Below, one piece after another: positions 1 through 64,000 of a DNA stretch of 64,000 nucleotides (position 1 is the stretch's first letter; every line of letters starts with the position of its first letter). The notes beneath the pieces are model-generated. The model saw nothing but the letters and a program-made list of their open reading frames with translations, made no database searches and was not told the DNA's origin. The DNA is from Defluviitalea saccharophila (lineage in GTDB: Bacteria > Bacillota > Clostridia > Lachnospirales > Defluviitaleaceae): contig NZ_CP121687.1 in the NCBI RefSeq assembly GCF_038396635.1, positions 992,001-1,056,000 of the forward strand, in the 5' to 3' direction. Both the position numbers and the translations under genes were made by a program.

Positions 1-90
1 AAGCACCCCTAAAAAAAGGGTGACGATAATCCAACGCTTCTGCCTCCGTCGATATCCTGCTTTAATATTGCTAAGATTATTTCGAATCAT
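1..90 (-). CDS. Iron-chelate ABC transporter permease, second subunit (partial, N-terminus only)
   Basis: Only the first 30 codons are present; the gene runs off the left edge. It starts with ATG at 90-88, overlapping the TGA of the upstream permease in an ATGA junction. The visible peptide is basic (RNN, RRRQKR) and then enters a hydrophobic segment, as at the N-terminus of FecCD-family permeases. Position directly after a first FecCD permease and a binding protein makes it the second half of a heterodimeric permease. The identity rests mainly on context. Confidence 0.7.
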   Translation of the reverse strand, partial: MIRNNLSNIKAGYRRRQKRWIIVTLFLGVL

Positions 91-1085
91 AATGCTCGCC
101 CCTTTGCTCTCATCGCAATAATAATAAGTATGGGAGCCCCTATAAAAGCTGTTACAATGCCTGCTTCCAATTCCCCTGGACTGCCAATCAATCTTCCCAT
201 AACATCAGAAAGGGTTAAAAGAATTGCTCCTCCCAAAGCTGACATAGGGACAATCCATCGCAAATTAGGTCCACAGATAAGGCGCATGGTATGCGGAACC
301 ATAAGCCCTACAAATCCAATCGGTCCCGCAAGAGCTGTAGTCGCACCACAAAGAAGAACTCCGGCCAATGCCCCTATAAGTCTTACGACTCCAACCCGAA
401 CGCCTAAACCAGTTGCAATGTCATCTCCCATTGCAAGCGCATCCAAAGCAGGAGTAGCTATTAAGCCTAAAATTAAGCCAATAACAAGAAAGGGAAGTAT
501 GGAGAATATTCCCTCCCATGTCGCCCCACTGATGCTTCCAACTTGCCAGAAGCGAACAGCATTCATAACTTGTTCTCTGGGCATAATGATGGCACTCACC
601 AATGAGGATAGAGCCGCACTGGTGGCCGCACCAGCTAAAGCGAGTTTAATGGGTGTTGCTCCACCAGGCCCCATGGACCCTATCCCATAGACAAATACTG
701 CTGTTATTGCAGCACCAATTAAAGCAAGAAATATATACTCCTCTGGAGAACTAATGCCTAAGAATGCAATACCCCCCACAACAAACAATGTAGCTCCGGT
801 ATTGACTCCTAAGATACTTGGATCTGCTATTGGATTACGGGTAATAGCCTGCATCAATGCACCGGATACCCCTAGGGCACTTCCGGCTATGATGCCAAAA
901 ACAGTTCTTGGAATCCGTTCATGAACCACTATCTCATTAATGGTTGTCATTCGGGAGTGTATCAAAGTGTTCAATACTTCATTAAAGTTAATAAATCGTG
1001 CACCAAATGCCAAGGACGCCAAAACACACAATGACAAGCTCATTAGACTGATCATGATTAGTAGGAGTTTTTTAGAGGGCTTCAT
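87..1085 (-). CDS. Iron-siderophore/heme-type ABC transporter permease (FecCD family)
   Basis: A 332-residue polytopic membrane protein, the usual length for FecCD/BtuC permeases. It has an N-terminal signal-anchor helix, then the typical R-I-P-R segment followed by GSALGVSGALMQ and a C-terminal GFVGLMVPH motif, all hallmarks of the family. It moves ferric chelates across the cytoplasmic membrane with the lipoprotein encoded just upstream and an ATPase presumably beyond the window. Its start overlaps the stop of the binding-protein gene by 4 nt (ATGA), so the two are translationally coupled in one Fur-controlled operon. The exact chelate cannot be told. Confidence 0.93.
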   Translation of the reverse strand: MKPSKKLLLIMISLMSLSLCVLASLAFGARFINFNEVLNTLIHSRMTTINEIVVHERIPRTVFGIIAGSALGVSGALMQAITRNPIADPSILGVNTGATLFVVGGIAFLGISSPEEYIFLALIGAAITAVFVYGIGSMGPGGATPIKLALAGAATSAALSSLVSAIIMPREQVMNAVRFWQVGSISGATWEGIFSILPFLVIGLILGLIATPALDALAMGDDIATGLGVRVGVVRLIGALAGVLLCGATTALAGPIGFVGLMVPHTMRLICGPNLRWIVPMSALGGAILLTLSDVMGRLIGSPGELEAGIVTAFIGAPILIIIAMRAKGRAL

Positions 1086-2125
1086 TCTACTTTATCAGCT
1101 GCCTCTCCAATGATAGTAAGATATTCATCAATTGTAGCCGGAATGGAAAGCGCACTTGGTGTAGCAGATGCTGCTAAAGGTGTACCATCTTCAATTAATG
1201 CAACTGAACCTCTCTTAATGGCTGGAAGGCTTCCAAGCAAAGGATCTGCCTGAAGTGCTTTTAATAATTCATCATTGCCGTAGGCTATAATCACTTCAAC
1301 GTCTTGAAGTAAATCCACATTTTCTGAACTTAATTCCAAATAAAAGCTATTGGTGTCCTGAGCTAATTTTGCAATACTGTCCGGTAATTCCATCCCTAAA
1401 TCTAAAAGATAAGCTGCACGGGGATCATTGGGATGATATATGTAGAACTTTCCTAAATCTGATGGCGTAAAAGCAAAGAAAGCTGCTTTTTTACCTTTTA
1501 TGCCTGGATGTCCACTAACTTTTTCTTCTATCAAAGCTTCTAATTCCTCAACTAAGGCTTCCCCTTCAGATTGCATGCCCATGCCAGTTGCATTAACAGT
1601 AATTTGTTCACGCCAATAGGTTTGCCATGGAAATTCTGGATACGCCACGACAGGAGCGATTTGACTCAATAAATCGTATTCTTCCTGGGTGATTCCTGAA
1701 TAAGCGGCAAGTATAACGTCAGGTTGAACATCACTAATTGCTTCGTAATTCAAACCATCTGTATCATTAAAAATAATAGGTTCTTCCTCTCCCAATTCTT
1801 TAAATTTAGCTAACGTCCAAGGCAAAAGACCGCTGCCATCAAGTACTCCGTAATTGGCCTGGGAAACGCCAACAGGAACAACCCCTAATGCCAAAGGCAG
1901 GTCTTGATTTCCCCAAGCAATAGCAGCAACCCGTTCTGGTTTGCTTTCTATAATCGTTTCTCCAAAGGCGTGTTGAATCACTATTGGATAGTCACCAGTA
2001 GATTCTGAACTCTGTGTATTTTCTTCCAGGGATGGTACAGTAGTTTGTTTACTTCCACACCCTGTTAATACAATACTAAGTACAAATAAAAGGGTAAAAA
2101 TAAACTTAAACTTTGGGTAATTCAT
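1082..2125 (-). CDS. Iron-siderophore ABC transporter substrate-binding lipoprotein
   Basis: A 347-residue lipoprotein with a lipobox (VLTGC, Cys23) and a Fhu/Fec-type periplasmic-binding domain (PF01497 type) over the rest. Motifs fitting the family include PERVAAIAWGNQDLPLALG near residue 63 and YEAISDVQPDVILAAYSG near residue 126. It captures a ferric chelate outside the membrane and delivers it to the following permeases. It is the first gene of the operon, behind a sigma-A promoter overlapped by a Fur box (2187-2206). The ligand (siderophore or heme) is not determinable; lack of conserved heme ligands makes a siderophore more likely. Confidence 0.92.
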   Translation of the reverse strand: MNYPKFKFIFTLLFVLSIVLTGCGSKQTTVPSLEENTQSSESTGDYPIVIQHAFGETIIESKPERVAAIAWGNQDLPLALGVVPVGVSQANYGVLDGSGLLPWTLAKFKELGEEEPIIFNDTDGLNYEAISDVQPDVILAAYSGITQEEYDLLSQIAPVVAYPEFPWQTYWREQITVNATGMGMQSEGEALVEELEALIEEKVSGHPGIKGKKAAFFAFTPSDLGKFYIYHPNDPRAAYLLDLGMELPDSIAKLAQDTNSFYLELSSENVDLLQDVEVIIAYGNDELLKALQADPLLGSLPAIKRGSVALIEDGTPLAASATPSALSIPATIDEYLTIIGEAADKVE

Positions 2126-2186
2126 GATTTTTTCTTCCTTTCTTCTGTGAAATAAAATTATGTACAGCTCATTTTCAATATATCGC

Positions 2187-2206
2187 TGATAATGATTATC
2201 GTTATT
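2187..2206 (-). promoter_or_regulatory. Fur box controlling the iron uptake operon
   Basis: The plus strand reads GATAATGATTATCGTTATT at 2188-2206, matching the 19-bp Fur consensus at 16 positions. The 7-1-7 core (TGATAAT-G-ATTATCG, 2187-2201) is nearly perfect. It lies just downstream of the -10 element, where bound Fur-Fe(II) would block transcription. Further AT-rich half-sites (ATAATAATCATTA) continue across the promoter. Confidence 0.88.
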
Positions 2207-2235
2207 ATACTATAATAATAATCATTACATGTCAA
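2204..2235 (-). promoter_or_regulatory. Sigma-A promoter of the iron uptake operon
   Basis: On the minus strand a perfect -35 TTGACA (2235-2230) is followed after 17 nt by TAGTAT (2212-2207), or after 20 nt by TATAAT (2209-2204). The start codon of the binding protein lies about 80 nt downstream. The Fur box overlaps its start region. Confidence 0.8.
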
Positions 2236-2328
2236 CTGTTTTACTCAGAACCCATATGAAATTTGGCAATTTCCCTACATGATTTTTCCAAATAGAATCA
2301 AGATGATCTTTTTTTATTCAAAAAAATA

Positions 2329-2349
2329 GCGTGCAAAAAAACTGCACGC
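2329..2349 (-). terminator. Intrinsic terminator after the MscS gene
   Basis: A 7-bp stem GCGTGCA/TGCACGC with a T-rich loop, followed on the minus strand by TATTTTTTT. It lies 46 bp after the MscS stop and upstream of the iron operon promoter. Confidence 0.8.
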
Positions 2350-2395
2350 ATTCCTTCTATATATTTAATTTCTAAAATAATAAAGCCAAAACACA

Positions 2396-3625
2396 TCATA
2401 TCCCGCGACTGAAATCATACCCTGAGGGCTTTTGATAAATCCTTAAATCAAACTCAGGTACTACAGCTAATAAATGATCAAAAATATCTGACTGAATTCG
2501 CTCATAGTCAGCCCATAGAATTTCATTAGTAAAGGCATAGAGTTCAATAGGCAATCCATTTTCCCCAGGGGGAAGCTGCCTGACAATTTGCGTCATCTCC
2601 TTACTTACCTTAGGATGATTTTTTAAATAATGTTCAATATATACTCTAAAAATCCCTATATTCGTTAAGTGTCTTCCATTGGCAAGATGGCAATCGTCTA
2701 TATTACAGGCTTTATTATGTTCAGCAATTTCTTTTCTTTTGTTCTTAATGTATTTGTGAATACATTGAATGCTTTCTAATCGATTCAACATTTCATCATT
2801 ACAAAACTTTATGCTTGTAACATCAATATAGATGGCTCTTTTGATTCTTCTTCCCCCTGCCTCCATCATGCCCCGCCAATTTTTAAAGGATTCTTGCATA
2901 AATGCATGGGTGGGAATATACGTAATGGTTTTATCAAAATTTTGTATTTTGACAGTATGCAGGGTTATTTCTAATACATCCCCATCTGCCCCGAATTTCG
3001 GCATTTCAATCCAGTCTCCGATTTGCAGCATATTGTTTGATGTTATTTGTATACTGGCTACAAGCCCCAGAATGGAATTTTGAAAAATAAGGATTACCAC
3101 CGCAGTGGCTGCGCCGATACCACTTAATAAAATCCATGGGGAGCGGTCAATTAATACACTGATAATCACTATAATGCCTATGGTATAGGAAAGAATGTTA
3201 AGAACCTGAAGATATCCCTTAATCGGCCTTATCTTAGAGATTTCGAACTTTGAATATATATCATTTATTGCATCTAAAAGTCCATTAATTGCTAATAGAA
3301 CAAGGAAAATGATACAAGAATAAGCGATTCTTTCAATCCACTCTGTGAAAGGAGGAAATAATGGCGCAAAGGCATGTATAATCCCAATGGGTATAATACG
3401 TACTAAGCGATCAAAAATTTTTCTCTCTGTAAGAATAGTATGCCAATTGGTCTTTGTCTTTCCCGCATAGGATTCTAATATTCTAAAAAGGACTCTTCGT
3501 ACAATCGAAGCTGCACTCAAACTAATGACAATAACTGCAATGAGGGCAACTATATTAGATAAATGCGGTGCTATAGTTTCATTTACTCCATAGTCTATGG
3601 CTAAATGCTTAACTTTTTCAATCAA
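2396..3625 (-). CDS. MscS-family mechanosensitive channel, YbdG-like
   Basis: A membrane protein with about five transmembrane helices, then the MscS pore helix region (SGIGAATAVVILIFQNSILGLVASIQI) and a cytosolic beta domain (GDWIEMPKFGADGDVLEITLHTV split in the text by no break). The long C-terminal part and the W-I-E-M signature resemble YbdG/MscM miniconductance channels, which release solutes on hypo-osmotic shock. The open frame extends to a TTG at 3667, but a GGGAGG ribosome site at 3640-3635 points to the TTG at 3625, giving 409 residues; ATG at 3655 is a third option. It is monocistronic with its own terminator. Confidence 0.88.
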   Translation of the reverse strand: MIEKVKHLAIDYGVNETIAPHLSNIVALIAVIVISLSAASIVRRVLFRILESYAGKTKTNWHTILTERKIFDRLVRIIPIGIIHAFAPLFPPFTEWIERIAYSCIIFLVLLAINGLLDAINDIYSKFEISKIRPIKGYLQVLNILSYTIGIIVIISVLIDRSPWILLSGIGAATAVVILIFQNSILGLVASIQITSNNMLQIGDWIEMPKFGADGDVLEITLHTVKIQNFDKTITYIPTHAFMQESFKNWRGMMEAGGRRIKRAIYIDVTSIKFCNDEMLNRLESIQCIHKYIKNKRKEIAEHNKACNIDDCHLANGRHLTNIGIFRVYIEHYLKNHPKVSKEMTQIVRQLPPGENGLPIELYAFTNEILWADYERIQSDIFDHLLAVVPEFDLRIYQKPSGYDFSRGI

Positions 3626-3681
3626 ATATGAATCCCTCCCGTACAGAAAGAACATATTTGGTCTCAAGCTTCAAAAATCAG

Positions 3682-4110
3682 CTATTCATATTTGCACCAC
3701 TTCATGATATATTCAATTTCATTCGTATTTTTATCGATCTGTTCATGAATAATGGCAAAGCCTTCTCTTAGATAAAAGTTAACCGCTCTATTATTTTTCT
3801 TATAAACTTGCAGTAAAAGTTCTGTATGTCTTTCCTTAATATGATTTAATAATGCCTTTCCTATTCCTTTTGATTGGCAAATTGTTTCAACAAACAGGCC
3901 AGCAATATAGTTTTGACTTAATCCAATAAACCCTTGAATGGAATCATTTTCTTCATATACAAAAATAGTTGCCTCTGGAAGCATTTGTTTTACGTTATCA
4001 TAGTTGCTTTTCCAATAGTCTTCATGGATAAAATTATGTGCGGCAATATTGGTTTCCAGCCATAATTTCATAACACTGTGCATGTCATTTTCTTTAAACT
4101 CTCTAATCAT
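3682..4110 (-). CDS. GNAT family N-acetyltransferase
   Basis: A 142-residue single-domain acetyltransferase. It starts MIREFKENDMHSVMKLW as is typical for GNATs and carries the acetyl-CoA loop Q-x-x-G-I-G-K (QSKGIGKALLNHI) near residue 83, then the YKKNNRAVNFYLREGF motif B near residue 115. The start is preceded by AAGGAG. The acceptor is unknown; small stand-alone GNATs of this type modify proteins, antibiotics or small amines. It sits alone between the channel gene and a divergent FG-GAP gene. Confidence 0.88.
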   Translation of the reverse strand: MIREFKENDMHSVMKLWLETNIAAHNFIHEDYWKSNYDNVKQMLPEATIFVYEENDSIQGFIGLSQNYIAGLFVETICQSKGIGKALLNHIKERHTELLLQVYKKNNRAVNFYLREGFAIIHEQIDKNTNEIEYIMKWCKYE

Positions 4111-4215
4111 CGTAGTCTCCTTTAAATGTGAACTTTTTTATAATGAATAACTGATACCAATTATACCATTTAAACATATAATAATAAAAAGATATAGTGA
4201 TCTGGAGGAATAATT

Positions 4216-4950
4216 ATGTTTATGAATCCTTATTATAGAATAGATGCTGCCACTCCCCCCTTTGTGGTCGCTTCTGCCCGAGGAGATGTGACGGGCGACG
4301 GAATACCTGATACTGTTTACCTCACCGGGGTTAAAACCAGTGACAGTCCTTTTATTCAAAAAATTACTCTTTCAATAAAGGATGGTCGAACAGGTAGGGT
4401 TGTATCTGTTCCTCTTAAATCTGACGCAGGTTATAATCCTACAGTTTTTTTAGGGGATTTTACTGGTGATGGAATTAAAGACATTTTAATTGGTATTACA
4501 TCCGGGGGCAGTGGAGGCATCATGTATTATTATATTTACTCCGATGCAGGAAACATTCCTAAATTATTATTTGATTATGAAGTTTTTAATCAAAGCTATA
4601 AATATGAGGTAATTTACAGAGACCAATATAAAGTAGATGTAATCAATATTACAGACAGAATAAAATACATTATAGATATATCTAATAGAGACCAGGAGTA
4701 TCTACAAGAAATATATAATGCAGATGGCACCCTAAAAGAACCCATCGAAGGATTTGTAAGTCCCTTAAGCGGTCTTTATCCAATTGATTTCGATTCTAAT
4801 GGAGTGTATGAACTTCTGGGATTCCAGAGAATTTCTGGCAGATATGCTGCCGATGCCTTAGGCTATATTCAAACATCCTTAGAATGGGATAAAAATAGAT
4901 TTAAACTAAGAGATCAATTTGTATCCATTTATGGATCCCAATATCAATAA
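4216..4950 (+). CDS. FG-GAP/VCBS-repeat protein, calcium-binding-like
   Basis: A 244-residue protein without signal peptide or membrane helix. It has three D-x-x-G-D-G-x-x-D type loops: DVTGDGIPD near residue 25, DFTGDGIKD near residue 83 and DFDSNGVYE near residue 193. Such loops bind Ca2+ in FG-GAP beta-propeller blades and dockerin/EF-hand-like sites. Cytosolic or spore-associated proteins of this kind occur in Clostridia, but the function is not known. A good ribosome site (TGGAGG) precedes the ATG, and a strong bidirectional terminator follows. The lack of an export signal is notable for this fold. Confidence 0.82.
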   Translation: MFMNPYYRIDAATPPFVVASARGDVTGDGIPDTVYLTGVKTSDSPFIQKITLSIKDGRTGRVVSVPLKSDAGYNPTVFLGDFTGDGIKDILIGITSGGSGGIMYYYIYSDAGNIPKLLFDYEVFNQSYKYEVIYRDQYKVDVINITDRIKYIIDISNRDQEYLQEIYNADGTLKEPIEGFVSPLSGLYPIDFDSNGVYELLGFQRISGRYAADALGYIQTSLEWDKNRFKLRDQFVSIYGSQYQ

Positions 4951-4965
4951 TACCCTCCCAAATTA

Positions 4966-5007
4966 AGAAGCCATCCTCTGTTATTATTAAAACAGAAGAT
5001 GGCTTCT
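4966..5007. terminator. Bidirectional terminator between convergent genes
   Basis: A hairpin with outer arms AGAAGCCATC (4966-4975) and GATGGCTTCT (4998-5007), extended inward by CTCTGTT/AACAGA. T-rich flanks exist on both sides, so it can end both the FG-GAP gene and the SDR gene. Confidence 0.85.
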
Positions 5008-5022
5008 TCTAATGTGGTTTTT

Positions 5023-5763
5023 TCAATTTTCTCTATAATACCAATTCCAGTCTCCATGATAAATCATTCTTTTATTCATACCGCCATCTACAGTAATGGT
5101 TTCCCCGGTAATAAAATCCTGCTGACACAGGAATAAAACCATATCCGAAATATCTTTTGGCGTTCCTATTTTCCCTGCCGGAATTGCAGCACGGTCTTCG
5201 TAACTAAGCTCTTGCTGATCGGTTACATTGATCCAGCCTGGGGCAATGCAATTCACAAGAACATCTGGACCCAGGGATATCGCCAACGCATGGGTTAAAG
5301 CAACAATCCCACCCTTCGCACTGGCATAGGCTTCTGTATCAGGTTCGGATTGAAATGCTCTGGAAGATGCAATGTTAATAATTCTCCCTTTATTTTTAAT
5401 CAATTCATCTTTACATAAACGACTGAGCTCATAGGGTGCTTTTAATCCGATGGATAAAATATAATCAAATTCTTCATAACTTAAAGAAGACAAAATACCT
5501 TTACTGCCACGACAAGCATTATTAACCAGAACATCGATTCTTCCCATCTTTTCAATTGCAAATTCAATAAATTCTTTTAGTGTTAATGGATTGGAAATAT
5601 CACCATGAAAATAAAAGAGGTTCGGATACTCCTTTGCAAATTCAACAGATCGTTTATCGTCTATATCAATAAAGCATACCTTATCCCCAGCTTTAATGAA
5701 GTCCACACATATCTGTTTTCCTATGCCATGTCCGCCTCCTGTAACAACAATTCCTCTATTCAT
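5023..5763 (-). CDS. Short-chain dehydrogenase/reductase (SDR)
   Basis: A 246-residue classical SDR. The cofactor motif TGGGHGIG is at residues 8-15, NNA at 81-83, and the catalytic S134-Y146-K150 set is complete. Acidic residues after beta-2 (FIDIDD, about 31-36) favour NAD(H) over NADP(H). The C-terminal GETITVDGG segment is typical. The substrate is unknown: these enzymes oxidise or reduce sugars, alcohols or acyl chains. It lies 16 bp downstream of the GyrI-like gene and probably shares its transcript. Confidence 0.92.
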   Translation of the reverse strand: MNRGIVVTGGGHGIGKQICVDFIKAGDKVCFIDIDDKRSVEFAKEYPNLFYFHGDISNPLTLKEFIEFAIEKMGRIDVLVNNACRGSKGILSSLSYEEFDYILSIGLKAPYELSRLCKDELIKNKGRIINIASSRAFQSEPDTEAYASAKGGIVALTHALAISLGPDVLVNCIAPGWINVTDQQELSYEDRAAIPAGKIGTPKDISDMVLFLCQQDFITGETITVDGGMNKRMIYHGDWNWYYREN

Positions 5764-5779
5764 GATATTCTCCTTTCAA

Positions 5780-6430
5780 TTACTCGGTTACTATCCTTTC
5801 AATTGGATGTCTAATGACTGTTTTAAGCTTTTCCGGTGCCGTTTTGCGTGGATCACTAATATATATTTCGTGATGCTGTCGTAAGCCCGACATCACCGTT
5901 TTATATCCCTGTGATTCTATGTACTCTTCCAATGCCGCAACGGTAGGAGGTTCATCGTCATAAGAACCTATATGCATGACCTGAGCGCACAAACCTTCAG
6001 TGAAGTCCTCAAGGCGGGCTATGGATACGTTAAGCTCAGGCTTTTTCTTTGACAAACTCGCCTTCGCCATTTCAAAAACCTCTGAGGTAACGAACTCTGG
6101 CTGACGAATCATCATCGTCCAACAAAATTCATCCTTCCTTCCAATAACATTGCCATCGAAATAATTATTTTCAAACCACCAAAGTCCCTCTAACGGCGGA
6201 ACAACATAATCAAAATAGCCTTCTGGCTGAACACTGCCCTTCTTGCTCATTTTGATAGTATAGGATAAGCCATACAGTACTTCTACGGCTTCCTTATAAA
6301 AGGGCGAAGTATTTGGGTTTCCCTTACCATCCACCATAATAAAACGCATTTTCGGCACATCAACAATACTAGGCGTTGTTTTCGGTAAATAAAGGTCTTT
6401 AAATTCTTTTTTAAAATCAAACGCTCCCAT
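5780..6430 (-). CDS. GyrI-like small-molecule-binding domain protein
   Basis: A 216-residue soluble protein resembling the stand-alone GyrI-like/SOUL-type proteins (PF06445 family): it starts FDFKKEFKDLYLPKTTPSIV, has MRFIMVDGKGNPN near residue 28 and the C-terminal HHEIYISDPRKTAPEKLKTV block usual in this subgroup. Relatives bind or hydrolyse hydrophobic drug-like compounds. It follows a TipA-type MerR regulator with a terminator between, and precedes an SDR. A role in handling toxic small molecules is an inference from this context. Confidence 0.85.
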   Translation of the reverse strand: MGAFDFKKEFKDLYLPKTTPSIVDVPKMRFIMVDGKGNPNTSPFYKEAVEVLYGLSYTIKMSKKGSVQPEGYFDYVVPPLEGLWWFENNYFDGNVIGRKDEFCWTMMIRQPEFVTSEVFEMAKASLSKKKPELNVSIARLEDFTEGLCAQVMHIGSYDDEPPTVAALEEYIESQGYKTVMSGLRQHHEIYISDPRKTAPEKLKTVIRHPIERIVTE

Positions 6431-6493
6431 AGACCACAGTCCTTTCTATAACATGTTTAATAAAATTTTTTACCATTTTCTATGTAATGTAAA

Positions 6494-6519
6494 AGGGCGA
6501 GTACTTATGCACTCACCCT
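6494..6519 (-). terminator. Intrinsic terminator after the MerR gene
   Basis: On the minus strand a G-C-rich stem (AGGGTGAGT paired with ACTCGCCCT, including one G-U) has an ATAA-containing loop and is followed by TTTTA. It separates the MerR gene from the GyrI-like gene, implying partial readthrough or a separate promoter for the latter. Confidence 0.78.
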
Positions 6520-6535
6520 CTTAATTATATTATTT

Positions 6536-7294
6536 TTATTTATTTGTGTAAATCAAAATCGCATCTCTTAAGAACTCTGCCAGTCCTGGCTGTACCTTAT
6601 CATAATATGCTTTAAATCTTTCATCCGCCACATACATTTGAGCTACCCCTGCATGTGCTTCCTTGTTGTAGTTTCCCCATGCAAAACTGATCCATTGACG
6701 ATGCAAGTCTGCTGCTTTTTGTGCCGCTTCACTGCCTGGATCTCCGGCAGCCATAGCTTCTTTTAATGTGTCAAACATTTCTCTTTCTATTTTTTGGAGT
6801 GCCTCGTATTGTTCCTGGGTCATATTTTTAAATTGCTGGTTAGACCTTTCTACCTGCTCATCCCCGTATTTTTCTCTTATTTCTTTTCCGTATTTTTTCT
6901 CGTTTTCATCTAATAATTTTTGTTTAAAGCCTTCAAATTTTTCTTGATCAGACATTTCAATTCTCCCTTCTTGCGATGCAATGGTTTTTTCAACATTGCT
7001 AATTAATATATCTAACTGTTTTCTTTTTTCGAGGAGTTTTTCACGATGTTCTATCAGTGCAGCAGTTGGATTAAATGTAGGGGATGTTATGATTTCTTTG
7101 ATTTGATCCAAGCTTACTCCTAATTCTCTGTAAAATAAGATTTGCTGCAGCCTGTTCACTTCCTCCTGACCGTAAATGCGATATCCTGATGAATTGATTC
7201 TTGCCGGCTTTAGAATCCCTATTTCATCATAATATCTTAAGGTTCTGGTACTTATACCTGCCAGTTTCCCTAGTTTTTGCACTGTATATTCCAT
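6536..7294 (-). CDS. MerR family regulator with TipAS drug-binding domain
   Basis: A 252-residue regulator. Residues 1-70 form the MerR winged helix (YTVQKLGKLAGISTRTLRYYDEIG), then a coiled-coil dimerisation helix (about 75-120) and a C-terminal TipAS antibiotic-recognition domain (about 135-250, with the HRQWISFAWGNY and YVADERFKAYYD blocks). TipA-type proteins activate promoters with over-long spacers when they bind thiopeptides or other multi-ring drugs. Its own promoter has exactly such a 19-bp spacer with an internal dyad, so autoactivation is likely. A GAGGAGGTG ribosome site precedes the ATG. Confidence 0.94.
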   Translation of the reverse strand: MEYTVQKLGKLAGISTRTLRYYDEIGILKPARINSSGYRIYGQEEVNRLQQILFYRELGVSLDQIKEIITSPTFNPTAALIEHREKLLEKRKQLDILISNVEKTIASQEGRIEMSDQEKFEGFKQKLLDENEKKYGKEIREKYGDEQVERSNQQFKNMTQEQYEALQKIEREMFDTLKEAMAAGDPGSEAAQKAADLHRQWISFAWGNYNKEAHAGVAQMYVADERFKAYYDKVQPGLAEFLRDAILIYTNK

Positions 7295-7316
7295 CTCTTC
7301 ACCTCCTCACACAATG

Positions 7317-7347
7317 AGCATACACCTTTACGTAACGTCAATGTCAA
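7317..7347 (-). promoter_or_regulatory. MerR-type promoter with 19-bp spacer and operator dyad
   Basis: On the minus strand TTGACA (7347-7342) and TATGCT (7322-7317) are separated by 19 bp, the over-long spacing that MerR activators correct by twisting DNA. Between them lies the near-palindrome TTGACGT-T-ACGTAAA (7341-7327; 6 of 7 arm positions match). It resembles the operators of TipA-type regulators. Confidence 0.85.
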
Positions 7348-7360
7348 TAGATTTTATTTT

Positions 7361-7735
7361 TTATTTTAAAGTTTTGCCGCAATAGGGACAATAAACATAT
7401 CGAGGATCAATGGTTGCACCACAGTGATAACATACATTGGACTGTTCTGCAACGCCTAAAGATTCCAATTCGCTGGATTTTATTTCTACCGATTCGCCCC
7501 CCTCTATTCTTTTTCCTATTTCAGAATGGATTTCAAATATTTTATTGCAACATGAAGTTTTAATGAAGTATCGAGTGTTCCACTTAAATATAGGAATAAA
7601 AAATATATGAAAATAATTATACATCTTAATCAAACGATAGCTTCCAAAAGCTTCGCAGGCAGGGCAGATAATATTACGCCTGTCCGATACTTCTTTTTGT
7701 TTTTGCTCAATCCCAAATATCCCAATAAAAAACAT
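7361..7735 (-). CDS. Zinc-ribbon protein
   Basis: A 124-residue protein with two zinc-binding modules. The first uses Cys24/Cys27 (CPAC) with Cys62/Cys63; the second is a C-terminal zinc ribbon, Cys102/Cys105 (CYHCG) and Cys116/Cys119 (CPYCG). A hydrophobic stretch (MYNYFHIFFIPIFKW, about 38-52) lies between the first pairs. Such zinc-ribbon proteins are common in Clostridia and have no assigned function. It is divergent from the encapsulin operon and ends just before the MerR promoter. Confidence 0.8.
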   Translation of the reverse strand: MFFIGIFGIEQKQKEVSDRRNIICPACEAFGSYRLIKMYNYFHIFFIPIFKWNTRYFIKTSCCNKIFEIHSEIGKRIEGGESVEIKSSELESLGVAEQSNVCYHCGATIDPRYVYCPYCGKTLK

Positions 7736-7767
7736 ATCTTCATCTCTCCTTAAAACACATAGCTAAA

Positions 7768-7796
7768 TTGTCATTGCAAATTGTTTATTCTAATAT
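7768..7796 (+). promoter_or_regulatory. Probable sigma-A promoter of the encapsulin operon
   Basis: TTGTCA (7768-7773) and TAATAT (7791-7796) are separated by 17 bp. The start codon is about 125 nt downstream, leaving a long leader. I found no convincing Fur or PerR box in it. Confidence 0.55.
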
Positions 7797-7920
7797 TTTA
7801 TCATTAAATTCTATAAACATAAATCAGACCTTCCAAAAATTCATGAATAATACATATTAATTTGCATAAGATATCTAAGATACGAAACATTAATTGAAAT
7901 ATGAATAAGGAGGAGCAATT

Positions 7921-8274
7921 ATGGATTATCATGAACCGGTAGAATTGCTTGATGAAAAAGCTAGAGATATCGCCAGAGTACTTCATAGTTTAAAGGAAGA
8001 AGTTGAAGCAGTGAATTGGTATCATCAACGGGTTTCAGCTTCTAAAGATCCACAGGTTAAGGCTATTTTAGCCCATAATCGTGACGAAGAAATAGAACAT
8101 GCAGTTATGGCAATCGAATGGCTTAGAAGAAATCTTCCTGCATGGGATAAAGAACTTCGTACATACTTATTTACAGAAGGACCAATTACTCAGATAGAAG
8201 AAGGAATCGAGGATCATTCTACCACAAATAATTCGGCTACATTCCATTTAAACATAGGTAATATGAAAAGATAA
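7921..8274 (+). CDS. Encapsulated ferritin-like protein (EncFtn), encapsulin cargo
   Basis: A 117-residue helical protein. E27, E57 and H60, with W33 and Y34, fit the ferroxidase residues E32, E62, H65, W38 and Y39 of the Rhodospirillum EncFtn (known family), within the E-E-V-E-A-V-N-W-Y and HNRDEEIEHA motifs. EncFtn assembles as ring decamers, oxidises Fe(II) and feeds iron into the shell. After a flexible linker (about 95-105) the last residues FHLNIGNMKR match the cargo-loading peptide type (hydrophobic-x-I/V-G-x-hydrophobic) that binds the shell interior. The encapsulin gene follows 31 bp downstream. Confidence 0.95.
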   Translation: MDYHEPVELLDEKARDIARVLHSLKEEVEAVNWYHQRVSASKDPQVKAILAHNRDEEIEHAVMAIEWLRRNLPAWDKELRTYLFTEGPITQIEEGIEDHSTTNNSATFHLNIGNMKR

Positions 8275-8305
8275 ATACGATACAAATATTAAAGGAGGTT
8301 GTCCT

Positions 8306-9100
8306 ATGGATATTCTAAAAAGAAGTCTTGCACCCCTGACAGATGAAGCATGGAAAGAAATAGAAGAAAGAGCACAGCAGGTTTTTGAATCCTATTTATC
8401 CGCAAGAAAATTCATTCATGTAGAAGGACCTTTAGGCTGGGATTATACCGTCCTTGCTGAAGGACGTTTAACCAATATAGAAGGAAAAGATGGAGAAGTT
8501 TATACAGGAATATATGAAGCTAAGCCTTTAATTGAGACAAGAATCAACTTTGAACTCAGCAGATGGGAAATGGATAATCTCATCCGCGGAGCAAAAGATA
8601 TTGATTTGTCTCCACTTGAAGAAGCAGCCAAAAAATCTGCATTATTCGAAGAAAATCTACTATATAACGGGCATGCTTCTGCAAATATTCAAGGTTTACA
8701 AAATGCTTCAACACATAAATCCATACCCTTTGGCAACAATGGTTCGGAAATTATGGATGCTCTCACTGAAGGAATGTTGATTTTAAAACGTTCTTTTACC
8801 AAAAAGCCATACACCCTGGTCGTTGGGAAAGAAGCCTTGAAAAGAATCCATAGAGAAATTCAAGGAGATTCCCTAAGCAAACGAATCACGGAATTACTGG
8901 GAAATGACATTGTATATAGTGAAGTTGTGGATGGAGCACTTTTAGTTCCTTATGACCATGAAGATTTAGAAATGACCATAGGCAGAGACTTTTCCATCGG
9001 TTACGAAACCGCTGATGAAAAAAGAGTTCAGCTCTTTATAACAGAATCCTTTACATTTAGAATACTGGACTCTGATCTGATTGTAAAATTTACAATTTAA
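8306..9100 (+). CDS. Encapsulin shell protein (family 1)
   Basis: A 264-residue HK97-fold shell protein of the size of T=1 (60-subunit) encapsulins. The N-terminus MDILKRSLAPLTDEAWKEIE is the classic family 1 start; KFIHVEGPLGWDY (residues about 36-47) and the C-terminal ITESFTFRI block also fit. It forms a protein nanocompartment that stores iron mineralised by the EncFtn cargo encoded just upstream, protecting the cell from iron-driven oxidative damage. Strong AAAGGAGG ribosome site; an intrinsic terminator follows. Confidence 0.97.
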   Translation: MDILKRSLAPLTDEAWKEIEERAQQVFESYLSARKFIHVEGPLGWDYTVLAEGRLTNIEGKDGEVYTGIYEAKPLIETRINFELSRWEMDNLIRGAKDIDLSPLEEAAKKSALFEENLLYNGHASANIQGLQNASTHKSIPFGNNGSEIMDALTEGMLILKRSFTKKPYTLVVGKEALKRIHREIQGDSLSKRITELLGNDIVYSEVVDGALLVPYDHEDLEMTIGRDFSIGYETADEKRVQLFITESFTFRILDSDLIVKFTI

Positions 9101-9121
9101 TTATATAATGTTTTTAAGAGA

Positions 9122-9150
9122 GTCCTACATAGAACTTTAATATGTAGGAC
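9122..9150 (+). terminator. Intrinsic terminator of the encapsulin operon
   Basis: A 10-bp perfect stem GTCCTACATA (9122-9131)/TATGTAGGAC (9141-9150), followed by TTTCTT. Confidence 0.87.
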
Positions 9151-9233
9151 TTTCTTGATACTATCTCAAAAGATGTTAAAATATGAATTTGGACATCTTA
9201 TTATTCAAATATTAACTTCACATGGAGGCTCCT

Positions 9234-10190
9234 ATGAAAAAAATTTGCATTTTAGATTCTAAAACTTTGGGAAAGGACATTGATTTATCTATATTTGAAG
9301 AATTTGGAACACTCACTGTATACGAAACGACTGCTCCTCACGAAGTTACAGAGAAAATTGCAGAGCAGGATATTATTATAACAAATAAAGTACAGCTTCA
9401 TTCCCCAAACTTATCTGCTGCCAAAAATCTTAAATTAATTTGCATTACTGCTACGGGTACGAACAATGTAGATTTAAACTATACGAGAGAACAAGGAATA
9501 GCCGTGACCAATGTTGCCGGATATTCTACGAACAGTGTTGCCCAACATACCTTTGCTATGGCCCTTTATCTGATGGAACACTTGCCTTATTATGATCATT
9601 ATGTGAAATCCGGAGATTACTGTAAGAGTAATATTTTTACTCATCTAGACAAACCTTTTCATGAGTTGGAAGGGAAAACTTGGGGAATTATCGGCTTAGG
9701 TGCAATTGGACAAAGGGTAGCCCAATTAGCCGAAGCTTTTGGCTGTAATGTAAGCTACTACTCTACATCAGGGAAAAATACTCATCCAAATTATAAACGG
9801 GTAGATTTGGATACTCTGCTTAGTCATTCAGACATCGTTTCTATCCATGCCCCTTTAAATGAAAACACTAGAAACCTGATTACTTATGACAAGCTGTCTA
9901 AAATGAAAGAAAGTGCCATTTTGTTAAATTTAGGCCGGGGCAGTATAGTAAACGAAGAAGACCTTGCCAAGGCTTTGGATGATCATCTTATTGCCGGTGC
10001 CGCCCTTGATGTTCTTGAACATGAACCAATGGAAGAAAATAATCCTCTCTTGAAAATAAAGAATAAAGACAAGCTGCTTATTACACCACATATTGCCTGG
10101 GCAAGTACGGAAGCAAGATATCGTCTCATTAATGAAGTTGCTGAAAATATTCGTGCCTTCTTAAACGGGATACAGAGAAACAGAGTATAA
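9234..10190 (+). CDS. D-2-hydroxyacid dehydrogenase (NAD-dependent)
   Basis: A 318-residue enzyme of the D-isomer 2-hydroxyacid dehydrogenase family. It has the Rossmann motif G-L-G-A-I-G-Q (about residue 150), the catalytic Arg in NLGRGSIV, Glu in LDVLEHEP and His in TPHIAWAS. It reduces 2-keto acids to D-2-hydroxy acids; glycerate dehydrogenase/hydroxypyruvate reductase is the nearest resemblance. The frame opens at ATG 9222, but that ATG lies over the GGAGG site (9224-9228), so ATG 9234 is the start. Its TAA falls exactly at the edge of a dispersed repeat. Confidence 0.93.
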   Translation: MKKICILDSKTLGKDIDLSIFEEFGTLTVYETTAPHEVTEKIAEQDIIITNKVQLHSPNLSAAKNLKLICITATGTNNVDLNYTREQGIAVTNVAGYSTNSVAQHTFAMALYLMEHLPYYDHYVKSGDYCKSNIFTHLDKPFHELEGKTWGIIGLGAIGQRVAQLAEAFGCNVSYYSTSGKNTHPNYKRVDLDTLLSHSDIVSIHAPLNENTRNLITYDKLSKMKESAILLNLGRGSIVNEEDLAKALDDHLIAGAALDVLEHEPMEENNPLLKIKNKDKLLITPHIAWASTEARYRLINEVAENIRAFLNGIQRNRV

Positions 10191-10328
10191 GAAAGAGTTT
10201 CGCAAGCGAAACGCTCGCGCCGAGCGCGGTCGGCAAAGCCGACTAAATACAATACGCGCGAGTGTGCATTTTACCCGAAGGGCTTTTTGTTACATAGGAA
10301 ATTCAGAGGAATTTCCTATGTAATAAAA
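10186..10328 (+). repeat. Dispersed structured repeat, copy A (full length)
   Basis: A GC-rich block of about 143 bp in AT-rich surroundings, closely similar to 61501-61646 and to the reverse strand of 47377-47520. From 5' to 3': TATAAGAAAGAG, a GTTTCG/CGAAAC hairpin, a long stem (GCTCGCGC with GCGCGAG) enclosing GTCGGC/GCCGAC, the TACAATACGCG segment, CCCGAAGGGCTTTTT, and a terminal hairpin (CATAGGAAATTC/GAATTTCCTATG). The TAA of the upstream gene lies inside the conserved edge. Confidence 0.9.
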
Positions 10329-10366
10329 AACCAGCTCGGCCGATACAAATATCGGTCAGGCTGGTT
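10329..10366. terminator. Bidirectional terminator
   Basis: A hairpin with outer stem AACCAGC/GCTGGTT and inner stem CCGATA/TATCGG, flanked by A6 and T6 runs. It separates the convergent dehydrogenase and aminotransferase genes. Confidence 0.88.
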
Positions 10367-10372
10367 TTTTAT

Positions 10373-11563
10373 TTATTTCATATTGTACAGTTTTGCCAAT
10401 TGAGTAAAAGCAGGTAAAGAATTTTTGATTTTCTCATAGGAAGTGCAGTATGCCAGTCTAATATGTCCGGGACAACCAAAGGATGAACCGGGTACTAGCA
10501 AGAGATTAAATTGCTTTGCATCCTGGCAGAATTTTTTATCATCCTCAATAGGGGTTCTCGGGAATAAGTAAAAAGCACCCTCAGGTTTTATGCACTTAAA
10601 TCCAATCTCTATTAAATGATTATAAAGTAAATCTCTGTTTCGTTTGTATATATTCACATCTACTTCGGATTCAAGGCAATCGGCAATTACCCTTTGGAAC
10701 AGGGATGGGGCATTGACAAAACCTAGAATTCTGTTGGCAACATTTAATGCGGCCATCACATCTTCAAAATCATCCATTTTAGGATTCGCCACGATATACC
10801 CTATTCTTTCTCCCGGAAGGGATAAGGATTTGCTGTAAGAATAACCGATAAAAGCATTTTTATAGTATTTTAAAACATATGGAACTTCTACCCCATCATA
10901 TATGATTTCTCTGTAAGGTTCATCAGAGATCAGATAGATGCTTATTCCCAGCTCTTCTTCTTTTTCTGATAAGGTTTTTGCCAATTCTTTGATCGCCTTT
11001 TCTGAGTATACCACTCCCGTTGGATTGTTAGGAGAATTGATGATTACCGCTTTTGTCTTAGGGGTAATTTTTTTCTTTAATTCTTCTATATTCGGTTCAA
11101 AGGTATCAATATCCGGTGGAACAATAATAAGCTGCCCATCAAAATTATTAACGTAATTGTTATACTCCCCAAAAAAAGGTGCAAAAACAATGACTTCATC
11201 CCCAGGATTTAAAAGAGCTTTTAACAGGATATTCAGTCCCCCCGCTGCACCGCAGGTCATAACAATACTGTTAAAGGATAGATCCAAACCATGTTTATTA
11301 TTAATAAATTCTGCAATCTTAGTTCTAACATCTTCGTAACCGGAGTTGTTCATATAACCGTGTACTAAATTAGGTGATTCTTCATTTAAAATTTTCTGAA
11401 TGGAGGCCTTAATATTTTCAGGTGGTTCTACATTGGGATTTCCCAAGCTAAAGTCAAACACATTCTCTTCCCCATAAAGATTGGCTAATCTTTTTCCTTC
11501 TTCAAACATTGCTCGGATCACTGAGCTGTTTTCTACCAAAGTTTTCATCTTATTTGATATCAT
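10373..11563 (-). CDS. Pyridoxal phosphate-dependent aminotransferase (class I/II)
   Basis: A 396-residue fold-type I aminotransferase. It shows NSPNNPTG (176-183), the cofactor-nitrogen Asp214 in SDEPY, the Schiff-base Lys245 in SYSKSLSLPGER, and a C-terminal Arg in HIRLAY that binds the substrate carboxylate. This subgroup (AspC/PatA-like) transfers amino groups between amino acids and 2-oxoglutarate; the preferred amino acid cannot be read from sequence. It starts close behind its own AT-rich promoter region and stands alone, so no pathway is implied by neighbours. Confidence 0.93.
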   Translation of the reverse strand: MISNKMKTLVENSSVIRAMFEEGKRLANLYGEENVFDFSLGNPNVEPPENIKASIQKILNEESPNLVHGYMNNSGYEDVRTKIAEFINNKHGLDLSFNSIVMTCGAAGGLNILLKALLNPGDEVIVFAPFFGEYNNYVNNFDGQLIIVPPDIDTFEPNIEELKKKITPKTKAVIINSPNNPTGVVYSEKAIKELAKTLSEKEEELGISIYLISDEPYREIIYDGVEVPYVLKYYKNAFIGYSYSKSLSLPGERIGYIVANPKMDDFEDVMAALNVANRILGFVNAPSLFQRVIADCLESEVDVNIYKRNRDLLYNHLIEIGFKCIKPEGAFYLFPRTPIEDDKKFCQDAKQFNLLLVPGSSFGCPGHIRLAYCTSYEKIKNSLPAFTQLAKLYNMK

Positions 11564-11788
11564 TGCATGCTCCCCTTTATATTTCCTTTATTATTAAAAA
11601 TATATAGTTATAATTTCAAAAATATTTAAATTATATTTTACTACTTTAACGTGAGAAAATCAATGAAATATATTATAATTTTAGAAAGCTGGCTCATCAC
11701 TTATTGATAATAAATAATAAAATGTCGATATTGATTATAGAATGCTTAATTTACTGCATTCCTATTTTCACTATAAAGGGGGTAACTT
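11564..11788. other. AT-rich divergent intergenic region
   Basis: Separates the aminotransferase (minus) and YjfB (plus) genes. Apart from AT-rich promoter-like sequence I see no stable hairpin, riboswitch or conserved ORF. GTCGATAT near 11723 resembles a sigma-D -10 but lacks a proper -35. Confidence 0.4.
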
Positions 11789-11986
11789 ATGGATATCGCA
11801 GCATTATCCTCCGCCATATCTATGCAGCAGTTAGGACTAAATGTTTCGGTTGCAGTTATGAATCTTGCAAAAGATCAAGTAACGGTACAGTCTCAACAGA
11901 TGATGCAAATGCTTCAAGCAAGCACATCGGCAATGGAGATTTCAGTCAATCCCCATATTGGTGGAACCATCGACATTAAGATCTAA
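11789..11986 (+). CDS. YjfB-type putative motility protein
   Basis: A 65-residue protein with the N-terminal MDIAALSSAIS and the centre NVSVAVMNLAKD typical of the YjfB_motility family (PF14070), followed by a Met/Gln-rich helix and a short C-terminal strand. In Bacillus the relative is expressed with flagellar genes, but its molecular role is unknown. It has a strong AAAGGGGG ribosome site and its own terminator. Too short for many gene finders, but the family match is clear. Confidence 0.88.
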   Translation: MDIAALSSAISMQQLGLNVSVAVMNLAKDQVTVQSQQMMQMLQASTSAMEISVNPHIGGTIDIKI

Positions 11987-11989
11987 TAC

Positions 11990-12030
11990 AAAGAAGAGCT
12001 GGACTTCAAATAGAAGTTCAGCTCTTCTTT
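11990..12030. terminator. Bidirectional terminator
   Basis: Stem AAAGAAGAGCT (11990-12000)/AGCTCTTCTTT (12020-12030), extended inward by GACTT/AAGT, with A and T runs on the two sides. Ends yjfB and the convergent DUF6873 gene. Confidence 0.87.
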
Positions 12031-12032
12031 GC

Positions 12033-12725
12033 TTAAGAAAACGTTAAAATAGATCCTACATCGATCAAAGGATAATTGGAATCATATATGATCTCCAATC
12101 TTTTCCCATGGATAAATCTTCTTATTTTTTCATAGTCAGGATGTTTTGAAATATCCCCTGCAAAGTAGATGTTATCATTAACCCTTCCTCCAGTACCACC
12201 TATAAAACCGTATAATTGCCCGGGCAATAGTATGAATCCTGGCTGAATCAAACATACCTCTATGTCATGGGAAGCCACTGCTTTAGCAATCCCTGCATCC
12301 GATGTTATAATACTGGAATCATCAATGGGAAGGGCTGAACATCGGGTATATCCTTGCTTGACATGAATAATGTTCTTCTTTATTTTTTTCATATCTTCTA
12401 AAATAATCGGTGACGTATAGTTTAAATTGTGAATAAAATGTCTGCCTACCATCAGTCCGTTAAAACTTACAGATTGGGGATATCGATACCCCAACTGATT
12501 TTCTAAGACCTCTATCGGCAAAGAAAAAGGATTCAGTTGATTCTTTATACATTGATACTGTTCCTCTGCCATATATATTTTTTCATCTCCACAAAAAAGG
12601 AATATATCCGGATGATGGTTAATACTTTCATAAACAATATCCAAGGATTGAATTTCTATTACCTCATCTGCCTGACGCAGTAGATTTTTTAGACTATCGT
12701 AAATATTTTGGGATAGAAAGATCAT
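12033..12725 (-). CDS. DUF6873 family protein (GME/amidinotransferase-like fold)
   Basis: A 230-residue soluble protein resembling the DUF6873 family, thought to share the guanidino-group-modifying (GME) pentein fold. The C-terminal half has conserved-looking blocks: CSALPIDDSSIITSDAGIA near residue 148, PGFILLPGQLYGFIGGTGG near residue 178 and AGDISKHPD near 203. No function is established. Its start lies inside the end of the radical SAM gene (32-nt overlap in a different frame), which implies coupled translation and a shared task. The start could be further in; ATG 12725 has a GAGGGAAG site. Confidence 0.78.
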   Translation of the reverse strand: MIFLSQNIYDSLKNLLRQADEVIEIQSLDIVYESINHHPDIFLFCGDEKIYMAEEQYQCIKNQLNPFSLPIEVLENQLGYRYPQSVSFNGLMVGRHFIHNLNYTSPIILEDMKKIKKNIIHVKQGYTRCSALPIDDSSIITSDAGIAKAVASHDIEVCLIQPGFILLPGQLYGFIGGTGGRVNDNIYFAGDISKHPDYEKIRRFIHGKRLEIIYDSNYPLIDVGSILTFS

Positions 12726-13737
12726 TCAGTTTTCTTCCCTCACTTTCAAACACCAGGGAATCTTCTCCCCCGCTTATTCGCTTAAATTGAATGGGGATTC
12801 CCTGTTCTTTTATATGGTTTAAATATTTTCTCTTATGTCCAATCAAGCTTTGATACATCTTCTGGTTAGCACAAATAATAAGAGGCTTATTTCCGTTTTC
12901 TTCATAGATTTTTAAAACAAACTCATTCAGCATCTTTTCCTCAACCAATTGTCTAAAAGCCGGATGATAGGGACCGGCAACGATTCCTTTTCCTAAGTCC
13001 ACCTCTTCTGAAGCCTGCAGTCCTACCCGAAGCACGGTAATGCCAGCTTCATAAAATAAAGGAAGTATCTGACTTGTCCAGGCTATTCCCTCATCTAAAC
13101 TTAAGGGCTGATAGATTCCTTTATAATACATAGTTTCAAGTTCTGTATCTTTCATAATGACTGTGGGATAAATCCTGGTGGTATGAGGCTTCATTGCTAT
13201 TATTTTTTGAGCGGTTTTTATACTCTTATGAAGGGTATCTTTTGGAAGACCTATCATCATTTGAAGTCCCAATTCTATCGGTGTTTTCTTGATATATTCA
13301 ACGGCTCTATACACATCTTCTACCGTATGATTCCTTTTGCTGGTTTCTAATACTTCCTGATCAAGAGACTGTACACCTAGCTCTATTGCTTTTACAGGGT
13401 ATTGGGATAAAAGTTTTAAAATTTCTTCACTAATATAATCCGGTCTGGTAGAAAGCCTTATACCCTCTAATTGATACTTCATGATATATTCTGTTGCCAG
13501 ATCCAGATATTTCTTTTGAATAAGGGGGTGGATGCCTGTAAAACTCCCTCCAAAAAAAGCTATTTCAACACGCTTATCTACATTCGAACCTTCTAAATAA
13601 CTTTCAATATGATGACGTATTTGGCTTTCATCAAATACATCTTTTACACCTGTTATTCTTTTTTGGTTGCAAAACACACAATCATTCGGACAACCTTGAT
13701 GAGAAACAAATATCGGAATAATCATTTTCTTTTTCAT
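12694..13737 (-). CDS. Radical SAM protein, Elp3-like
   Basis: A 347-residue radical SAM enzyme with the 4Fe-4S cluster motif C16-x3-C20-x2-C23 (CPNDCVFC) and FFGGSFTG after it, IELGVQSLDQEVL near residue 117 and MIGLPKDT near residue 161, all as in the Elp3/YtqA group. It lacks the histone-acetyltransferase-like GNAT domain of true Elp3, so a tRNA wobble-modifying role is not certain. It is the upstream partner of the DUF6873 gene, which overlaps its 3' end by 32 nt. Clostridial genomes often call such proteins elongator protein 3-like. Confidence 0.88.
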   Translation of the reverse strand: MKKKMIIPIFVSHQGCPNDCVFCNQKRITGVKDVFDESQIRHHIESYLEGSNVDKRVEIAFFGGSFTGIHPLIQKKYLDLATEYIMKYQLEGIRLSTRPDYISEEILKLLSQYPVKAIELGVQSLDQEVLETSKRNHTVEDVYRAVEYIKKTPIELGLQMMIGLPKDTLHKSIKTAQKIIAMKPHTTRIYPTVIMKDTELETMYYKGIYQPLSLDEGIAWTSQILPLFYEAGITVLRVGLQASEEVDLGKGIVAGPYHPAFRQLVEEKMLNEFVLKIYEENGNKPLIICANQKMYQSLIGHKRKYLNHIKEQGIPIQFKRISGGEDSLVFESEGRKLNDLSIPKYLR

Positions 13738-13777
13738 AACTACCTCTACACTCTAGAATATAATTGGGCTATAGCAA

Positions 13778-13808
13778 AACGTAGGGTACTGTGAACTGAC
13801 CCTACGTT
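13778..13808 (-). terminator. Terminator of the glycan operon
   Basis: A 10-bp stem AACGTAGGGT (13778-13787)/ACCCTACGTT (13799-13808), followed on the minus strand by TTTTGC. It lies just after the VanZ gene. Confidence 0.75.
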
Positions 13809-13814
13809 ATATCC

Positions 13815-14318
13815 CTAGCTTAATTCTATATTTAAGTTATATATTTTATCCACGATCTTATTTATTGAAGGCACTCTTTCTATTAATAGAAAAACCATCA
13901 CCATAATCAAGCATCCAAATAAAGCGCCTTTTCCATCTCTTAATACATCCTGTATCTGAGCCCCTCTTCCTGGGACAAAAAATTGATGAATTTCATCGGT
14001 AATGCCATATAAGATTGTCGCAATCCACGACCACATGCCTGTTTTAATTGCTTTTCCAACATATCCATAACAGGAAGCATAGATCAGCATACATAATCCG
14101 CCAAAAATAATAACATGAGCAGTCTTTCGAATCCACATTTGCAAACTCATTGCCTCAGAATTATCTATATCCATTGCTTCTTCCTGAGTGAGGATATTGG
14201 CTCTTTCCAACACCCATGCCGAGTCTTGACGAGACAAATCCCCCGGTCTTGACGAGAGAAGAAATATAGCTGCCATCCATAAAATTGTAAGTATCCAAAT
14301 TATTTTTCTAAGTCTCAT
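13815..14318 (-). CDS. VanZ family membrane protein
   Basis: A 167-residue protein with about four transmembrane helices and the VanZ features SSRPGD (near residue 22), RKTAHVIIFGGLCMLIY and GITDEIHQFFVPGRGAQIQD with the conserved acidic and His residues. VanZ-like proteins are linked to cell-envelope glycan functions and glycopeptide tolerance. The open frame reaches 14384, but ATG 14318 has an AGAGAGG ribosome site and overlaps the previous stop by 11 nt, so it is preferred. Last gene of the glycan operon. Confidence 0.87.
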   Translation of the reverse strand: MRLRKIIWILTILWMAAIFLLSSRPGDLSRQDSAWVLERANILTQEEAMDIDNSEAMSLQMWIRKTAHVIIFGGLCMLIYASCYGYVGKAIKTGMWSWIATILYGITDEIHQFFVPGRGAQIQDVLRDGKGALFGCLIMVMVFLLIERVPSINKIVDKIYNLNIELS

Positions 14319-14979
14319 TGGTAAGCCTCTCTTTATGAAAAATCTCTCTGGCAGGGACTCCTGCCGCTGTAATGCCGCTTTCAACAGACTGAATCACCAC
14401 CGCCCCTGCACCAATGACACTCTCCTTTTGTACGGTTAACCCTTGCTTAATAAACGCTTTACTGCCTATCTCTACCCGTTCTTCAATCGTAACGTTTCCG
14501 GAAACATTTACATTCCAATAGAGGGTAGAATAATCGGCTATAGTGGTGTCATGGCCTATTCCGCACTGAGGATTGATATGAACATAGTTCCCAATAATAA
14601 TATTGGTTGTAAGCACACAGTAAGGACTGATGAGAACCCCTTCTCCTATTTGTACCTCCGGAGAAATGTAAGCCGTAGGATGAATAATGTTGATCATATC
14701 GAGATTATGTTCCTTCATTTGAAGGATCAAACGGCTTTTGATACTTGGTTTGGCAACGGCACAAAACCCGTATAATTTTTCATAGGGTTCTGCTAAAGTA
14801 CTCAATATATCAAAGTCCCCCAAAACAGGCACTCCAAAGTATTCTATGCCTTTTTTTCCAGGATCGCTGTCAATAAAGCCTATTAACTCATATGAAGGAT
14901 GCATTTGATTGATATCTTTTATATAGCGTGCCACTTCTCTTCCCAATCCTCCGGCACCGACAATGACTAACTTTTTCAC
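14308..14979 (-). CDS. PglD/NeuD-type sugar O- or N-acetyltransferase
   Basis: A 223-residue two-domain acyltransferase. The N-terminus is a small Rossmann-like domain (IVGAGGLGRE, residues about 5-14, to about 85) that holds the UDP-sugar; the rest is a left-handed beta-helix of hexapeptide repeats (about 95-205) with the catalytic-base His in GIGHDT. In the bacillosamine pathway PglD acetylates the 4-amino sugar made by PglE. It starts with GTG in a GTGA overlap with the glycosyltransferase gene and overlaps VanZ downstream. Confidence 0.9.
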   Translation of the reverse strand: MKKLVIVGAGGLGREVARYIKDINQMHPSYELIGFIDSDPGKKGIEYFGVPVLGDFDILSTLAEPYEKLYGFCAVAKPSIKSRLILQMKEHNLDMINIIHPTAYISPEVQIGEGVLISPYCVLTTNIIIGNYVHINPQCGIGHDTTIADYSTLYWNVNVSGNVTIEERVEIGSKAFIKQGLTVQKESVIGAGAVVIQSVESGITAAGVPAREIFHKERLTNET

Positions 14980-15575
14980 ATCATTTCATCCCTTTGCCCG
15001 TAAACTCCCTCAGCAGTTAATACCACTTTTACGGTTTTAATAATTATTTTTAAATCTAACCATAAGGAATAGTTATTGACATATTCCACATCATATTCTA
15101 TTCTCTTTGCCCAAGGGAGCGAATTTCTGCCGTTTACCTGGGCAAGCCCTGTTACTCCAGGACGCATTTTAAGTCGCTGCATCTGGAATTCATTATATTT
15201 TTCAACCTGGTATCTTAAGGTAGGTCTTGGACCAATAATACTCATATCCCCTTTTAAAATATTGATGAGTTGGGGCAGCTCATCTAAGCTCGTCTTTCTT
15301 AGAATTCTTCCTATTTTAGTAATTCTGGGATCGTTTTCTTCTGTATAAATACCATTTCCCATATTCACTGCATTTTGTATCATGGTTCTAAATTTGTAAA
15401 TTTTAAAGTCTTTCCCATCTTTTCCTACTCGCTCTTGTATAAAGAAAACCGGACCCTTTGAGGTTAGTTTAATACCTAAAGCAATAATAAAAAATATGGG
15501 GCTCACTGCAATAAATAGAATAAATGCAATTAGTTTATCCAGTCCATGTTTGATCATTATTTGGATCTCTTTCAT
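14976..15575 (-). CDS. Undecaprenyl-phosphate sugar-phosphate transferase (PglC-like)
   Basis: A 199-residue monotopic phosphoglycosyl transferase with one N-terminal re-entrant helix (about 12-35). It carries YKFRTM, then the catalytic D-E pair in SLDELPQL, GDMSIIGPRP and RPGVTGLAQVNGR, all signatures of the PglC/WcaJ domain. It moves a sugar-1-phosphate from UDP-sugar to undecaprenyl phosphate, the first membrane step of glycan or glycoprotein assembly. The short length equals PglC rather than WbaP, and both neighbours fit a bacillosamine-type route. Confidence 0.94.
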   Translation of the reverse strand: MKEIQIMIKHGLDKLIAFILFIAVSPIFFIIALGIKLTSKGPVFFIQERVGKDGKDFKIYKFRTMIQNAVNMGNGIYTEENDPRITKIGRILRKTSLDELPQLINILKGDMSIIGPRPTLRYQVEKYNEFQMQRLKMRPGVTGLAQVNGRNSLPWAKRIEYDVEYVNNYSLWLDLKIIIKTVKVVLTAEGVYGQRDEMM

Positions 15576-15591
15576 AGGTACACCTCAAATT

Positions 15592-16713
15592 TCATATCTG
15601 GAATACATTCTTAAAGTTCTTTATTGTATCCACAACATAGTCAATTTCTTCCCTTGTAAGATTTGTATAAAAGGGAATGGCAATACACTCACTACCTGCT
15701 TTTTCAGTTACAGGAAAGTCTCCTGATTTATACCCGAAGGTTTCTCTATAAAATGGTTGAAGATGAATAGGGGTGAAATAAGGTTTACATCCTATTCCAT
15801 TGTCTCTTAAATAATCTATTAAATCATTTCTTATTTCTTCTGAAACACGAATAACATAAACAAACCAACTCATACGGCTTACATTCGGATGAATAAAAGG
15901 TGCCTGAACCCATGGAATCTCTTTAAGCTTCTCCGTATAGTAGTTGGCCGCCGCATTTCTTTTTTCTATGATTTCATCAATTCTTTCCATTTGTGCAATG
16001 CCTAAAGCGGAATGAATTTCGCTTAATCGGTAGTTGTATCCCAATCGCTCATGATACAGCCATAGTCCTGTAACTGCTCTTCCCTGGCTTCTCATACTCC
16101 TGCATAGCTCTGCAACTTCATCGTTATTGGTTACAATAATGCCCCCTTCTCCGGTTGTAATCTGCTTATTCGGATAAAAAGCAAAGGCAGCAGCATCTGC
16201 AGAGCTTCCGGCTTTAGTATTTTGATAAATACTTCCAAGGGCTTCACAGGAATCTTCAATCACATAAAGGTTGTGTTTCCTTGCAATTTCTCTTACCTTA
16301 TTGAGATTCATAGGCTGTCCAAAAACATCAACCACCAAAATCGCTTTCGTTTTATCGGTAATTTTCTCTTCAATCTGATTGATATCAATATTGAGAGTTT
16401 CTTCATCAATATCAACAAAAACCGGTACTGCTTTTTCAAATAAAATACAGTTTGCCGAGGCAATAAAACTAAAGGGGGTAGTGATGACCTCGTCCCCTTC
16501 TTTTATTCCTAAAGCTCTAATAATGAGATGAAGAGCACTGGTTCCGCTGTTCACAGCAACAGCATGCTTAACTCCCGTAAATTTTGCGATCATTGTTTCA
16601 AATTCTTCTATTTTCGGTCCAATGCTTAAAACTCCTGAGCGGAGCACTTGATTCACATATTCAATTTCTTTATCTGTAATATCAGGTTTGGATAGGGATA
16701 TTTGCTTTTTCAT
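15592..16713 (-). CDS. DegT/DnrJ/EryC1/StrS sugar aminotransferase (PglE-like)
   Basis: A 373-residue PLP aminotransferase of the DegT family. The cofactor lysine is Lys183 in FAFYPNKQITTGEGG, with Asp154 in IEDSCEALG. It aminates a 4-keto-6-deoxy nucleotide sugar, giving the 4-amino sugar that the PglD-like enzyme acetylates. It is the first enzyme gene of a five-gene minus-strand run ending with VanZ. The dehydratase that makes the keto sugar (PglF) is not in the window, so it must be encoded elsewhere if the pathway is complete. Confidence 0.93.
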   Translation of the reverse strand: MKKQISLSKPDITDKEIEYVNQVLRSGVLSIGPKIEEFETMIAKFTGVKHAVAVNSGTSALHLIIRALGIKEGDEVITTPFSFIASANCILFEKAVPVFVDIDEETLNIDINQIEEKITDKTKAILVVDVFGQPMNLNKVREIARKHNLYVIEDSCEALGSIYQNTKAGSSADAAAFAFYPNKQITTGEGGIIVTNNDEVAELCRSMRSQGRAVTGLWLYHERLGYNYRLSEIHSALGIAQMERIDEIIEKRNAAANYYTEKLKEIPWVQAPFIHPNVSRMSWFVYVIRVSEEIRNDLIDYLRDNGIGCKPYFTPIHLQPFYRETFGYKSGDFPVTEKAGSECIAIPFYTNLTREEIDYVVDTIKNFKNVFQI

Positions 16714-16757
16714 TTAATCACTCTCAATTACTGTCTTATTTTTTGATATCCATTCTA

Positions 16758-17285
16758 TTATAAACTATACAAAATATTAATATAGGGGATTTGCTTTGCC
16801 TTTACGACTTCTTCATTTTCCTCATTCCAAATGAGTACAACTGAATCCTTTGTTTTATTAATAGCATCTATATTATTGATTAACTCATAATTCATATCCA
16901 GATTTCCAACAACGTCACTCATAGTAATACGCAAAACATTATAAACTTCATCCTGATTCCCGTATAGATATATTGTCTTAATACCTTTTTTCTTTTGCTT
17001 TTCTAAGATGACTTTTGATACTGCCTGGATGCGGGTAATGGTTTCATAGGTTCTGACGATATAATGGTAGGTCTTCGCAGTCTTTTCTTTCATTCCTTCA
17101 GGAGTCAATATGTATTTTAAAGTTCTGGCATTTAATCTTTCGATCTTTATTAATCCTGTCTTGATCATCTTCTTTAAAAGTAAATTGACAGCTCCAAGAG
17201 AAAGTCCTGTTTTTTCTGCAATTTCCCGCTGCGTAATGTGTTCATTTTCCTGGATATGAGTTAGTATCTCAAGTTCTTTTTCCAT
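16758..17285 (-). CDS. Winged-helix transcriptional regulator
   Basis: A 175-residue protein. Residues 1-70 form a MarR/Lrp-like winged helix (ITQREIAEKTGLSLGAVNLLLKKMIKTGLI), followed by a helix and an alpha/beta domain (KTIYLYGNQDEVYNVLR, about 105-175) that recurs in regulators placed at the head of clostridial polysaccharide loci. It is codirectional with and 44 bp upstream of the aminotransferase gene, so it probably controls the glycan operon. The ligand is unknown. Confidence 0.87.
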   Translation of the reverse strand: MEKELEILTHIQENEHITQREIAEKTGLSLGAVNLLLKKMIKTGLIKIERLNARTLKYILTPEGMKEKTAKTYHYIVRTYETITRIQAVSKVILEKQKKKGIKTIYLYGNQDEVYNVLRITMSDVVGNLDMNYELINNIDAINKTKDSVVLIWNEENEEVVKAKQIPYINILYSL

Positions 17286-17401
17286 CTATAACGCTCCTTG
17301 TTCATAGTTTGAACGGTTTTATTGTACTTCATTTTTAAAGCCCTTGTCAATGTAAATGTATATATAAAATTTGTGACATACTCAACTATTTTGATCACAA
17401 G

Positions 17402-17449
17402 AGGGCTTTTAATTACATCGGAATTTCGGAGAAATATCTTATGTAATAA
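17402..17449 (+). repeat. 3'-end relic of the dispersed repeat (copy D)
   Basis: GAGGGCTTTTAATTACAT and the imperfect hairpin TTACATCGGAATTTC/GAAATATCTTATGTAA match the last third of copies A-C (GGGCTTTTT then the CATAGGAAATT hairpin), with several changes. The 5' two thirds are missing. Confidence 0.65.
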
Positions 17450-17453
17450 ATTA

Positions 17454-17472
17454 GGGCGAACAATGTTCGCCC
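17454..17472. repeat. 19-bp palindrome GGGCGAACAATGTTCGCCC, copy 1
   Basis: An 8-bp perfect inverted repeat GGGCGAAC/GTTCGCCC with a 3-nt centre. The same palindrome with centre AAA occurs at 26355-26373. No T run follows, so it is not a standard terminator. Confidence 0.75.
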
Positions 17473-17493
17473 ATACAAATTTTCTATGCTGTT

Positions 17494-19986
17494 TTAATAT
17501 ATTTTTGTAACTTCCGTTCCAGGATAATAGTGCTGAAGGATTTGTTTATAATTATACCCTTTATCCACCATTCCTTTTACGCCATTTTGGCTCATCCCTG
17601 CCCCGTGACCGTTTCCTCCGCCGAAAAAGGTATATCCGATAAGTTTTCCATCTTGGTTATTGGGCTCGATCACAAAAAAGGCACTGGGCATAATACTGTA
17701 ATCTTGCATAGTACTTCCATTGGATAAATTAATGACAATGGGTTCTTTCCCTTCAATATATTGCTTGGGCTGAAGAAGGAATCGAATATTATATTCCGTC
17801 AAAACTTTTATAGTTGCTTTGGAGCCTATTAAAACCATCTCCATGATATTGCCCCCCTGACCCCTTTTGACAATATCAATTTTTTTAAGGGTTCCAATGT
17901 TTTCTACAGGACGGCTTCTAAAAATATTATTTTCATCCAATACTTTAATGAGTTTTGGATTTGCTGCATATCGCTGTTTTAAATTCGCATTTATCGAAGC
18001 ACTAAGTTCTTCAAGACTCATCGTAATGTTCCATCTGAACCAACCAAACTCCTGATCATACCCGTCAATATCGGTTGCCTTGAAAAACTTTTTAGCGTTT
18101 TCTTCTTTACTAAGATCTCCAAAGTCTGTTCCCTCGAATTGTTTTTTAGACACCATATAAGGTGGTGTATAGCTTGGGAAAGATTTGTCCGCATAGTCAG
18201 CCCATACTTCTCCTGAATTTGCCGTATATCCGGAAGATGTTGAAAAAAAGTTGGCACTTATTACGCTTCCATTGTATTTTATTCCTTCATTTTGAGTAGC
18301 TTTAACCGCTTGTATGGAAATATCGGTTTCAGGGGTATTATTGTATACCTGGCACTGAACAGAGTCATCTACATTGCCTCCATAAGTATGAAAACGATTG
18401 GAATAAAATTGAACATAGGCATAGCTTCTTGCCGTAACTGCCTGTACTTTTGCAGACTCCAGTCCATGGGACGTAGGCATTTCACTGGGAACCACGGCAT
18501 AAAGATATTCTTCAATGGGTAATTCATTGACAATGCTGTACCCTTGATCTAATTGAACAATATCTAAAGTTCCTCGATATTTAGGATTCTGTCCGTTTCG
18601 CTGAATGGACAATACCTTTAACTTTCCATTTCCCGATTGGGTTCTAATTTTTACTCTGGGGATTTGATCGGATAACTTTTCTTCTTCCTCCTTGATATTA
18701 AAGCTCTCACCACTTTTGTAGATCTGTTCTTCATCTCCTATTTTGACTATGAAATTTTCATCGCTTGTAATCTTCACCTCTTGATGGACTAATCCTGTAA
18801 AACCGGTCTTATGAAGTGCTACACGAATTTTATTTGGAGTCGGTTTTTTTTCGATGATTGCAGCACAAATTTTGTTATCCTTTAAAATAAATCGTCCAAT
18901 ATCTTCTCCTATGGTAAGATTGCTTAGACTGCACCACTGGGGTTTTTCTCCGACAATACTGTATAATTTATAATCATTGGCAAACTCAATATGTCCTTTT
19001 CCTTCTAATTCTATTTTCTTCGAATCCACTAAAAGGACCCTTCCTGAAATGGCTTCTTCATAGGTTTTAAGAGAAATCAAAGATCCCGCTTGAATCTGTA
19101 TATCTCCGATTTTCCCTTTCTCTCCACTAAAATTATTATTGCTTTTATAGGTTCTGTGGACTCCTCCCACAAAAATAGTTATTTCGTCTTCAGAAGTATC
19201 TGCGATGTATACATTTGTAATAGTAGGCTTTTCCTCTTCGATTTTAAGAAATGCAAAAACTTCATTATCTTTTAACAATACTCTTATTTGTTTGTCTATA
19301 TAAGCATCCATGGGTAGTCCTGCAAAGCCGTAAATTCCTTTATCCGTACCCATTTCCCATGCATCCAGCTCAGTACTGTTCGCAGGAGTTGCTACTAAGA
19401 CAAATCCTCTTTCTCTAATTCCATATGCTTCTTCTATACTTTTTTCTCCGCTTAATTTACTCAAAAGACGCATATATATGTTTACCCAGTCATTATAAGT
19501 GATATATTTTTTTTGCATCTCCTTACTTAGATTCATTTTAACCTTGAATTTTCCTTCTGCGATTCTTTCAAGAAGGGTTTGTGCATTGGCATAGGTTAAA
19601 GGCTCCAATGGATTAAATACCTTTCCACTGCCATTCATAAATCCTTGAACCGTCGCTGCATTAATATACATATCATACCAATCACTTGGTTTGACATCCT
19701 CATATTGTATTTCTCGGTCCATTGTCTTGATATCAGCATAATCATTATAGGTTAAAGCAATCATCTTAGCTGCCAATGCTCTTGAAACAGGAATATTCGC
19801 ATCCACTTCATAAATAGCTCTTTCATTCTCAGAATTAGTTTCTTTATTCCTTTCCTTTTCCAGTACATCCGTTTCTTGCTTTACGTTTGGAACTTCTTCT
19901 TTAATGACCATGTTATTCGAGCATCCGAACAAAAAAACAACTAAGACGATCATTGCAAAAATCTTGATTTTTTCTGACGTATTCAT
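17494..19986 (-). CDS. SLH-domain lipoprotein with SpoIID/LytB domain
   Basis: An 830-residue exported protein. A lipobox (VFLFGCSNN) ends a short signal peptide; an S-layer-homology region follows (PVSRALAAKMIALTYND ... PSDWYDMYINAATVQGFM, about 75-150). The C-terminal third is a SpoIID/LytB domain: VVPSEMPTSHGLESAKVQAVTARSY and the terminal GHGAGMSQNGV with HYYPGTEV. SpoIID is a lytic transglycosylase acting on denuded glycan strands; LytB relatives enhance amidases. The frame extends to 20058, but GGGAGAGG precedes ATG 19986. Having both a lipid anchor and an SLH domain is unusual. Confidence 0.92.
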   Translation of the reverse strand: MNTSEKIKIFAMIVLVVFLFGCSNNMVIKEEVPNVKQETDVLEKERNKETNSENERAIYEVDANIPVSRALAAKMIALTYNDYADIKTMDREIQYEDVKPSDWYDMYINAATVQGFMNGSGKVFNPLEPLTYANAQTLLERIAEGKFKVKMNLSKEMQKKYITYNDWVNIYMRLLSKLSGEKSIEEAYGIRERGFVLVATPANSTELDAWEMGTDKGIYGFAGLPMDAYIDKQIRVLLKDNEVFAFLKIEEEKPTITNVYIADTSEDEITIFVGGVHRTYKSNNNFSGEKGKIGDIQIQAGSLISLKTYEEAISGRVLLVDSKKIELEGKGHIEFANDYKLYSIVGEKPQWCSLSNLTIGEDIGRFILKDNKICAAIIEKKPTPNKIRVALHKTGFTGLVHQEVKITSDENFIVKIGDEEQIYKSGESFNIKEEEEKLSDQIPRVKIRTQSGNGKLKVLSIQRNGQNPKYRGTLDIVQLDQGYSIVNELPIEEYLYAVVPSEMPTSHGLESAKVQAVTARSYAYVQFYSNRFHTYGGNVDDSVQCQVYNNTPETDISIQAVKATQNEGIKYNGSVISANFFSTSSGYTANSGEVWADYADKSFPSYTPPYMVSKKQFEGTDFGDLSKEENAKKFFKATDIDGYDQEFGWFRWNITMSLEELSASINANLKQRYAANPKLIKVLDENNIFRSRPVENIGTLKKIDIVKRGQGGNIMEMVLIGSKATIKVLTEYNIRFLLQPKQYIEGKEPIVINLSNGSTMQDYSIMPSAFFVIEPNNQDGKLIGYTFFGGGNGHGAGMSQNGVKGMVDKGYNYKQILQHYYPGTEVTKIY

Positions 19987-20188
19987 ATCTTCAACCTCTC
20001 CCTTGTACGTTTTATAGTAATAAATATATGTACAAACTCTTGTAAATATCTTTATCATTTATATTTGCAATATTCTTAAATTATGTGTATTTGTTTAAAA
20101 TAACCATAATTCACACTTTTCGATATTTATTTATTGTTTATTATAGAGTATAATAAGATAAAAACAACTTTCGCTGAGGGTGATACTA

Positions 20189-21787
20189 ATGAAATTCAAT
20201 GTTATATACTCAAATCCCTATATTCAACTGGTAGAAAAGGATGATGGATTCTATATTGAATCCTTTAAAAAGGGTTACACCTTAGAAGAATTAAATCAAA
20301 CATTAATAGACTTTCCCCAAGTGAAGATTACTAACTTTTTATCTTTAAAAAGGGCTGTTATGAATGCACCTCAATTTCTGATTAAATTTGGTGAAGTAAG
20401 AGAACGCGTAGAAGTTGAGATCAGCAGCGACCATTTAAAAGGATATGTTACTCTTTATGTACCAGAGGCGGAGTTAATTGGGGCAAGGCGAAAACAAACC
20501 ATAATGGAAATTACCGAAGCCCTGCAGAAAAAAGGAATCGTCTATGGCATCAAACAAGATGTTTTATTAATGGATTTAAAGCCTAAAGTTAAAATACTTA
20601 TAGCAGAAGGTAAGCTTCCTGTAGATGGTAAGAACTCAATAATAAAAATGTACGAAATCACCGAACCCAAACCTGAAATTACTGAAGATGGTACGGTAAA
20701 TCATTATGAACTGAATTTAATCAATAAAGTGAGCAAAGGCGATTGGTTAGGTGAGAGAATAGATGCAACTCCCGGAGAACCTGGCAAATCCATTTTAGGC
20801 GAAACCATTCCTGCTAAACCGGGTAAACAATTTCCCTTGTATTATGATAAACACTCCGTAGAGGAAGTATATGATGAAGAAAAAGGGATTACTACCCTAA
20901 TAGCTAAGAAAACAGGGGCTGTATTTTATCGTCAGGAAGTCATATACGTTTATGATTGTCTTGAAATTGAAGGAAGTGTATCTTTTGATACAGGTAATAT
21001 TAATTTTGATGGTTTCGTAAATATCAAGGGTTCTATTGAAGATAATTTTTCAGTAGAAGCTAAGAATGACATTCAAGTAATGGGTGTAATGGGTGTTGGA
21101 AGCGTAGAAAAGATTAAGAGCAGAGACGGCTGTATCTATATCCGCGGAGGAATCGCAGGGAAAAATAAAGCCCATCTATATTGCAAACAAGATTTATATA
21201 CAAAATTTGCTTCTGAATGTACTATTGAATGCGAAGAAACCGTGCATATTGGTTTTTACGCTATAAACTGTAATATCAAGGCAAAACAGGTAATTTTCGA
21301 ATCAAGAAGCAGTCGAATTATAGGCGGAAATATAGATGCAGAAATTAAAGTAGTGGCTAATGAGGTAGGAAACCGTTCCGAAATTCCTACAAATATTAAT
21401 ATACAAGGATTCAATAGAAAAGAATTAAAAGAAAGATTGGATGAGATTAATAAGTCTATTCAAGAGATTAATGATCAATTAATAGAATTCAAGCACAAAA
21501 TTGCTATTTACGCAGGAAGTGAAAATTTATCAGAACAACAGCAATTCGAATATAAGAAAATATCCAATCAATTTCAAGAAGTTAAAGAAACCCTTAAACA
21601 TCTTCAGTCAGAAAGAAAAAAACATATTTCTTATTTACGTACAAAAGGAGAAGGGGAAATTTCTATAAGCGGTCAAGTCCATGGAAATACAACCCTTACC
21701 CTAAAAAAGATTACGAAGAGAATTACTAATGATATAAAGGGACCGGTTACTTATTATGTCATGGATAACGAATTAATATGTGAATAA
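20189..21787 (+). CDS. FapA family protein (DUF342)
   Basis: A 532-residue soluble protein of the FapA/DUF342 family. An N-terminal region to about 165 precedes the right-handed parallel beta-helix (about 170-395, with the GDWLGERIDATPGEPG entry motif and repeated G-S/N-I blocks such as IEGSVSFDTGNINFDG), then a coiled coil (about 400-470) and a final beta segment. Relatives take part in flagellar placement or polar membrane localisation. ATG 20189 is chosen over GTG 20180 because GAGGGTGAT fits only the ATG. A GAF-domain gene follows after 41 bp, probably cotranscribed. Confidence 0.9.
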   Translation: MKFNVIYSNPYIQLVEKDDGFYIESFKKGYTLEELNQTLIDFPQVKITNFLSLKRAVMNAPQFLIKFGEVRERVEVEISSDHLKGYVTLYVPEAELIGARRKQTIMEITEALQKKGIVYGIKQDVLLMDLKPKVKILIAEGKLPVDGKNSIIKMYEITEPKPEITEDGTVNHYELNLINKVSKGDWLGERIDATPGEPGKSILGETIPAKPGKQFPLYYDKHSVEEVYDEEKGITTLIAKKTGAVFYRQEVIYVYDCLEIEGSVSFDTGNINFDGFVNIKGSIEDNFSVEAKNDIQVMGVMGVGSVEKIKSRDGCIYIRGGIAGKNKAHLYCKQDLYTKFASECTIECEETVHIGFYAINCNIKAKQVIFESRSSRIIGGNIDAEIKVVANEVGNRSEIPTNINIQGFNRKELKERLDEINKSIQEINDQLIEFKHKIAIYAGSENLSEQQQFEYKKISNQFQEVKETLKHLQSERKKHISYLRTKGEGEISISGQVHGNTTLTLKKITKRITNDIKGPVTYYVMDNELICE

Positions 21788-21828
21788 TCAACCGGATTAC
21801 TCTACTTTATATTTAGGAGGAAATCAAA

Positions 21829-23760
21829 ATGAGTTACGAGGATATCTTATCCAGAATTGACGAACAAAAGAAAAGTCAAGAAATTACTAGCCAGTTGTAT
21901 CGATATACAGGATTGCTTCAAGCTATACAATTTTTTTCTCAAAGATTTAGTGCTGAACAAATTCTGAATTTCACCTATGATTTTGTAACTGAACTTCTTA
22001 TAGTAGATCAGATTGCTGTATTTTCAAAACAATATGATCAGTATATTTTGATTAAATCCAAGGGATTTTCGTACACGAGCTATACCTTGCCTTTTGATGA
22101 AAATTATAATATGATCGCAAAATTTCATGGGCATATTATGAATGCAGAAGATATGGAACGTTTTCTTCCTTCTGATCTTCTTAAAGCTTTCCCTTCCCAT
22201 CTTGGGATTCCGCTCATGATAGAAGATGAGCTCTATGGCTTTATTTTGGCAAACCGAATGGATAAAGATTCTAATTTCAGTCAAGATGATTATATTATTG
22301 CTGAAGCATTAATGCAGCTCTTTAATACATCCCTGTCCAATTATAAAAGTTATCAGGACCTTCATAATGCAAAAGCCGAACTCGATGAAAAAATCTTTAA
22401 CCTTTTTGCAATCAATCAATCTTCAAAAGTACTCCTAAGTGAACTGAACTTATCTAATCTCTACAATCTTTCAATTGACGTGTTTTCTGAGCTGACTCAA
22501 AGCTCTATTACAACTTTCTTCTTATATGATGAAATATCAGAGTCTTACAAACTTAGAGGAATGAAAGACGCTTTTCATCCGTCTAACAAAATCAATCTTT
22601 CATTATATTTAAATCCAAATGCTGAGATTAATCCTGCTAAAACAATATTGGATATGAATAATTTAGAAGACATTAAATATTTTAATAGCATTTACATGAA
22701 TGGATATGATACAATTCAAGTTCTCAAGCCCTTATATATAGTGATGGTAACGAAAAACACAGAATTATTGGGCTTTGTAACATTGGGAAAAAATGTGGCT
22801 GGAAAACCTTATAATAAGGGAATTTTTGAATTAATCGAAAGTTTGTCTTCATCCAGCTATATTGCCTTATCCAATGCAAAATACTTTAAGCAGGCAAATG
22901 AGCAGAAAAAATTATTACAGAAAAAATTCGACCGTCTTATGTCTCTTAACAGTCTGATGAAAAATATTAATAGTGCTAAGACAATTGAACAATTAGCCCA
23001 TTTGACACTCAACACTTTAGAAATTTCTTTCGGTATGAAGACAGGATTGTTCGCATTATTCAACCCTAAAAATAATACTTTTAAAGTTTTAAGTTCTATT
23101 AATATGGAAAACTGTCTTGCTGAATTTCCTTTTGCAGACAGCCTGAATTGCCTTTTAGAAGGAGAAAATTTCATACTCAATAGTAAAGATCAAATTCCTG
23201 AATTTCTTCCTGAAGAGCTGTCTAATAGTTTAAGTGATGCATCCGGTGCCTTCTTGGCCCCTATTAACATTGAAAGTATAGAAAATGAATTATTAGGCAT
23301 TATAGGCGTATTCGAGTTTTCTGAAGGCATTCTTGCCGACTCTGAAAATGTTCTTACTGTAAATACCATTGCGAATCATATATCCCCTGTGTTATACCAT
23401 TTAAATCAAATGAAGGAACAGGCAAATCTGCTGTGTCCTAATTACGAAAATATTTTTATTAAGTCTTTAGAAAAATGTATTGAAGAAGCTGAAGAACTGT
23501 TTATGGATTTAGAGGTTATTCATATCCATAATTCTAAATTTTCCTTCACTCCTATAAAATTATCAGACGCAGCTTCAAACAAATATAAAAAAATATATAG
23601 GGTTACCAATAGTGATCTATTTATTATAGATTTTGATTTTAACACTGTGGAAGAATTAAAGTCCATTATTTCAAGTGAAGATGAAGTTGAAATAGCTCTA
23701 TACAAATATAAAAAGGATTTTAAAACCGTGGATGATTTTATGAATTGTTTCGCAAAATAA
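21829..23760 (+). CDS. Multi-GAF-domain sensory protein without output domain
   Basis: A 643-residue soluble protein made of about three GAF-like domains (about 40-170, 200-350 and 375-530) joined by helices, ending with a small alpha/beta region. The first holds FTYDFVTELLIVDQIAVFSK and LGIPLMIEDELYGFI, usual GAF blocks. There is no kinase, GGDEF, HTH or phosphatase domain, so it is a sensor or scaffold rather than an enzyme. It follows fapA and is closed by a very strong terminator. Ligand and partner are unknown. Confidence 0.8.
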   Translation: MSYEDILSRIDEQKKSQEITSQLYRYTGLLQAIQFFSQRFSAEQILNFTYDFVTELLIVDQIAVFSKQYDQYILIKSKGFSYTSYTLPFDENYNMIAKFHGHIMNAEDMERFLPSDLLKAFPSHLGIPLMIEDELYGFILANRMDKDSNFSQDDYIIAEALMQLFNTSLSNYKSYQDLHNAKAELDEKIFNLFAINQSSKVLLSELNLSNLYNLSIDVFSELTQSSITTFFLYDEISESYKLRGMKDAFHPSNKINLSLYLNPNAEINPAKTILDMNNLEDIKYFNSIYMNGYDTIQVLKPLYIVMVTKNTELLGFVTLGKNVAGKPYNKGIFELIESLSSSSYIALSNAKYFKQANEQKKLLQKKFDRLMSLNSLMKNINSAKTIEQLAHLTLNTLEISFGMKTGLFALFNPKNNTFKVLSSINMENCLAEFPFADSLNCLLEGENFILNSKDQIPEFLPEELSNSLSDASGAFLAPINIESIENELLGIIGVFEFSEGILADSENVLTVNTIANHISPVLYHLNQMKEQANLLCPNYENIFIKSLEKCIEEAEELFMDLEVIHIHNSKFSFTPIKLSDAASNKYKKIYRVTNSDLFIIDFDFNTVEELKSIISSEDEVEIALYKYKKDFKTVDDFMNCFAK

Positions 23761-23802
23761 TACCCTTGATCACAAGGGGCACACCCCTTGTGATCAAGGG
23801 TA
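23761..23802 (+). terminator. Very strong terminator of the fapA-GAF operon
   Basis: A perfect 19-bp stem (23761-23779 with 23784-23802) and a 4-nt CACA loop, beginning directly after the stop codon and followed by TTTTATTT. Inner part is TGATCACAAGGGG. It also shields the plus strand from the 6S RNA gene coming the other way. Confidence 0.92.
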
Positions 23803-23825
23803 TTTTATTTCGTACAAATAAAAAA

Positions 23826-24072
23826 CCAAAAAACACACCTGCAAAACAGGTGTGTTTACTTCATCTCAATACCCAAAATGTCGTTTCCCTGCATTTTGAC
23901 GCCCTAGCTCAAGCTAGGTGGGTGTTCTCACTAGAATTTCTGTCTTCCTCCGCCCAAAGGGAATTATCTTGAGGCCCGGCATCCATTCTAAAATATAGAA
24001 CTCCCAATCGTAATTTGTAGGTTCAAAATAGCAGGTTCGTCGATCATTCCAGGAAATGAGATTGCTTTATTT
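23826..24072 (-). ncRNA. ssrS: 6S RNA
   Basis: Only non-coding DNA lies at 23803-24143. On the minus strand a long rod-like RNA folds. The closing stem pairs ATCTCA (24062-24057) with TGAGAT (23868-23863), CCTGGAATG with CATTTTGGG (nine pairs including G-U), and CCTGC with GCAGG. The 3' part contains AACACCCACCTAGC with a CTAGCTTGAGCTAGG hairpin, matching the 3' side of the 6S central bubble. 6S RNA binds sigma-A RNA polymerase as a promoter mimic and damps transcription in stationary phase. A sigma-A promoter and an intrinsic terminator flank it. Confidence 0.88.
23831..23857 (-). terminator. Terminator of 6S RNA
   Basis: An 11-bp stem AAACACACCTG/CAGGTGTGTTT with a TTTTG loop on the minus strand, followed by TTTGGTTTTT. 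Confidence 0.85.
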
Positions 24073-24078
24073 ATGTTC

Positions 24079-24106
24079 ATTATATCATATCCATAAGAAA
24101 AATCAA
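24079..24106 (-). promoter_or_regulatory. Sigma-A promoter of 6S RNA
   Basis: On the minus strand TTGATT (24106-24101), 16-bp spacer, TATAAT (24084-24079). Predicted start near 24072, ten bases before the closing stem of the RNA. Confidence 0.8.
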
Positions 24107-24143
24107 GTACCTTTAATATCCATTTCAATTTTTAAATAGTAAA

Positions 24144-25232
24144 TTAAATAATTTCTTCAATAAATAAATCTTTTTCTACTCTTAAATCCAGTAAGGTATT
24201 ATCTACTCGGACAATAGGACGGGAAAGCTGCTGGGTATTGATAAATACTATTTCTCCTTCTTCACCACTGGATAATCGTACCCAACAATTCAAATAATTA
24301 TAAGCTATATTCTGTAAAAACGATAAAAGAAACTTTGTATCCAGTTTACCATAACACTCTCTCTCAAAGTTTTCAATTACTTTAAAAGGACAAAATCTTT
24401 CTCTGTAAGATCTGTTGGATGTCATAGCATCGTAAATATCCGATATCGCTACAATTTTAGCAAAATCATTAATTTGATCTCCTTTCGCACCCAGGGGATA
24501 GCCGGAGCCGTCATATTTCTCATGGTGCATAAGGACTGCCATCTTTATATTTTTATCAATATTTTGTTTTTCTACCATTCTAAAACCATAAACTGTGTGT
24601 TTTTTTATATGTTCAAATTCATCATCATTGAGTTTTCCCGGCTTATTTAATATTTCAATATCCACTTTCGTTTTTCCGATATCATGTATGAGTCCAGCTA
24701 CAGTGATATTCTTAAGATCCTCTCCCCTTAACCCGAGCCACTGTCCAAAAATGTTGCAAAGAAGAGATACATTAACAGAATGGGTATAGGTATAGTCATC
24801 TACCATTCTTAAATTATGAAGAAAAGCAAATAAATCGCTTTTAGTTTCCATCATTGACAGCATATCTTCACTTATAGTAAACAATTCCGATATGCTAATA
24901 TTTTTTCCTTCTCCTATGTCAACGATATGATAATGTAATTGATTAACCCCTTTACTATATGAAGACTTAAAAGCTTTAAAAGCATTGAGCTTTTTAATAC
25001 TTCTGCTTTTAACAACTTTAGGCTCATGTTTTCTGGCATATTCGATAGATACTTCTTCGACAATATAGACATAATCTATTTCGTACATATGGAGTTTTGC
25101 AATGCTTCTTTCATTTAAAGTTGTCCCTTTAGCCAAAAGTCTTAGCCCCACGGTATTAAACACATCATCTCCCAAGATCATACCGGGTTTCAAATCGTTG
25201 ACAGACATAATTTGAACAAGTTTTTCAGGCAT
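24144..25232 (-). CDS. HD-GYP domain protein, probable c-di-GMP phosphodiesterase
   Basis: A 362-residue cytosolic protein. The N-terminal part (about 1-70, a DUF3391-like domain with LKPGMILGDDVFNTVG) precedes the HD-GYP domain (about 135-330). His183-Asp184 (HDIGK), HHEKYDGSGYP (His236, His237, Gly244-Tyr245-Pro246) and DIYDAMTSNRSYR give the complete metal and substrate signature. Such enzymes hydrolyse c-di-GMP and so favour motility over attachment. It is the last gene of the Pit/V-ATPase block, 25 bp after lspA, and is followed by the 6S RNA gene. Confidence 0.93.
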   Translation of the reverse strand: MPEKLVQIMSVNDLKPGMILGDDVFNTVGLRLLAKGTTLNERSIAKLHMYEIDYVYIVEEVSIEYARKHEPKVVKSRSIKKLNAFKAFKSSYSKGVNQLHYHIVDIGEGKNISISELFTISEDMLSMMETKSDLFAFLHNLRMVDDYTYTHSVNVSLLCNIFGQWLGLRGEDLKNITVAGLIHDIGKTKVDIEILNKPGKLNDDEFEHIKKHTVYGFRMVEKQNIDKNIKMAVLMHHEKYDGSGYPLGAKGDQINDFAKIVAISDIYDAMTSNRSYRERFCPFKVIENFERECYGKLDTKFLLSFLQNIAYNYLNCWVRLSSGEEGEIVFINTQQLSRPIVRVDNTLLDLRVEKDLFIEEII

Positions 25233-25257
25233 TTTAATCCCCCGCTTACACTATGTT

Positions 25258-25713
25258 TTAATCAATAGGAGTTTTTTTAAAAAGGAGTAAAAACTGCAAC
25301 AGTATTGTCCCGAAAATGATAAATAAATCTGCAAGATTAAATATTGGACAGTTCTTAAAATTAAAGTGGAAAAAGTCAACCACATACCCCTTTTTACTTC
25401 TATCAATTAAGTTTCCTAAACCGCCCCCTGCAATAAAAGCAATAGCAACTTTGGTTAAAGTAAACCCTTTATGCCTAATAATTTTAAATAAATAAAGGAT
25501 TGTAAGTAAAATTGCAGGGAGTGTAACCATTTTAATAAATTTCGGATGATTTTCAAATAAGTTCAATGCAGCTCCTTTATTTCTATGCAGCGTTAATTTA
25601 ACTGTATTGCCTAAAATCGGTCTGGATTCCCCATTTTTCAACTTATTTTCTGCAAGCTTTTTAGTCCATTGATCAAGGATGATTATACCTAGACATATAA
25701 CAAAAAAAATCAT
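25258..25713 (-). CDS. lspA: Lipoprotein signal peptidase (signal peptidase II)
   Basis: A 151-residue protein with four transmembrane helices, the usual LspA length. The catalytic aspartates are D113 in GYVVDFFHF and D129 in FNLADLFI; N101-L-I-D-R and D14QWTKK are also conserved. It cuts the signal peptides of prolipoproteins after lipidation, a step needed by several lipoproteins in this window (iron and polyamine binding proteins, DctP, the SLH-SpoIID protein). It starts 5 bp after the V-ATPase subunit D stop, so it is in the same operon, an unusual pairing. Confidence 0.96.
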   Translation of the reverse strand: MIFFVICLGIIILDQWTKKLAENKLKNGESRPILGNTVKLTLHRNKGAALNLFENHPKFIKMVTLPAILLTILYLFKIIRHKGFTLTKVAIAFIAGGGLGNLIDRSKKGYVVDFFHFNFKNCPIFNLADLFIIFGTILLQFLLLFKKTPID

Positions 25714-25718
25714 GTAAT

Positions 25719-26327
25719 TTATCCTTTCTTTAAACGCTTTAATCTGAAAAAGTCTTCCCTTTCTTTTTCTTCCAGTACTTCTTGTATATACTTTACTTGC
25801 TCCTTGTACTTAGGAATCTGTATGCTTTCAAGGGCATTGGCTCTCTTACTGGTTTTCTCTATTTCTTTTGCTAATCTATATATTGAATTTTCAATTTCTG
25901 TAAGCTCATAAATTAAATACTTTACTTCATTAAATCTGAGCACGGCAAAATCAAAGGCAGGATTCGTACGATAGAAACCATAAGAAGGTTCTGCATCCTT
26001 TTTTACATATTTAATTGAAGGAATTTCTACTCCCATTACACTCTTAAGCAAAATTTCAAACTCTTCATCTTTTGGAATAGACAAAGCAATTTCTTCTACA
26101 TTTTGAATACCTAACGTGATATTAACTACTTGAAGGGCATTATAGGCCTCTTCAAAGATAGTATTTATTTTCCCCTGTATATTTTGCGCTTTATCCATAA
26201 GTTCCATCATTTCACGGATGAGGACATTTCTTTTTTTATCTAACAGTTCAAATCCTTTTTGCGAGAGTTCTAATGCACCTTTGGCCTTCATTAAATTGGA
26301 TTTGGTCGGTGCGACGAGTACTGCCAT
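25719..26327 (-). CDS. V-type ATP synthase subunit D
   Basis: A 202-residue helical protein, the central shaft subunit that rotates inside the A3B3 head. It starts VLVAPTKSNLMKAKGALELSQKGFELLDKKRNVL, the conserved N-terminal helix of this subunit, and ends in a long basic helix (KEREDFFRLKRLKK). The frame opens at GTG 26336, but AAAGGGTGAT places the start at ATG 26327. It follows the B subunit after 47 bp that contain a GGGCGAAC palindrome. Confidence 0.95.
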   Translation of the reverse strand: MAVLVAPTKSNLMKAKGALELSQKGFELLDKKRNVLIREMMELMDKAQNIQGKINTIFEEAYNALQVVNITLGIQNVEEIALSIPKDEEFEILLKSVMGVEIPSIKYVKKDAEPSYGFYRTNPAFDFAVLRFNEVKYLIYELTEIENSIYRLAKEIEKTSKRANALESIQIPKYKEQVKYIQEVLEEKEREDFFRLKRLKKG

Positions 26328-26354
26328 CAAAATCACCCTTTAATAAATGTTTTC

Positions 26355-26373
26355 GGGCGAACAAAGTTCGCCC
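26355..26373. repeat. 19-bp palindrome GGGCGAACAAAGTTCGCCC, copy 2
   Basis: Perfect 8-bp arms with centre AAA, sitting between the V-ATPase B and D genes and touching the B stop codon. It matches 17454-17472 at 18 of 19 positions. It may act as an mRNA hairpin inside the operon. Confidence 0.75.
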
Positions 26374-26374
26374 C

Positions 26375-27748
26375 TTATTTCATATAGAATTTTTCAATTA
26401 ATTTCGGATTAATTCTATCCAATTCTTCTTTCGGAAGAAGAGAGAGCAGCTTCCATCCAAGGTTAAGTGTATCCTCTATTGGACGATTTTCATCCATACT
26501 TTGGCTTAAAAATTCGTCTTCAAATCTTTTTCCAAACTCCATGTACTTCTTATCTATCTCTGATAAATCCTCTTCCCCTATAATCTGCGCCAAGGATCTT
26601 ATGTCCTGCACTCTTGAATAGGATGAAAAAATTTGGTTCGCAAGATCACCGTGGTCTTCTCTTGTATAATCCTCCCCAATTCCATCCTTCATAAGTCTGG
26701 ATAAAGAAGGCAAAACAGAAATAGGCGGATAAATATTGCTTTGATACAGTTCCCTGCTTAATACAATTTGCCCTTCTGTAATATACCCCGTTAAGTCGGG
26801 AATCGGATGGGTAATATCATCGTTTGGCATGGTTAGTATCGGAAGCAGGGTAATGGAGCCTTCTGTTCCTTTTAGCATACCGGCCCTTTCATATATTGTA
26901 GCCAGGTCGCTGTACATATAGCCCGGATAACCTTTTCTGCTAGGTACTTCTTCCCTTGCCGCCGAAAGCTCTCTTAGGGCTTCACAGTAACTTGTCATGT
27001 CTGTAAGAATAACAAGAATATGCATGCCGCATTCAAAAGCCAGGTATTCTGCCGCCGTTAAGGCACATCTTGGCGTAGAGATTCTTTCTATTATCGGATC
27101 GTCTGCTAAATTGAGATACATTACTACCCGCTCTAAAACCCCTGATTCTTTAAAACTTCTAATGAAATAATCCGCATCATCATGGCGAACCCCCATGGCA
27201 CCGAATACAATGGCAAAATTCCCATCTTCCGCTCCACTAATTTTTGCCTGCTTTACAATTTGAACCGCCAATTCATTATGGGGCAGTCCGTTTCCAGAAA
27301 AAATCGGAAGCTTCTGACCTCTAATTAAGGTCATCAAAGAATCTATTGCAGAAATGCCTGTATTAATATAGTCCCTGGGATACTGTCTGGAAACCGGATT
27401 AATCGGTCTTCCGTTTATATTGTAACGTTTATTGGAATAGATCGGAAAATCAGAATCAATAGGATTTCCCACGCCATTAAAGGTTCTCCCTAAAATATCC
27501 TTTGATAAAGGAATTTCCAAAGGAGTTCCCGTAAACCTTATCGAAGTATTGTGAGTGGATAACCCTGTTGTTCCTTCGAAAATCTGTGCTACGATTTTAT
27601 CATTATCAATTTTTACAACTTTACCTTTTCTATGGTGCTTACCGTCTACCGTAATATCTATTATTTCTCCATAGGCAACATCTTCAACTTTTGAAAGAAT
27701 AATCAGAGGACCTTCTATTTTGTTCAAGCTAAGAAATTCTTTCCTCAC
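26375..27748 (-). CDS. V-type ATP synthase subunit B
   Basis: A 457-residue nucleotide-binding but non-catalytic subunit of the A3B3 head. It has the three-domain layout of the family: beta-barrel (1-70), central domain with [19 protein letters not shown] where the P-loop is degenerate, and a C-terminal helical bundle. [13 protein letters not shown] and [21 protein letters not shown] are highly conserved signature blocks. It alternates with subunit A and takes part in coupling ATP turnover to ion pumping. Confidence 0.97.
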
Positions 27749-27806
27749 GTTATCCTCCTTTCCGCCACTTTCGGCAAATACTTTTCCGTTATTGTTTTAG
27801 GTCTAT

Positions 27807-29579
27807 TTATTCTTTATACTTATTTTCCAACTGTTCATAATACGCATCAATTTTTTCTATAATACCATCAATTAAATTAATTTGATCATTTGGTATATTA
27901 TATTTTATTTTAATCACTTCATCGAAGAGCTGATCATCTTTTATTTGTGAAATCGCTATGCCCAACTTAACGCATTTTAATGCTCTGTCGTATAAATGAT
28001 CGATTGCTTTGATCATCTTATACTGCTTTGCCAATTCAACATATGTATCCTCAGGATGCAAAGCATTTTGCTGAAGAAAACCTTTTTTAATAACTTTTGC
28101 AATCTCAAGGATCAGCCTTTGATCGTTAGGAAGGACATCTTCTCCTACCAGTTGAACAATTTCTAAAAGCTTATTCTCTTCCTGTAAGATTTTTATCATC
28201 TTTGCTCTAAGCTCTATGATATCTTCACCGACATTTTCACGGTACCAGTCCTCTAACATCTTGATATAACCACTGTAACTGGTTAAATAGTTGATAGCAG
28301 GATAGTGTCTTGCATAGGCCAGTTTTTTATCAAGAGCCAAGAAGGCACTGACAAATCGTTTTGTATTTTCTGTTACCGGTTCAGAAAAATCTCCCCCCGG
28401 AGGAGATACAGCTCCAATAATTGTTACTGAGGCTTCCTCTCCATTAAAAGTTTCAACCATTCCAGCTCTTTCATAAAATTCTGCCAGCCGTGAAGGAAGA
28501 TATGCAGGATACCCTTCTTCTGCAGGCATTTCTTCCAATCTTCCGGCGATTTCTCTTAAAGCCTCTGCCCATCTGGATGTAGAGTCAGCCATAATAGCAA
28601 CGTCATAACCCATGTCTCTAAAATATTCGGCCATGGTAATGCCTGTATAAATACTGGCTTCTCTGGCAGCCACCGGCATATTGGAAGTATTTGCTATAAG
28701 AATTGTTCTTTCCATAATTGGCCTGCCGGTTCTTGGGTCTTTTAACTCTGGAAATTCTTCCAATACGGCAGTCATTTCATTTCCCCGCTCACCGCAGCCT
28801 ATATATACGATAATATCTGCATCGGACCACTTAGCAAGCTGATGTTGAGTAACCGTTTTTCCTGTTCCAAATCCTCCGGGTACTGCAGCGGTACCTCCCT
28901 TTGCAATAGGAAAGAAGATATCCAATACCCTTTGTCCCGTTCTTAAAAGCTGTTTAATGGGTATCCTTCTGGCTGAAGGTCTTGGAGTTCTTACTGGCCA
29001 CTCCTGAACCATGGTTAATTCATATTTTTTTCCATACTCATCTTCTAAAATGACTAAACGTTCCCGAATTGAATACGTACCGCTTTCCTTAGCAAAAATA
29101 ACTTTTCCGTTAATGTTTGGCGGAACCATAATTTTATGAGTGATCGATAAGGTTTCGGGAACCTCTGCAAAAATCTGTCCTTGTTTTAAATATTGCCCTT
29201 CCTTTACTAAAATTTTTACTTCCCATTTCTTTTCTTCGTCAATTGAAAGTAATCCTATGCCCTCCGGTATAAAATTAGGAGAAATACTTTCTATGGTCTT
29301 TAAAGGTCTTTGTATACCGTCAAACATATTTCCAATAAGTCCAGGCCCTAATTTTACAGAAAGAGGCATTCCCGTAGAAATTACGTTCTCTCCTGCCTTT
29401 AGTCCTTCTGTTTCTTCATAAACCTGAATAGTCGCCTCGTCTTCTTCTAAAGATATTACTTCACCAATTAAACGTTTTCTCCCGATTGTAACCATTTCTC
29501 TTACTTTAAAGAAAGACATGTTTTTAGCTTTCACTACAGGTCCATTGACAAGGGTTACAATTCCTTCTCTATCTGTCAA
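27807..29579 (-). CDS. V-type ATP synthase catalytic subunit A
   Basis: A 590-residue catalytic subunit. The P-loop GGFGTGKT is at residues 235-242 and is preceded by the non-homologous region (about 115-190) that only the A subunit has. GCGERGNEM and ADSTSRWAEALREI are conserved catalytic-site blocks. It hydrolyses (or makes) ATP at three sites in the cytosolic head. The start overlaps the E subunit stop by 4 nt, so the genes are translationally coupled. Confidence 0.97.
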   Translation of the reverse strand: MTDREGIVTLVNGPVVKAKNMSFFKVREMVTIGRKRLIGEVISLEEDEATIQVYEETEGLKAGENVISTGMPLSVKLGPGLIGNMFDGIQRPLKTIESISPNFIPEGIGLLSIDEEKKWEVKILVKEGQYLKQGQIFAEVPETLSITHKIMVPPNINGKVIFAKESGTYSIRERLVILEDEYGKKYELTMVQEWPVRTPRPSARRIPIKQLLRTGQRVLDIFFPIAKGGTAAVPGGFGTGKTVTQHQLAKWSDADIIVYIGCGERGNEMTAVLEEFPELKDPRTGRPIMERTILIANTSNMPVAAREASIYTGITMAEYFRDMGYDVAIMADSTSRWAEALREIAGRLEEMPAEEGYPAYLPSRLAEFYERAGMVETFNGEEASVTIIGAVSPPGGDFSEPVTENTKRFVSAFLALDKKLAYARHYPAINYLTSYSGYIKMLEDWYRENVGEDIIELRAKMIKILQEENKLLEIVQLVGEDVLPNDQRLILEIAKVIKKGFLQQNALHPEDTYVELAKQYKMIKAIDHLYDRALKCVKLGIAISQIKDDQLFDEVIKIKYNIPNDQINLIDGIIEKIDAYYEQLENKYKE

Positions 29580-30214
29580 CCTAAATCACCAACTTTTTCT
29601 AATTCTTCATACATTCTTTCCATAATAAAAGCCTTCTTATCTTCTAACAGTGATGAAATCGAAGCATCATACCGAAGAGTACCTTCAATATTAGATACGA
29701 TGATGCCTCCGATCATAGCCTTACTGCCTTCAATATATGAAATTTTTTCCGGGGAATGACCTTTGTCCATGACCGCCTTTTCAATATACTCTTGGAAAGC
29801 CTCGCGGTCACGTTCCATTATTTCAATACGCAGTCCGCTGATCTCAGGCAATTCGCTTAAGATGGCTTCAAAATTCTTTTTAAAAAATAAAGCATACTCA
29901 TTAATATGGATAAATTCTTTTGCTTTATTCTTTTGCTCCTCTAATATACGATCAAGTAATTCTTGTTTTTTTGACAATAGACTTTGCTTTACCTCCATCT
30001 TGGCTTTACTTAACATTTCGCTTTTCTTCTGCTCAATTTTTCTATCCATGTTTAAAGTAATTTTCTTAGACTTTTCAATAAGTTCTTTTCTATATTCTTC
30101 AATCAGTGCAGCATTTTTTTCTTCAAGTGCTTTTATCTTTTTTTCTGATTCATTTAATATATCCTGAAACACTAATTTAGAGAATAAACTTAATTTCTCT
30201 TCTATGGTTACCAT
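29576..30214 (-). CDS. V-type ATP synthase subunit E
   Basis: A 212-residue peripheral-stalk protein. The N-terminal half is a charged coiled coil (about 15-105, rich in Lys/Glu) and the C-terminal domain (about 110-205) has MIGGIIVSNIEGTLRYDASISSLLE, the usual E-subunit end that holds subunit B. The frame extends to GTG 30223, but a GAGGTGAG site leads to ATG 30214. It forms the stator with the short G/H-like subunit encoded first in the operon. Confidence 0.92.
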   Translation of the reverse strand: MVTIEEKLSLFSKLVFQDILNESEKKIKALEEKNAALIEEYRKELIEKSKKITLNMDRKIEQKKSEMLSKAKMEVKQSLLSKKQELLDRILEEQKNKAKEFIHINEYALFFKKNFEAILSELPEISGLRIEIMERDREAFQEYIEKAVMDKGHSPEKISYIEGSKAMIGGIIVSNIEGTLRYDASISSLLEDKKAFIMERMYEELEKVGDLG

Positions 30215-30224
30215 TCTGCTCACC

Positions 30225-30533
30225 TCATACGCCTATCCCAATGGATTCTTTAATATAGCTCATCGTTCTGTTTTCCTTGTTTCTGAATCCATGGCGATCG
30301 GGAATTTCAATAACAAGAGGATAATTTTGTTTCATTTTGAGTTCCATAAGTTCTTCTTTTGCCGTTTCCATAATCAATTCAGTAACAATAAGAATGCCTA
30401 TTTCTTTATCTTCTAGAACCTTATCTATTTCTTTTAAGATTTCATCTTTCTCATGGACAATAACGCCACTGATTCCTGCAAGGCGCATGCCAACCCAAGT
30501 ATCATGATTATCACTTATTAAAAATGATTTCAT
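30225..30533 (-). CDS. V-type ATP synthase subunit F
   Basis: A 102-residue alpha/beta protein, the normal length of subunit F. It begins MKSFLISDNHDTWVGMRLAGI and continues with GILIVTELIMETAKEEL, both family blocks. It sits on the central stalk next to subunit D and modulates ATPase activity. It lies 1 bp after the K subunit gene and 10 bp before the E subunit start, inside a tightly packed operon. Confidence 0.94.
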   Translation of the reverse strand: MKSFLISDNHDTWVGMRLAGISGVIVHEKDEILKEIDKVLEDKEIGILIVTELIMETAKEELMELKMKQNYPLVIEIPDRHGFRNKENRTMSYIKESIGIGV

Positions 30534-30534
30534 A

Positions 30535-30969
30535 TTATAACCTTCCTAAAATCATAATGGATATGATTAGACCATAAATTGCGATACCTTCTGCCAACCC
30601 TACAAAAATAAGGGTTTTACCAAGAATTTTAGGATCTTCAGACACAGCTCCCAGGGCAGAAGATCCAACGGCTCCTACCGCATAACCTGCTCCTATGGTA
30701 GCCATACCGGTACTAAGAGCTGCAGCAATAAATCCAAGTCCGGAACCTGAATTAGCACCCGATGCTGCAGCAGTTTCTGCCGCCATAATGATATCCGGAA
30801 CGAGCATAGTAATAGCACCTAATAATACAGCGGTAAAAGAGCCCGCACTAATTCCTATGGATTTTTTTAATTCGCCTTTTGATACTCCCTTCTTCTTTAA
30901 ATAATCTATGCATCCTAAAATAATCGTAATTCCTGCAATAATTCCTGCTATAGTTAATAATAATTTCAT
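30535..30969 (-). CDS. V-type ATP synthase proteolipid subunit K (c-ring)
   Basis: A 144-residue membrane protein with about four helices. The C-terminal hairpin is a clear rotor-ring unit: GAGYAVGAVGSSALGAVSEDPK, the polar loop, then FVGLAEGIAIYGLIIS with the ion-carrying Glu127. The N-terminal pair (about 3-22 and 40-65) is much less c-like and has a basic loop (KKKGVSKGELKKS). The Gln that helps bind Na+ in the first helix of Na+-type rings is Ala here. Together with subunit I it forms the membrane rotor and channel. Confidence 0.93.
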   Translation of the reverse strand: MKLLLTIAGIIAGITIILGCIDYLKKKGVSKGELKKSIGISAGSFTAVLLGAITMLVPDIIMAAETAAASGANSGSGLGFIAAALSTGMATIGAGYAVGAVGSSALGAVSEDPKILGKTLIFVGLAEGIAIYGLIISIMILGRL

Positions 30970-30987
30970 AGTATCCCTCCTAAAATA

Positions 30988-32994
30988 TTAATCCATAAAT
31001 TGAATGGGCTTAAACTCGATCCCTTCACCTTTGAAGTATTTTCCAAAAAGCTCATAGTATTGAAGACGTAAGCCTTGAATAAATACAATTAAGCCTTCCA
31101 GACCTATAATAATGATGTTTCCTATGATCATTATTATAATTCCGGCTATTCCCCCATGAGCCATCTCTGCCATTGTTTTAAATGCTAAAAACAAGCCTAC
31201 ATGGTTTAAAGCAAAAGCACCCACTCTGATGAAGGAAATCGTATTGCTCGCTAGACTTAAAATAGTCTCTATGATATCAAATCCGCTTTCCACGTAATAA
31301 CTTGAAACTTCTTCATGATAAAGTGGTAATTTATGTTGAATTTTATTTGCCAGCGGTTCTCTAATAACCATGAGTGCCATAGTTATAACTATAGATACAA
31401 TCAAAATCCCCTTTGGAATGATGACTGAACCTAAAGCAATTTCATATACTATTAAAAGTAAAGCAATATAAAATATGAGCCCGGCTAAACCATTTCTTCC
31501 AAATAATCCGTCCTTTATATTACCTTCTTTTAAACAATTGATCATGCTGTATCCAAATCCAAATAGAATGAGGATCACCCCAAAAGCAACTGCAGAAATA
31601 AGTATGAGATTCATATTTTCCATAGGATGTATAATAAGTCTTGCAATAACGCTTTCGGAGCCAAATATACTACGAACAATATGTGGAATCCACTCTTCAT
31701 TTCCAAAGAGGCTTCCAAAGAAAAAGCCGAATAGTGTGGAGCTCATACCTAATCTCATAGCAATAGGACCAAAATAGGATTCCTTTTGCTTTTGTGACAA
31801 AATCCATCCAGCAATGATAAAGATAAGCCCCTGCCCTACATCACCAAACATTGCTCCAAACATAATTAAATAAGTTATGCTTAAAAACACTGTAGGGTCC
31901 AACTCATTGTAGCTCGGCGTTCCATACATTTTAACCAAGTTTTCAAAGGGCTGAAACCATTTGTGATTTTTTAACTTTGTAGGAGGCATAATGCTTTTTC
32001 CAATTTCATTAATATCCTTAAACACGGTCATGAATTTATTGCTTACTGTTGAAATTTGTTTAGTGATTTCCTCTTTTTGACTTTCCGGAACCCAACCGGA
32101 TAAAATAAATACACTGGTGCCTCTTTCTATGTTTTCTTTAAGTCTATTCACTTTTTGTGTCATTTTTACACGGGTTATGGCTTGACAAATAAAGTCTTTA
32201 TAGATCTCTTTCATTTCCTGTATTTTTTGAGATAACTCATTGAGCTTAATCTGTTCTTGCCTTAAAATTTCTTCCATCTGCTCATTCATTTCTTTAGGGG
32301 TTCCCTTTAATTCCTCAGGGATTTTAACCTCTTCAAAATTAACAGATTTTAAAATTCTTTCCGTTTCCATTTCGAATTTTTGAGGATAAATAATTAAGAA
32401 CACTTCAGAGTCTTCTCCAGTCCCGATGAGCTTGGCAATTGCCGTAATGTTTTCATAGTTTTTAGCAATCTCCATTTTATTTTCATGGGACATCATTCCT
32501 ATTTTATACCTAAAAAAATGAAGGGTTTCCAATTGACTAAAATCAATATTTTTATCCAAGATATATTTTATATTTTCCCTAAAAGTCTGATATTTTTTGA
32601 TTAAATCCTTTCGTTGTTGAATTTCTTCATAAATTGGACTAACTTCTTGAAAAATACTGTCGATGCTGCTTTTATAAAAGCCATATTCAAAGGATTTTTC
32701 AAGAAAAATTCGATCAACTTTAGGTTTAATATTCAATGCATTGGATATATATTCAATCCTGCTTAATATTTCGGAATAATTTTCATCATTAGGACCTCTG
32801 GCCGTTTCCTCTCCATTCTCTCCCATTTCACTTAAGCTTTCTTCCAAAACATGAAGCGCAAAATGGCTTTCATAAAGTTCACTTATATCCGTTTGCAAAT
32901 GCACATTGCCCATTAAAATAATCTGCTCCAGTATCTTGTCTTCATCTTCCAGAGCTCCTACTAGATTCATCATGACCATTTTCTCTATAGCCAT
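30988..32994 (-). CDS. V-type ATP synthase subunit I (membrane stator)
   Basis: A 668-residue protein. The N-terminal half (1-335) is cytosolic and helical with a long coiled coil; the C-terminal half has about seven to eight transmembrane helices. The essential Arg that faces the c-ring glutamate is in SFIRVGAFALNH (about residue 590). MFGAMFGDVGQGL near 375 and FGFFFGSLFGNEEW are other signatures. It provides the two half-channels for the transported ion. Start ATG is preceded by a normal ribosome site. Confidence 0.95.
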   Translation of the reverse strand: MAIEKMVMMNLVGALEDEDKILEQIILMGNVHLQTDISELYESHFALHVLEESLSEMGENGEETARGPNDENYSEILSRIEYISNALNIKPKVDRIFLEKSFEYGFYKSSIDSIFQEVSPIYEEIQQRKDLIKKYQTFRENIKYILDKNIDFSQLETLHFFRYKIGMMSHENKMEIAKNYENITAIAKLIGTGEDSEVFLIIYPQKFEMETERILKSVNFEEVKIPEELKGTPKEMNEQMEEILRQEQIKLNELSQKIQEMKEIYKDFICQAITRVKMTQKVNRLKENIERGTSVFILSGWVPESQKEEITKQISTVSNKFMTVFKDINEIGKSIMPPTKLKNHKWFQPFENLVKMYGTPSYNELDPTVFLSITYLIMFGAMFGDVGQGLIFIIAGWILSQKQKESYFGPIAMRLGMSSTLFGFFFGSLFGNEEWIPHIVRSIFGSESVIARLIIHPMENMNLILISAVAFGVILILFGFGYSMINCLKEGNIKDGLFGRNGLAGLIFYIALLLIVYEIALGSVIIPKGILIVSIVITMALMVIREPLANKIQHKLPLYHEEVSSYYVESGFDIIETILSLASNTISFIRVGAFALNHVGLFLAFKTMAEMAHGGIAGIIIMIIGNIIIIGLEGLIVFIQGLRLQYYELFGKYFKGEGIEFKPIQFMD

Positions 32995-33015
32995 AATTCT
33001 GCCCCCATTTCACTC

Positions 33016-34056
33016 TTATCCTTCTCGAATCAAGTAACGCTTAGAAAAATCTTTGTCTAAATTGTATCTAATTGATTCGATAACGGATATAATGTCTTTG
33101 ACTTCATACTGTAAAAAATGAATATATGAAATACATTCCATGATATTCATGCTATTTTGTTTTCTCCAATGAAGGTAAAGGTTATATAAATATCTTTTAA
33201 TTCTTCTTTCAATAAAAATATCTTGATCATTAGGAAAAATAAATGCATACTTCGTCTTCTTTATTTTTTCTATAAACTCTTCTGCATTCTTAGAGTATAC
33301 AAGCTCTTTTAATTTTGAGTAATTTAACTTATACCCGTTAGCAATGCAATAAATTAGTATTTCTTCGGAAGAAATACTATAATTCTTCATTGCTCTATAA
33401 ATCCACTGAATATTAATTAAATCTATATTGGTTCCGATGCTTTCTTTTATAATTTTCTCATCTTCTTTTGATAACTTACTTGATTTTTCAATTAATATAC
33501 CGTAAAATAATGTCTCTAATTTCATTTCTATATGAAAGTCTCGTTTAGTAATATCCTCATCAGTAATGGTTTTTAGGGGACGATAATAAATAGTATCTTT
33601 TAAATTTTCCAGAAATTGTTCGACATTTTTTGATTGAAGCAATCGCTCATAATCAAGGTGGCTATATTTCTCTGAATGAATAAGACGATCCTTCATTTTC
33701 GAAATATCTTCATTTCTGCTGATCATTCTAAGAATCAGCTTTAAGTCTTCTATTTCGTATTCTATCAAAAGACTTAAAAAAAACTGCCTGTAATCCCCCT
33801 GAAAATATGCTACAAGATCTTCTATTTGGTGCACAATATTTTTTACCAGAGTTATTTCTAAATCTCCCCTATGGACGTTTGAGGGATCAAAATTCTTTAA
33901 TACTTCTTTATAACCCGTATTCTCTTTAAGATACCTGGTAATCTCTCCAACGGAATTCTTAGTAAGTAAAATATGAAAATCCTCATCGCTTAGAAAGTTT
34001 CGTTTTTTTACTCTAAGTTTTGTATTAATGGCTGCAAAGCCAGTGATATTTCCCAT
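33016..34056 (-). CDS. V-type ATP synthase subunit C
   Basis: A 346-residue all-helical protein of the V-ATPase C (archaeal/bacterial, yeast d-like) family. It starts with TGFAAINTKLRVKKRNFLSDED and carries LLIEYEIEDLKLILRMI near residue 95, a usual block. It is a funnel that docks the central shaft onto the c-ring. Here its gene precedes those for I and K, whereas many clostridial operons place it after E. The sequence is divergent but length and context are decisive. Confidence 0.92.
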   Translation of the reverse strand: MGNITGFAAINTKLRVKKRNFLSDEDFHILLTKNSVGEITRYLKENTGYKEVLKNFDPSNVHRGDLEITLVKNIVHQIEDLVAYFQGDYRQFFLSLLIEYEIEDLKLILRMISRNEDISKMKDRLIHSEKYSHLDYERLLQSKNVEQFLENLKDTIYYRPLKTITDEDITKRDFHIEMKLETLFYGILIEKSSKLSKEDEKIIKESIGTNIDLINIQWIYRAMKNYSISSEEILIYCIANGYKLNYSKLKELVYSKNAEEFIEKIKKTKYAFIFPNDQDIFIERRIKRYLYNLYLHWRKQNSMNIMECISYIHFLQYEVKDIISVIESIRYNLDKDFSKRYLIREG

Positions 34057-34069
34057 TTATAAACATCTC

Positions 34070-34384
34070 CTAAGAAAGCTCAAATATTTCTTTAAATAAG
34101 GATTGAGATAATTCTTCGTGGATGATATTAAATTTTTCTTCTAATTTTTTAATTTCATATTCTCCTTGTTCTTTGATTTCATTTACTGTCTTAGCAAAAT
34201 TCTCTATCTCTGCCTTATACTTTTTCTCTGCTTCATCTTTAGCTTTTTGTATGATTTCCGTTTCCATATTAGCGAAAATTTCTTTCAGTTTTTTTTCATT
34301 TTCTTTAATTTTCATTTCAGTGACTTGCTTTTGCTCAAAAGCTTTATGATCAATTTCTATAATTTTCTTGATCATATCCTCCAT
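34070..34384 (-). CDS. V-type ATP synthase subunit G/H-like (peripheral stalk)
   Basis: A 104-residue, almost fully helical and charged protein: a coiled coil with heptads over about residues 15-95 (KMKENEKKLKEIFANMETE and similar). Such short coiled-coil proteins head bacterial V-ATPase operons and pair with subunit E in the stator. The frame extends to ATG 34432, but an AGGAGAT site points to ATG 34384. It is the first V-ATPase gene, 66 bp after the phosphate permease stop with no terminator between. Confidence 0.85.
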   Translation of the reverse strand: MEDMIKKIIEIDHKAFEQKQVTEMKIKENEKKLKEIFANMETEIIQKAKDEAEKKYKAEIENFAKTVNEIKEQGEYEIKKLEEKFNIIHEELSQSLFKEIFELS

Positions 34385-34450
34385 AGGATCATCTCCTAAA
34401 ACAATATTTAAACTATTTACATTATTGTGCATTATTCTACTCCTTTTTTA

Positions 34451-35413
34451 TTATGAATTCAAGCAGAATAAAGAAAAGAATAATAAGCTTATAATGCCTG
34501 CAATTGTTGGTGTTCCAAACCACCCGAATGAAATATTACGAATGGCTTCTATTCTAATAGTATTTACACCTTTAACCAATCCGATACCGATGACTGCCCC
34601 TACAATAGCATGGGATGCAGATACAGGAATACCAATTAACGCATAAACATAGACTACAATTGCTCCCGTAAGCACTGAAATCAGTCCTGAAACAGGAGAA
34701 AGAGTAACCAAACTTTCACCTACCGTTTTCATAACTCCCTTGCTATATGTAAGAACACCAAGCGCTATAGTAATTCCCCCGATCAATACAGCTTGATTGG
34801 TAGTAAGCAAGTTAATTTTTCCGGCATAGATGGCAGTTACATTGGCTACATTATTACCACCAAGGGAATATGCTGAAAAAATCCCGGAAATATAATATCC
34901 TATTTTAATAATATTTTCATATACGACATATTCTTTAATTCTCTTTTCGATAAACATTTCAAAACTCTTATATAAAATAAACGCAATGACTATAGCTCCA
35001 AAAGGAGTTATAAACCATGCGTAAAAAAACTTAATCATTTCTGAGAAATTTGCTTTCCCCTCTATAAGAGCTCCTCCAAGAATGGCGCCTATCACTGCCT
35101 GAGATGTGGATACAGGAAGATGCATAACTGTCATTATTGTAATTGTAATAGCAGCAGCCAGCATAACTAAAAATGCTTTCATAGGCGTATTAATACCGCT
35201 GTTATAGGAATAATCGCTGATTTTCTGGACACCTTTGCTTCCTTCTAAACAAGCGCCAAGGACTACAAAAACTGCGGTACATATAATGGCCGTTCTATAT
35301 TTTATTATTCTTGTAGAAACTGCGGCAGCAAAACAATTGGCTGCACCATTACTTCCCAGTGCCCATCCTAAAACCGCCCCAGAAATTACTGAGGGAGATA
35401 TCATGATGATCAT
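34451..35413 (-). CDS. Pit family inorganic phosphate transporter
   Basis: A 320-residue membrane protein with about ten helices in two homologous halves, each carrying the Pit signature: GSNGAANCFAAAVSTRI (near residue 21) and GGNNVANVTAIYAG (near 185), plus PVSTSQAVIGAILG and PVSASHAIVGAVIG. It imports phosphate (possibly metal-phosphate) with H+ or Na+. The start overlaps the stop of the PhoU-like gene by 4 nt, a classic pairing. Confidence 0.94.
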   Translation of the reverse strand: MIIMISPSVISGAVLGWALGSNGAANCFAAAVSTRIIKYRTAIICTAVFVVLGACLEGSKGVQKISDYSYNSGINTPMKAFLVMLAAAITITIMTVMHLPVSTSQAVIGAILGGALIEGKANFSEMIKFFYAWFITPFGAIVIAFILYKSFEMFIEKRIKEYVVYENIIKIGYYISGIFSAYSLGGNNVANVTAIYAGKINLLTTNQAVLIGGITIALGVLTYSKGVMKTVGESLVTLSPVSGLISVLTGAIVVYVYALIGIPVSASHAIVGAVIGIGLVKGVNTIRIEAIRNISFGWFGTPTIAGIISLLFFSLFCLNS

Positions 35414-36063
35414 ACCTTTCTTAACACCATAATCATTTCTAATACATCTGAAATATCTTCTCCTATATCGGAGATCTCTGCAATATCCGAAATAATGGCC
35501 TTGATTTGATTCTTTTTTGCCAATTCTATATCCATGTCAAAAAGCGTACGTATTGCATTATATTCAATTTCATCAATTTCTGATTCTAGCTTAACGATAT
35601 CTAAAAGTTCGTTATGATACTCCTCCCCATGGTAGAAATGGCTAAAAATTTTGTTGATCAATTCTTGTAAACACTGAAGCTGCTGCTTTGTTTTTAGATT
35701 AATTTCTTTAATAGAGGGTTTAAGTTCTTCAAAAAATTCGATATTTTGAAGAGAAATCTGCTTGATAATTTCTTCACACTTATTAGCAATATCATCTATC
35801 TTTCCTATGATCGTTAGTATTTCCCTTCTTGATTCAGGCAAAAGGGCTCCTTTTAAAAGAGATTGAATAATTTCATGGCGAATATGGTCTGCCTCAGATT
35901 CTGCCTGCCCCACTTCCTTAGCCATTCTTTCTATTTCAATCCCCATACCTTTTTCATTAAGTATTTCTAAGGATTTAATAAATAATTGATTGCAATGAAT
36001 CACTGCTTCTATATGCTGGTTTATAAGTTCTAAAACTTTCCTTTCCTTTTTAAATAATGGCAT
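35410..36063 (-). CDS. DUF47/PhoU-like Pit accessory protein
   Basis: A 217-residue all-helical protein of the DUF47 (TIGR00153) family, which is related to PhoU. It has two repeats of E/D-x-x-x-D metal-type motifs: EADHIRHEII near residue 55 and ESEIDEIEYNAIRTLFD near residue 165. It is thought to regulate the Pit permease, whose gene overlaps it by 4 nt. The frame reaches GTG 36072, but AGAGGTGAG favours ATG 36063. First gene of the long Pit/V-ATPase block. Confidence 0.92.
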   Translation of the reverse strand: MPLFKKERKVLELINQHIEAVIHCNQLFIKSLEILNEKGMGIEIERMAKEVGQAESEADHIRHEIIQSLLKGALLPESRREILTIIGKIDDIANKCEEIIKQISLQNIEFFEELKPSIKEINLKTKQQLQCLQELINKIFSHFYHGEEYHNELLDIVKLESEIDEIEYNAIRTLFDMDIELAKKNQIKAIISDIAEISDIGEDISDVLEMIMVLRKV

Positions 36064-36186
36064 ATTTCTCACCTCTATTATTTATATACATAAATTTTCA
36101 TTATTGACACATTAATAATGTTATGTTGAATATTATTTATTAACTATATCACAAAAATTTATTATGGAAAAGTACTGCCAAAGATG

Positions 36187-36215
36187 TTGTCATCCGTACC
36201 ATTAAACATTATAAT
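36187..36215 (+). promoter_or_regulatory. Sigma-A promoter of fba
   Basis: TTGTCA (36187-36192), 17-bp spacer, TATAAT (36210-36215). The start codon of the aldolase is about 70 nt further. Confidence 0.75.
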
Positions 36216-36287
36216 AATAGGGAATACTATTACATATGCATCTTGTGTAATCATGAGATCATTATATTTTTGAAAGGTGGAGTAAAA

Positions 36288-37229
36288 ATGGCATTAGTAA
36301 CAACAAAAGAAATGTTTGAAAAAGCTTTCGAAGGAAAATACGCAATCGGTGCTTTCAACATCAACAACATGGAAATCGTTCAAGCGGTTACCCGAGCTGC
36401 GGGAAGATTAGGATCTCCTGTAATCCTTCAAGTATCAAAAAGTGCTCTGAAATATGCTGGCCCAGGATACTTAAAAAGAATGGTTGAAGCTGCAATCGAA
36501 GAAACTGGAATCGATGTTGCTCTCCATTTAGACCACGGTCCTGATTTAGAAACAGTAAAAGAAGTAATTGATGCTGGTTTTACATCTGTTATGTTTGACG
36601 GTTCTCATTACGACTACGAAACCAATGTGGCAAAAACAAAAGAAGTTGTTGAATATGCCCATGCCAGAGGCGTTGTAGTGGAAGCTGAATTGGGTAAACT
36701 TGCAGGAGTTGAAGATGATGTAAAAGTATCTGCTGCTGATGCTACATATACCGATCCTGACCAAGCAGTTGATTTCGTAAAAAGAACTGGAGTTGACTCT
36801 TTAGCGATAGCTATAGGTACAAGCCATGGTGCATATAAATTTAAAGGTGAAGCTAAATTGGATTTTGATCGTTTAGCAACTATTACTGAAAAATTAGAAG
36901 CTGCAGGCATTCATAATTTCCCAATCGTATTGCATGGTGCTTCTTCTGTTGATGCAGATTCTGTTGCAACTTGTAATAAATATGGCGGTGACATCAAAGG
37001 TGCTGCTGGAGTTCCTAATGAAATGTTAAGAAAAGCTGCTTCCATGGCAGTATGTAAAATAAATATGGATACAGACTTAAGACTTGCTATGACAGCTGCT
37101 ATCCGTGAAGTATTCGGCGAACACCCAGCAGAATTCGATCCAAGAAAATATCTTGGCGCTGCCAGAGAAAGAATTGAAAAATTAGTAGAAGATAAAATTA
37201 AAAACGTTTTAGGATCTAACACAAAATAA
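36288..37229 (+). CDS. fba: Class II fructose-1,6-bisphosphate aldolase
   Basis: A 313-residue zinc aldolase of glycolysis and gluconeogenesis: it splits fructose 1,6-bisphosphate into DHAP and glyceraldehyde 3-phosphate. Conserved blocks are GAFNINNMEIVQAV (about 19-32), LHLDHGPD with the catalytic Asp and zinc His (about 81), EAELG (zinc Glu region, about 130), IGTSHGAYKF (zinc His, about 176) and LHGASS (about 207). The frame extends upstream to 36243, but AAGGTGGAG precedes ATG 36288. Codon use is strongly biased, as for highly expressed genes. Confidence 0.97.
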   Translation: MALVTTKEMFEKAFEGKYAIGAFNINNMEIVQAVTRAAGRLGSPVILQVSKSALKYAGPGYLKRMVEAAIEETGIDVALHLDHGPDLETVKEVIDAGFTSVMFDGSHYDYETNVAKTKEVVEYAHARGVVVEAELGKLAGVEDDVKVSAADATYTDPDQAVDFVKRTGVDSLAIAIGTSHGAYKFKGEAKLDFDRLATITEKLEAAGIHNFPIVLHGASSVDADSVATCNKYGGDIKGAAGVPNEMLRKAASMAVCKINMDTDLRLAMTAAIREVFGEHPAEFDPRKYLGAARERIEKLVEDKIKNVLGSNTK

Positions 37230-37233
37230 TAAC

Positions 37234-37257
37234 AAAAGCCACCTTAAGGTGGCTTTT
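37234..37257. terminator. Bidirectional terminator
   Basis: A perfect palindrome AAAAGCCACCTT/AAGGTGGCTTTT with the tetraloop TTAA at its centre, between convergent fba and SEC-C genes. Confidence 0.87.
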
Positions 37258-37276
37258 ATAATGCTTCTATTCATAT

Positions 37277-37774
37277 TTATTTCCCGCAGCATTTTTTATA
37301 CTTTAATCCGCTGCCACATGGACAGGGTTCATTGCGTCCTACTTTTTTTGGCTTTACAACAATTTTGGATTGATTGTATTCTTTCTTAATTTCTTTTCTT
37401 CTTTGCTCGGTCAAAATATTGTCCCATGCTGGAATGGTATAGAGCCATTCTGCTTGCGCATCAAGCATATTCCAATATAATTTTTCATAGTCGATATTCA
37501 GGGTTACCAGGGTATCTTCATTTAATTCTTCGAGATTGATTTCTTCCGTTAAGCTGGTATTAATACCATCTATAAAACCTGCGAATTCAGCATTGGACAT
37601 ACCGAATTTTTGAGCCAATTCACTGCAGGTTCCACTAACTGTTTGAGTATGATTTGCTAAAATTTGCTCGTATACTGCTTTTTCTTTTTGAAGATATTCT
37701 TGAATAAATTTGTTATACTCTTCTTTCGTACCTCGAGATTCAATTAAATTTTCCCATTGTTGATACAAACTCAT
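37277..37774 (-). CDS. SEC-C motif protein
   Basis: A 165-residue soluble protein. The C-terminus has the SEC-C zinc motif ([19 protein letters not shown], Cys-x-Cys...Cys-Cys) also found at the end of SecA. The helical N-terminal part (about 1-130) resembles clostridial SEC-C proteins of unknown function, with acidic helices ([17 protein letters not shown]). It may bind ribosomes or proteins through the zinc finger; this is an inference from the motif only. Confidence 0.85.
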
Positions 37775-37806
37775 TTGTCTTACTCCTTTTCTCTAAAACT
37801 TTCAGT

Positions 37807-38316
37807 CTATTTTTCTTTAATATAGGCTGACACAATCTCACCATAGTATAACACATGATAATCATGATTGGAATAATATTTTTCATCAATTGTTGTATCT
37901 AATAATGCCGGCTCCATTGTCTGCTTATATACGATCTTACATTCATAAAAAAGATCACATTCTCCAATAACAGGTGTTTCAACCATGTTTCCCTTGATCG
38001 CAGAAAGTCCGCATTCTTTAAACTTATCAACATCTCTTCCCGACTTTGTTCCACAGTAGCCTAGTTCTTTTTTAAGCTGACCGTTAAGCGGAATACTAAG
38101 AGTAAATTCATTGCTATGATTGATTAAATGATATGTATGTCTCGAATAACGTACTGCTACAGTAATGATAGGTTTATTCCAAATTACCCCTATATTACCC
38201 CATCCAATGGTCATGGTATTGATGCTATCACCATCTTTTACAGTTAGAAATGCTCCTTTGGGTAACTGTTCCATAAATTCTCTAGTATATTCATTATAAT
38301 GGATATCTTTAAACAT
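37807..38316 (-). CDS. Flavin reductase-like FMN-binding protein
   Basis: A 169-residue split-barrel flavoprotein of the flavin reductase-like family. It has LTVKDGDSINTMTIGWGNIGVIWNKPI (about 24-50), VAVRYSRHTYHLI and FTLSIP, the regions that hold FMN. Such proteins transfer electrons from NAD(P)H or act as flavoredoxin-like carriers in anaerobes. The substrate is unknown. It stands between the SEC-C gene and the DUF815 gene on the same strand, with 90-100 bp gaps. Confidence 0.88.
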   Translation of the reverse strand: MFKDIHYNEYTREFMEQLPKGAFLTVKDGDSINTMTIGWGNIGVIWNKPIITVAVRYSRHTYHLINHSNEFTLSIPLNGQLKKELGYCGTKSGRDVDKFKECGLSAIKGNMVETPVIGECDLFYECKIVYKQTMEPALLDTTIDEKYYSNHDYHVLYYGEIVSAYIKEK

Positions 38317-38417
38317 AGTATACCCTCCTGAAATTTTAATAATCTTTTACATAACATTAATATAGCATATTCAAAGCCTTGACGCAAAATACTACCCTAT
38401 GTATAACTCTAAAAAAT

Positions 38418-39632
38418 TTATTTTTGTCCCAGCATATAGTCAATAAATTGCTGTGCCGTTCTCCCTGAGCGTCCATTATGCCACATTTCCCATTGCAGGG
38501 CTTTTCGCCGCAGTTCCTCTTTAGGAATATCTATGCCATGCTTTTTCGCTAAGCCTTCTACAATTTCCAAATATTCTTTTTGATTTGGCGATGTGTAGGT
38601 TATACTGATTCCAAATCGATCCGCTAAAGAGATTTTTTCTTGAATGGAATCTGAAATATGTACTTCTCCATCAGCATTTTGCCTGTCACTCCATGTTTCT
38701 TTTATGAGATGTCTTCTGTTGGAGGTCGCATAGATTAATACATTATCGGGCTTTTTCTCTATACCTCCTTCTATGGCTGCTTTCATATGTTTATAATCAG
38801 TCTCAAATTCTTCAAAAGACAAGTCATCCATAAAGATGATAAAATATCTGTTTCGATTTTTTATAAGAGATATAATTTTATTGAAATCAATCAGCTGATG
38901 CTTTGGCACTTCTATTAATCTAAGTCCTCTATGGGCATATTCATTTAAAAGCGCCTTCACTGAGGAGGATTTTCCAGTTCCTCGATCTCCAAATAATAAA
39001 ATATTATTTGCCTTTTTCCCCTGTAAAAACGCCTCGGTGTTTTCAATCAAGGTTTTCTTTTGTTCTTCATAACCTATTAAATCTGCCAGTCTTACGGAAT
39101 CGGGGTTTTCTATTCCTTTTAATCCCTTATCCCATCTAAACGCTTTATATTTTCCCATTATTCCGCAGCCATTCTTGTAATAATAGTCAGAAAGTTTTAG
39201 AATCGTTTCATCTATGTTAATAGTTTTCTTTTCTATGGTCGTGCTTAGAAAACTTAAAGGCTCTATTCCGATTTTAGAAGCAATTGCATCCCAGTCTAAA
39301 CATGAAAATTCATTTAAAACAACCAAATCTCTTTTTAATGCTTCCTTGACATTTGAATCTATGTTGTTGGTGTCTTTTTCGCAGGAAAGACTAAAAATGT
39401 TTTCATCCTGAAGGATGAGATGGTCAATGTAATTTTTCCATAAAGAGTTTCTTATATTTTTTTCGAACCCAAATTTAAGCAAAGAAGCTGTTATTTCCGA
39501 ATACTGATTCTGTAATGAAGAAAGATCTTGTTTATTGAATTCATTTAATGCTTTTAGCAAATTTTGAACCCCTTGTACCAAATTATCTTCTAATAAATTT
39601 CTATATATAAGTAATCTGTGTAACAAACTCAT
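38418..39632 (-). CDS. DUF815 AAA+ family ATPase
   Basis: A 404-residue ATPase of the DUF815 family. Walker A is GDRGTGKSS at residues 215-223, Walker B is FIIFMDDLSFE near 265, sensor 1 YATSNRRHL near 303. The N-terminal 180 residues are helical. Relatives are common in anaerobes and alphaproteobacteria and of unknown role; the fold is that of an AAA+ machine with chaperone or DNA-helper activity. It is preceded by the FolT terminator, so it needs its own promoter. Confidence 0.9.
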   Translation of the reverse strand: MSLLHRLLIYRNLLEDNLVQGVQNLLKALNEFNKQDLSSLQNQYSEITASLLKFGFEKNIRNSLWKNYIDHLILQDENIFSLSCEKDTNNIDSNVKEALKRDLVVLNEFSCLDWDAIASKIGIEPLSFLSTTIEKKTINIDETILKLSDYYYKNGCGIMGKYKAFRWDKGLKGIENPDSVRLADLIGYEEQKKTLIENTEAFLQGKKANNILLFGDRGTGKSSSVKALLNEYAHRGLRLIEVPKHQLIDFNKIISLIKNRNRYFIIFMDDLSFEEFETDYKHMKAAIEGGIEKKPDNVLIYATSNRRHLIKETWSDRQNADGEVHISDSIQEKISLADRFGISITYTSPNQKEYLEIVEGLAKKHGIDIPKEELRRKALQWEMWHNGRSGRTAQQFIDYMLGQK

Positions 39633-39650
39633 TGCCCCCCATTTTTTAAA

Positions 39651-39702
39651 AAGCTGCCTATAGCCTTCAGGTATAAAACCTGAAAGCTATAATAGGCAGC
39701 TT
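39651..39702 (-). terminator. Terminator of folT
   Basis: A long imperfect stem: AAGCTGCCTAT/ATAGGCAGCTT outside and TTCAGGT/ACCTGAA inside, followed by TTTTTAAAAAA on the minus strand. It begins inside the folT stop codon. Confidence 0.83.
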
Positions 39703-40429
39703 AAGAAATCTTAATATATTTGAACCATCTTGATAAAACAAAAATCATAATAGAATGAAGCGGTATCATCACAAATCCCGCTAATATTCTCCCTGGTAAA
39801 AAGGCTAAAAATCCTTTTTCATAGGTTACTGCTAGCCAAAGGGTATTTAAACCTAAAGATATTATAAAGTATCCAACTGTAACGATAAATAATATCTTAT
39901 CAAAGGAATATAAACTATCTTTAGATTTTATGATTCTGCTTAATACAACAGGAATCATAATGAATGCCAGGGCAATAGCTCCATAAAGCATCATAAGCAC
40001 CTTAGACAATTCTACTTCCTGTGATAAAAAGACAAACAGAATACCAATCGCTAAAAGAATGCTAAAAATTATGTTCGCAATATGGAAATTGAACTTGATA
40101 TTTTTAGTACGAATCAACCAGTAAATAAGTCCCGGAATCAATCCTCTTAAAACAGCACTGATCGTAAATCCGGGAATATAAGGTCCTCCCATAGGATTAA
40201 GAATAAAGCCTAATAGATCGCTTACTCCTCCCGTTAAGCCTCCAGCAATGGGTCCGAAGAGCATTCCTGAAATGATTACAGGTATATCCCCAAAACCAAT
40301 GCGAAGAGCCGGAAGTCCTGCCAGGGGAATCATATACGAAAAAAGTCTTGTGAGTACGATACTGATTGAGGCTAATAATCCACATGCGACCAAAACTCTT
40401 GTATTAAATCCTTTTTTTGTGTTCATCAT
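39701..40429 (-). CDS. folT: Folate ECF transporter S component (FolT)
   Basis: A 242-residue membrane protein with six or more helices. The ECF S-component features are ALRIGFGDIPVIISGMLFGPIAGGLTGGVSDLLGF (split by helices), typical of FolT with the Gly-rich and Asp positions, and PGRILAGFVMIPLHS at the end. It captures folate and works with the shared EcfAA'T module encoded elsewhere. The frame extends to 40471, but GGGAGGG precedes ATG 40429. A tetrahydrofolate riboswitch in its leader confirms the substrate. Confidence 0.94.
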   Translation of the reverse strand: MMNTKKGFNTRVLVACGLLASISIVLTRLFSYMIPLAGLPALRIGFGDIPVIISGMLFGPIAGGLTGGVSDLLGFILNPMGGPYIPGFTISAVLRGLIPGLIYWLIRTKNIKFNFHIANIIFSILLAIGILFVFLSQEVELSKVLMMLYGAIALAFIMIPVVLSRIIKSKDSLYSFDKILFIVTVGYFIISLGLNTLWLAVTYEKGFLAFLPGRILAGFVMIPLHSIMIFVLSRWFKYIKIS

Positions 40430-40496
40430 TATCCCTCCCTTCCTTAGTATGATGACATTTCCACTCACCACACTAAAGAAAGAAGCTCTTTAATGT

Positions 40497-40588
40497 ACAG
40501 CGGAAGCGATAAAGTACCGCAGCTAAGTAGCTTTCGTTTAAGGGCAACTTCCCATCCCTTAACACTTAACGCACTTTACCTACTCTGT
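40497..40588 (-). promoter_or_regulatory. Tetrahydrofolate (THF) riboswitch
   Basis: On the minus strand the conserved THF aptamer blocks appear in order: AGAGTAGG (start), GCGTTAAGTG, GGGATGGGAAGTTGCCC, GAACGAAAGC-like ACGAAAGC, GCGGTA and CGCTTCCGCT. P1 pairs ACAG (40588-40585) with CTGT (40500-40497). No U-run terminator follows; downstream CTTTAGT/ACTAAGG can pair next to the ribosome site, so control is probably translational. It governs folT, turning down folate uptake when THF is plentiful. Confidence 0.92.
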
Positions 40589-40601
40589 CATTTTACATGA
40601 C

Positions 40602-40630
40602 ATTCTATAACATTCTTCAACCTTTCGCAA
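40602..40630 (-). promoter_or_regulatory. Promoter of the THF riboswitch-folT transcript
   Basis: On the minus strand TTGCGA (40630-40625), 17-bp spacer, TAGAAT (40607-40602), placing the start about 8 nt before the aptamer. Confidence 0.68.
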
Positions 40631-40660
40631 GGGTTTTTTAGATAAATTTCGTTAAACCCA

Positions 40661-40690
40661 TTGACTTTATAACAAAAATATGTATATAAT
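40661..40690 (+). promoter_or_regulatory. Sigma-A promoter of the pot operon
   Basis: TTGACT (40661-40666), 18-bp spacer, TATAAT (40685-40690), about 70 nt before the XRE regulator start. Confidence 0.75.
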
Positions 40691-40704
40691 AAACCGTTTC
40701 ATTT

Positions 40705-40732
40705 GTTTAGCAACTCTAAACAAAAAGTTTAG
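40705..40732 (+). promoter_or_regulatory. Probable operator of the XRE-cupin regulator
   Basis: An inverted repeat GTTTAG-CAACT-CTAAAC (40705-40721) followed by a third GTTTAG half-site (40727-40732), at about +8 to +36 after the promoter. Position fits repression by the regulator encoded next. Confidence 0.6.
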
Positions 40733-40760
40733 TTAACCAAAACAAGAATAGGGTGCTTTT

Positions 40761-41300
40761 ATGAATATAGGTGAAAAAATTAAATTATTAAGAGTCACCA
40801 ATGGTCTCACACAAGAAGAACTGGCAAATCGGTGTGAGTTAACCAAAGGATTCATTTCTCAACTGGAAAGGGATCTTACATCCCCTTCAATTGCGACATT
40901 AGTAGATATTCTGGAATGTTTAGGAACCAATTTAAAGGATTTCTTTAATGAACGCATTGAGGAAAAAATAGTTTTTGAGAAGGAAGACACTTTTATTCAA
41001 GAAGATATAGAAAACAAAAATGAAATTCATTGGATTGTACCTAATGCTCAAAAAAATATTATGGAACCGATTATGATTGTTTTAGAGCCAGGAGGTCAAT
41101 CCAGTCCTCAAACACCCCATGAGGGAGAAGAATTTGGATATGTATTATCGGGAACTATTTTTGTGCATATCGGAAATAAAAAATATAAAGCTAAAAAAGG
41201 AGAAACTTTTTATTTCAAGCCTTCTATGACCCATTATATATCTAATGGCGGTACGACAAAGGCAAAAGTGCTATGGATCTGTACCCCACCAAGCTTCTAA
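40761..41300 (+). CDS. XRE family regulator with cupin domain (PuuR-like)
   Basis: A 179-residue regulator. Residues 1-60 form an XRE helix-turn-helix (NGLTQEELANRCELTKGFISQLERDLTSPSIATL); residues 100-178 are a cupin (SPQTPHEGEEFGYVLSGTIFVHIG and KKGETFYFKPSMTHYISNGG) that senses a small ligand. The same design (PuuR) controls polyamine genes. It heads the potABCD operon, 27 bp before potA, so polyamine-responsive control of uptake, and of itself, is likely. Confidence 0.92.
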   Translation: MNIGEKIKLLRVTNGLTQEELANRCELTKGFISQLERDLTSPSIATLVDILECLGTNLKDFFNERIEEKIVFEKEDTFIQEDIENKNEIHWIVPNAQKNIMEPIMIVLEPGGQSSPQTPHEGEEFGYVLSGTIFVHIGNKKYKAKKGETFYFKPSMTHYISNGGTTKAKVLWICTPPSF

Positions 41301-41327
41301 TTATTTATATCGAAGGAGGAACTGGAA

Positions 41328-42371
41328 ATGTCAGAAAATATTATTGAACTCGTAGATATCTCAAAAACTTATGATTCTACGGAAGTTCTGAAAAATATAA
41401 ACCTTTACATCAGAAAAAATGAGTTTTTAACGTTGCTAGGTCCAAGTGGATGCGGTAAAACGACGACCTTAAGACTAATTGGAGGTTTTGAATTTCCTAC
41501 AAAAGGTAATATTTTGTTTGAAGGAAAAAATATTAATTCCCTTCCTCCTTATAAGCGAAGAGTAAATACGGTATTTCAAAAATACGCACTTTTTTCTCAT
41601 ATGACTGTAGAAGAAAACATAGCTTTTGGATTAAAAATTAAAAAGCTTGACCCTAAAGTGATAAAAGAAAAAGTTCGCAATATCTTAAATTTGGTGAACT
41701 TGGCAGGTTATGAAAATAGATCCATAGACTCTTTAAGCGGTGGTCAACAACAAAGAATTGCCATCGCCAGAGCTCTTGTCAATGAACCCGATGTACTTTT
41801 ACTTGACGAACCTCTTGGGGCACTGGACTTAAAGTTAAGACAGGATATGCAGGTTGAACTTAAGAGAATGCAAAAACAGCTGGGCATCACATTCATATAT
41901 GTAACCCATGACCAGGAAGAAGCTTTAACCATGTCAGACACCATTGTGGTTATGAAAGACGGAGTAATTCAGCAAATTGGCACCCCTGAAGATATATATA
42001 ATGAGCCTAAAAACGCTTTTGTTGCGGACTTTATAGGTGAAAGCAATATTATCCCCGGTGTCATGAAAAAAGATTACCTCGTTGAATTTGCCAATACGAC
42101 TTTCGAATGTGTTGATAAAGGCTTCGGCTCTAATCAACCGGTGGATGTAGTCATCAGGCCGGAAGATATCGAAGTAACAGAAGGAAACACCGGAATGCTT
42201 CAAGGTGTAGTTGAATCTGTGACTTTTAAGGGTGTTCATTATGAAATGATGATCAAAACGGATACATTTAACTGGATGGTTCATAGTACTTCTATGCATC
42301 CTCCTAAGTCCCAAGTAGGACTTACAATATTGCCTTATAACATCCACATTATGAAAAAGGCGGTGAACTAA
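41328..42371 (+). CDS. potA: Spermidine/putrescine ABC transporter ATPase
   Basis: A 347-residue ABC ATPase: Walker [11 protein letters not shown] (about 38-47), signature [15 protein letters not shown] (about 137-151), Walker [13 protein letters not shown] and the switch His in THDQEEAL. The C-terminal 110 residues form the TOBE/MOP-like regulatory domain ([10 protein letters not shown]). It powers polyamine import by PotBCD. The stop overlaps the potB start (TAATG). Confidence 0.95.
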
Positions 42372-43201
42372 TGAAAAAGAAATGGATTTCTTATTCATAT
42401 GTTCTGTGGATGACCATTTTTATTGTTGTTCCATTAATTCTTGTACTGTTTTTTAGTCTCATTACTTCTACCAACGATGGCTTTTCATTCACACTGGAAC
42501 ATTACCGTCGTTTTATGGATTTTAAAGAACCTTATATTAAAGTATTATGGCGCTCTGTTTGGCTTGCTGGAATCAGCACGATTATCTGCCTTGTATTAGG
42601 GTATCCAGTGGCTATGATTCTTGCCAGCAAAAAAATGAGCAAGAAGAGTTTTTTGATGTTTCTATTTGTTCTACCCATGTGGATGAACTTTTTGCTTAGA
42701 ACGTACGCTTGGATGACTTTATTAGAAAAAAACGGATTTATCAATATGATCCTATCCTTTTTCAATATTGCTCCACTTCAGCTGCTTTATAATGAAGGGG
42801 CTGTTGTTCTGGGTATGGTATATAATTTTCTGCCTTTTATGGTGCTTCCAATTTATTCGGTTATGAGAAAAATTGACCATAGTGTTATTGAAGCTGCAGA
42901 AGATTTAGGAGCAAATCAATTTACTGTATTTAGAAAGATCATTTTTCCTCTGAGTTTGCCTGGGGTTTTTTCAGGGATCTCCATGGTGTTTATGCCTGCT
43001 GTAACAACCTTTGTAATCTCAAGGCTTCTTGGAGGGGGACAATTTATGCTTATTGGAAACCTGATTGAACGACAATTTCTTTTAGCAGGAGATTGGAATT
43101 TTGGCTCTGCAGTATCCATTGTAATGATGCTTATTATTCTCATCAGCATGGGATTCATGTCAAAATACGATAAAGAACATGAGGGGGGCGGACTATGGTA
43201 A
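42371..43201 (+). CDS. potB: Spermidine/putrescine ABC transporter permease PotB
   Basis: A 276-residue permease with six transmembrane helices and the BPD permease EAA loop (EAAEDLGANQFTVFRKIIFPLSLPG, shown in part near residue 177). It forms the channel with PotC. It overlaps potA by 1 nt and potC by 7 nt, so all four genes are translated in a coupled manner. Confidence 0.95.
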   Translation: MKKKWISYSYVLWMTIFIVVPLILVLFFSLITSTNDGFSFTLEHYRRFMDFKEPYIKVLWRSVWLAGISTIICLVLGYPVAMILASKKMSKKSFLMFLFVLPMWMNFLLRTYAWMTLLEKNGFINMILSFFNIAPLQLLYNEGAVVLGMVYNFLPFMVLPIYSVMRKIDHSVIEAAEDLGANQFTVFRKIIFPLSLPGVFSGISMVFMPAVTTFVISRLLGGGQFMLIGNLIERQFLLAGDWNFGSAVSIVMMLIILISMGFMSKYDKEHEGGGLW

Positions 43202-43980
43202 AAGACATTTTTAATCGTATCTATTTGTTTTTAATATTTGTATTTTTGTATGCCCCTATTGCAGTACTCATTATTTTCTCATTCAATAATTCAAAATCCA
43301 GAGCCAATTGGGACGGATTTACATTAAAATGGTATTTGCAATTGTTCCATGATCCAGATATTAAAAAAGCTCTATATTACACAATCGTTATTGCTATAAT
43401 ATCTTCTATTGTTTCAACCCTCATCGGTACGGCAGCGGCAATCGGTATACACAACATGACAAAATGGAAAAAAACTTTGGTGATGAATATTACCTATCTG
43501 CCAATCCTTAATCCGGATATTGTAACCGGTATATCCCTTATGATTTTATTTATATTTGTAAGACTAAGATTAGGGTTTTTTTCAATGCTTTTATCACATA
43601 TTGCATTTAATATACCTTATGTGATTTTATCCGTAATGCCAAAACTAAAACAGCTGAATAAGCATTTGTACGAAGCTGCTCTGGATTTGGGAGCTTCTCC
43701 ATCATATGCTTTTTTCAAAGTAATTCTTCCCGAAATCATGCCGGGAATTATTACAGGGGCTTTACTCGCTTTCACATTATCCCTGGATGATTTTGTAATT
43801 AGCTTTTTTACCGCCGGTTCAGGGGTAACAAACTTATCGATCACCATTTATTCTATGGCAAGAAGAGGGGTAAATCCAACCATCAATGCATTATCTACTT
43901 TAATGTTTCTTTGTGTTTTGATTTTACTCTTCATTGTTAATAAAAGGACATCAAAAGATATTAAGGAGGAAAAAAATTAA
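43195..43980 (+). CDS. potC: Spermidine/putrescine ABC transporter permease PotC
   Basis: A 261-residue six-helix permease. The EAA loop is EAALDLGASPSYAFFKVILPE (residues about 159-180) and the C-terminal part has LDDFVISFFTAG, a PotC signature. It pairs with PotB in the membrane. The stop codon overlaps the potD start by 1 nt. Confidence 0.95.
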   Translation: MVKDIFNRIYLFLIFVFLYAPIAVLIIFSFNNSKSRANWDGFTLKWYLQLFHDPDIKKALYYTIVIAIISSIVSTLIGTAAAIGIHNMTKWKKTLVMNITYLPILNPDIVTGISLMILFIFVRLRLGFFSMLLSHIAFNIPYVILSVMPKLKQLNKHLYEAALDLGASPSYAFFKVILPEIMPGIITGALLAFTLSLDDFVISFFTAGSGVTNLSITIYSMARRGVNPTINALSTLMFLCVLILLFIVNKRTSKDIKEEKN

Positions 43981-45020
43981 TGAAAAAACTGAATTTTGCT
44001 GTTTTCTTGTTAATCGTTTTGACTGCTATAGGACTTTCTGGCTGTGGCCAACAAAATAAGACCGTACTCAATGTATACAATTGGGGCGATTATATTGATG
44101 AAAGTGTACTAAAAGATTTTGAAGAAAAATACGACATCAAAGTCAATTATGATACTTATGCTACTAACGAAGATATGTATGTTAAGATAAAATCCGGAGG
44201 AAGTGATTATGATGTTATAATTCCTTCAGATTATATGATAGAAAAGATGATTAATGAAAATCTGCTTCAAAAAATCGATTTTAACAATATTCCTAACTAT
44301 GAATTAATCGATGACCAATTTAAAAACCTCGATTACGATCCAAATAATGAATATTCTGTTCCTTATATGTGGGGAACCGTAGGTATCCTTTATAACAAAA
44401 CTATGGTAGACGATCCAGTGGATAGTTGGGATATTTTATGGAATGAAAAATATTCTGGTCAAATATTTATGCTGGATAGTCAAAGAGAATCCATAGGTGT
44501 TGCTTTGCAAAAATTAGGCTACTCCTTAAATACAAGGGATACGAATGAATTAGCACAGGCAAAACAGGCATTAATCGAGCAAAAACCTCTTGTTCTGGCT
44601 TATGTTGGTGATGAAGTTAAAGATAAAATGATTGGCGGAGAAGCAGCACTTGCTGTTGTTTGGTCCGGGGATGCAATTTATTGTAAAAAAGAAAATCCTG
44701 ATTTAGAGTATGTAATTCCTAAAGAAGGTTCTAATTTTTGGTTTGACGCTATGGCTATTCCTGTAACCGCTAAAAACAAGGAAGCAGCAGAAAAATTCAT
44801 AAATTATATGTGTGAAACAGAGGTTGCTTTTAAGAATACGGATTATATCGGGTATTCCACTCCTCATATTGGAGCAAAAGAAATGCTTGACGAAGATTTA
44901 AAAAATGACAGAGCTGCATATCCTCTCCCGGAAGATATTGCAAACTGCGAAATCTATAAAGATTTAGGGGATTTTGTTTCTGAGTTTGATAAAGCATGGA
45001 CTGAAATCATGGCTCAATAA
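43980..45020 (+). CDS. potD: Spermidine/putrescine-binding lipoprotein PotD
   Basis: A 346-residue lipoprotein with a lipobox (IGLSGC, Cys22). VLNVYNWGDYIDESVLKDFEEK (in part, after residue 30) is the standard PotD/PotF entry; VIIPSDYMIEKMI and VPYMWGTVGILYNK follow. Aspartates and tryptophans in the cleft (SDY, WGT, WSGDAIY, FWFDAM) bind the amine groups. It presents polyamines to PotBC. A 58-bp repeat terminator follows. Confidence 0.95.
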   Translation: MKKLNFAVFLLIVLTAIGLSGCGQQNKTVLNVYNWGDYIDESVLKDFEEKYDIKVNYDTYATNEDMYVKIKSGGSDYDVIIPSDYMIEKMINENLLQKIDFNNIPNYELIDDQFKNLDYDPNNEYSVPYMWGTVGILYNKTMVDDPVDSWDILWNEKYSGQIFMLDSQRESIGVALQKLGYSLNTRDTNELAQAKQALIEQKPLVLAYVGDEVKDKMIGGEAALAVVWSGDAIYCKKENPDLEYVIPKEGSNFWFDAMAIPVTAKNKEAAEKFINYMCETEVAFKNTDYIGYSTPHIGAKEMLDEDLKNDRAAYPLPEDIANCEIYKDLGDFVSEFDKAWTEIMAQ

Positions 45021-45033
45021 AGAATAGGATATG

Positions 45034-45091
45034 ATACTTCCAACGTAGAGAATCTAATGTATTAAAAATTAGATGATCTGCTTGGAAGTAT
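45034..45091 (+). repeat. 58-bp palindromic repeat acting as terminator, copy 1
   Basis: Arms ATACTTCCAA (45034-45043)/TTGGAAGTAT (45082-45091) with an inner stem AATCTAAT/ATTAGATG-type, followed by T7. It is homologous to 49321-49378 and 56172-56229 with exactly the same length, and shows paired changes in the arms (CTTCC/GGAAG here, CCTCC/GGAGG there). Confidence 0.88.
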
Positions 45092-45098
45092 TTTTTTA

Positions 45099-45132
45099 TT
45101 ACATAGGAAATTCCACCGAGTTTCCTATGTAA
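45099..45132 (+). repeat. 3'-hairpin relic of the dispersed repeat (copy E)
   Basis: TTACATAGGAAA (45099-45110)/TTTCCTATGTAA (45121-45132), identical in the arms to the terminal hairpin of copy A. It directly follows the 58-bp repeat, so the two families are stacked behind potD. Confidence 0.78.
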
Positions 45133-45222
45133 TAAAAAATATGTATTTTAATTCCAAGTACCTTTTTCGACTTTCAAATCATATACTGTTAATGGAAATT
45201 AATAGCAAAGAGAGGGAATGCA

Positions 45223-46506
45223 ATGTTTAGACGATATCCCGCCACAATGATGCGCCAATCAACCGGCAGGCTTGTTGTAGATGTTTTTACAAGAAGTCAG
45301 AACAAACCCCTTTCCCCTGTCCCCGGTGCAACCGTTGTTGTCCGTGAAAGATCGAATGGCACCAGGCAAAGACAGCCTGTAGAAGTACTTAAAACTAACG
45401 AATCCGGGAAAACAGAAACGATATCTCTCAGTACCCCTCCGGTGGAACTCACTCAGGAACCACCTCAACAACAGCCTTATGCAACTTATGATATTGAAAT
45501 ACAAGCTCCCGGCTATACCACATTGTTAATAGAAGGCACTCAAATTTTTGCCGATACCACTGCAATTCAAAATGTAACTTTAGAGCCGGCAGGAGAAATG
45601 GAAAGACAGTTGAATGAAATTTTTATCCAGCCTCATACCCTATGGGGATCTTATCCGCCTAAAATACCGGAAGCTGAAATTAAACCAGAGCCGCCCCCAA
45701 CAGGCTTTATTGTATTGGATGAACCCGTTATCCCCCAATATGTTATTGTACATGACGGTGTTCCTGATGATCCTACCGCACCTAATTATTATATAGGCTT
45801 TAAAGATTATATAAAAAACGTAGCTTCCAGTGAAATTTTTCCTACATGGCCTGAAAATACAATTCGATCCAATGTTCTTGCTATTTTATCTTTCACTCTT
45901 AACCGCATATTTACGGAATGGTACAGGGGAAAAGGAAAAGATTTTACAATTACTTCTTCTACTGCCTATGATCATGCATTCTTCTATGGCAGAAACATCT
46001 ATGATTCAGTATCAGAAATTGTAGATGAATTATTTGTAAATTATATTAAGCGTCCCAGCTACCGACAACCTCTTTTAACGCAGTACTGCGACGGCGTTAA
46101 AGTAGAATGCCCTAACTGGATGACTCAATGGGGATCTAAAAATTTAGGAGATCAAGGCTTGGATGCTATAAGCATTCTTAGAAGTTTTTACGGTCAAAAC
46201 ATATACCTTGATACAGCAGTCAGAGTATCCGGCATTCCATCTTCTTTCCCGGGATATAATCTCACAATAGGTTCCAGCGGTGCTCCTGTCAGAACCATAC
46301 AAGAACAGTTAAACGCTATCTCAAATAGTTTCCCGGCAATTCCTAAAGTAAGAGTTGACGGAAACTATGGTCAGCAAACTGCCGATGCCGTTAAAAAATT
46401 CCAGGAAGTATTTAATATGCCCGTTAATGGCATCGTAGATTATCCTACATGGTACAGAATATCAGATATATATGTTGGTGTTACGAGATTGGCTGAATTG
46501 GTATAA
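45223..46506 (+). CDS. SpoIID-like protein with peptidoglycan-binding domain
   Basis: A 427-residue protein without a signal peptide. The N-terminal 125 residues resemble a carboxypeptidase-regulatory/CnaB-like beta-sandwich (GRLVVDVFTRSQNKPLSPVPGATVVV in part; TYDIEIQAPGYTTLLIEG). A Pro-rich linker precedes a SpoIID-like core (about 185-330: YIKNVASSEIFPTWPENTIRSN and QYCDGVKVECPNWMTQWGS). The C-terminus is a PG_binding_1 domain (about 345-420: GSSGAPVRTIQEQLNAIS, DGNYGQQTADAVKKFQ). It probably acts on peptidoglycan, possibly of the spore. The GHG motif of SpoIID is replaced. Confidence 0.82.
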   Translation: MFRRYPATMMRQSTGRLVVDVFTRSQNKPLSPVPGATVVVRERSNGTRQRQPVEVLKTNESGKTETISLSTPPVELTQEPPQQQPYATYDIEIQAPGYTTLLIEGTQIFADTTAIQNVTLEPAGEMERQLNEIFIQPHTLWGSYPPKIPEAEIKPEPPPTGFIVLDEPVIPQYVIVHDGVPDDPTAPNYYIGFKDYIKNVASSEIFPTWPENTIRSNVLAILSFTLNRIFTEWYRGKGKDFTITSSTAYDHAFFYGRNIYDSVSEIVDELFVNYIKRPSYRQPLLTQYCDGVKVECPNWMTQWGSKNLGDQGLDAISILRSFYGQNIYLDTAVRVSGIPSSFPGYNLTIGSSGAPVRTIQEQLNAISNSFPAIPKVRVDGNYGQQTADAVKKFQEVFNMPVNGIVDYPTWYRISDIYVGVTRLAELV

Positions 46507-46528
46507 AAAATCCTCCCCGGAGGATTTT
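46507..46528 (+). terminator. Intrinsic terminator
   Basis: AAAATCCTCC/GGAGGATTTT with a CC centre and trailing T run, starting at the stop codon of the SpoIID-like gene. Confidence 0.88.
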
Positions 46529-46628
46529 TTATTATGTGACTTAAATCATATAAAAAGGTCATACTATACCCTATAATACAGATATAAAGAGATTTGATTT
46601 AAAATGAATTACTCAAGGAGGAAATGTA

Positions 46629-47189
46629 ATGGATGCAATTACACTTTTAATGGAAGAACATAAACATATTAAAAGAGCGTTAACCTGTATCAGAAAACTA
46701 TGTATAGCCATTTTGAATGGTCAGCCAGTAGATACTGATCTTTTCTATCAGATCATCGATTTTGTTAGAAATTATGCGGATAAGCATCACCACAGCAAAG
46801 AGGAAACCGTACTGTTTAAGAAAATGTCTGAAGAATTGGGCGAGAGAATTGCCAATGGTCCCATTTATGGAATGCTGGCAGAACATGATCTTGGAAGATT
46901 GTTTATGATGAATTTAGAAAATGCTCTTAAGGAAATTGAAAAAGGAAATCTGGATGCCAGAGTGGATGTTATCGCCAACGCCATCGCTTATACAGATTTG
47001 CTTCACAGACATATTCATAAAGAAGACACTGCAATATATACCTTTGCAGCAAAACAGCTTTCTAATGAAGCAATGTCTGAAGTAGAAGAAAAATGCGGCG
47101 AAGCTGAAAAAGAGGCAACAGAAAAGAATGTCCAAAATAAGTATCTTGAATTTTTAGATCACTTAGAAGAAATTACAGCAAACTTATAA
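46629..47189 (+). CDS. Hemerythrin domain protein
   Basis: A 186-residue four-helix bundle with the di-iron ligand motifs H11KHIKR, H53HHSKEE, EH86D and HIHKEDTAIY (about 128-137). Hemerythrin domains bind O2 or sense oxygen, nitric oxide or iron; clostridial single-domain forms may protect against oxygen. A C-terminal helix rich in Glu/Lys follows. A strong AAGGAGG precedes the ATG. It is near rubrerythrin but not in the same operon. Confidence 0.92.
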   Translation: MDAITLLMEEHKHIKRALTCIRKLCIAILNGQPVDTDLFYQIIDFVRNYADKHHHSKEETVLFKKMSEELGERIANGPIYGMLAEHDLGRLFMMNLENALKEIEKGNLDARVDVIANAIAYTDLLHRHIHKEDTAIYTFAAKQLSNEAMSEVEEKCGEAEKEATEKNVQNKYLEFLDHLEEITANL

Positions 47190-47376
47190 AATCTATGTAG
47201 ATATTTTTGTACTACATATCATTTGATTCAAAATAGTAATTCGCAAGATAGCGTGCGAAAAACGCACTTGTGAATTTGGAAAGTTGTCCCTTGAAAGCAA
47301 GACAAACTTTCTTATTTCAAAATAACAATGGAGCGACTCCCCCTTCGCTCCATTGTTATTTTATTATAACTTTTAT
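47190..47376. other. Structured non-coding region after the hemerythrin gene
   Basis: Two consecutive stable hairpins on the plus strand, then a terminator. Hairpin 1 pairs AATTCGCAAG (47238-47247) with CTTGTGAATT (47267-47276), with an inner TGCG/CGCA stem. Hairpin 2 pairs GAAAGTTGTC (47279-47288) with GACAAACTTTC (47301-47311), with an inner CTTG/CAAG stem. It may be a 3' UTR or small RNA; I do not recognise it. Confidence 0.55.
47321..47360. terminator. Strong bidirectional terminator
   Basis: A 15-bp perfect stem AATAACAATGGAGCG (47321-47335)/CGCTCCATTGTTATT (47346-47360) followed by T-rich sequence. Confidence 0.88.
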
Positions 47377-47520
47377 TTTATTACATAGGGCATTCCTCTG
47401 AATTTTCTATGGGATAAAAAGCCCTCAGGGCAGAATGCACACATGCGTATATTGTATTTTGTCCGATTTTGCCTGCCGTGTTAGGCGTGAAAGTTTTGCA
47501 ATCGAAACTCTTTCTTATAT
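47377..47520 (-). repeat. Dispersed structured repeat, copy C (full length)
   Basis: The minus strand runs TATAAGAAAGAGTTTCG ... GGCAAAATCGGAC ... ACAATATACGCATGTGTGC ... CCCTGAGGGCTTTTT ... CATAGAAAATTCAGAGG, aligning over its whole length with copies A and B but more diverged. As in copy A, the stop codon of the upstream gene (asparaginase) is part of the conserved edge. Confidence 0.87.
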
Positions 47521-48507
47521 TGTGCTGTATAATCCTTTTTCAAATAAACTTTTTACCTCGTTCATATCGTTAGTGACTCCTAAAATAAGCATGAGCTTTA
47601 TTCTTGCCTTTTGTCCCGACATATTATCTCCAAGGATCACACCCATGTCTCTTAGCTCTTTTCCTCCTCCGGGATAACCGTATGAATCCAATACTCTGCC
47701 TTTCGGACATCTGGAAACCAAAACCACTGGAATATTCTTAGAAATAGCATATTGTATGCCTTCTACCATTTGAGGAGGTACATTGCCCCGTCCCATGCCT
47801 TCAAGAACAATTCCTTTCATTCCTGAATCAACGCTATATTTTATAAAGGATGAGTCCATTCCAACTCCTGCTTTTATAAGTGCAATCCTGGTTTCAATGG
47901 TATCGGTCATAATATGTTGTCTGGCTTTTCTGTTTCTATAATAAATCACCCTGTCCTGATCCACTATGCCTAAGGGACCAAAGTCCATACTTTGAAAGGT
48001 ATCTAATGCCAAGGTATGGGTTTTTGTGATCTCATCCGCTGAATTTACTTGGTTATTCATGACAACCAATACCCCTTTATTCATGGACTCACTGGAGCAC
48101 ACCGTACAAATGGAAGCCGCCAAATTAGCTGGTCCATCATATCCAAGCTCAGAGCTGTTTCGCATTGCACCGGTGATGACCACAGGTTTTTTCTCATGCA
48201 AAATCAAGTCCAAAAAATAAGCAGTTTCTTCTAAACTGTCTGTACCGTGGGTAATGATAACGCCTGCAATATCAGGACGATCTATAAAATCTTTCGTAAT
48301 CTTTGATAACTCCAGCATCATTTCCGGGGTGATATGGGGTCCCGGATAATTCCCATAAACCAATGGCTCAATATAAGCCATTTTTTCAATACCAGTAACC
48401 TTTGCCAGGATTTCTTCACCGGATAGAGCAGGAATGGCTGCCTTTAATCTCTCATCCGCTTTCATTGATATTGTTCCACCAGTAAAAATTACAGCTACTT
48501 TTTTCAA
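47515..48507 (-). CDS. Asparaginase (type I)
   Basis: A 330-residue enzyme that hydrolyses L-asparagine to aspartate and ammonia. It has the N-terminal catalytic FTGGTISM (Thr12 region) and THGTDSLEETAYFLDL (about 85-100) with the second Thr, Asp and downstream Lys. Lack of a signal peptide and the length fit cytosolic type I (AnsA). The last codon and stop lie within repeat copy C. It is monocistronic and convergent with the hemerythrin gene. Confidence 0.93.
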   Translation of the reverse strand: MKKVAVIFTGGTISMKADERLKAAIPALSGEEILAKVTGIEKMAYIEPLVYGNYPGPHITPEMMLELSKITKDFIDRPDIAGVIITHGTDSLEETAYFLDLILHEKKPVVITGAMRNSSELGYDGPANLAASICTVCSSESMNKGVLVVMNNQVNSADEITKTHTLALDTFQSMDFGPLGIVDQDRVIYYRNRKARQHIMTDTIETRIALIKAGVGMDSSFIKYSVDSGMKGIVLEGMGRGNVPPQMVEGIQYAISKNIPVVLVSRCPKGRVLDSYGYPGGGKELRDMGVILGDNMSGQKARIKLMLILGVTNDMNEVKSLFEKGLYSTI

Positions 48508-48630
48508 GTTCTCACCTCATCGCAAATACTATAGAATTTTATCATTTTATGTTTGATTTTATCATACTTCTTTAGATAAGAATATATCAAGTAAAAAATT
48601 TAAGTTTTTTGCTGTGGAGAATTGGTATGA

Positions 48631-48658
48631 TTTACATTTTACTGTTTTATGATATAAT
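48631..48658 (+). promoter_or_regulatory. Sigma-A promoter of rubrerythrin
   Basis: TTTACA (48631-48636), 16-bp spacer, TATAAT (48653-48658). AT-rich imperfect inverted repeats just after it (TTTGAA/TTCAAA around 48663-48682) could be a redox-regulator site, but do not match PerR well. Confidence 0.65.
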
Positions 48659-48694
48659 AATATTTGAAAATAATTATTCAAAGGAGGAAGTACG

Positions 48695-49285
48695 ATGAAG
48701 TCACTAAAGGGAACAAAAACAGCTGAAAATCTACTCAAATCTTTTGCAGGTGAGTCTCAAGCAAGAAACCGTTATACATATTATGCATCCATCGCAAAAA
48801 AAGAAGGGTATGTACAAATTTCAAACATATTTACTGAGACTGCCGATAACGAAAAAGAACATGCAAAAAGATTTTTCAAATTTTTAAGTGCTGATCCTGA
48901 ATTAAATGGAACCGCTCTTCAAATTACTGCAGATTATCCTATTGCTTTAGGAAACACCTTAGAAAACCTTAAATCTGCTGCAGCTGGAGAAAACGAAGAA
49001 TGGACCGATCTTTATCCTGCTTTTGCAAATGTAGCTGATGAAGAAGGCTTCCCAGAAATAGCTGCTGTATATAGAAAAATCGCAGATGCTGAAAAAAGAC
49101 ATGAAACCAGATTTGGCAAATTAGCTGCGAATATTGAAAACGGTACTGTATTCAAGAAAGATGAAGTGGTTTTATGGAAATGTAATAACTGCGGATATAT
49201 CCATGAAGGAATGGAAGCTCCAAAACTTTGCCCAGCTTGTGCTCATCCTCAAGCTCACTTTGAAGTATTTGTTGAAACGTATTAA
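48695..49285 (+). CDS. Rubrerythrin
   Basis: A 196-residue peroxidase of anaerobes. The N-terminal ferritin-like domain carries the di-iron motifs GESQARNRYTYYA (Glu20 area) and ETADNEKEHAKRF (about 48-60), with further glutamates in NVADEEGFPEIA and ADAEKRHE. The C-terminal rubredoxin-like domain has CNNCGY and CPACAHPQ for the single iron site. It reduces H2O2 with electrons from rubredoxin/NAD(P)H. Strong AAAGGAGG site; the 58-bp repeat ends the transcript. Confidence 0.97.
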   Translation: MKSLKGTKTAENLLKSFAGESQARNRYTYYASIAKKEGYVQISNIFTETADNEKEHAKRFFKFLSADPELNGTALQITADYPIALGNTLENLKSAAAGENEEWTDLYPAFANVADEEGFPEIAAVYRKIADAEKRHETRFGKLAANIENGTVFKKDEVVLWKCNNCGYIHEGMEAPKLCPACAHPQAHFEVFVETY

Positions 49286-49320
49286 ATTTATAACGACAAA
49301 AAATAGGAACATTTAAAATA

Positions 49321-49378
49321 ATACCTCCAAAGTAGATAATCTAATTCATTCAAAATTAGACGATCTATTTGGAGGTGT
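49321..49378 (+). repeat. 58-bp palindromic repeat acting as terminator, copy 2
   Basis: Arms ATACCTCCAA (49321-49330)/TTGGAGGTGT (49369-49378), inner AATCTAATTC/AAAATTAGACG-type stem, then T7. Same length and pattern as copies 1 and 3. Confidence 0.88.
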
Positions 49379-49399
49379 TTTTTTAGAATAAAATCTATA

Positions 49400-50122
49400 C
49401 TATACATATTGTCCGAAATTTTTACTTAAAAAGTTCTCATCCGACTTTTGTTTAAAATAGGTTGGATATTTTTCAACAATATAATCTGTTTGAGATACAA
49501 TTCGGGTAAAATGCTGGTGTGTTGATTGAAGTATCATATCAACATTTTTCTCTTTTATATACTGTATAATCTGCCTATGTTGCCTTATTACCTCTTCTGA
49601 AGTTTCTAGATCCCACAATGTAATGAGTCGTAATCTTCTATAATGGCCGGAAATACTCTCAATTAAATTCCATGACATATCTCTTTCAGCAGTCTTAAAA
49701 AAGATCGAATGAAACGCATCATCATAATCTAAAAAAGAAGTATAATCTTGATTCTTTAAACTTGTTATTTGCATTTCAATTAGATTTTCTAATTGAATAA
49801 TAGAATACTCATTATACTGTTTCATGAATAATAAAATTGCTTTTTCTTCCAGACTGCTTCTAATAAATTGCTCTTCTTCAACTCTTTTTAAATCTATTTT
49901 AGATACATAAGTACCTCTTTGAGCAAGAATATCAACTAATCCTTCTTTACTCAATTTTATAATGCTGTCACGAACAGGGGAACGGCTTACTTCCAGCTTC
50001 TGAGCTATCTCCTTAATAACCAGGGGTTCTCCAGGCTTTAAATTCAGTTCAATAATTTGTTTTCTCAAGCCAAAATAGATGCTGTCTCCTATATTCGAAA
50101 TGGGATTCATTGTTAAATGCAT
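49400..50122 (-). CDS. GntR family regulator (FadR/FCD subfamily), probable uronate regulator
   Basis: A 240-residue repressor. Residues 8-75 form the GntR winged helix (GEPLVIKEIAQKLEVSRSPVRDSIIKLSKEGLV in part); residues 85-225 are the helical FCD domain with metal/ligand residues such as Asp in DYDDAFHSIFF and His in HYRRLRLIT and RQHRQIIQYI. FCD regulators sense sugar acids. It follows a TRAP transporter and lies near uxuAB. A 13-bp motif shared by the gntR, TRAP and uxuA promoters supports autoregulation and control of all three. Confidence 0.93.
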   Translation of the reverse strand: MHLTMNPISNIGDSIYFGLRKQIIELNLKPGEPLVIKEIAQKLEVSRSPVRDSIIKLSKEGLVDILAQRGTYVSKIDLKRVEEEQFIRSSLEEKAILLFMKQYNEYSIIQLENLIEMQITSLKNQDYTSFLDYDDAFHSIFFKTAERDMSWNLIESISGHYRRLRLITLWDLETSEEVIRQHRQIIQYIKEKNVDMILQSTHQHFTRIVSQTDYIVEKYPTYFKQKSDENFLSKNFGQYV

Positions 50123-50143
50123 TCTGCCCCACCTTTCTCCATT

Positions 50144-50168
50144 ATTAGTAATATTCTAATATACTATT
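50144..50168. promoter_or_regulatory. Operator overlapping the gntR promoter
   Basis: CTAATATACTATT at 50156-50168 (plus strand) matches the consensus CTAAYATAYTAKT also found at 53268-53280 and 53398-53410. It covers the -10 of the gntR promoter (minus strand TTGAAT 50181-50176, 17-bp spacer, TAGAAT 50158-50153). Confidence 0.7.
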
Positions 50169-50194
50169 TCAATGAATTCAATGAATTCTTATAG

Positions 50195-50238
50195 AAAAAG
50201 CACATTATATCCAAAAAAAAATATATAATGTGCTTTTT
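50195..50238 (-). terminator. Terminator of the TRAP operon
   Basis: A 16-bp perfect stem AAAAAGCACATTATAT (50195-50210)/ATATAATGTGCTTTTT (50223-50238) after the DctM gene, with T runs. It makes gntR an independent unit. Confidence 0.87.
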
Positions 50239-50254
50239 GCTATTTTATATACAT

Positions 50255-51535
50255 TTAATTTCCATATACCAAATTTGGTAATAATAAAATTAAGTCAGGG
50301 AAAAATGCTATAATCAAGACAACTGCTAAAATTGCAATATAAAATGGTATAGCTTCTTTTACTGTTTCTTCAGGAGTACATCCCATTATATCAGAAACTG
50401 TATATAAAGCAATTCCAACTGGCGGTGTCATAATACCTCCTGTTACAACAGTCATCATAAGTATCCCAAAGTGAACTGGATCTACTCCAACGCTGGTTAC
50501 AATCGGTAATAAAATAGGTGTTAGCAACAAAGCACATACAGTTGTTTCAACAAACATTCCTGCAATAATTAGGAATACAATAATAAGAAGAAGCATAATG
50601 GTTTTACTTGATGTAATACCAATTAATAAGGATGCCAAAGTTTGAGGAACACTGTCATAAACAATTCCGTATCCAAAGATACCGGAAATTGCAACAATTA
50701 ACATGATAACTCCGATATCCCTTACACTTTCTTTCAATGTTTGAATAAATGTTTTTAAGGTAAGCTCTTTGTGTATAAATGCACCAACAATGATCGCATA
50801 AAATGCTGCAAAAGCTCCTGCCTCTGATGGAGTCATTAATCCAAAACGAATTCCCACAATTAAAATAACAGGGAATAAAAGCGCCCAGATACAATCCACA
50901 AAAGCTTTAACTATTTCACCAAGTGAAGCTCTTTCTTGTCTTTCTGGCATGTAATTTCTTTTCTTTGCACTTATATCTACTGCAATCATTAACGCTATTG
51001 CCATTATAAAACCAGGTACAATTCCTGCAACAAATAATCGTCCAATTGAAACTTCTCCAACGGATCCATAAATGATTAGACCCATACTAGGAGGTATTGT
51101 AGCAGTAATTAAAGAAGATAAGCCATTAATCGCTGCTCCCCAACCTCTGGAATATCCCCTTTTTACCATGTCAGGACCAAGAATTCTGGATTCCATAGCT
51201 GCATCGGCATTGGCACTACCGGATACTCCACCCATTAAGGTACTCATAACAATACTTACTTGTCCGATATGTCCATGCATATGACCAACTAAAACATTTG
51301 ACAGCTTAATCATTCTTGATGTAATACCCGTATGATTCATCAAGTTACCTGCAAAGATGAATAATGGAATTGCCAAAAGAGTAAATGATTGAGTACCTGA
51401 TACTACCTTCTGTACTACAATAGAATAAGGTACATCATTGGTAAAAAAGAATGTTGCTCCTGATATTCCTATGGCAAATGCTACAGGCATACCAAGAATT
51501 AATAAAGCAAAGAATACTATAACAACTGTTAACAT
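50255..51535 (-). CDS. TRAP transporter large permease (DctM)
   Basis: A 426-residue protein with about twelve transmembrane helices. GMPVAFAIGISG (about 15-26), HMHGHIGQVSIVMSTLMGGVSGSANADAAMESRI (in part, about 85-115) and the C-terminal VDPVHFGILMMTVVTGGIMTPPVG are the DctM signatures. It moves the solute with Na+ after DctP delivers it. The start overlaps the DctQ stop by 7 nt. Confidence 0.96.
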   Translation of the reverse strand: MLTVVIVFFALLILGMPVAFAIGISGATFFFTNDVPYSIVVQKVVSGTQSFTLLAIPLFIFAGNLMNHTGITSRMIKLSNVLVGHMHGHIGQVSIVMSTLMGGVSGSANADAAMESRILGPDMVKRGYSRGWGAAINGLSSLITATIPPSMGLIIYGSVGEVSIGRLFVAGIVPGFIMAIALMIAVDISAKKRNYMPERQERASLGEIVKAFVDCIWALLFPVILIVGIRFGLMTPSEAGAFAAFYAIIVGAFIHKELTLKTFIQTLKESVRDIGVIMLIVAISGIFGYGIVYDSVPQTLASLLIGITSSKTIMLLLIIVFLIIAGMFVETTVCALLLTPILLPIVTSVGVDPVHFGILMMTVVTGGIMTPPVGIALYTVSDIMGCTPEETVKEAIPFYIAILAVVLIIAFFPDLILLLPNLVYGN

Positions 51536-52029
51536 AGATCTTTACCTCCTTCGGCGGCATATGTTCCATCTTCTGACTTAAACATTTTAACTAAATTCAC
51601 CACGGATGTAATGGTTAGTAAGATACTTCCTACTGGAACACTGGCAGTTGCCCAGGAATAACTTAAATTCATATTAGAAAATTTTCTGTCGATACTGTTA
51701 ATACACAACGGAATTCCATAAACAATTAATGAAATTAGAAAAACGATTATAACAATTTGCCATATAATCTGTAAGTACTTTCTTGCTTTAACAGGTAACT
51801 TTTGAAGTAACATATCAACTTTAATTAAACTCTTTTCACGCATCGACAAATCTACGCCGAAGAAAATAGACCAGGCAAATAAGAGTTGTGCAATGTCACT
51901 AGCCCAGTTTAACGGATATCCTGCCGTTCTGAAAAGAGCTGATGCAAATACCAGTGTTACAACTGATATAAGCAATAAGCAAGCTAAAAATTCCTCTACT
52001 TTAGAAAAGTAGTAATAAGCTTTTTTCAT
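51529..52029 (-). CDS. TRAP transporter small permease (DctQ)
   Basis: A 166-residue four-helix membrane protein with NWASDIAQLLFAWSIFFGVDLSMREK (in part, about 52-75), the typical DctQ block. It bridges DctM and the binding protein. The frame extends to 52062, but AAGGAGGAG precedes ATG 52029. It lies 118 bp after dctP across a stable hairpin that may lower expression of the permease relative to the binding protein. Confidence 0.93.
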   Translation of the reverse strand: MKKAYYYFSKVEEFLACLLLISVVTLVFASALFRTAGYPLNWASDIAQLLFAWSIFFGVDLSMREKSLIKVDMLLQKLPVKARKYLQIIWQIVIIVFLISLIVYGIPLCINSIDRKFSNMNLSYSWATASVPVGSILLTITSVVNLVKMFKSEDGTYAAEGGKDLC

Positions 52030-52084
52030 GATGCTCCTCCTTAATAAACGATTTCTAACCAATCACAGAATCTTTCCTAAAATT

Positions 52085-52116
52085 ACCTCTGGCAAAATTA
52101 GATTTCTGCCAGAGGT
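52085..52116 (-). terminator. Intra-operon hairpin between dctP and dctQ
   Basis: A 10-bp perfect stem ACCTCTGGCA (52085-52094)/TGCCAGAGGT (52107-52116) in the minus-strand transcript, followed by AATTTTAGG. The weak U tract suggests an attenuator or RNA-stability element rather than a full terminator. Confidence 0.65.
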
Positions 52117-52147
52117 TCCTTTTAAAAATAGTTTATACAAACAATAA

Positions 52148-53170
52148 TTATTTTCCAATCTCTTCGTAAATTTTTTGTCTTAACTCAACATAGCCAAGAT
52201 CTTCATATGCTTTTTCTGCTGCTTTTTTGAATGCTTCTATATCAATTTCATTCGCTTCTATAATTGTCATACCATTCTTAGCCATTTCAGCTTCATATTC
52301 TGTTGCCTTTTCCATAACTACTTTAGATGCTTCTGCTGCTGCCTTTGCACATTCTTCCTTTAAAATTGTTTGATATTCTTCTGGAAGTGTACTAAACCAT
52401 TTTTCTCCAACAATAATACCATTCATCAATTGAATATGTCCAGTTTTGTTCATATACTTTAAAACTTCATAAAGTCTTGCAGGATAAGAAGCAGATGTTT
52501 GTCCTTCTGCACCATCAATTACTTTGGTTTGCACACCATTATATACATCATTCCAACCAAGAGCTGCAGGTGTTGCACCTAATGCTGCAATTGATTTAGA
52601 CCAAACATCAGCTCCTGGAGTTCTAATCAACAAATTTGCTAAATCTGCTGGAGATTTAATAGGTTTGTTGGTCAAGAAATGACGTGGTCCATCATACCAA
52701 CCAAAATTCAAAACTTCAATTCCGTGTTGAGTAGATAACTCTTCTACCCATCCATTAAAGGTATCGGATTCTGTAATTTTAACCATTTCTTCATAGTTGT
52801 CACCAATATAAGCTGCATTAATGATACCAATATCAGATACATAGTTAGCCATACGACCACCATCCGTTAATACAGCAACATTAACACCTTCTAATGCTTG
52901 TTCAATAACGTCTTCATCGCTACCTAATGCCGCACTTGGATAAACTTCTATAAGTAATTTACCATCTGTTCTTTCTTTAACAGCTTCCGCCCATGCCTTA
53001 AATCCTTCAACAAAAGGGCTTCCTTCATTGAGCTGTGTAGACATCTTCAGAGTGTAAACCTTATCATTGCTCTTATTAGAAGAATCCCCAGTTGAACTTC
53101 CTGCATTACAACCTGCTAATACTGATACTGACATCATTGCAATTAATAAAATTGATAAAAACTTTTTCAT
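52148..53170 (-). CDS. TRAP transporter substrate-binding lipoprotein (DctP)
   Basis: A 341-residue lipoprotein with lipobox VLAGC (Cys21). YTLKMSTQLNEGSPFVEGFKAWAEAVKERT (in part, about 35-65) is the DctP entry; the conserved Arg that binds the carboxylate is in LLIRTPGADVWSK (about residue 165), and WNDVYNGVQTKVIDGAEGQ follows. Genes around it point to a hexuronate ligand. The frame extends to 53194, but GGGGAGG favours ATG 53170. First gene of the TRAP operon. Confidence 0.95.
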   Translation of the reverse strand: MKKFLSILLIAMMSVSVLAGCNAGSSTGDSSNKSNDKVYTLKMSTQLNEGSPFVEGFKAWAEAVKERTDGKLLIEVYPSAALGSDEDVIEQALEGVNVAVLTDGGRMANYVSDIGIINAAYIGDNYEEMVKITESDTFNGWVEELSTQHGIEVLNFGWYDGPRHFLTNKPIKSPADLANLLIRTPGADVWSKSIAALGATPAALGWNDVYNGVQTKVIDGAEGQTSASYPARLYEVLKYMNKTGHIQLMNGIIVGEKWFSTLPEEYQTILKEECAKAAAEASKVVMEKATEYEAEMAKNGMTIIEANEIDIEAFKKAAEKAYEDLGYVELRQKIYEEIGK

Positions 53171-53202
53171 AAACTTTTCCTCCCCTTTAAACAAATATGT
53201 GG

Positions 53203-53225
53203 TATTAGTTATGCTAGTTAATATG
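53203..53225. promoter_or_regulatory. Auxiliary operator-like site downstream of the TRAP promoter
   Basis: TATTAGTTATGCTAGTTAATATG (in the text shortened: TATTAGTTATGCTAG) closely repeats 53404-53426 near the uxuA promoter. It contains a CTAGCATAACTAAT-type motif related to the 13-bp consensus, at about +15 to +35 of the TRAP transcript. Confidence 0.5.
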
Positions 53226-53239
53226 AATCTTGTGTTTTA

Positions 53240-53280
53240 AGCATATCAGTTTAATAAAAATGTGTCAACTAGTATATTAG
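53240..53280 (-). promoter_or_regulatory. TRAP operon promoter with overlapping operator
   Basis: On the minus strand TTGACA (53268-53263), 17-bp spacer, TATGCT (53245-53240). The operator CTAATATACTAGT (53280-53268) touches the -35 element. Bound GntR would block polymerase. Confidence 0.75.
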
Positions 53281-53375
53281 TATTCTTGTATTTTTTGTTT
53301 ATTTCTTATAATTTTATTGTTTGATTTATGTAGGATATGCATAAAATATCGTTTTTTATTCATTTTAATGACATA

Positions 53376-53412
53376 TTGACATATTAATTTTTCTATACTA
53401 ACATATTAGTAT
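53376..53412 (+). promoter_or_regulatory. uxuAB promoter with palindromic operator
   Basis: TTGACA (53376-53381), 17-bp spacer, TAACAT (53399-53404). The perfect dyad ATACTAACATATTAGTAT (53395-53412; 7-bp arms, centre CATA) covers the -10 and start. A second overlapping half-site (ATGCTAG) extends to 53417. Confidence 0.8.
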
Positions 53413-53462
53413 GCTAGTTTGATATGTTCTTATGTGCAAAATATAAATAGGAGGAAACTTTT

Positions 53463-54542
53463 ATGAAAATGATCCTACGCTGGTTTCCAGGGGGAAACGA
53501 TAGTGTCACTCTGGAGCAAATCAGGCAAATACCTGGCGTATCTGGTGTGGCCGCTTGTCTGATTGATATTCCCGTTGGGGATGTCTGGCCTTTAGAGCGA
53601 TTGGAAGCTATGAAAAAGGAAATTAATGATGCTGGTTTAGAAGTAGAAGTAATTGAAAGCGTTAACATTCATGAAGATATAAAAAAAGGATTGCCTACTA
53701 GAGATCAATATATTGAAAATTATATAAAAACCCTCGAAAACTTGTCCAAAATAGGCATCAAATGTCTTTGCTATAACTTTATGCCCGTACTTGACTGGGC
53801 ACGAAGTGAATTAGCTTTACCCTTAGAGGATGGTTCTTATGCAATGGCATATCGCCATGAAAAAGTTTTAGAAATGAATCCTAATAATATGGCTGATGTA
53901 ATGCAAAGTCAATCTTTAGGTTATGCTCTTCCCGGCTGGGAACCTGAACGTCTTAGTGTTATGCAGAAAGATATTGAGTTCTATCAATCGATGTCTACAG
54001 AAACCTACTGGGAAAATATGAAATACTTTTTAGATGCGGTTATTCCTTATGCAGAAAAATTTGACATCAAAATGGCTATTCATCCGGATGATCCACCATG
54101 GCCACTTTATGGATTACCAAAAGTAATATCTACTGCTGAAAATATTAGAAAGTTTTTATCTTTAAATGATAGCCCATATAATGGCCTGACTTTATGTACT
54201 GGTTCTCTTGGAGCTAACTTAAATAATGATATCCCTGCAATCTGTCGTGAATTTTCTTCTCAGGGCAGAGTCCATTTTGCTCATATTCGTAATATTAAAC
54301 ATATCTCTGAAAAAGATTTTAATGAAACAGCTCATTTAAGCGAATGTGGGGATTTAGATTTATTTGAAATTACAAAAGCATTTCATGATACTGATTTTAA
54401 TGGATATATCCGACCAGATCATGGAAGAATGATATGGGGAGAGAAAGCAAGACCCGGATATGGATTATATGACAGAGCATTAGGTGCAAACTATATTTTA
54501 GGTCTTTGGGAAGCTATCACTAAAATGAAGGAAGGTAAATAG
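53463..54542 (+). CDS. uxuA: Mannonate dehydratase
   Basis: A 359-residue TIM-barrel enzyme that dehydrates D-mannonate to 2-keto-3-deoxy-D-gluconate in hexuronate breakdown. Typical UxuA blocks: MKMILRWFPGGNDSVTLEQIRQIPG (in part), CYNFMPVLDWARSEL (about 100-114), MAIHPDDPPWPLYGLPK (about 202-218), HFAHIRNIK (about 277) and YIRPDHGRMIWGE near the end, with the Mn2+ His and Cys ligands. AGGAGG precedes the ATG. Two bases separate it from uxuB. Confidence 0.97.
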   Translation: MKMILRWFPGGNDSVTLEQIRQIPGVSGVAACLIDIPVGDVWPLERLEAMKKEINDAGLEVEVIESVNIHEDIKKGLPTRDQYIENYIKTLENLSKIGIKCLCYNFMPVLDWARSELALPLEDGSYAMAYRHEKVLEMNPNNMADVMQSQSLGYALPGWEPERLSVMQKDIEFYQSMSTETYWENMKYFLDAVIPYAEKFDIKMAIHPDDPPWPLYGLPKVISTAENIRKFLSLNDSPYNGLTLCTGSLGANLNNDIPAICREFSSQGRVHFAHIRNIKHISEKDFNETAHLSECGDLDLFEITKAFHDTDFNGYIRPDHGRMIWGEKARPGYGLYDRALGANYILGLWEAITKMKEGK

Positions 54543-54543
54543 C

Positions 54544-56160
54544 ATGAAACTGTCTATCGAAAGTATAAAAAGCGAGAAAGCTTCATGGAAATTAGCTGAT
54601 GTAACTCTTCCTGCTTTTGATCTTGAAGCTCTAATTTCTAATACCAAAGCAAATCCTACCTGGGTCCACTTTGGCGCAGGCAATATTTTCAGAGGCTTTA
54701 TTGCTAAATTACAACATGACTTGCTTTGCTCCGGCAAAGTTGACACGGGAATTGTAGCTGTAGATACTTTTGACTATGATATTATTGATAAAATTTATAA
54801 AGACTATGACAACTTAACTCTATTAGTACTAATGAAAGCTGATGGTACTTTAGAAAAAAGTATTGTTGCTTCTGTTACAGAATCCTTAAAAGGAGACTGT
54901 AAAGATACTTCCTCTATGAATCGTTTAAAAGAAATTTTTTGTAACCCTAAACTTCAAATGGCTAGCTTTACTATTACAGAAAAAGGTTATGCCCTAACAA
55001 GTATTGACGGCAACTATTTTCCTGTAGTTGAAGAAGATATTGCAAATGGTCCAAAAAATGCTAAACATGCTATGAGTCTCGTAGCATCTCTTTTATATGA
55101 AAGATATCTGTCAACCAAAGCCCCAATTGCTTTAGTAAGTATGGATAATTGTTCCCACAACGGAGATAAACTAAAAGCATCAATAATTACAATCTCTAAA
55201 GAATGGCAAAACAAAGGATTTGTAGATGAAGAGTTTATTACTTATTTAGAAGATGATTCGAAGGTTTCTTTTCCGTGGTCAATGATCGATAAAATTACCC
55301 CTCGTCCTTCAGAATTCGTTCAAAAGCATCTTGAAGAACGTGGTATTGAAAATATGGCGCCTGTTATAACCTCTAAAAATACTTTCATCGCACCATTTGT
55401 AAATGCAGAAGTAAGTCAGTATTTAGTTATAGAAGATAAATTCCCTAATGGTCGCCCTCCTTTAGAATTAGCAGGAGTTTATTTTGCAGACAGAGATACT
55501 GTTAATAATACAGAACGTATGAAGGTTACTACATGTTTAAATCCTCTTCACACAGCTTTAGCAGTTTATGGCTGTCTTCTTGGATATACCTCCATTGCTT
55601 CTGAAATGAAAGACCCTCAATTAAAGAATTTGGTTGAAAAAATCGGTTATAATGAGGGAATGCCTGTTGTAGTGGATCCTAAGATAATAAATCCAATTGA
55701 TTTTATTAAAGAAGTTATTAACGAAAGACTTCCAAATCCATTTATTCCAGACGCACCTCAACGAATTGCAACGGATACTTCACAAAAAATTGCCATTCGG
55801 TTTGGTGAAACAATTAAGTCTTATGCACTAAGAGAGGACCTAAACCCTGCAGATTTAACTTATATTCCCCTGGCTTTGGCTGGATGGTGCCGTTATCTTA
55901 TGGCTATTGATGATGAAGGCAATCCAATGGAACTTAGCAGTGACCCTATGCTCCCAGAATTAACCTCCGCACTAAAAGGCATAGAATTTGGAGATCCTTC
56001 CAGTTACAAAGGAGAATTAAAAACAATATTAAGCAATCCAGTGTTATTTGGTATAAATCTATACGAAGTTGGATTAGGAGATAAGGTCGAAAACTTATTC
56101 TTAGAATTAATCTCTGGCAAAGGTGCTGTGCGCAAAACTTTAATTAAATATTTAGATTAA
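54544..56160 (+). CDS. uxuB: D-fructuronate reductase (mannitol dehydrogenase family)
   Basis: A 538-residue NAD-dependent enzyme that reduces D-fructuronate to D-mannonate, the step before UxuA. The N-terminal Rossmann part has WVHFGAGNIFRGFIAKLQ (about 38-55); the C-terminal part carries KITPRPSE and the catalytic Lys/Asn/His segment ERMKVTTCLNPLHTALAVYGCLLGY (in part, about 325-348). The long form is the one paired with UxuA in Firmicutes. Ends in repeat copy 3. Confidence 0.94.
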   Translation: MKLSIESIKSEKASWKLADVTLPAFDLEALISNTKANPTWVHFGAGNIFRGFIAKLQHDLLCSGKVDTGIVAVDTFDYDIIDKIYKDYDNLTLLVLMKADGTLEKSIVASVTESLKGDCKDTSSMNRLKEIFCNPKLQMASFTITEKGYALTSIDGNYFPVVEEDIANGPKNAKHAMSLVASLLYERYLSTKAPIALVSMDNCSHNGDKLKASIITISKEWQNKGFVDEEFITYLEDDSKVSFPWSMIDKITPRPSEFVQKHLEERGIENMAPVITSKNTFIAPFVNAEVSQYLVIEDKFPNGRPPLELAGVYFADRDTVNNTERMKVTTCLNPLHTALAVYGCLLGYTSIASEMKDPQLKNLVEKIGYNEGMPVVVDPKIINPIDFIKEVINERLPNPFIPDAPQRIATDTSQKIAIRFGETIKSYALREDLNPADLTYIPLALAGWCRYLMAIDDEGNPMELSSDPMLPELTSALKGIEFGDPSSYKGELKTILSNPVLFGINLYEVGLGDKVENLFLELISGKGAVRKTLIKYLD

Positions 56161-56171
56161 CATAAGATAGT

Positions 56172-56229
56172 ATACCTCCAAAGTAGACAGTCTAATGAAT
56201 TGAAAATTAGATGTTCTACTTGGAGGTAT
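56172..56229 (+). repeat. 58-bp palindromic repeat acting as terminator, copy 3
   Basis: Arms ATACCTCCAA (56172-56181)/TTGGAGGTAT (56220-56229) with inner AGTCTAAT/ATTAGATG-type stem and trailing TTTTTA. It ends the uxuAB operon. Exactly 58 bp like the other two copies. Confidence 0.88.
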
Positions 56230-56252
56230 TTTTACTTCCCTTTTTGCGTCAA

Positions 56253-59200
56253 CTACTTTGTGTCTCTTAAAAATTGAAAGGCATTGAGTAAATTCAGTTC
56301 CCCATATCCCCATGAGTTGTCAGGATATCTTATTGGCGTTCTTCTTTTTGCACCTCGAATTAAATAGGTTCTTACTTTCCTTGTGGTTAAAGTAGGATCA
56401 TTTCCTTTTATAATTCCCCATTCTAAAATCAGTGCCGCTGCCCCTGCTGTAAGGGCTGCTGCAACGCTTGTTCCCGTCATCTGTCCATATCTTCCGCCGG
56501 GAAGAGGTCCTTCTACATTCACACCCGGAGCAACTAAATCTGGCTTTCTTTCATCATCTCTGGTAGGTCCCCTGCCGGATGCACTATATAGACTATTATC
56601 CACATGGTTATATGCTCCAACGGTAATTGTGCCTTCTCCAGTCCCCGGAACCGTTACAGTAGTTTGGGGAACCGGTCTTAAGAAAAACGTTTCCTTGTCT
56701 ACCCAGCCTTCTCTGGGAAGCCATGCATGATAACTTCCATCTACAATAAAATCTCCATGGAGGGTTATTATCCAATTTCCCGGAGTAGGATCTTCAAATC
56801 TGATCCGGGTTAATTGATCCCCCGTTCTGGGTTCAGGGTAAATATAATCCACCCATACTTTTGTTCTTTCCAAAGTAAAATTAATTTTCTCCTGTTCTCC
56901 AAACCTGGATGGAATTCTTTCAATATATTCACCCGTTGGGGATGTCATTGAAATCGACATTCTATCCGGAGCATTATTCCATATATTTAGAGTAAATCCT
57001 GTTTCTCCTTCTCCCACTTTAATTTCAATATCTTCTAATTGACCATTGGCTAAATTGCCGCTGGTATGATGGGCTGTGTTGCCCTCATTCCCTGCACTGG
57101 TAAGCATCACAACGCCCCTTCTTCCACCTAATTCCTCCATATATTCTTCAGTAAATGCCGTACCGTCATGGGCCCCTTCATTGCTGCCTATTCCTAAAAC
57201 GACTGCAACCGGCTTTCCAAGTTCTCTTGCCGTTTCTACCACATATTTCAGCGCCAAAACAACATCATTACTCTGATAAACCGAAGTAGCAGGGTCTCCG
57301 ATTAAATTATAATCCCTAAGATACTGTTTTGCGGGTTTTAGCTTTACAACTAAAAGCTGTGCATCAGGAGCAGCTCCTATATAATCTCCACCTGATCTAT
57401 CATATCCTGCTGCTACTCCTGCTAAAAATGTTCCATGGCCGACTTCATCTACATGGGGTACTACTGCTCTTGGATTTTCACTATTTAAAGCGCTGTTGAT
57501 TTCTTCTTCAGTAAATTCCGTTCCATAGTGAAAACCTTGGGGTGGATTCCCGTCTATGGTTTGGTCCCATATTCTTAAAATCCTGGTTGTATTGTCTTCA
57601 TATAAAAATGCAGGATGGGTATAATCAATACCTGAATCTATAATCCCGATTAATACACCGTTTCCTCTTAATTCACCGTAAGGATAATTATGAAATACCA
57701 ATATATCTGAAGTTTCTAAAGCTTCTCTGGCATAATGTCCAAAAAGAAGAGGCATGGAATATTGTACAATTTCTTCTGTTTCTTCAAAAAAAGCTGCTTC
57801 CCGTCCCTTTGGAATTTGAATAATTGCATAATTTTCATTAATAATCGTTACATGAGCTGCCCCATTTCTTAAAGCTGCCTCTACTACGTCCCCATTGTAC
57901 TCAACAATATAGTCTAAATATTCTTCTGACTTGATTGCCTCCGAGTTCATCACTGGAACATTTTCTTCCTGTCTTAAATAGTCTATTTCTTGATTGGGCT
58001 CTTCCTTTTCCATATTGCCCACATCGCCTCTGTTTAATCCCTCGAAAGCATTGGCTAAACATAAGGTCCCGTATCCCCAGGAGGAATCCGGATAATTTAA
58101 AAACGGACGATTTCTTTGTGCACCTCTTGTGAGATAAGATTTTAACCTTTCACCATATAAAAAAGGATCATTGCCTTTGACAATTCCCCATTCCATCAGC
58201 AGTGCCGCTGCCCCGGTGACATGGGGTGCTGCCATACTGGTGCCGCTTAAGGAGTCATACCCTCCTCCGGGAACAGGTGCCATAATATTCACTCCCGGTG
58301 CTACTATATCCGGCTTAATAAACCTGTTTCTTCTCGTATAACCTCTTCCGGAAAAAGGTGCAATCTGATTCGTCGTCCCATTATAAGCCCCCACCGTAAT
58401 CATTCTCTCAGCGGTTGACGGAATTGTTTGTGTATGTTCTAAGGTTGGTTCCACAAATGCCGTTTCTCTCCCTATTTCTTCAGTAATGGGCAGCCAAATA
58501 TCATAAATTCCTTCAACAATATCTACTCCATATAAATTAAGCTGCCAAATGCCGCTATCTATAAACTGATTTTTAGGCGTTAGGGCAATAAATATTTCTT
58601 CGTCTCCATTAAGAGGTGACGGCCCTCCAAAATATGCTAATATGTCCGTATTTCCCAAGGTACTTCTTTGAATACCTTCTTTGGCTGAAATTCTTCCGGT
58701 ACTTTCTCCATTAGGAGCCGTCAAAGAAAATTCCATTGTATCTACAAAGGATTTCCATAGCGTTAAGGATAATCCTCCAGTTCCTTGATCCACCGTAAAC
58801 TGAATCGTTTTTTCTTCTCCTTCTCTTAATGTCCCACCTACATGATGGCCTGTATCTCCTTCATTTCCTGTTGCTACAATTATATTGGTTTTCCAGCGGT
58901 TAGCCATTTCATCCATATAGGCTTCTACGATGGAGTTTCCGTCATGAGGCCCCTCATTGGTTCCAAAACTTATATTAATTGCAATAGGCCTTTCCAGTTC
59001 TTCCGCTTTTTCTATGACATATTTAAGAGCCCGCATCAGTTCCGTTGTTCTTGGAAAAGATTCTATGCCTGTTCTTCCTAATTTTACAATGATATATTCT
59101 GCTTCCGGTGCTGCACCTACATAAGTACCTCCACTGGCTCGGCCATTGCCCCCTGCAATGCCTGCCACATGGGTTCCATGTCCAATCTGATCCACATGGG

Positions 59201-59774
59201 GTACCCGTGCTATTCTTTCCATAGATGTAGGCAGTGCCAGCGCTTCATCAATATCTTCTTTAGTAAATTCAACTCCCCTGGCAAAGCCCTCCGGTGGCTG
59301 GCCTTCCAAAGTTTGATCCCATATGTATAAAATTCTGCTGCTGCCGTCTTCATTTCTAAAATCCGGATGGTTATAGTCAATGCCCGAATCTATGATGCCA
59401 AGTAATACTCCTTGTCCGCTCAAATTATAGGGAGGTCTTTGAATACTGGTAATACAAGCCTCTCGAAGACTGTTATCAAGAGCAATGCCAAGTCTTTTAG
59501 GTCTCTCAATAAATTCTATCTGAGTAAATTCTGTAAGCTGTGGAATCTTGGATTCCTCTAAAGTAATAATGCCGTACCCTTCAGTTAAGATTTCCACCTC
59601 TGCACCAAGCTGCTTCCCGACTTCATTTAAGTCTCCATGATATTTTACAATCACTTCCCAACGGTTCGTTTCCTCATCCAAAGCACCCTGAAGAGTTGGT
59701 ATCTTTTTTCGTTCTTCTTCATCCATATTGAGTATTAATTCCAAACTATTATCTATTTTATCATCCTGGGGCAT
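56253..59774 (-). CDS. Tandem S8 subtilisin-like protease (Csp-like)
   Basis: A 1173-residue fusion of two subtilase units. Unit 1 has a pro-domain (about 1-95) and triad D129 ([13 protein letters not shown]), H199 (GHGTHVAG), S513 ([12 protein letters not shown]). Unit 2 (from about 610) has its own pro-domain-like region and D713 ([13 protein letters not shown]), H780 (GHGTFLAG), S1103 ([12 protein letters not shown]); oxyanion Asn is present in both (TGNEGD, AGNEGN). Long insertions form the jelly-roll of clostridial Csp proteases, which process germination factors. No signal peptide. GGGAGGAA places the start at ATG 59774 rather than 59819. Confidence 0.93.
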
Positions 59775-59790
59775 ACTATTCCTCCCTAAA

Positions 59791-59833
59791 TAAATATAGA
59801 GAGATATGCCAAAGCACATCTCTCTATATATTT
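59791..59833 (-). terminator. Hairpin after the alpha/beta hydrolase gene
   Basis: AAATATAGAGAGAT-type arms (59791-59806 with 59818-59833) with a mostly perfect stem, followed on the minus strand by TATTTATTTA. It ends the hydrolase transcript but also lies in the 5' leader region of the S8 protease gene. Confidence 0.68.
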
Positions 59834-59845
59834 ATGCACAGCTAT

Positions 59846-60682
59846 TTAATTCATTCTTTTTTCAAGCCAATCCAGTATATCCGACAGGATGACCTCTCTT
59901 TCAGGCTCATGGACTAATTCATGATAACATTGCTCATAAAGTTTTAAAGTTTTATCCTCGGACTTAATCTTATCATATATTTCTGAAGTTCTATAATAAG
60001 GAATCACTTTATCGCATTTTCCATGGAGAAAAAGACAGGGCAACTCATAATGCTCAGCATTTTGTTGAGCCCAACTGATCCCCCTGTATAGAAATTCTGT
60101 CAGATAGCTTACCGTTGTATATTTTAGATCAAAGGGATCGGCTTCAAATTCCCTTAAATACTGCAGATTTCTTGAAGCTCTACCCTTTATCACTCTATAT
60201 ATCTTTACTTTTGGAACCGTCTTGCCAAGCAATTCATAAAGTTTTAGAGGTACTTTATACATTCCCCAGGGTACTCCCAAGGCAGGACCTGAAAAAATTT
60301 GCCCTTTTATATTATACTCTAAATGCATCAATCCATAAACAAAGGTAATGAGTCCTCCCATACTATGTCCAAAGGTAAAAATGGGCTCTTTAGGGTGTTT
60401 GCCTCTTACAATGGAAACAAGATCATGAAAATCCGAAATAAATTCAAAAAAAGATTCTATATGCCCTCTTTGCCCCTCTGATTGTCCATGGCTTCTATGG
60501 TCAATGGCATATACTCCATACCCGTTTTGGACTAAAAAGTTGGCTAATTCTAAATAATGTCCGGAGTGTTCTCCGTACCCGTGACTGATGATAATAATCC
60601 CCTTAGGATTATAAGGAATTTCTTTCCGATAAAAAATTCGAAGACCTTCAGAATTGGTAAAATGCCTATGCAGCATATTCAT
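59846..60682 (-). CDS. Alpha/beta hydrolase, monoacylglycerol lipase-like
   Basis: A 278-residue serine hydrolase of the Hydrolase_4/monoglyceride lipase group. The oxyanion motif SHGYGEHSGHY (about 35-45), the nucleophile Ser in GHSMGG (about 105), Asp in LHGKCDKVIPY (about 220) and His in YHELVHEPE (about 250) complete the site. It likely cleaves monoacylglycerols or related esters in the cytosol. The frame reaches 60727, overlapping the exonuclease gene, but AAAGGAG favours ATG 60682. Confidence 0.92.
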   Translation of the reverse strand: MNMLHRHFTNSEGLRIFYRKEIPYNPKGIIIISHGYGEHSGHYLELANFLVQNGYGVYAIDHRSHGQSEGQRGHIESFFEFISDFHDLVSIVRGKHPKEPIFTFGHSMGGLITFVYGLMHLEYNIKGQIFSGPALGVPWGMYKVPLKLYELLGKTVPKVKIYRVIKGRASRNLQYLREFEADPFDLKYTTVSYLTEFLYRGISWAQQNAEHYELPCLFLHGKCDKVIPYYRTSEIYDKIKSEDKTLKLYEQCYHELVHEPEREVILSDILDWLEKRMN

Positions 60683-60698
60683 AAAATACGCTCCTTTT

Positions 60699-61424
60699 CT
60701 ATTTCTGTCCAGACCTGACTTGAACAAGTATCTTATCGATCATCCTGCTGGCTTCCGACTTTGTTAAAGTTTCAATCTCCTCATTCAAAACTATTCTATG
60801 CATTCTAATAAGATCTGATAGATATTTCTTTTGTCTTGGAGTAATCATTTCCTGTTTGGGAGGATTCCATGTAATTTCTTGAGCCGTAAAAACACTGGCA
60901 TCCAAATCAAAAAAATCCTTTTTTAAACATTGAAAAAGCTTATAGGTTGCTTCTGCATCATGAATGGCCCGATGGGCATTTTTTAAATCTATACCATAGT
61001 ATGCACAAAGAGGACCTAAACTTCTGCTGGGAAGATGTTTTAAAAACTTTCTTGCGATGGCAAGAGTATCTAAGGCTTTTTTATCAAAAGAATAACCTAG
61101 ATTACAACACTTTGATTTTATAAAACGATAATCGAAAGAAATATTATGCCCCAAAATATAATCCGTATCACAAAAGTCTAAAAATCCAGGAAGTGCCTCT
61201 GAAATAAGAGGAGCTCCTGACACCATTTCATCCGTAATTCCAGTAATTTCTGTAATAAAATAAGGAATAGGAATGCCGGGATTAATCATTTTATGGTACC
61301 TAGAAACAATTTCTCCGTCCTGAATTTTAATAGCACCGATTTCAATAATACAATCCTGTACCGGATTACAGCCTGTAGTTTCTAAGTCAAAAACAATTAA
61401 ATGATCTATATTATCCTTTTTCAT
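60699..61424 (-). CDS. DnaQ-like 3'-5' exonuclease (DEDDh)
   Basis: A 241-residue protein. The DEDDh exonuclease core (about 8-170) has FDLETTG (Asp13, Glu15), GHNISFDYRFI (Asp about 101) and HRAIHDAEATYKLF (His and Asp about 152-157). A C-terminal helical extension (about 185-240: TPRQKKYLSDLIRMH, KSEASRMIDKIL) is of the type seen with PolC-like exonucleases and helps DNA contact. It removes 3'-terminal nucleotides in repair or proofreading. The hydrolase gene follows 16 bp later. Confidence 0.92.
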   Translation of the reverse strand: MKKDNIDHLIVFDLETTGCNPVQDCIIEIGAIKIQDGEIVSRYHKMINPGIPIPYFITEITGITDEMVSGAPLISEALPGFLDFCDTDYILGHNISFDYRFIKSKCCNLGYSFDKKALDTLAIARKFLKHLPSRSLGPLCAYYGIDLKNAHRAIHDAEATYKLFQCLKKDFFDLDASVFTAQEITWNPPKQEMITPRQKKYLSDLIRMHRIVLNEEIETLTKSEASRMIDKILVQVRSGQK

Positions 61425-61500
61425 AGTATTGCCTTTCTAATCTTCGAAATTAGTTCTTTCTATTGTATCAGAAAAACTAAGAATTGGACAGAAAAAATTC

Positions 61501-61646
61501 TATACAAGAAAGAGTTTCGCTTACGAAACGCTCGCGCCGAGCGCGGCCGGCAAAGCCGACAAAATACAATACGCGCGAGTGTGCATTCTGCCCGGAGGCT
61601 TTTTTATTGCATAGGAAATTTAGAGGAATTTCCTATGCAATAAAAA
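61501..61646 (+). repeat. Dispersed structured repeat, copy B (full length)
   Basis: About 146 bp nearly identical to copy A: TATACAAGAAAGAG, GTTTCG/CGAAAC hairpin with a different loop, GCTCGCGC ... GCGCGAG stem around GGCCGGCAAAGCCGAC, GCCCGGAGGCTTTTTT and the CATAGGAAATTT hairpin. Unlike A and C, no plus-strand gene ends at its edge (TATACAAG replaces TATAAG). It lies between two minus-strand genes. Confidence 0.9.
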
Positions 61647-61647
61647 T

Positions 61648-61672
61648 ATCCATAGACCTAAAGCCTATGGAT
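61648..61672 (-). terminator. Terminator of the glycosyltransferase gene
   Basis: ATCCATAG (61648-61655)/CTATGGAT (61665-61672), followed on the minus strand by ATTTTTATT. The stop codon TAG is part of the stem. Confidence 0.8.
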
Positions 61673-62705
61673 GTTGTATTGATTTATTAAGAGTCAGAAC
61701 TTTTTCATAGAATTCCTTCCACATTTTTAATACATGTTCTTTTGAATAAAATTCTTTTCCCATACAAGACCGCTTCTTCCAAAAACCATAGAAATTTTGA
61801 TCATCTCTAAGTTTTTGGATGAGTTGGATGAAATCTTCATTATCTTTTCCCTTTAAATACAAATCAAATAATATCTTGTCATAAATAGGTAGATCCCTCA
61901 GAAGAAGCGGGAGTTGGCAATTCATTGCCTCTAAGACAGTCATGGGAAAAAGCTCGTTGTACGAAGGCAAAAACAATATGTCTGCCATATTGTATATATC
62001 ATTCATTTCTTTCCTGTCTACAATACCTAAGAACTTTACATTTGGGGGAGGATTGTTGACAAGCTCACTTAATGTTTTGTAACCGTCGGTGATTCGCCCA
62101 AAAGAAAAGCCTCCCGCCCATATAAACTGGATCTGCGGCAGCTGCCGTGCAATGTCAACAAAATCTTTTACTCCTTTTCTAGTTTGAATCTGCCCAACGC
62201 CTAAAACCACGAAATCATTTTCCTTTAAATTTTTCTTTCTTCGAATTTTATTTCTTTCTTCTTTGTCATATGCAAAAAAGTCTTTATCGGAGACAAAGTT
62301 AGGAATATAAATGATCTTATCTTTGATGATTCCATATTCCTGTAATTTATCTATAAAATATGGATTGACCGTCACTAAAAAGTCCATCTTATTGTAAAAA
62401 TCGATTAAATATTTATAAAAAACTTTCCTGCAAATCCAAGGAAGCTGCAAGCTATTTTCAATGGTTTCAGGTAAAAAATGTACGTATCCAACAGTTATTC
62501 CCCTTTTTCTTGCCAGAGGAATTGTTAAATAATATTTTAAATCCACTGTGTGATAATGATTAATATCGCAAAAACCCATTTTATTGATATGGATGATATA
62601 ATCCCTTAAACCTTCTTTTACAAGGCGAACCTGTTCTAAATATGCCGATGCTACTCCCTGTCCTTTAACTTTTTCAGCCGATGAGAGCATATTGATTGTA
62701 GGCAT
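61665..62705 (-). CDS. Glycosyltransferase family 4
   Basis: A 346-residue GT-B fold enzyme. The C-terminal domain has FVVLGVGQIQTRKGVKDFVDIARQLP (in part, about 170-195), NVKFLGIVDRKEMNDIYNMADILFLPSYNE and the E-x7-E type PSYNELFPMTVLEAM (about 252-266). The N-terminal domain lacks a membrane anchor. It resembles the clostridial and Acholeplasma glucosyl-diacylglycerol synthases as well as general GT4 enzymes; acceptor and donor are not certain, but glycolipid synthesis is a reasonable guess. Confidence 0.9.
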   Translation of the reverse strand: MPTINMLSSAEKVKGQGVASAYLEQVRLVKEGLRDYIIHINKMGFCDINHYHTVDLKYYLTIPLARKRGITVGYVHFLPETIENSLQLPWICRKVFYKYLIDFYNKMDFLVTVNPYFIDKLQEYGIIKDKIIYIPNFVSDKDFFAYDKEERNKIRRKKNLKENDFVVLGVGQIQTRKGVKDFVDIARQLPQIQFIWAGGFSFGRITDGYKTLSELVNNPPPNVKFLGIVDRKEMNDIYNMADILFLPSYNELFPMTVLEAMNCQLPLLLRDLPIYDKILFDLYLKGKDNEDFIQLIQKLRDDQNFYGFWKKRSCMGKEFYSKEHVLKMWKEFYEKVLTLNKSIQHP

Positions 62706-62775
62706 TTTAGATTCACTCCCGTCAATATTTCATATCAGTCTTCATTTAATTAGTATAGACTTTATGAAAAACAAA

Positions 62776-62798
62776 AATACCACAATAAAAGTGGTATT
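62776..62798 (-). terminator. Terminator of metA
   Basis: AATACCAC (62776-62783)/GTGGTATT (62791-62798), followed by TTTGTTTTT on the minus strand. Confidence 0.82.
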
Positions 62799-62810
62799 AA
62801 AGGTATTTTT

Positions 62811-63725
62811 TTAAAGAGATTCGAGATTATAAGGGGTTTCTTGATATACATAATAATTTAACCAATTGGAAAACAATAAATTTGCATGGCCTCTCCACGA
62901 AACAATCGGCTCTTTCGTCGGGTCGTCCTGCGGAAAATAGTTTTTAGGCATTTGAATATCTAAGCCTTTAGATAAATCTCTTTCATATTCTAATTTTAAG
63001 GTATTCGGATCATACTCCGAATGGCCAGTAACAAAAATCTGCTTACCGTCTTTAGATGCAACGATATAAACCCCTGCCTCGTCTGATATGGATAAAAGGT
63101 CTAATTCCTCGATCTTTTCAATATCTTCTTTTAGTACCGTCGTATGTCTTGATTGAGGAACATTGAAAACATCATCGAAGCCCTGCAGAAGCTTTACATT
63201 TTTCTTTAAGTTATAATGGGGGAAAATTCCAAACATTTTCTGAGAAAGTGGATACTTAGGCACTCCATAATGGTAATATAGGCCTGCCTGTGCGCCCCAG
63301 CAAATATGTAGTGTGGAAGTAACATGAGTCTTAGTCCACTCCATGATCTCCTTTAACTCATCCCAGTATGTCACTTCTTCAAAAGCAAGGTTTTCTATGG
63401 GGGCTCCTGTAATAATCATTCCGTCGAATTTTTTATGCCTGATTTCATCAAAGGTATTATAAAAAGTTATCAGATATTCCTCGGAAGTATTTTTAGACAT
63501 ATGGGTTTTAGGATGCAGAAGGGTAACCTCTATCTGCAAAGGAGTATTTCCCAGGACTCTTAATAACTGTGTCTCGGTTACCTGTTTTATAGGCATAAGG
63601 TTTAAAATAACAATTTTTAATTCTCTAATATCTTGATGAATCGCCCTGTTTTCATCCATAATGAATATGTTTTCATTCGTTAAAATCTGCTTAGCAGGTA
63701 GGTCATTGGGTACTTTGATAGGCAT
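62811..63725 (-). CDS. metA: Homoserine O-acetyltransferase (MetA family)
   Basis: A 304-residue enzyme of methionine synthesis, the first committed step from homoserine. The nucleophile is Cys142 (HICWGAQAG) and the catalytic His lies in [10 protein letters not shown] (about 235). Position 111 is Glu (TGAPIE), which in studied MetA enzymes goes with acetyl-CoA rather than succinyl-CoA use (glycine). The name homoserine O-succinyltransferase in many annotations would therefore be misleading. No S-box or T-box leader is seen; a normal sigma-A promoter precedes it. Confidence 0.95.
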
Positions 63726-63760
63726 TTCTTCCCTCTTTTCCAGTTTTTTTTGTAAAGTAT

Positions 63761-63789
63761 ATTATATATAAATACTCTGATAAATGCAA
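63761..63789 (-). promoter_or_regulatory. Sigma-A promoter of metA
   Basis: On the minus strand TTGCAT (63789-63784), 17-bp spacer, TATAAT (63766-63761), about 35 nt before the ATG. The short leader leaves no room for a SAM riboswitch. Confidence 0.72.
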
Positions 63790-63831
63790 CGACTTTCATT
63801 ATATACTGCAAACATTTGTATTCCTTTCATA

Positions 63832-63999
63832 TCATCCGACTTTTTTATGGCCTAAAAAGTTATGAACATAGTTTGCTCCCCGGCTGGCAATCAGTCCGCT
63901 TAAGATATAACCGGTATATGGAATAGAAAATTCCATTTCCAACAAACAAAAAAAGTCTATCTTATAACCTACTGCCAAAAAAATAGAAATGGCTACCGG
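63832..63999 (-). CDS. Small membrane protein, C-terminal part (partial)
   Basis: An open frame enters from the right edge and ends with TGA at 63834-63832, giving 55 visible residues. It has a hydrophobic helix (PVAISIFLAVGYKIDFFCLL, first 20 residues), then PYTGYILSGLIASRGANYVHNFL, a block seen in small holin-like or uncharacterised membrane proteins of Clostridia. Function unknown; the start and total length lie outside the window. Confidence 0.7.
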   Translation of the reverse strand, partial: PVAISIFLAVGYKIDFFCLLEMEFSIPYTGYILSGLIASRGANYVHNFLGHKKVG

Positions 64000-64000
64000 G

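Follow-up and report, generated by a model that had tools for sequence, protein, structure and literature searches.

The archaeosine radical SAM (rSAM) enzyme RaSEA works on tRNA with a separate partner, ArcS, which is not a pentein, and the pentein eIF6/Tif6 is a ribosome anti-association factor. The carboxymethylation of tRNA U34 is carried out by the rSAM enzyme Elp3. According to a 2026 study (PMC13315578), acetate released in the acetyl-CoA domain of Elp3 travels in free form to the site of radical chemistry; the residues E207, K302 and Y304 are described there as required and are proposed to position the acetate, and the E207A and K302R mutants are reported as inactive. The gene pair considered here encodes an Elp3-like rSAM protein and a member of the family DUF6873 with a predicted pentein fold, and no published function was found for either. 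Our literature searches returned no paper mentioning DUF6873 or 'GME fold protein', none joining a pentein with radical SAM, and none joining radical SAM, a KH domain and Elp3.

The pair lies in a window of 64,000 nucleotides from Defluviitalea saccharophila (contig NZ_CP121687.1, positions 992,001 to 1,056,000). The features are given below in window coordinates, except for the last line.

12694..13737, (-): P0002, the Elp3-like rSAM gene, 347 aa (PF04055 and PF16199; Elp3 matches in the PDB)
12033..12725, (-): P0001, the DUF6873 gene, partner with a predicted pentein fold, 230 aa (PF21778; AlphaFold2 model)
12694..12725, (-): 32-nt stretch shared by both genes, which read it in different frames (from ORF ends)
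13669..13692, (-): codons of the 4Fe-4S motif C16-x3-C20-x2-C23 of the rSAM protein, present in all 13 rows of alignment A2
12697..12945, core about 12778-12885, (-): C-terminal part of the rSAM protein with a putative KH-like domain, residues 265-347 (profile and model)
12606..12614, (-): codons of H38-P-D40 of DUF6873, with H and D invariant across all 52 rows
12336..12356, (-): codons of Q124-G-Y-x-x-C129-S130 of DUF6873, with Q, G, Y and C invariant
G000:C1:1223628-1224524 and 683932-684828: two MnmL/YtqA-type genes of the host genome, both above the NCBIfam cut-off

On the minus strand the rSAM gene comes first, and its final 32 nt are the first 32 of the DUF6873 gene. ORF ends give the same 32-nt overlap in L002, L003, L007 and L044 and one of 59 nt in L006; in this comparison L002 and L044 may represent one species. 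All six DUF6873 loci found among eight genomes of the host family contain the pair. Its flanking genes look unrelated (aminotransferase, YjfB, VanZ, sugar transferase, hexapeptide transferase), and after the identical protein the best match in a named record is from Defluviitalea phaphyphila (67%). At 11990-12031, where a convergent yjfB-like gene faces the DUF6873 gene, a long and almost perfect inverted repeat (AAAGAAGAGCTG..ACTTC / GAAGT..CAGCTCTTCTTT) was spotted by eye; the repeat scan did not list it, and it is probably a two-way terminator. Elsewhere, the window contains a THF riboswitch (40496-40589, minus strand, 81.7 bits) and a 6S RNA (23866-24058, minus strand, 59 bits).

The two families also occur fused, in both orders. 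Five single-ORF proteins of 581-587 aa (L047, L049, L054, L060 and L067; two are titled Herbinix) carry DUF6873 ahead of the rSAM part, and three of 552-569 aa, from three Omnitrophota genomes, have the rSAM part first; in one example of each order, all three Pfam domains score above cut-off. Each fusion group forms its own branch of the rSAM tree with 100/100 support, and the branches are mutually distant. The opposite domain order of the two groups requires separate origins. An assembly or chimera artefact is ruled out by the occurrence of the fusions in five named assemblies and three further genomes, and a chance overlap of two genes by the fusions together with the genome surveys.

Gene linkage was scored at 80 named loci, the best of 583, retrieved via the motif V[KN]QGY..C. 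Nineteen of the 80 are linked: five are fused, nine have DUF6873 followed by rSAM, and five show the reverse order; L075 was counted as linked despite 1.35 kb and an opposite-strand ORF in between. Because the loci were selected through this motif and as the best of 583, both linkage and motif invariance are overstated in this set. Thirty-six genomes were hand-picked from it, of which 33 scored positive and three (G307, G316 and G326) negative. The eight Omnitrophota genomes with DUF6873 comprise three with the fusion, four with adjacent genes and one in which about 12 kb of the same contig separate the two genes. In most Clostridia the two genes are unlinked: none of the 30 best DUF6873 loci of the class has a P0002 match within 1.5 kb, and adjacency was seen in G000, G239 and G257 among the 155 genomes of the class that have both. 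Judged by motif, rnc adjoins the rSAM gene in 15 of 30 loci, smc in 6 and DUF6873 in 3.

Unlinked DUF6873 genes, in named loci among L055-L120, often lie between Hsp33/methyltransferase-like genes and YtxC/DUF445/thrS/infC-rpmI-rplT-like genes, names that were assigned from the look of the sequence. The YtxC-like neighbour, named in the same way, recurs in many loci, and a role in sporulation was considered; the pair is also present in Omnitrophota. DUF6873 occurs in three plasmid records: in the one read with annotation the rSAM gene is not adjacent, and a second has no annotated feature in that stretch. Viral contigs yielded one homologue (L186, IMG/VR, 34% identity), which may be host DNA.

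A survey of 291 Clostridia genomes found DUF6873 in 158 and the rSAM gene, at a threshold of E<=1e-40, in 182. Both are present in 155 genomes, DUF6873 only in 3, rSAM only in 27 and neither in 106 (one of the DUF6873-only genomes is positive at no better than E 7e-4, the value recorded for G117). The Fisher p value for this joint occurrence is 4e-49 with kinship disregarded. Counted by family, 40 have both, 35 neither, 4 rSAM only and none DUF6873 only, and when DUF6873 was shuffled within families, at least 155 joint genomes arose in 1 of 20,000 trials (mean 147.6). Among 145 Omnitrophota genomes, the identical eight carry DUF6873 and rSAM; two more have rSAM matches at ~1e-33 and ~1e-35, which were treated as paralogues. 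DUF6873 is thus almost never found without this rSAM, and the rSAM can occur without DUF6873. Twenty-seven of the 182 rSAM-bearing genomes have no DUF6873, so in some of these the rSAM may work by itself. The families f60 (4 of 6 genomes rSAM only) and f67 (G172, G193, G235 and G289 rSAM only) retain the rSAM but mostly lack DUF6873 and are useful natural controls.

Because of the opposite-order fusions, the occurrence of both gene orders and the co-occurrence, the two proteins very probably work together. The first-pass annotation had proposed such a joint function from the 32-nt overlap in different frames; the ORF coordinates agree with the overlap, and the same three findings bear the proposal out. 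It had also set against itself the prospect of genes that lie apart and do not co-occur. Apart they are, in most Clostridia, yet co-occurrence is nearly complete (155 of 158).

P0002 has the CxxxCxxC motif and PF04055 (7.4e-21), which place it in the radical SAM superfamily, and matches PF16199, Radical_SAM_C, at 3.7e-19. Elp3 chains are its best sequence matches in the PDB (2.3e-33 with a profile). The model of a fused homologue, with a pLDDT of 92.4 and a pTM of 0.91 over 581 residues, superimposes its rSAM part on yeast Elp3 bound to tRNA with a Z-score of 24.6 over 283 residues at 2.9 A; the Elp3-like folds matched by this model include non-RNA rSAM enzymes. No GNAT model of Pfam matches P0002 or two fused homologues, so the description of an Elp3-like enzyme devoid of this domain, given already in the first-pass annotation, is upheld by Pfam, the PDB sequence matches and the fold comparison alike. 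The NCBIfam list for P0002 is headed by the RNA-modifying families MnmL and Elp3. P0002 is not the MnmL of its genome, which has two better MnmL genes elsewhere (361 and 328 bits, above cut-off); several other Clostridia also carry two MnmL/YtqA-type genes. MnmL is present in 125 of the 182 rSAM-bearing genomes vs 66 of the 109 others, and its presence does not exclude the rSAM (MnmL-positive genomes total about 190: 191 by hand list, 190 by tally).

The acetate-tunnel residues of Elp3 were located through the alignment to 6ia8 (del1-19), which is offset by 16, so that its E191, K286 and Y288 fit E207, K302 and Y304 of the M. infernus numbering. The corresponding residues in the rSAM family are S96, R188 and Y190 in 13 of 13 rows; two of the three differ. 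Because two of the residues proposed to hold the acetate are replaced (Glu by Ser, Lys by Arg), the rSAM probably does not repeat the reaction of Elp3 itself.

The C-terminal region of P0002 occupies the place of the GNAT domain of Elp3. With a profile of its 75-100 residues (A7), all 12 PDB chains retrieved at E<=10 are proteins with KH domains, led by IGF2BP1 at E 0.0012; a profile from fewer sequences retrieved KH proteins in 5 of 7 chains. The E-values of the KH-like matches are individually weak. Across 39 members, Pfam finds KH_1 in 8 and RNase_E_G_Thio also in 8, the latter with a slightly better best E-value. In the model of the fused homologue, the C-terminus folds as beta-alpha-alpha-beta-beta, and a conserved glycine separates its two helices. 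Against a KH domain, most sequences have GxxR or GxxK in the loop where GxxG is expected. The structural alignment to Elp3 extends as far as residue 456 of Elp3 and would thereby include part of GNAT. The profile evidence favours a KH domain over a truncated GNAT, and the region reads as a putative KH-like RNA-binding domain.

P0001 matches PF21778, DUF6873, over residues 4-227 (3.5e-67, 226.5 bits; cut-off 27). Its AlphaFold2 model (pLDDT 97.7, pTM 0.93) has a predicted pentein fold, a five-fold beta-beta-alpha-beta propeller: the best matches are DDAH (Z 12.9), ArgZ (12.1), eIF6 (11.8) and PAD (11.6), with amidinotransferases also among them, and Foldseek pairs it with DDAH at 4.4e-6. In a viral fold library, three entries fall below E 0.001: two amidinotransferases of phages and a protein with no name. 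NCBI calls a family member from Persicobacter 'DUF6873 family GME fold protein', in line with this assignment and with the pentein-like label of the first-pass annotation. A PDB sequence search with DUF6873 gave chance matches only. Q124, G125, Y126 and C129 are invariant in 17 of 17 rows of alignment A1, none of which was selected by that motif; the same residues are present in 52 of 52 rows of A3, of which 51 were retrieved via the motif. H38, D40, Y82, N89, D143, D222 and G224 are likewise invariant in 52 of 52 rows. Judged by the order of the strands, the conserved residues would sit at the first-strand starts of several repeats, around the central channel.

Taken together, the pair is best read as an RNA-modifying rSAM enzyme, probably acting on tRNA, of a new Elp3-like type. 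We consider it reasonably probable that both proteins belong as subunits to a single radical enzyme that modifies RNA, a KH/Elp3-type rSAM with a docked pentein. The computed basis comprises gene coupling, fusion, co-occurrence, both folds, the KH-like profile match and the loss of the Glu and Lys of Elp3. The rSAM subunit would combine an Elp3-type core and Radical_SAM_C with a KH-like domain that replaces the acetyltransferase domain of Elp3. RNA is the likely substrate because of the Elp3 core and the KH-like domain, which raises what the first-pass annotation had listed as one possible target; the rnc motif beside the rSAM gene at half of the 30 loci also speaks for RNA. By analogy with Elp3 and MnmL, the RNA bound would most likely be tRNA, and a 5'-deoxyadenosyl radical generated by the rSAM would lead to modification of a base. 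DUF6873 is predicted to dock on the rSAM, as suggested by the pTM of the fused model, and would add a second conserved pocket in the pentein channel. In this presumed division of labour, the pocket may bind or prepare a small co-substrate, or else process the product. More tentatively, the Elp3-like rSAM may have a KH domain and a pentein subunit as replacements for the acetyltransferase, with the pentein channel feeding the radical a small co-substrate other than acetate, giving an undescribed base modification in Clostridia and Omnitrophota.

The role of the pentein subunit could be conceived differently. As a non-catalytic, eIF6-like scaffold, DUF6873 would guide the rSAM to the ribosome or rRNA and leave all chemistry to it. 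The eIF6 fold is nearly as close as that of DDAH (11.8 vs 12.9), a conserved cysteine at the pentein hydrolase position is absent, and unlinked DUF6873 genes often lie near the presumed thrS, infC, rpmI and rplT homologues; however, the seven residues from H38 to G224 that are invariant in all 52 rows go beyond what a scaffold would appear to need, and we regard this role as unlikely. Even less probable is an active GME-type enzyme working on a guanidino or amidino group that the rSAM makes or uses, be it in arginine, a peptide or RNA. DDAH, ArgZ, PAD and the amidinotransferases are the best fold matches, and C129 is invariant in rows not selected by its motif, but no conserved cysteine exists near the DUF6873 C-terminus (any cysteine after position 212 occurs in 7 of 52 rows, scattered), where a DDAH-like ORF in L194 has GGLTC at the nucleophile position. 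By hand alignment, the His of the HLK motif of that ORF, at the place of the third-repeat catalytic His of pentein hydrolases and amidinotransferases, appears to fall on the invariant Gln124, and hhalign found no sequence-level match between DUF6873 and the ORF (probability 0.7%). Because the canonical C-terminal nucleophile is missing, DDAH-type guanidine hydrolase activity is not supported by the sequences, and neither is the suggestion of the first-pass annotation that the protein could act on a guanidino group.

The pair might also be directed at a peptide, a protein or a metabolite instead of RNA, given that many similarly folded rSAM relatives act on small molecules or peptides. Elp3 is clearly ahead of these in the structure comparison, however, MnmL and Elp3 lead the NCBIfam list, and the C-terminal domain is KH-like, so that a non-RNA target is very improbable.

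Read as one enzyme, the two orphan families become a single RNA-modification system open to experiment, and its Elp3-like core appears to have switched to another supplier of co-substrate. Both families are widespread in the sampled Clostridia (DUF6873 in 158 and the rSAM in 182 of 291 genomes), and the opposite-order fusions offer single polypeptides ready for reconstitution.

Compared with known systems, the DUF6873 protein shares its predicted fold with DDAH and the other pentein enzymes of guanidino groups (rmsd 3.3, 203 aligned residues), but has neither their conserved C-terminal cysteine nor a sequence match to them. The fold is shared to a similar extent with eIF6/Tif6 (187 aligned residues), which differs in being a ribosome factor. 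On the side of the rSAM, the match to RaSEA is weak (TIGR01210, 35.9 bits; cut-off 212). MnmL/YtqA has the same type of core and is the top NCBIfam match of P0002, which at 99.1 bits nevertheless stays below the TIGR01212 cut-off of 180. Elp3 (TIGR01211; PDB 8asw, 6ia8) provides the best structural match to the core, and the Tyr of its K-x-Y motif is retained as Y190. P0002, however, scores 88.7 bits against a TIGR01211 cut-off of 350, its family has S96 and R188 in the places of E207 and K302, and in lieu of GNAT it has a KH-like C-terminus and a separate pentein partner.
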